NCBI GenBank assembly: GCA_013331215.1
Contig: DUGU01000223.1
Span: 1-13,290, forward strand
Direction: 5' to 3'
Source: Methanoregulaceae archaeon
GTDB taxonomy: Archaea; Halobacteriota; Methanomicrobia; Methanomicrobiales; Methanospirillaceae
DNA length: 13,290 nucleotides
The position numbers and the translations under genes were made by a program. This document shows, piece after piece, positions 1 to 13,290 of this stretch (position 1 is the first letter of the stretch; the number at the start of each line of letters is the position of its first letter). A model generated the notes under the pieces. The model had not been told where the DNA came from and did not search any database. It saw only the letters and a program-made list of their open reading frames with translations.

Positions 1-40
1 CGATCAATCCGATCAACAGCATCGTCGAACGCAATCTCAT
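1..40 (-). CDS. Possible 5' end of an exported protein (partial)
   Basis: Reading leftward from an ATG at 40-38 gives MRLRSTMLLIGLI before the window ends. A basic start followed by a hydrophobic run is what the beginning of a signal peptide or membrane anchor looks like. An AT-rich, TATA-like stretch (about 80-95) lies roughly 40-55 nt upstream, a reasonable distance for an archaeal promoter with a short leader. No clear Shine-Dalgarno sequence precedes the ATG, and a second ATG at 22-20 is possible. Only 13 codons are visible, so no family can be named and the call may be wrong. Confidence 0.3.
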   Translation of the reverse strand, partial: MRLRSTMLLIGLI

Positions 41-79
41 ACGTGGAAGATGCTCGGATTGAGTATTTACGGATGCCGT

Positions 80-95
80 TTTTATTATACTATCA
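80..95. promoter_or_regulatory. AT-rich TATA-like island between divergent genes
   Basis: The stretch TTTTATTATACTATC stands out sharply from the GC-rich surroundings. Read on the minus strand (GATAGTATAATAAAA) it lies at a suitable distance to serve the putative gene starting at position 40. It could also serve the plus-strand lipoprotein gene, but that would imply a leader of about 150 nt. A second, weaker candidate for the plus strand is GATATACC near 190-197, about 70 nt upstream of the ATG at 267. The rest of 96-266 shows no convincing gene. Confidence 0.3.
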
Positions 96-266
96 TGCGG
101 GAACGGCGAGTCAGCGACCTGCCAGCGGAAGGCAGGGGGCTCGCGGAACCAGGAGCCGGAACGCGGGCAGCATTAAGGACGGGCGGGCCGGATATACCGT
201 TACCGATTCGTTCGGTGATCGTCGGGCAACAATGACAGGGGTACCAGAACCGGAAGGGTTGAGGCG

Positions 267-1628
267 ATGATCACAGCCTCGCGGATCCGGAGTATGGGAA
301 TCCTAGCAGTGCTGGTGCTGCTGCTCGCCGCATCGGCGGGATGCATGGGCTTCGGCTACTCCACGGCACGGGATATCGTCGTTCTCAAACTCGACGGCGA
401 CGGAATGCAGGAATGGACTCGCACGATCGACAGGGCTCCATACGATGCCGGCCAGGATATGGCCGAGCTGGCGGACGGTGAGTTCGTCGTCGTCGGACAG
501 AACGGCACGAGCTGGAGGTCGCCCGGATCTCCACGGGTGATCCGTCTCTCACCGGATGGAAAGGTGATCGCGGACAGGACGAGCGCGGGCGGGTTTCCAC
601 CTCGCGCGGTCGTTGCCGATCTGGACGGTGGTTATACTACCTTGCTGCAGAATGGCGAGCTGACGCGATTCGAACGCTCAGGAGCGGCTCTATGGACCTG
701 TACCACCGCTATGTGGGAGGCGTCCTCGCTGATCAAGCTCCGAGACGGAGGTTATCTCGTCGGCGGAGACTCCGCCGTCCAGGTCTGGGCGACGAACGAC
801 TCCTCGGTGACAGGCGAGCAGACCGTCCCGCAGCCCGTGATCACCACGGCCACGTCGGGAGGTTCGACCGCCTCCCTGGTGGATGCCGCACCGCTCGATG
901 CCGGCATCACGACTCTCCCCCGCGGAGCGGGCAGCCGTCCCACCACGCTGCCCGCGGTTGCCATCCCATCGTATAGACCCAGTACGATGGAGATGAGATC
1001 TCAGGCGGTGCGGTATTCGCCGGCTGGAACATTGGCATGGCAGCGGACGTACGAAACGGGGATCACTGCGGTCTGGTCCGCGTTCGAAGACCCGGTAGAC
1101 GGCACCCTGCTGCTCGCCGGGCCGGGTCCCGACACCGGCAGGGATTATACCATCGATCTTGGGATGCTGCACACCGATAGAGACGGAGTGGCTGGAGCCC
1201 TGATCCCGCTCGGTCAGGTCGAGTATCACGGGAGCATTCAGATGCGGGCTCTGTCCGACGGGCTCGAGGTGATCGCCAGTACGAAGAGCGCCGCACTCCC
1301 CCATCCAGCGTTCGGTGTCACCTCGGCCCTCCTCGATCCGGCAGGACGAGTGATCGCGGGACTGACCCTGAATGCCAGCCGCGTCTTCAACGGGACGAGC
1401 GACGGCGGATACATCTCCGTGGGCGTTCCCGTTGGGAATGGAGTGAGCGGCTACGATTCGGTAGTCTTCCTCGGCCCGAACGGATACACCGGCTTTCACG
1501 CTCTCCGGTTCGACGCGGCGGGAACTCTCGTCTGGGACCGTCCGTTGTCGATAGGCTCCATCCAGGAAGTTAAACGGGTGATCCAGACCGCGGATGGCGG
1601 CTACGCGATCCTCGCGATGAGCGTGTAG
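267..1628 (+). CDS. Putative lipoprotein with beta-propeller-like repeats
   Basis: A 453-aa predicted surface lipoprotein. Residues 1-25 form a signal peptide: an Arg-containing start, a hydrophobic core (GILAVLVLLLAAS), then SAGC with Cys26 as a relaxed lipobox. The mature part is built from about six or seven degenerate repeats. Each has a strand like LxxDxxGxxxW (for example LKLDGDGMQEW, VRYSPAGTLAW, LRFDAAGTLVW) followed about 25-30 residues later by DGGY and a small hydrophobic strand (DGGYTTLL, DGGYLVGG, DGGYISVG, DGGYAILA). This spacing is typical of PQQ-like or WD-like propeller blades, common in methanogen surface proteins. GGAAGGG at 252-258, 8 nt before the ATG, supports this start; the alternative ATG at 294 would shorten the basic region. 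There is no catalytic motif; binding or cell-envelope sensing is a guess. Confidence 0.8.
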   Translation: MITASRIRSMGILAVLVLLLAASAGCMGFGYSTARDIVVLKLDGDGMQEWTRTIDRAPYDAGQDMAELADGEFVVVGQNGTSWRSPGSPRVIRLSPDGKVIADRTSAGGFPPRAVVADLDGGYTTLLQNGELTRFERSGAALWTCTTAMWEASSLIKLRDGGYLVGGDSAVQVWATNDSSVTGEQTVPQPVITTATSGGSTASLVDAAPLDAGITTLPRGAGSRPTTLPAVAIPSYRPSTMEMRSQAVRYSPAGTLAWQRTYETGITAVWSAFEDPVDGTLLLAGPGPDTGRDYTIDLGMLHTDRDGVAGALIPLGQVEYHGSIQMRALSDGLEVIASTKSAALPHPAFGVTSALLDPAGRVIAGLTLNASRVFNGTSDGGYISVGVPVGNGVSGYDSVVFLGPNGYTGFHALRFDAAGTLVWDRPLSIGSIQEVKRVIQTADGGYAILAMSV

Positions 1629-1643
1629 GATGCATCGGCGTCC

Positions 1644-1660
1644 GCTGTGTGTTACACAGC
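1644..1660. terminator. Inverted repeat between convergent genes, possible terminator
   Basis: GCTGTGT (1644-1650) and ACACAGC (1654-1660) form a perfect 7-bp stem with a 3-nt loop. It sits exactly where the plus-strand lipoprotein gene ends and the minus-strand asnB gene stops; the asnB stop codon (1652-1654) is inside it. No long T-tract follows on either strand, although CTTTTC occurs near 1699-1704 on the plus strand. Archaeal termination depends mainly on T-tracts, so a terminator role is uncertain. Confidence 0.3.
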
Positions 1661-3520
1661 CCTCCCCTTGTCTTTGCCTTCAGACCGTTCTAGAAGCGTC
1701 TTTTCTCGTTCGTCGAAGAAGAGGCGGAGCCAGAGCTCGGTCACGAAGATTCGGAAGACCTCGTGCGAGTAGCGGGCACAGCCGGCGCGGTACTGCTCGA
1801 AGTCGGATCGTACCGCTTCCGCATTCCAGTACGGGCGGGAGCGGAACGATTCCGAAGCGAAGACCTCCTCGACCAAGGGCGCGAGTTCGCGCCCCATCCA
1901 GACCTCCTCGGGCGTGACGAAGCCCATCTTGTCCATCCGGCAGCGGATCGCCTCGGGAACGAGTCCTTTGATCGCGCGCCGGAGCACCCGCTTCGTGACT
2001 CCACGGCGGAGCTTCTGATCGAGGGGGAGGGACGCCAGGTACTCGACGACACGGTAGTCGAGGAACGGGACTCGGGCCTCAATGGAGAAGTGCATCGAAT
2101 TCCGGTCCTCGTAGTGGAGGAGCGCGGGCAGGTTGGTCACGACCGTCTCCTGCCGAAGGACGTGGTCGAGGTCGCCGGAGTAGCGGTGCACAGGCGGGGC
2201 ATCGACGCGGAGGAGCCCGCGCCGGCCCCGCCGGACCACGAGCTGCCGCGCGGCGTCCGCGAAGAAGCTCCGGTGATGCCGGAGCGTCCCGAACGCCTCC
2301 TCAAGCAGTCGCCCGAACCGGCCGCGGCGGGCAAGTGTCGAGAGGTATGTCCCCTGGTACGCAATGTACCCGGCGAGCTGCTCATCCGCGCCCTGGCCGT
2401 CGAGCACGACCGTGACCGATCCGGCCGCGAGGCGCATCACGCAGTACTGCGCGTAGATCGAGAGCGAGCCGAACGGCTCGTCCTGGGCCCAGACCAGGTC
2501 CAGGAGATCAGCGCGCAGCCAGTCCGGCGAGGGCTCGACGTACGCGCCTGCCACCCCGGCCGCCCCTGCGGCCACCTCCATGAATGGCCGCTCGTCGAAC
2601 CGACGGTCGGCGTAAACGGCCGAGAAGGTCTGCTGTCGCTCGCCGATCGAGCCCGGGTGCTCGGTCGCGAGCAGGCGCGCGATCAGAGCGACGATGGTCG
2701 AGGAGTCCATTCCGCCCGAAAGGCAGGTCCCGACCGGGACGTCGGCGCGAAGCCGGAGGCGGACCGCGTCCGTCATGAGCGCGAGCAGGCGTGCCGGGGC
2801 GTCGGCCGCGAGCGCGGGCGGGGACTCGACTGCGGGGTTCACGGCGAGGTCCCACCAGCGGATCGGTCCCTCGACTCCGCCCTCCCCGATGGCCATCCAG
2901 TGGCCGGGCGAGAGTTGGAGCACCCCCTCGAACATAGTGAGCGGCGAGTGATCGAGAACGCCCCAGGCGAGGAACGTGGCGAGCGCGGGTTCGCACGGAG
3001 CCCGCGCAACGGCGGGGTCGGCGAGCAGGGCCTTGCACTCCGAGGCGAAGAGGAGACGGTCCTCGATCCGAGCGTAGTAGAGCGGCTTGACCCCGAGCCT
3101 GTCCCGGGCGAGGAAGACCTCGCGGCGCCGTCGGTCGAGGAGGGCGAAGGCCCACATCCCATTGAAGCGGGCGAGGCAGTCGCGCCCCCACGCGGCGTAC
3201 GCGGCGAGCACCACCTCGGTGTCTGTCTCCGTTCGGAACGCGTACCCTGCGTCCCGGAGCTCTTCGCGGAGCTCGAGATAGTTGAAGATCTCGCCGTTGA
3301 AGACGAGCGTGAACGCGCCGTCCGCGCTCGTCATCGGCTGGCACCCCTCGTCCGAGAGGTCGATGATCGCGAGCCGCCGGTGGGCGAACCCGACCGACCC
3401 CTCCACGACAGTCCCGCTGGCATCGGGTCCGCGGTGCGCGAGGAGGCTACTCATTCGCTCGATGAGGGCCGCGTCCGCGGCACCGCCGCCGATCTCCACG
3501 ACCCCCGCGATCCCGCACAT
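1652..3520 (-). CDS. asnB: Asparagine synthase (glutamine-hydrolysing)
   Basis: This 622-aa protein makes asparagine from aspartate, glutamine and ATP (EC 6.3.5.4 family). The N-terminal class II glutaminase domain has the nucleophile Cys2 in MCGIAG, then HRGPD (29-33), HRRLAIID (47-54), NGEIFNY (75-81) and TETDTEV (97-103). The C-terminal synthetase domain has the PP-loop SGGMDSS (268-274), GQGADE (375-380) and EARVPFLD (481-488). Length and domain order are complete for the AsnB type. The ATG lies one base after the moaA stop codon, so translation is probably coupled to moaA; no strong Shine-Dalgarno sequence is visible. AsnB-like enzymes sometimes amidate other substrates such as surface sugars or peptides, and the operon partners (moaA, rlmE) do not settle this. 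The family assignment is firm; the exact acceptor is less so. Confidence 0.93.
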   Translation of the reverse strand: MCGIAGVVEIGGGAADAALIERMSSLLAHRGPDASGTVVEGSVGFAHRRLAIIDLSDEGCQPMTSADGAFTLVFNGEIFNYLELREELRDAGYAFRTETDTEVVLAAYAAWGRDCLARFNGMWAFALLDRRRREVFLARDRLGVKPLYYARIEDRLLFASECKALLADPAVARAPCEPALATFLAWGVLDHSPLTMFEGVLQLSPGHWMAIGEGGVEGPIRWWDLAVNPAVESPPALAADAPARLLALMTDAVRLRLRADVPVGTCLSGGMDSSTIVALIARLLATEHPGSIGERQQTFSAVYADRRFDERPFMEVAAGAAGVAGAYVEPSPDWLRADLLDLVWAQDEPFGSLSIYAQYCVMRLAAGSVTVVLDGQGADEQLAGYIAYQGTYLSTLARRGRFGRLLEEAFGTLRHHRSFFADAARQLVVRRGRRGLLRVDAPPVHRYSGDLDHVLRQETVVTNLPALLHYEDRNSMHFSIEARVPFLDYRVVEYLASLPLDQKLRRGVTKRVLRRAIKGLVPEAIRCRMDKMGFVTPEEVWMGRELAPLVEEVFASESFRSRPYWNAEAVRSDFEQYRAGCARYSHEVFRIFVTELWLRLFFDEREKTLLERSEGKDKGRAV

Positions 3521-3521
3521 C

Positions 3522-4397
3522 TCAGGCGAAGTACGGAGACCGTCGCTTCACGGCCTCGCGGAACGCGTCCTCGAGCGCGATGCCATGCAGCCCGCGGACG
3601 TCGACCAGGTTGTCCGAGCGGAGCAGGCAGGGCTTGAGCTTCCCGTCGGAGGTGAGGCGGAGCCGGTTGCAGTAGGCGCAGAACTCGGTGTTGTGGAGCG
3701 GCCGGACGACCTCGACCTCCGCCCCCCGAACGAAGTACTTCTTCCGGTGGTGCATTCGCCGCGTCTCGACGCGGTCGGCCATGGCCGCGATCCGGTCCTC
3801 GATCCCTTTCACGTCGCCGTGGTGGTCGCAGTCGCGGAAGTCCATCAGTTCGATCAACTGCAGCACCAGGTTGGGGTTGTCCCGCACGAAATCGATGAAG
3901 GTATCGACCTCGTCCTCGTTAATGCCGGAGAGCACGACCATGTTGATCTTGACCGGGGTCAGACCCGCCTTCAGGGCCGCGTCGATCCCGGCCAGGGCCT
4001 CGCCGAGCATGGGCTTTCCCGCGATCTGCTTATATCGCTCGGGGTCCATCGTGTCGAGCGAGACATTGACTCGGGTGAGTCCGGCGTCCTTCAGCTCCTG
4101 TGCCCTCTCTGCGAGCAGGGTCGCGTTCGTGGTCAGGGAGGTCTCCATCCCGGGTGGGACGGACGCGATGATCTGCGCGAGGTCGGGGCGCATCAGCGGC
4201 TCGCCGCCCGTGAACTTGACCGACCGGATGCCGAAGGACTGGGCCACGCGGAGGATCTCAGCGATCTGCTCGGCCGAGAGCTCCTGCTCGGGATTCTTCT
4301 CGCCCTCGGCGTGGCAGTAGATACAGTTGAGGTTGCAGGCCTGCGTCAGGCTGATCCGGATGTTCGTGACGGTTCGGCCGGACGGATCAGTCAGCAC
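3522..4397 (-). CDS. moaA: GTP 3',8-cyclase MoaA (molybdopterin biosynthesis)
   Basis: A radical SAM enzyme of 291 aa that converts GTP to 3',8-cyclo-7,8-dihydro-GTP, the first step of the pterin cofactor used by molybdenum and tungsten enzymes such as formylmethanofuran dehydrogenase. The first 4Fe-4S site is C21-x3-C25-x2-C28 (CNLNCIYC), followed by GGEPLMR (64-70). The second cluster site is C240-x2-C243-x13-C257 near the C-terminus. I chose the GTG at 4397: it gives the usual N-terminus MLTDPSGR and has GGGTG 8 nt upstream. The longer open frame to 4496 adds only Arg-rich residues that are rlmE read in another frame. The start overlaps the end of rlmE by 11 nt. The protein ends in SPYFA and lacks the terminal Gly-Gly of bacterial and human homologs. 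Confidence 0.9.
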   Translation of the reverse strand: MLTDPSGRTVTNIRISLTQACNLNCIYCHAEGEKNPEQELSAEQIAEILRVAQSFGIRSVKFTGGEPLMRPDLAQIIASVPPGMETSLTTNATLLAERAQELKDAGLTRVNVSLDTMDPERYKQIAGKPMLGEALAGIDAALKAGLTPVKINMVVLSGINEDEVDTFIDFVRDNPNLVLQLIELMDFRDCDHHGDVKGIEDRIAAMADRVETRRMHHRKKYFVRGAEVEVVRPLHNTEFCAYCNRLRLTSDGKLKPCLLRSDNLVDVRGLHGIALEDAFREAVKRRSPYFA

Positions 4398-4986
4398 CGG
4401 CGTCACACCCGATGAAGTTCTTGCCGATGATGTAGATCTCGCGCGACCCCTTCCGGCTCGCCTTCGCCTGATACGTCCGGCCCGAGCGGAACGCAACCCT
4501 GACCTTTGCCAGGAACTCGGCGAAGTCCTCCCCCTGGAACGACTTGACGACGAAGTTGCCGCCCGGTTTCAGGACTGCGCAGGCGAATGCCAGCGCCTGC
4601 TCGCCGAGCTCGATCGCGCGGGCCTGGTCGTACGAGCGCTGGCCCGAGAGCTTCGGCGAGGCGTCCGCGACGACCACGTTCACGACCCCGAGCGCCTCCT
4701 TCACGCGCGCCTGAAGCGCGGGGTCGGCGAGGTCCCCGACGACCGTCTCTACCCCATCGATCGGCGCGATCGGGTTCAGGTCGACACCGAGAACGCGCCC
4801 CTCGGTGAGCGTGCGGATCACCTGGAGCCAGGACCCCGGCGCGGCCCCCAGGTCGACCACGTTGTCGTCCTGCCGGATCACACCGGCGTGCTGCTGAACC
4901 TCGAGCAGCTTGTATGCGGCCCGAGAGCGATAGCCCTCGCGCATGGCCCTGCGATATTCCCTGTCCTGTCCCCACTGCGATCCCAT
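4387..4986 (-). CDS. rlmE: 23S rRNA 2'-O-methyltransferase RlmE (FtsJ/RrmJ family)
   Basis: A 199-aa SAM-dependent 2'-O-methyltransferase. In bacteria this family methylates a uridine in the A-loop of 23S rRNA; the archaeal members are assumed to do the same. The SAM-binding loop is DLGAAPGSW (45-53). The K-D-K-E catalytic tetrad of the family is complete: K26 in AYKLLE, D108 in VADASP, K148 in VVKSF and E183 in SREIY. I chose the ATG at 4986, which gives MGSQWGQD and has GGGAG about 11 nt upstream. An in-frame GTG at 5031 would add 15 residues without family support. It is the first gene of a compact minus-strand operon with moaA and asnB, and is divergent from pcn across a region of inverted repeats. 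Confidence 0.9.
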   Translation of the reverse strand: MGSQWGQDREYRRAMREGYRSRAAYKLLEVQQHAGVIRQDDNVVDLGAAPGSWLQVIRTLTEGRVLGVDLNPIAPIDGVETVVGDLADPALQARVKEALGVVNVVVADASPKLSGQRSYDQARAIELGEQALAFACAVLKPGGNFVVKSFQGEDFAEFLAKVRVAFRSGRTYQAKASRKGSREIYIIGKNFIGCDAGAD

Positions 4987-5016
4987 GTTTACGTCTGCTC
5001 CCGATTGGTGCCTTTC

Positions 5017-5033
5017 CCGTGACGCGTTCACGG
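5017..5033. repeat. Short stem-loop in the rlmE upstream region
   Basis: CCGTGA (5017-5022) and TCACGG (5028-5033) form a perfect 6-bp stem around a 5-nt loop CGCGT. If transcription of rlmE starts upstream of this point, the hairpin is in the 5' leader about 30 nt before the ATG. It is the inner of two consecutive hairpins in the rlmE/pcn divergent region. Confidence 0.45.
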
Positions 5034-5035
5034 AA

Positions 5036-5071
5036 ACCGGAGCGTATCAACCTTGCGGTTCCCGCTCCGGT
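5036..5071. repeat. Nested stem-loop in the rlmE/pcn divergent region
   Basis: ACCGGAGCG (5036-5044) and CGCTCCGGT (5063-5071) are a perfect 9-bp inverted repeat. Inside the 18-nt loop, AACC (5049-5052) pairs with GGTT (5057-5060) around TTGC, so a two-tier hairpin is possible. It could be a leader RNA structure of the rlmE operon or an operator for a dimeric regulator. Which depends on the transcription start, which cannot be decided from sequence alone. Confidence 0.5.
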
Positions 5072-5089
5072 GCGATATCATTAAAACTA

Positions 5090-5099
5090 TGACTAGTCA
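5090..5099. promoter_or_regulatory. Perfect 10-bp palindrome next to the pcn TATA box
   Basis: TGACTAGTCA is fully self-complementary and ends one base before the TTTATAATA box of pcn, where the TFB recognition element normally lies. A protein bound here would compete with TFB/TBP, so an operator role for pcn (or for the divergent rlmE promoter) is plausible. This is inference from position and symmetry only. Confidence 0.4.
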
Positions 5100-5100
5100 G

Positions 5101-5109
5101 TTTATAATA
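5101..5109 (+). promoter_or_regulatory. TATA box of pcn-priL
   Basis: TTTATAATA is the best TATA-like box in the divergent region and stands out from GC-rich flanks. Its centre lies about 24 nt upstream of the pcn ATG at 5129, so the transcript may be leaderless or nearly so. A weaker alternative, TTAAAACTAT at 5081-5090, would give a leader of about 20 nt and make room for the AGGGGT motif (5119-5124) as a ribosome-binding site. Confidence 0.55.
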
Positions 5110-5128
5110 GAGAGTGTCAGGGGTATCC

Positions 5129-5872
5129 ATGTTACGCGCCACCATCGACGCAGATGTCTTCAGGGAGGCGGTCGACGCCATCGCCGCTCTCGTGAGCGAG
5201 TGCCGCCTCCATGTCGACAGCGAGGGAATGAGGACGAGGGCGGTCGATACCGCGAACGTCGCGATGGTCTCGCTCGAGCTCGGGCCGGACGCCTTCGAGG
5301 TCTTCGAGGCCTCGGAGTCGGCGCTCGGGATCGACGTGACCAAGTTGAAGAACATCATCGGGATGGTGAACCGCGGCGAACGGCTCATGCTCTCGATCCC
5401 CGAGGGGTCGCAGCGCCTGAACCTGGCGTTCCAGAGCTATCAGTATTCGCTGACCCTCCTCGATCCGAACACGATCCGCAAGGATCCCAACGCGCCGACC
5501 CTGGAGCTGCCGGGCACGGTCGTCCTCGAGGGGGCGAAGCTCACGAACGCGATCAAGGCCGCCGCGGTCGTCTCGGACAAGATCGCGCTCGGGATCGATC
5601 CCGAGGCCCGGGTCTTCTTCATGGAGGCCGAGGGCGACACGGACAACATCCGGCTCGAGCTCGGCCCTGACGATGTGCAGTCGCTGGCGGACGTGAAGGC
5701 GCGCTCGCTCTTCAGTCTCGACTACCTCAAGGACATGGCGAAGACCATGAGCCGCGCGAGCCAGATCGAGATCGGGATCGGTATTGACCACCCGGTCCGG
5801 TTCACGTTCGAGATCGCGGGCGGCAAGGCTCGTGTGATCTACCTGCTTGCTCCGCGGATAGAGGCCGACTGA
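5129..5872 (+). CDS. pcn: DNA polymerase sliding clamp (PCNA)
   Basis: A 247-aa archaeal PCNA, the ring-shaped processivity factor that tethers DNA polymerase, FEN1 and ligase to DNA. The sequence is typical from end to end: MLRATIDADVFREAV at the start, LHVDSEGMRTRAVD (27-40), the interdomain connecting loop around residues 113-128, and the C-terminal LLAPRIEAD, whose APRIE segment belongs to the surface that binds PIP-box partners. The length matches the usual 245-250 aa. I chose the ATG at 5129 rather than the in-frame GTG at 5114 because homologs begin MLKATI/MLRATI, and because the TATA box at 5101-5109 would put the transcription start beyond the GTG. The primase gene follows after 14 nt in the same direction, a functional replication pair. 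Confidence 0.96.
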   Translation: MLRATIDADVFREAVDAIAALVSECRLHVDSEGMRTRAVDTANVAMVSLELGPDAFEVFEASESALGIDVTKLKNIIGMVNRGERLMLSIPEGSQRLNLAFQSYQYSLTLLDPNTIRKDPNAPTLELPGTVVLEGAKLTNAIKAAAVVSDKIALGIDPEARVFFMEAEGDTDNIRLELGPDDVQSLADVKARSLFSLDYLKDMAKTMSRASQIEIGIGIDHPVRFTFEIAGGKARVIYLLAPRIEAD

Positions 5873-5886
5873 GTCCCGGAGACTGG

Positions 5887-6960
5887 ATGCGGCCGGTGTT
5901 CGACGAGAAGGACCTGGCCAGGTACCCGTTTTTGCAGGAGGCCCAGGCGAAGATCGCCGGGTCGGAGCTGAACCGCCTCGAGTCTTTTCTCGCGAGTGAT
6001 TCGGGCCGCCGGATCATCAACCTTGCTGCCGATCGGCTTGAGGCCGCGATCACGATTCCGCAACGCGAACTTGAAGACCATTTTCGCACGTCCCGTTCGC
6101 AGAATGTGAATGCGCTCGATTTGCTCTATGCGTACGGGATGGCACGGCTTATTGCGTCGTGTATCAACGACCGTACTGTGATCGAGCGGCTGATAACCTA
6201 CGAAGCCCGTCGCTCATCATTTTTCCTGATGAACGACGAATCAGATGAGACGGCGGAAGCCGATGCGGATAAACGCGATGCGGTGGCCACCCAGCTCGGC
6301 CTTCAACTCGATGGCGACACCGTCCTTGTCCCCCTCGCTCAATATATCGAGATGGTGGCCGGCCTTCGCGAGCCACTCTGGCGGTTAGTCAACCGCGAGG
6401 TCTCGGGCGGGCTCGTCCGGGTTTACGCGACAGAGTTCGAAGTCCTGCTCCGGGAGCGGATCCGTGTCGTGATCCGCGCCCGCGGGCTGCCGAAAGTGCC
6501 GGCGGAGGTCTGCGCACTTCTCGCGCCAGCGATCGAGCGGCTGACCGCGGTTCACCAGGGGCAGATGCTCCGGAACCTCGGGCCGATCGACGAATCGCGG
6601 TACCCGCCCTGCATGGCCGCGCTGGTCATGGCGCTCGCGGGCGGCGCGAACCTGACGCACATGGGCCGATTCGCGCTGACCGCGTTTCTGCACACGATCG
6701 GGCTCGACATCACGCAGATTGTTGAAGTCTACCAGCGCGCTCCCGATTTCGACATCCAGAAGACCCTCTATCAGGTCGAGCACATCTCCGGCCGCTCGGG
6801 GACCGAGTACACTCCGCCGTCCTGCGCGACCATGGAGACGAACGGGCTCTGCGTCCGCCGCGACGCTCTCTGCGAGAGAATCGGCGGGCCGCTCGGGTAC
6901 TACCGGAAGAAGAAGGGAAGTCCGCCGTCCGCCGAGACGCTTAGCGGATCTTCTCGTTGA
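5887..6960 (+). CDS. priL: DNA primase large subunit PriL
   Basis: A 357-aa non-catalytic subunit of the archaeal/eukaryal-type primase, which works with PriS to make replication primers. The C-terminal domain shows the four cysteines of the PriL 4Fe-4S cluster: C242 (YPPCMAAL), C313, C322 and C329 (SCATMETNGLC...LC), followed by the family motif GPLGYYRKK (334-342). The N-terminal half is helical and acidic, with an Asp/Glu-rich stretch at 116-128. GGAG at 5878-5881, 5 nt before the ATG, supports the start. The gene begins 14 nt after pcn and is probably cotranscribed with it. The last 20 bp overlap the convergent small membrane protein gene, and the C-terminal tail after the RKKK segment looks nonconserved. 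Confidence 0.93.
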   Translation: MRPVFDEKDLARYPFLQEAQAKIAGSELNRLESFLASDSGRRIINLAADRLEAAITIPQRELEDHFRTSRSQNVNALDLLYAYGMARLIASCINDRTVIERLITYEARRSSFFLMNDESDETAEADADKRDAVATQLGLQLDGDTVLVPLAQYIEMVAGLREPLWRLVNREVSGGLVRVYATEFEVLLRERIRVVIRARGLPKVPAEVCALLAPAIERLTAVHQGQMLRNLGPIDESRYPPCMAALVMALAGGANLTHMGRFALTAFLHTIGLDITQIVEVYQRAPDFDIQKTLYQVEHISGRSGTEYTPPSCATMETNGLCVRRDALCERIGGPLGYYRKKKGSPPSAETLSGSSR

Positions 6961-7117
6961 TCACGTACCCGGCGACGCTCATCAGGACCAGGAAGATCAC
7001 GATGGCGAGCAGGTATGCCGGTCCCGGCGGAAGGACGAGCGGCAGGCCGACGATCAGCACGATCATGACGAGCAGGGCGATGACCCCGATCACGAGGTCC
7101 AGGAGACGCGTATCCAT
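6941..7117 (-). CDS. Small two-helix membrane protein, function unknown
   Basis: A 58-aa protein almost entirely made of two hydrophobic helices, about residues 6-29 and 35-53, joined by the turn PLVLPPGPAY. The short ends are MDTRLLD and VINEKIR. This is a coherent transmembrane hairpin rather than a random GC-rich frame, which is the main argument that it is real. The ATG at 7117 is the only start that fits; the open frame continues upstream into sequence of different character that would collide with the divergent gene. AGAGA a few bases upstream is a weak ribosome-binding site. It overlaps the end of priL by 20 bp in the convergent orientation. I do not recognise a family. Confidence 0.72.
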   Translation of the reverse strand: MDTRLLDLVIGVIALLVMIVLIVGLPLVLPPGPAYLLAIVIFLVLMSVAGYVINEKIR

Positions 7118-7171
7118 TGTCTCTGTACAATAACGCTCCGCCGATAAGTCTGTATCGAATCGCGGGGGCGG

Positions 7172-7181
7172 TACAAAAACC
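7172..7181 (+). promoter_or_regulatory. Possible TATA-like box for the 7211 gene
   Basis: TACAAAAACC is the most AT-rich run in the 93-bp divergent gap. A transcription start about 25 nt downstream would fall near 7200, after the ATG at 7190 but before the ATG at 7211, which favours the latter as the start codon. GAGGT at 7192-7196 could be a ribosome-binding site only if transcription starts earlier. Confidence 0.3.
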
Positions 7182-7210
7182 CTTGTAGGATGAGGTACCA
7201 TCACACGGCC

Positions 7211-7537
7211 ATGGAGATCAATGAGAGCCTGAGAACCTTTCTCGAGACCGGAGAGGACTGGGAGCGGAAGAATACCACCGTACCCGGTGTGTACCTGATC
7301 AAGCTTCCGAAGACCCGCAATCGCCCCGCCTCGCTGGCGCTCGAGCTGAACCCGATCGGCGAGAGCGGCCTGCCCATCAAGCGCAAGGGGCTCATGATCA
7401 TGAGCGGCCACGAGCTCGAGGCGTTCCGCCGGCTCTTCGAGAATCCGAAGGTCGCGAGCGTGCTTGACGCGATCGACGACCTCTTCCCCGAGCGCCGGAA
7501 TGTCGGGAGGGCCGCAGACGACGTCGTCGAGATCTAG
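7211..7537 (+). CDS. Conserved-looking hypothetical protein
   Basis: A 108-aa soluble protein beginning MEINESLRTFLETGEDWERK. It has no signal peptide or membrane segment. The central part (VPGVYLIKLPK, then SLALELNPIG and KRKGLMIMSGHEL) reads like a small beta-sheet domain, followed by the helix ELEAFRRLFENPKVASVLDAID and a polar tail. It resembles uncharacterised methanogen proteins I have seen, but I cannot name a family. An in-frame ATG at 7190 would add MRYHHTA; I prefer 7211 because of the upstream box and the better N-terminus. Its last 38 nt overlap the start of the Nudix gene, so the two are probably translated together. Confidence 0.75.
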   Translation: MEINESLRTFLETGEDWERKNTTVPGVYLIKLPKTRNRPASLALELNPIGESGLPIKRKGLMIMSGHELEAFRRLFENPKVASVLDAIDDLFPERRNVGRAADDVVEI

Positions 7538-8378
7538 GACGCCGTTCTCGCTCGACGCACTCGACTTCGGCTTCAGGCCCGGGCCGCCCGGGCCTGACTC
7601 CCGCTACGTCTACCTGCAGGAAGACCGCGTTCTCCTCGACCGGACGGCGATGCGCGTCCTGAGTGCGGAGCCGCCGCCCTGCGGCGCCCCGATACTCCCT
7701 CTCGGGTGCTCGGGGGACGCGTCGGTCTCGGCCGTGCTCCTCGCGCCCGGCGACGCTCCCCCCGGCACGCTCGAGCCGGTCGGGCTCCGCGACCTCTCCG
7801 GGATGGTCGGAGACGAGGAGCTGGGCTGGGCCTCCCGTGCGGCCCAGCTCGCGTCCTTCGACCGGGACCACCGGTTCTGCGGCCGGTGCGGGAGGCCCGC
7901 CGCCCCAAGCCCGGTCGAGCACGCCCGGATCTGTACCGGCTGCGGCGCAACGGTCTACCCGCGACTCTCGCCGGCCGTGATCGTACTGGTCGAACGGGGT
8001 ACATCGTGCCTGCTCGCGCGCTCGCCGCGCTTTCCCTCCGGCGTCTACTCGGCCATCGCGGGCTTCGTCGAACCCGGGGAGACGGCCGAGCACGCGGCTG
8101 AGCGCGAGCTCGCCGAGGAGTGCGGCGTGGCGGCGACCGATCTCCGGTACGCGGGCTCGCAGCCCTGGCCGTTCCCGCACTCGCTGATGCTCGGCTTCTC
8201 CGCGACGTACGCGGGCGGCGAGGTCCGGGCAGACGGTATCGAGGTCGAGGACGCGGGCTGGTTCGAAGCCGACGCGCTGCCGACGCTCCCGGCAGCCGGC
8301 TCGATCGCGCGGCGGCTGATCGAGGAGTTCGCAGTCCGAGTCAATACCCGAGACTCTCTCCTATCAGGATCAGCGTGA
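7500..8378 (+). CDS. nudC: NudC-type NADH pyrophosphatase (Nudix hydrolase)
   Basis: A 292-aa protein of the NudC family, which hydrolyses NAD(H) to NMN(H) and AMP and, in bacteria, removes NAD caps from RNA. It has the three-part NudC layout: a variable N-terminal domain (to about 120); a zinc ribbon with C127-x2-C130 and C145-x2-C148; and a Nudix domain whose box at 188-210 fits GX5EX7REUXEEXGU exactly. The NudC signature SQPWPFPHS lies at 220-228, just after the box, and separates it from generic Nudix enzymes. The ATG at 7500 is the only usable start before the conserved N-terminal strand. It overlaps the upstream gene by 38 nt and the convergent LUD gene by 38 nt at its end. Activity on NADH versus NAD-capped RNA cannot be told from sequence. 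Confidence 0.9.
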   Translation: MSGGPQTTSSRSRTPFSLDALDFGFRPGPPGPDSRYVYLQEDRVLLDRTAMRVLSAEPPPCGAPILPLGCSGDASVSAVLLAPGDAPPGTLEPVGLRDLSGMVGDEELGWASRAAQLASFDRDHRFCGRCGRPAAPSPVEHARICTGCGATVYPRLSPAVIVLVERGTSCLLARSPRFPSGVYSAIAGFVEPGETAEHAAERELAEECGVAATDLRYAGSQPWPFPHSLMLGFSATYAGGEVRADGIEVEDAGWFEADALPTLPAAGSIARRLIEEFAVRVNTRDSLLSGSA

Positions 8379-9012
8379 CCCGATCCCTGGCCATCTCCTC
8401 CTCCAGAATCACGATATTCCCGATCTCGCTCGACATCCCGTAGACCCGCTTTGCCCGTTGCTGCTCCACGGGCAGGGCATACTCCCAGCACCGGGCCAGA
8501 GCGTCGTCGAGGGTCGGGGCGATCTTGTTCACCCCCGAGACCAGGACCAGGTGCCCGGCCGAATAGGGCCAGGCCCCGACCCGGCTCCCGGTCTTGTCGC
8601 ACCCGACGAGCTCACCCGTTGCGGCGATCGCCTGGACGCCCGAGAGGAACCAGTCGGCGGCCACGCCTCTCCGCCGAAGCGCTTCCCGCTTCTGATCGTC
8701 GTTCTCGGCCGTGATCACTGCGTGGTAGTCGCGCCACCCTTTCGGGTTCTCCTTGAGGAGCTGCTCGTAGCCGATCTCGTTCAGCGTCGTCGACGAGCCG
8801 TTCATCACCTCGGCCCCTTCGGGGATCAGGTCGAGCAGGGTCTGTCGTGCTCCGTCCGCTGTCGCGGTCCGGACCACGCGCACGTTCCGCGCTTCGATCG
8901 CCCCGACCGCTCTGTCGATCGTCGCCTCGTCCGGGACCCGACTCCACCGGTCGGGATCGACCTTCGCGTCCGCGATCAGGTTGACCGCGCTGTACTGAGT
9001 GACGGTTGCCAT
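8341..9012 (-). CDS. LUD-domain protein (LutC/YkgG-like)
   Basis: A 223-aa protein made of a single LUD domain (formerly DUF162). The fold is seen in LutC, part of the bacterial LutABC lactate oxidation system, but many archaeal genomes have it alone with no known role. Visible family segments are VMNGSSTTLNEIG (about 69-81), AITAENDDQKREAL, AGHLVLVSGVNKI with the following LDDAL helix, and the C-terminal YGMSSEIGNIVIL. The ATG at 9012 is preceded by GGGATGAG. No lutA or lutB partner is visible, so a lactate role is unsupported here. It is the last gene of the minus-strand sugar-phosphate block, 63 nt after the degenerate FBP aldolase/phosphatase gene, and its end overlaps nudC by 38 bp. Confidence 0.85.
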   Translation of the reverse strand: MATVTQYSAVNLIADAKVDPDRWSRVPDEATIDRAVGAIEARNVRVVRTATADGARQTLLDLIPEGAEVMNGSSTTLNEIGYEQLLKENPKGWRDYHAVITAENDDQKREALRRRGVAADWFLSGVQAIAATGELVGCDKTGSRVGAWPYSAGHLVLVSGVNKIAPTLDDALARCWEYALPVEQQRAKRVYGMSSEIGNIVILEEEMARDRVTLILIGESLGY

Positions 9013-9061
9013 CGGCTCATCCCGGTGACGGGAAGGGCGCTTACCGAGATAAGGCGTTCGG

Positions 9062-9075
9062 TGAAAAAGAGGAGG
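9062..9075 (-). terminator. T-tract downstream of the degenerate FBPA/P gene
   Basis: Immediately after the TAA stop, the minus strand reads CCTCCTCTTTTTCACC. A run of five T after a pyrimidine stretch is a plausible archaeal terminator and could reduce readthrough into the LUD gene. An adjacent 5-bp inverted repeat (ACCGA/TCGGT, within about 9040-9063) follows it. Confidence 0.35.
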
Positions 9076-10170
9076 TTATTCGAGCGGTCCCCACCGGTCC
9101 CTCAACTGCGTCTCGACCCCGGGTAGAGTCGTGTATTCCGTCTCCGGGAGCGAGAGCCGGTGCGGCTCGAACGGTCCGTGGGCCCCGAGCATGTCAGCGA
9201 GCTCGATGCACCTGCTCCGGACGAGGTCGAAGCCCGGGTCGTCGAACATGTCCGCGGGGCCGATCAGCTTTCCCTCGGAGACCTGGAACCCGAGGCAGGT
9301 CGCGCGCGGGGGGCCGTCGCCGACGGTGCAGCCCGCATCGCAGACGGCGACGGGCATCAGCGGAGCATGACGGCCACTCCGCAGCCCGCTGGCGATAAGG
9401 AACGGTGTCGTGAACGGGGTCAGGCACTCGCCGACGGCGGGAAACCCCGACTCCGATCGGACGATCATGACCGGGGCACTCGCACCGGCATGCATGCGTC
9501 CGGATCTGTCCGGGCGCGGGATCGAGGTCGAGGCAGCGATCGCGCCCTCCTTCGAGAAGACGTGCCGGACGACGTACCGCGACGACGCGCCGAGGCAGGC
9601 GAGCAGGTCGTACGACTCGTTCGGCGTCCGGAAAAAGGCCTTCCGGCACGCGATAAGGTCGTGGACCTCGAAGACGAACCCGTCGCGCATGGCCGGCTCG
9701 CGAACAAGCCCGGGCGTGGTGAAGGGGTCGGCGAAGGTTCGGAAGAGGTGGAAGTTCCAGGCGCCCGCCCGGGCCGGGGCGACCATGAACAAAAGCACGG
9801 GCTCCGACTCCCGCTCTTCGAACTCCATCTCGGCTGCCCCCTGGACGGCGTCCAGAGAAAAGTCCCGATCCACGCCGTGGAGCTTCAACCCCGTTGCGAT
9901 CTCCGCGCAGGAGTGGAGGACGTTGCCTGCCAGGCTGCGTACTTCCTCGTCGCCGACGCCACGCGCGTGGGTCATCACGAGCTCGAGCCCGGCGCCGCAG
10001 CGGGCGACGAACGAGTCGATGAGCAGCCCGCCTTCCTGCTCCTTCAGGCGCTTCGCCGCCTCCTCGAGCAGGCGCGGGTGGGCACGCGAGGGGCCCGGGA
10101 AGGACCCGACGCCGGCCCCGATAACGGAAATGGTGGTCTTCATCCCCTCACGGAGGAGTAGTTTCCGCAT
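9076..10170 (-). CDS. Degenerate FBP aldolase/phosphatase paralog, probably catalytically inactive
   Basis: This 364-aa protein aligns along its length with the archaeal bifunctional fructose-1,6-bisphosphate aldolase/phosphatase (class V FBPase). It keeps MKTTISVI, ADPFTTPGLV, DGFVFEV, PVMIVR, GPADMFDDP, HGPFEPHRL and EYTTLPGV. The active site is not kept. Using Sulfolobus numbering from memory, D11 is G20, H18 is P27, D52-D53 are A60-G61, Q95 is R102, D132 is A131, Y229 is H227, Schiff-base K232 is A230 and D233-D234 are S231-A232. The lid loop with SGNVRGLGPG is about seven residues shorter. The frame is intact, so this is not a decayed pseudogene. GGTGA lies 9 nt before the ATG at 10170; homologs start at the equivalent of the ATG at 10143. 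It sits behind intact aldolase and FBPase genes. A regulatory or ligand-binding role is a guess. Confidence 0.88.
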   Translation of the reverse strand: MRKLLLREGMKTTISVIGAGVGSFPGPSRAHPRLLEEAAKRLKEQEGGLLIDSFVARCGAGLELVMTHARGVGDEEVRSLAGNVLHSCAEIATGLKLHGVDRDFSLDAVQGAAEMEFEERESEPVLLFMVAPARAGAWNFHLFRTFADPFTTPGLVREPAMRDGFVFEVHDLIACRKAFFRTPNESYDLLACLGASSRYVVRHVFSKEGAIAASTSIPRPDRSGRMHAGASAPVMIVRSESGFPAVGECLTPFTTPFLIASGLRSGRHAPLMPVAVCDAGCTVGDGPPRATCLGFQVSEGKLIGPADMFDDPGFDLVRSRCIELADMLGAHGPFEPHRLSLPETEYTTLPGVETQLRDRWGPLE

Positions 10171-10185
10171 GGCGGGTCTTCACCG

Positions 10186-10206
10186 TTTCCCCGCGGTCCG
10201 GGGAAA
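10186..10206. promoter_or_regulatory. Perfect inverted repeat upstream of the degenerate FBPA/P gene
   Basis: TTTCCCCG (10186-10193) and CGGGGAAA (10199-10206) form a perfect 8-bp inverted repeat with a 5-nt spacer. On the minus strand it lies between a TATA-like TTCTATTTT (about 10203-10213) and the Shine-Dalgarno GGTGA (10184-10180). If that TATA-like box is a promoter, the repeat spans the region before the transcription start, a classical repressor position. The box could instead be the T-rich terminator of the preceding fbp gene, and the repeat a hairpin in the transcript beside the ribosome-binding site. Confidence 0.45.
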
Positions 10207-10241
10207 ATAGAATTGGGCCGCCGGGCCGGCTCACGCGCGCC

Positions 10242-11129
10242 TTACCGGCAGCACGACGTCACCCGACAGATGATCGACTTACTGCCGATGTAGATGGGGA
10301 CCTTCTGGTGGACGCGCTCGGGCTGGACTTCGAGGAGGAGCCGCTCGCCGTCCGTGCAGACGCCGCCCGCCTCGTGTGCGAGGAACCCCATGGGGTTCGC
10401 CTCGAAGAGGAGGCGGAGCTTCCCTTCCTTTCCCGGCACGCAGGGATAGCAATAGACCCCGCCGTAGGTGAGGATCTGGTGGAAGTCGGCGACGAACGCG
10501 CCGGAGTACCGGAGCTTGCCGCCGTCCTGCTCGATACTCTCGATAAACCGGCAGTGGGCATCGGTCCAGGTGGGCTTCCCGCCGCCCGAACCGTAGAGCT
10601 TCCCCTCGGGCATCCGGACGTTCTCGTGGAGCATGCGGTACTGGCCGTCGTCGGCCAGCGCGAAGACCTGGACGCCCTCGCCGACGGAGAGCGTCAGCGT
10701 GGTCATGGGGCCGTAGAGTATGTAGAACGCGGCCTTCAGCCGCTCGCCGGGCTGAAGAACGGAGCCGTCGAAGACGCCGACGATAGTGCCGACGGCCAGG
10801 TTGACCTTGACAAGCGAGGAGCCGTCGAGCGGGTCCATGACGATGCCGAGCGTGCCGCGCGCGTTCGGGAACCGGACGATCTCCTCCTGCTCCTCCGAGG
10901 CGAGCTCTGCCACGAGCCCCGACGCCCCGATAACCCTGGTCAGGTGTCGGTCGGCCCAGATGTCCATGGCGGCCTGCTCCTCGCCCGAGACGTTCTCGGT
11001 TCCGACGTAGGCCTGGTTCGTGATGAACGCGGCCCGGATCGGCACGGCCTGGTCGGCGATCAGATCGATGAGGTCCTTGATGTCTTCCGAGGCGGCCGTA
11101 CCGTCGAGGTACTCGCGGAGCGTGACCAT
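10242..11129 (-). CDS. fbp: Fructose-1,6-bisphosphatase, class I type
   Basis: A 295-aa phosphatase that converts fructose-1,6-bisphosphate to fructose-6-phosphate in gluconeogenesis. The metal and phosphate motifs of the FBPase/inositol monophosphatase superfamily are present: SEE (78-80), DPLDGSS (99-105), the substrate-binding segment KLRYSGAFVADFHQIL (205-220) and LLFEANPMGFLAHEAGG (240-256), which supplies the late metal-binding Glu at 243. These are features of class I FBPase proper rather than of the archaeal IMPase-like FBPases. The ATG at 11129 lies 7 nt after the aldolase stop codon, with GTGAGG 5 nt upstream, so the two genes form an operon. The downstream neighbour is the degenerate FBP aldolase/phosphatase paralog. 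The last residues CRVTSCCR carry three cysteines, possibly redox-sensitive (speculative). Confidence 0.93.
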   Translation of the reverse strand: MVTLREYLDGTAASEDIKDLIDLIADQAVPIRAAFITNQAYVGTENVSGEEQAAMDIWADRHLTRVIGASGLVAELASEEQEEIVRFPNARGTLGIVMDPLDGSSLVKVNLAVGTIVGVFDGSVLQPGERLKAAFYILYGPMTTLTLSVGEGVQVFALADDGQYRMLHENVRMPEGKLYGSGGGKPTWTDAHCRFIESIEQDGGKLRYSGAFVADFHQILTYGGVYCYPCVPGKEGKLRLLFEANPMGFLAHEAGGVCTDGERLLLEVQPERVHQKVPIYIGSKSIICRVTSCCR

Positions 11130-11136
11130 GTCGGCC

Positions 11137-12066
11137 TCACGTGGAGGGGGCCGCGAGGAGGGCGGCCGCCTCCTCGACGGTCTTCCCCTCGACCGTGATC
11201 GCGTAGATCGCGTTGCACATGGCGACCGCGGCCGGAAGCGACTTCTGGTGGATGTTCCGGCCGGTCGCGTTGCCCGAGGCGCACCCGATGTTGATCTGGT
11301 CGTAGAGCCCCTCGAGGAACTTCCGCTCGTCCGTGGACGAGCCGCCGGCGCAGACGACCTTGGTCCGGCCCGCGGCCTTCGTCGCCTCGCAGAGGAGGAG
11401 GGCCGGGTTCTCTCCCTCTTTCTTGGGCGCGTTCACCTTGACGAAGTCCGCGCCGAGGGTCGCGGCAACGCCGGCCGCTCCGGCGATCAGGTGCGGGTCC
11501 TTCTCGTCCTTCACCGCGGCGCCCCGCGGGTAGATCCAGAGCACGACCAGGAGCCCCTCGTTGTGGGCCTCGAAGATCGCCTCGGCCGCCTCGCGGAGCA
11601 TCTGCGGCTCGAAGGTCGAGCCGAGGTAGATGGTGTACCCGACGGCCGCGATCTTCAGGCCGGAGCGATCGCGGACCTTCGCCACCTGCTTGACCGTCCA
11701 GAGGGCGCCCGAGAACGGGTCCTGCTGGGCTGTCTTGACGAGGTGCGTCTTGGAGTTGAGTTTGACCAGGTACGGAACCTTCGGGTAGTCCATGCCGTAC
11801 CGGGCGATGAGGCCGAGCTGGGTCGCGAAGACCCCGATCCGGGCCTGGTCCGCGATCCTGAAGAGATGCTCGGGATCGGCGTCGTCCTCGTGGATCCCCT
11901 CGCCGTAGAAGTCGTCGTTGAGGTGCTCCACTTTCTGGTCGCCGGCAAAGAGCATCAGTCGTCCGCTGTCGTGGGTGATCAGCCGGTAGTTCTCGATGTA
12001 AGTCTCGCGAGCCTTCGACGGGACGTCGCAGGGCACGAAGATCTGCTCCTTATCCTTTTCCTTCAC
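11137..12066 (-). CDS. Archaeal class I fructose-bisphosphate aldolase (DhnA/DeoC-LacD type)
   Basis: A 309-aa Schiff-base aldolase that splits or forms fructose-1,6-bisphosphate. Visible features of this archaeal class I group are LMLFAGDQKVEHL (37-49, with D43 and K45), KLNSKTHL (102-109), LWIYPRG (176-182), the likely Schiff-base Lys210 in DFVKVNAPK, and the phosphate-binding ASGNATGRNIHQ segment (263-274). I chose the GTG at 12066 because AGGAGGTTGAT lies right upstream at ideal spacing; the frame stays open to 12177 but the added residues have no aldolase character. A related Methanocaldococcus enzyme (MJ1585) also makes 6-deoxy-5-ketofructose-1-phosphate for aromatic amino acid synthesis, so a second role is possible. 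It is followed after 7 nt by fbp. Confidence 0.88.
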   Translation of the reverse strand: MKEKDKEQIFVPCDVPSKARETYIENYRLITHDSGRLMLFAGDQKVEHLNDDFYGEGIHEDDADPEHLFRIADQARIGVFATQLGLIARYGMDYPKVPYLVKLNSKTHLVKTAQQDPFSGALWTVKQVAKVRDRSGLKIAAVGYTIYLGSTFEPQMLREAAEAIFEAHNEGLLVVLWIYPRGAAVKDEKDPHLIAGAAGVAATLGADFVKVNAPKKEGENPALLLCEATKAAGRTKVVCAGGSSTDERKFLEGLYDQINIGCASGNATGRNIHQKSLPAAVAMCNAIYAITVEGKTVEEAAALLAAPST

Positions 12067-12313
12067 GATAATCAACCTCCTCTTTACTATCACTATGCGT
12101 CGATCGTGGTAATCATCGATTGCATCAACGGATGGGAACAAGAATGTGTCGTTTCGATGTTCGCAGGTTGCGTTCATGACTGCGGATCCCCTCCCGGTAC
12201 TCGACCCTCTTGTCCCTGTCAGGATTGCTCTACCGGGGAGGTTGCGGGCTAAGAGTTCCGGTCGTGCCCGGAAGTGCTAACCTCCCTCATTGCCGGGACA
12301 TGAAGGGCGAGGA
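12067..12313 (-). other. Non-coding gap between the phosphofructokinase and aldolase genes
   Basis: Apart from the aldolase ribosome-binding site, this 247-bp gap shows no gene on either strand that I would trust. TTCCGG (12256-12261) and CCGGAA (12268-12273) form a 6-bp hairpin about 45 nt after the phosphofructokinase stop, without a T-tract. The part nearest the aldolase (about 12085-12165) is clearly less GC-rich than its surroundings and probably holds the aldolase promoter, but I see no clean TATA box. Confidence 0.4.
12071..12081 (-). promoter_or_regulatory. Strong Shine-Dalgarno sequence that decides the aldolase start
   Basis: The minus strand reads AGGAGGTTGAT here, nearly the full complement of an archaeal 16S rRNA 3' end (AGGAGGTGAT). 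GGAGG ends 9 nt before the GTG at 12066-12064. It fixes this GTG as the start against the upstream ATG at 12177 and the TTG at 12075. Confidence 0.75.
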
Positions 12314-13290
12314 TCAGAAGAAGATCTTCGCCATGGTGAAGAGGTCCATATCGACCGTCTTCAGGCGGCAGACATCGGCGAGCGGCACGGGCACGATCCG
12401 GTCCCCCTGCTGGGCCACCATGACGCCGAAGTTCCCCCCGGCGATCTGCTCGATCGCCGTGACGCCGAACCGCGAGGCGAGGACACGGTCGTGTGCCGTC
12501 GGAGAGCCGCCCCGCTGCACGTGCCCGAGGACGGTCACCCGCGTCTCTACGCCGAGCCGCCGCTCGAGTTCCCTGCCGAGAAGCTGGCCGATTCCCCCGA
12601 GTTGCTCGTGGCCGAACTCGTCGACCCTCTGCGATGAGGTCACGGCCTCGCTCATCTCCTTCGGCCTGGCCCCTTCGGCCACGACGACGATCGAGAACTT
12701 TTTTCCGCGGTTGAACCGGCCCCGGAGGCTGTCGCAGACCTCGTCGAAGTCGAAGGGAACCTCGGGGATGAGGATCTGGTCGGCACCGCCGGCGATGCCG
12801 GAGAAGGTCGCGATCCAGCCCGCGTGCCGCCCCATCACCTCGAGCACCATGATCCGCTGGTGGGACTCGGCCGTCGTGTGGAGGCGGTCGATGGCGTCCG
12901 TGACGATCGAGACGGCGGTATCGAACCCGAAGGTGTAGTCGGTGCAGGAGAGGTCGTTGTCGATGGTCTTCGGGATCCCGATCACCCGAATGCCCATCTC
13001 GTGCAATCGTGCGGCGACGCTCAGGGTATCGTCTCCCCCGATCGCGATCAGGACGTCGATCCCGAACTTCTCGAGGTGCATCAGCATCCGGGCGACGTCC
13101 TCCTCGCTCTTGAACGGGTTCGTCCGCGACGTGCCGAGGATGGTCCCTCCCTTGGGCAGGATCCCGGTGACCGAGCAGTCCGTGAGCGGCTCGACCTTGC
13201 CCTCGACGATCCCCTTCCAGCCGTTCCGGATCCCGATCACGGAGTAGTTGTGCCGGTGAGCGGTCTTGACGACCGCCCGGATGACCGCGT
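12314..13290 (-). CDS. 6-phosphofructokinase, probably pyrophosphate-dependent (5' partial)
   Basis: A PfkA-family phosphofructokinase that interconverts fructose-6-phosphate and fructose-1,6-bisphosphate. The frame runs off the right edge; 324 residues are visible, the first being AVIRAVVKTAHRHNYSVIG, so roughly the first 10-20 residues with the GGD(C/A)PGxN loop are missing. Motifs present are GILPKGGTILGTSR, GGDDT (codons near 13039-13025), PKTIDND with the catalytic Asp (near 12973-12953), MGRHAGWIA and LGHVQRGGSP. The residues at the two phosphoryl-donor positions are Asp (GGDD, where ATP enzymes have GGDG) and Lys (PKTIDND, where ATP enzymes have PGTIDND). In this family that pair marks pyrophosphate-dependent, reversible enzymes (EC 2.7.1.90). 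The GTG at 13240 is an internal Val codon, not the start. Confidence 0.92.
   Translation of the reverse strand, partial: AVIRAVVKTAHRHNYSVIGIRNGWKGIVEGKVEPLTDCSVTGILPKGGTILGTSRTNPFKSEEDVARMLMHLEKFGIDVLIAIGGDDTLSVAARLHEMGIRVIGIPKTIDNDLSCTDYTFGFDTAVSIVTDAIDRLHTTAESHQRIMVLEVMGRHAGWIATFSGIAGGADQILIPEVPFDFDEVCDSLRGRFNRGKKFSIVVVAEGARPKEMSEAVTSSQRVDEFGHEQLGGIGQLLGRELERRLGVETRVTVLGHVQRGGSPTAHDRVLASRFGVTAIEQIAGGNFGVMVAQQGDRIVPVPLADVCRLKTVDMDLFTMAKIFF

Follow-up and report, generated by a model that had tools for sequence, protein, structure and literature searches.

An archaeal fructose-1,6-bisphosphate aldolase/phosphatase relative that has lost its catalytic site, probably with a non-catalytic role beside class I fructose-1,6-bisphosphatase in several methanogen groups

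Class I fructose-1,6-bisphosphatase (FBPase I) and the FBP aldolase/phosphatase (FBPA/P) have unrelated folds, and an ancestral role in gluconeogenesis has been discussed for the latter. FBPA/P is described as bifunctional and as occurring in archaea and deep-branching bacteria (PMC12965863). Pairs of a pseudoenzyme with an active enzyme are described for the metformin hydrolase MetCa/MetCb (PMC11271267) and for plant TSB-like/TSA (PMC12727527). No paper titled on an FBPA/P protein without its catalytic site was among the matches listed in the open-licence literature, a collection outside which most subscription journals lie. The protein described here is encoded on a stretch of 13,290 nucleotides (hereafter, the window), which is an entire contig (C83) of a Methanoregulaceae assembly that is 66.5% complete.

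The open reading frame at 9076..10170 on the minus strand is intact, as the original prediction had stated, and encodes 364 amino acids from the ATG at 10170, or 355 from M10 at 10143, the position at which homology to the family begins. By profile and sequence comparison, its product is a full-length relative of the archaeal FBPA/P: PF01950 matches residues 11-360 with 355 bits (cut-off 25), which establishes homology over the whole domain, and the match to 3r1m scores 299 bits. The equivalog-level model NF041126 (FBP_aldo_phos) scores 345 bits, below its cut-off of 520, and the protein therefore falls outside that narrower group.

With residue numbers following T. neutrophilus (TN) and positions taken from alignments, none of the eight residues that we take to be metal ligands is kept (D11, H18, D52, D53, Q95, D132, D233, and D234 are replaced by G, P, A, G, R, A, S, and A), nor is either of the presumed aldolase residues (Y229 is H, and K232 is A), and K9 and K133 are replaced by G and P. 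The former N-terminal metal site occupies residues 18-27 of the reading frame (10090..10119, minus strand; K9, D11, and H18 as G, G, and P), what we take to be the lid-loop region residues 98-113 (9832..9879, minus strand; Q95 as R), and the presumptive former Schiff-base loop residues 219-233 (9472..9516, minus strand; Y229, K232, D233, and D234 as H, A, S, and A). Compared with the intact Methanomicrobiales copies on display (3 in one alignment, 5 in another), the lid-loop region lacks 8 residues. The wholesale replacement of these residues and the shortened lid had both been noticed beforehand, and the original observation proves, if anything, to have been understated. Between the window protein and an intact homologue from the same genus (G003, 65% identical), the key sites differ in 12/12 cases and the remaining sites in 107/343 (Fisher p = 1.4e-6 for the excess at key sites). 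In 98 alignment columns, at least 97% of 94 distinct intact homologues agree; the window protein keeps 62 of these columns and has lost 36, the 12 key positions being among those lost. The pocket is thus dismantled, and the remainder of the protein is better preserved.

Ligands supplied by shifted residues look unlikely, since within two positions of a lost ligand only D94 and D96, which flank Q95, and E55, likewise found in intact copies, are acidic. The sequence documents the loss of the catalytic residues, from which a loss of catalysis in vitro would be expected to follow. The nine cysteines, originally considered many for the family, are not unusual, as 28 intact Methanomicrobiales copies have 4-10. 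A promoter and terminator scan with bacterial patterns alone gave one terminator-like site inside the gene, on the same strand, which is not informative.

The gene stands last in a same-strand cluster (all minus strand) that begins with a 6-phosphofructokinase (12314..13240; PF00365; PRK03202, 369 bits), followed by a class I (DeoC-type) aldolase, PRK06852 (11137..12177; PF01791; NF005321, 523 bits), and, directly upstream of the pseudoenzyme, a class I FBPase (10242..11129; PF00316 and PF18913). In a motif check, this FBPase retains DPLDGSS, SEEQ, and KLRLLFE, which we take by their role to be class I FBPase motifs, and it is probably the replacement for the phosphatase activity of FBPA/P. 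The aldolase sits 7 nt upstream of the FBPase, and the pseudoenzyme is separated from the FBPase by 71 nt (98 nt to M10), so that translational coupling is not tight in the window. The aldolase carries ∼40 extra N-terminal residues, matched over the full length only in G002 among relatives; its true start may be internal, because most homologues align only from residue 29-47. Within the genus, the phosphofructokinase was found only in G000-G002, and its presence with FBPase I in one same-strand cluster makes the two a possible futile-cycle pair. Elsewhere in the window, positions 267-1628 hold a 453-amino-acid reading frame with an N-terminus that looks lipoprotein-like by eye and without a Pfam match.

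The loss of the site is a property of the lineage rather than a sequencing error or an isolated mutant. Among the 120 matches listed (of 6145 passing the E-value, the window's own entry aside), 17 close relatives at 63% identity or above were all examined; 15 are eroded and two are intact, and the non-catalytic motifs FADPF, DGPPR, and GPAD(M/L)FDDP are present in all 17. The two intact relatives keep all 12 key residues, and the others keep 7, 4, 4, 4, 3, 3, 2, 2, 2, 1, 1, 1, 1, 0, and 0. In G003, the same type of FBPase I lies immediately upstream of an FBPA/P that is intact, which looks like the state before erosion. The gene in G002 is represented by two overlapping pieces (L111, 1-266; L129, 3328-4315), each at a contig end, which are 86% and 66% identical to the window protein and share 76% DNA identity with one another; these are either tandem copies or two strains.

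Similar losses occur well beyond the genus, as the proposed search for orthologues in Methanomicrobiales revealed. In Methanofollis (the genus of G049), all 12 genomes have a homologue that keeps 1-2 of the 8 metal ligands and neither aldolase residue, with a length of 258-274 amino acids where the FBPase is in view. The G041 family, which includes Methanocorpusculum, has a match in 33/33 genomes; a locus was returned for 30 of these. One is a fragment at the edge of a contig; the remaining 29 retain 0-2 of the 8 metal ligands and neither aldolase residue. One genus of this family has forms of 309-316 amino acids, and the genus with Methanocorpusculum, Methanorbis, and Methanocalculaceae archaeon records has forms of 215-285 (the L164 frame encodes 223), such that the shorter gutted homologues of Methanofollis and this family together span 215-316 amino acids. 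Three partly eroded proteins (L048, L050, and L054) are 367 amino acids long and keep 4-5 of the 8 metal ligands. The catalytic residues are lost in 30/30 representatives, and in 41/41 of those checked in Methanofollis and the G041 family, and these methanogen proteins very probably cannot catalyze. Where they are named in databases, the name is fructose 1,6-bisphosphatase or aldolase/phosphatase, and automatic reconstructions of Methanofollis or Methanocorpusculum metabolism would consequently misassign the activity.

The intact state is otherwise the rule: 96 of 109 fetched homologues (some genes having been fetched twice) keep all 10 catalytic residues, and the remaining 13 comprise two fragments, one sequence altered or cut at its start, the gutted or partly eroded proteins, and deltaproteobacterial variants. 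The latter, from metagenome-assembled genomes (MAGs; L093, L094, L095, L102, and L109), have K9 changed to T (where present), D132 to N, Y229 to I, V, or A, and D234 to E, with D52 and D53 kept; the reading frames flanking L093, L094, L102, and L109 look alike by eye, and from their residues, the five look like a different FBPA/P subfamily of altered function. A further FBPA/P, from a Methanosphaera MAG (L081, 6001-7095), has intact active-site residues and a stop inside the matched frame.

Retained enzymatic activity, whether through a different reaction or through an altered metal site, would be compatible with the 1-3 acidic ligands retained in most gutted forms, and the deltaproteobacterial variants illustrate that the fold can bear other sets of residues. 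We nonetheless consider this improbable: positions 18, 229, 232, 233, and 234 differ from protein to protein among the 17 close relatives and define no new conserved set, which weighs against another reaction at the old site, as had been suggested for the window protein, and the 229 region is deleted in all of the shorter forms aligned, as is 232 in many. A sugar-phosphate sensor that uses the old pocket, a second suggestion of the original prediction, is likewise unlikely for the class, because the substrate-pocket loops are deleted in the shorter forms. A compact fold with the FBPA/P core was predicted for the 215-amino-acid form, from an alignment that included intact homologues, and a Foldseek search with this form returned weak similarity (E about 0.008-0.03, probability 0.28-0.72) to ACT-type proteins, e.g., acetohydroxyacid synthase small subunits, to which we give no weight.

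Across 51 gutted or partly eroded loci (5 from the window's genus, G009, 12 from Methanofollis, 30 of the 33 in the G041 family, and the 3 partly eroded), a class I FBPase ends directly upstream on the same strand in 49, and in the other two (L140 and L149) the contig ends before the position of the FBPase. The gaps between the two genes range from −25 to +19 nt, except in G000 (+71) and G002 (+67); L129, the second piece in G002, breaks off before it reaches the FBPase side. Of the 11 testable loci in Methanofollis, 10 have a 4-nt overlap between the FBPase stop and the start of the pseudoenzyme gene, and so does the last if translation begins at the ATG. The aldolase is a further neighbor of the gene in the window's genus, in G009, and in 10 of the same 11 Methanofollis loci, and no aldolase was seen adjoining the gene in the loci of the G041 family. 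This constant link to FBPase I, together with the progressive shrinking and the taxonomic breadth, is absent from the original prediction. In a Methanoregula MAG (L040, 3878-7092), three genes follow one another, namely a more distant class I FBPase, a reading frame that by eye resembles a class II aldolase, and an FBPA/P that is intact, and proximity of FBPase I to FBPA/P therefore also occurs without erosion.

The distribution of the two phosphatases was tabulated for 48 of 61 genomes, those at least 90% complete, with states assigned by hand and with window-type FBPase I defined as at least 57% identity, a line drawn after the data were seen. An intact FBPA/P is present in 19/19 genomes that have no class I FBPase match, and none of the 48 genomes is without both FBPA/P and class I FBPase. 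Genomes with window-type FBPase I have an FBPA/P that is gutted (12), partly eroded (1), intact (1, G003), or absent (4), those with more distant FBPase I types have one that is intact (6) or absent (5), and gutted copies accordingly occur in this set only alongside window-type FBPase I (Fisher p = 1.7e-9, a descriptive value that ignores shared ancestry). An FBPA/P relic is not detectable in four genomes of one family (G037, G042, G047, and G057) despite their window-type FBPase I, and a profile of 38 sequences (30 gutted, 3 partly eroded, and 5 intact) found none near FBPase I in the fetched stretches of these four or of G017, G028, G035, G007, G011, and G031. This FBPase is therefore not universally dependent on a partner, and the pseudoenzyme is one outcome of replacement and not a necessity. 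In G001, which is outside the 48 genomes, ∼146 nt follow FBPase I before the contig ends, and contain no FBPA/P start.

A second FBPA/P was not found in the window's own genome, which at 66.5% completeness is weak evidence alone, and no intact FBPA/P was found in the 14 other genomes of the comparison that carry gutted copies, five of which are in 1-2 contigs (G009, G039, G044, G049, and G054). Mixed octamers with an active FBPA/P, as envisaged in the original prediction, are consequently unlikely. The broader part of that interpretation, a pseudoenzyme maintained by selection, is borne out by the erosion series in its own clade, by matches in all 45 genomes of Methanofollis and the G041 family, and by the substitution rates.

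These rates, which had been put forward as a check across orthologues, were estimated by the Nei-Gojobori method (NG86, which ignores codon bias) for 76 pairs that are not independent of one another, with a floor of 70% identity for pairs from outside the window's genus. Overall, dN/dS is 0.09-0.60, and its upper bound is below 1 in 75/76 pairs, the exception being the very close pair L138-L139 (interval 0.16-1.04). Values are 0.09-0.25 in the Methanocorpusculum-type genus, 0.11-0.13 in its sister genus, 0.21-0.48 in Methanofollis, and 0.19-0.25 in the partly eroded set; the window's genus is relaxed, at 0.19-0.60, with 0.40-0.60 in six of ten pairs. The closest pair, window vs. L111, gives 0.19 (95% interval 0.08-0.35) over just 88 codons. 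The linked FBPase I has the lower dN/dS in every pair for which it is defined (75/76). Purifying selection thus acts on a protein that has already lost its site, and is weaker than that on the active neighbor.

A decaying remnant, i.e., a redundant gene on its way out that remains open by chance and by its position in an operon, would account for the faster evolution relative to FBPase I in the same pairs, for the progressive shortening, and for the FBPase I relatives without a relic. This reading is already disfavored, and we hold it to be quite improbable, given the matches in 45/45 genomes of two groups, the dN/dS of 0.09-0.25 in forms of the Methanocorpusculum type, whose site is already gone, the compact fold that is predicted, and the well-preserved non-catalytic motifs of the 15 eroded relatives of the window protein. 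With open frames and 75/76 pairs bounded below 1, the gene does not behave as a pseudogene; the loss of catalytic residues in a conserved lineage, combined with purifying selection and retention, is instead what characterizes a functional pseudoenzyme. That the frame matters only at the level of RNA or translation, e.g., by stabilizing the FBPase I message, would fit the stop/start overlaps, and is very improbable in view of the purifying selection at the protein level and of the residues on which all 35 sequences in the short-form alignment agree.

In the FBPA/P tree, starred branches (99/96 and 100/100) part the partly eroded BL5/G052/SpSt-1212 group from the other gutted proteins, a separation that points to two or more episodes of erosion. 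Long branches, flagged in this tree and in that of FBPase I, make it unsafe to count further losses. In the FBPase I tree, the intact G003 groups with G004-G006 (87/77), a weak indication that the gene may have been eroded more than once within the genus.

Taken together, the gutted FBPA/P probably now has a non-catalytic role in several methanogen groups, and the reading that we favor, with a probability of roughly 0.6, is that the displaced FBPA/P is kept as a non-catalytic pseudoenzyme, most likely as an accessory subunit of the co-encoded class I FBPase. A class I FBPase and a separate aldolase from the same gene cluster would have made FBPA/P redundant, with FBPase I taking over the phosphatase step and the PRK06852 aldolase presumably the aldol step. 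The catalytic site would then have been dismantled while the fold was kept under purifying selection, the protein being retained because of some non-catalytic job. In many genomes it is probably translationally coupled to FBPase I, and it may bind this enzyme and regulate, stabilize, or scaffold it. We infer the partnership from FBPase I as the sole neighbor shared by every testable locus, from the stop/start overlaps, and from the lack of an intact FBPA/P partner; physical binding, and the direction of any regulation, are conjectural parts of this model. The main rival is a functional pseudoenzyme with a role independent of FBPase I, for example as a free sensor, as a regulator acting on a different enzyme or gene, or through an old second function of FBPA/P. 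The separate BL5/G052/SpSt-1212 group suggests parallel losses, which a pre-existing second function would lead one to expect, and some FBPase I genes exist without the pseudoenzyme. We judge such a free role unlikely, given that FBPase I is the one constant neighbor (49/49 testable loci) and that the short forms have lost the substrate-pocket loops.

More tentatively, and at somewhat less than even odds, the favored subunit reading may extend to a general course of events, in which a replaced enzyme became a dedicated non-catalytic subunit of its non-homologous replacement, possibly several times in parallel among methanogens, and was then shrunk to its core, likely restoring the control or channeling (aldolase to FBPase) of the ancestral single site. 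If the partnership is true, a replaced enzyme has been recruited as a subunit of its own replacement. The natural series from 12/12 key residues to 7, 4, 3, and 0, and down to 215 amino acids, makes the birth of a pseudoenzyme traceable.

Compared with FBPA/P itself (class V FBPase; 3r1m, 1umg, and 3t2b-3t2g), the window protein is without the metal ligands and the Schiff-base lysine and is trimmed in the lid region, and the shorter gutted forms additionally lack the lysine loop and the C-terminal segment. Its neighbor is a normal-looking member of the class I FBPase family (PF00316), to which the pseudoenzyme itself has no match. The likeness to MetCa/MetCb and TSB-like/TSA would lie in an inactive protein that is retained because of what it does to an active partner. 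The origin of the pseudoenzyme differs: MetCb belongs to its partner's own family and TSB-like is a paralogue of the usual partner of TSA, whereas the pseudoenzyme of the window descends from the enzyme that its neighbor appears to have replaced.
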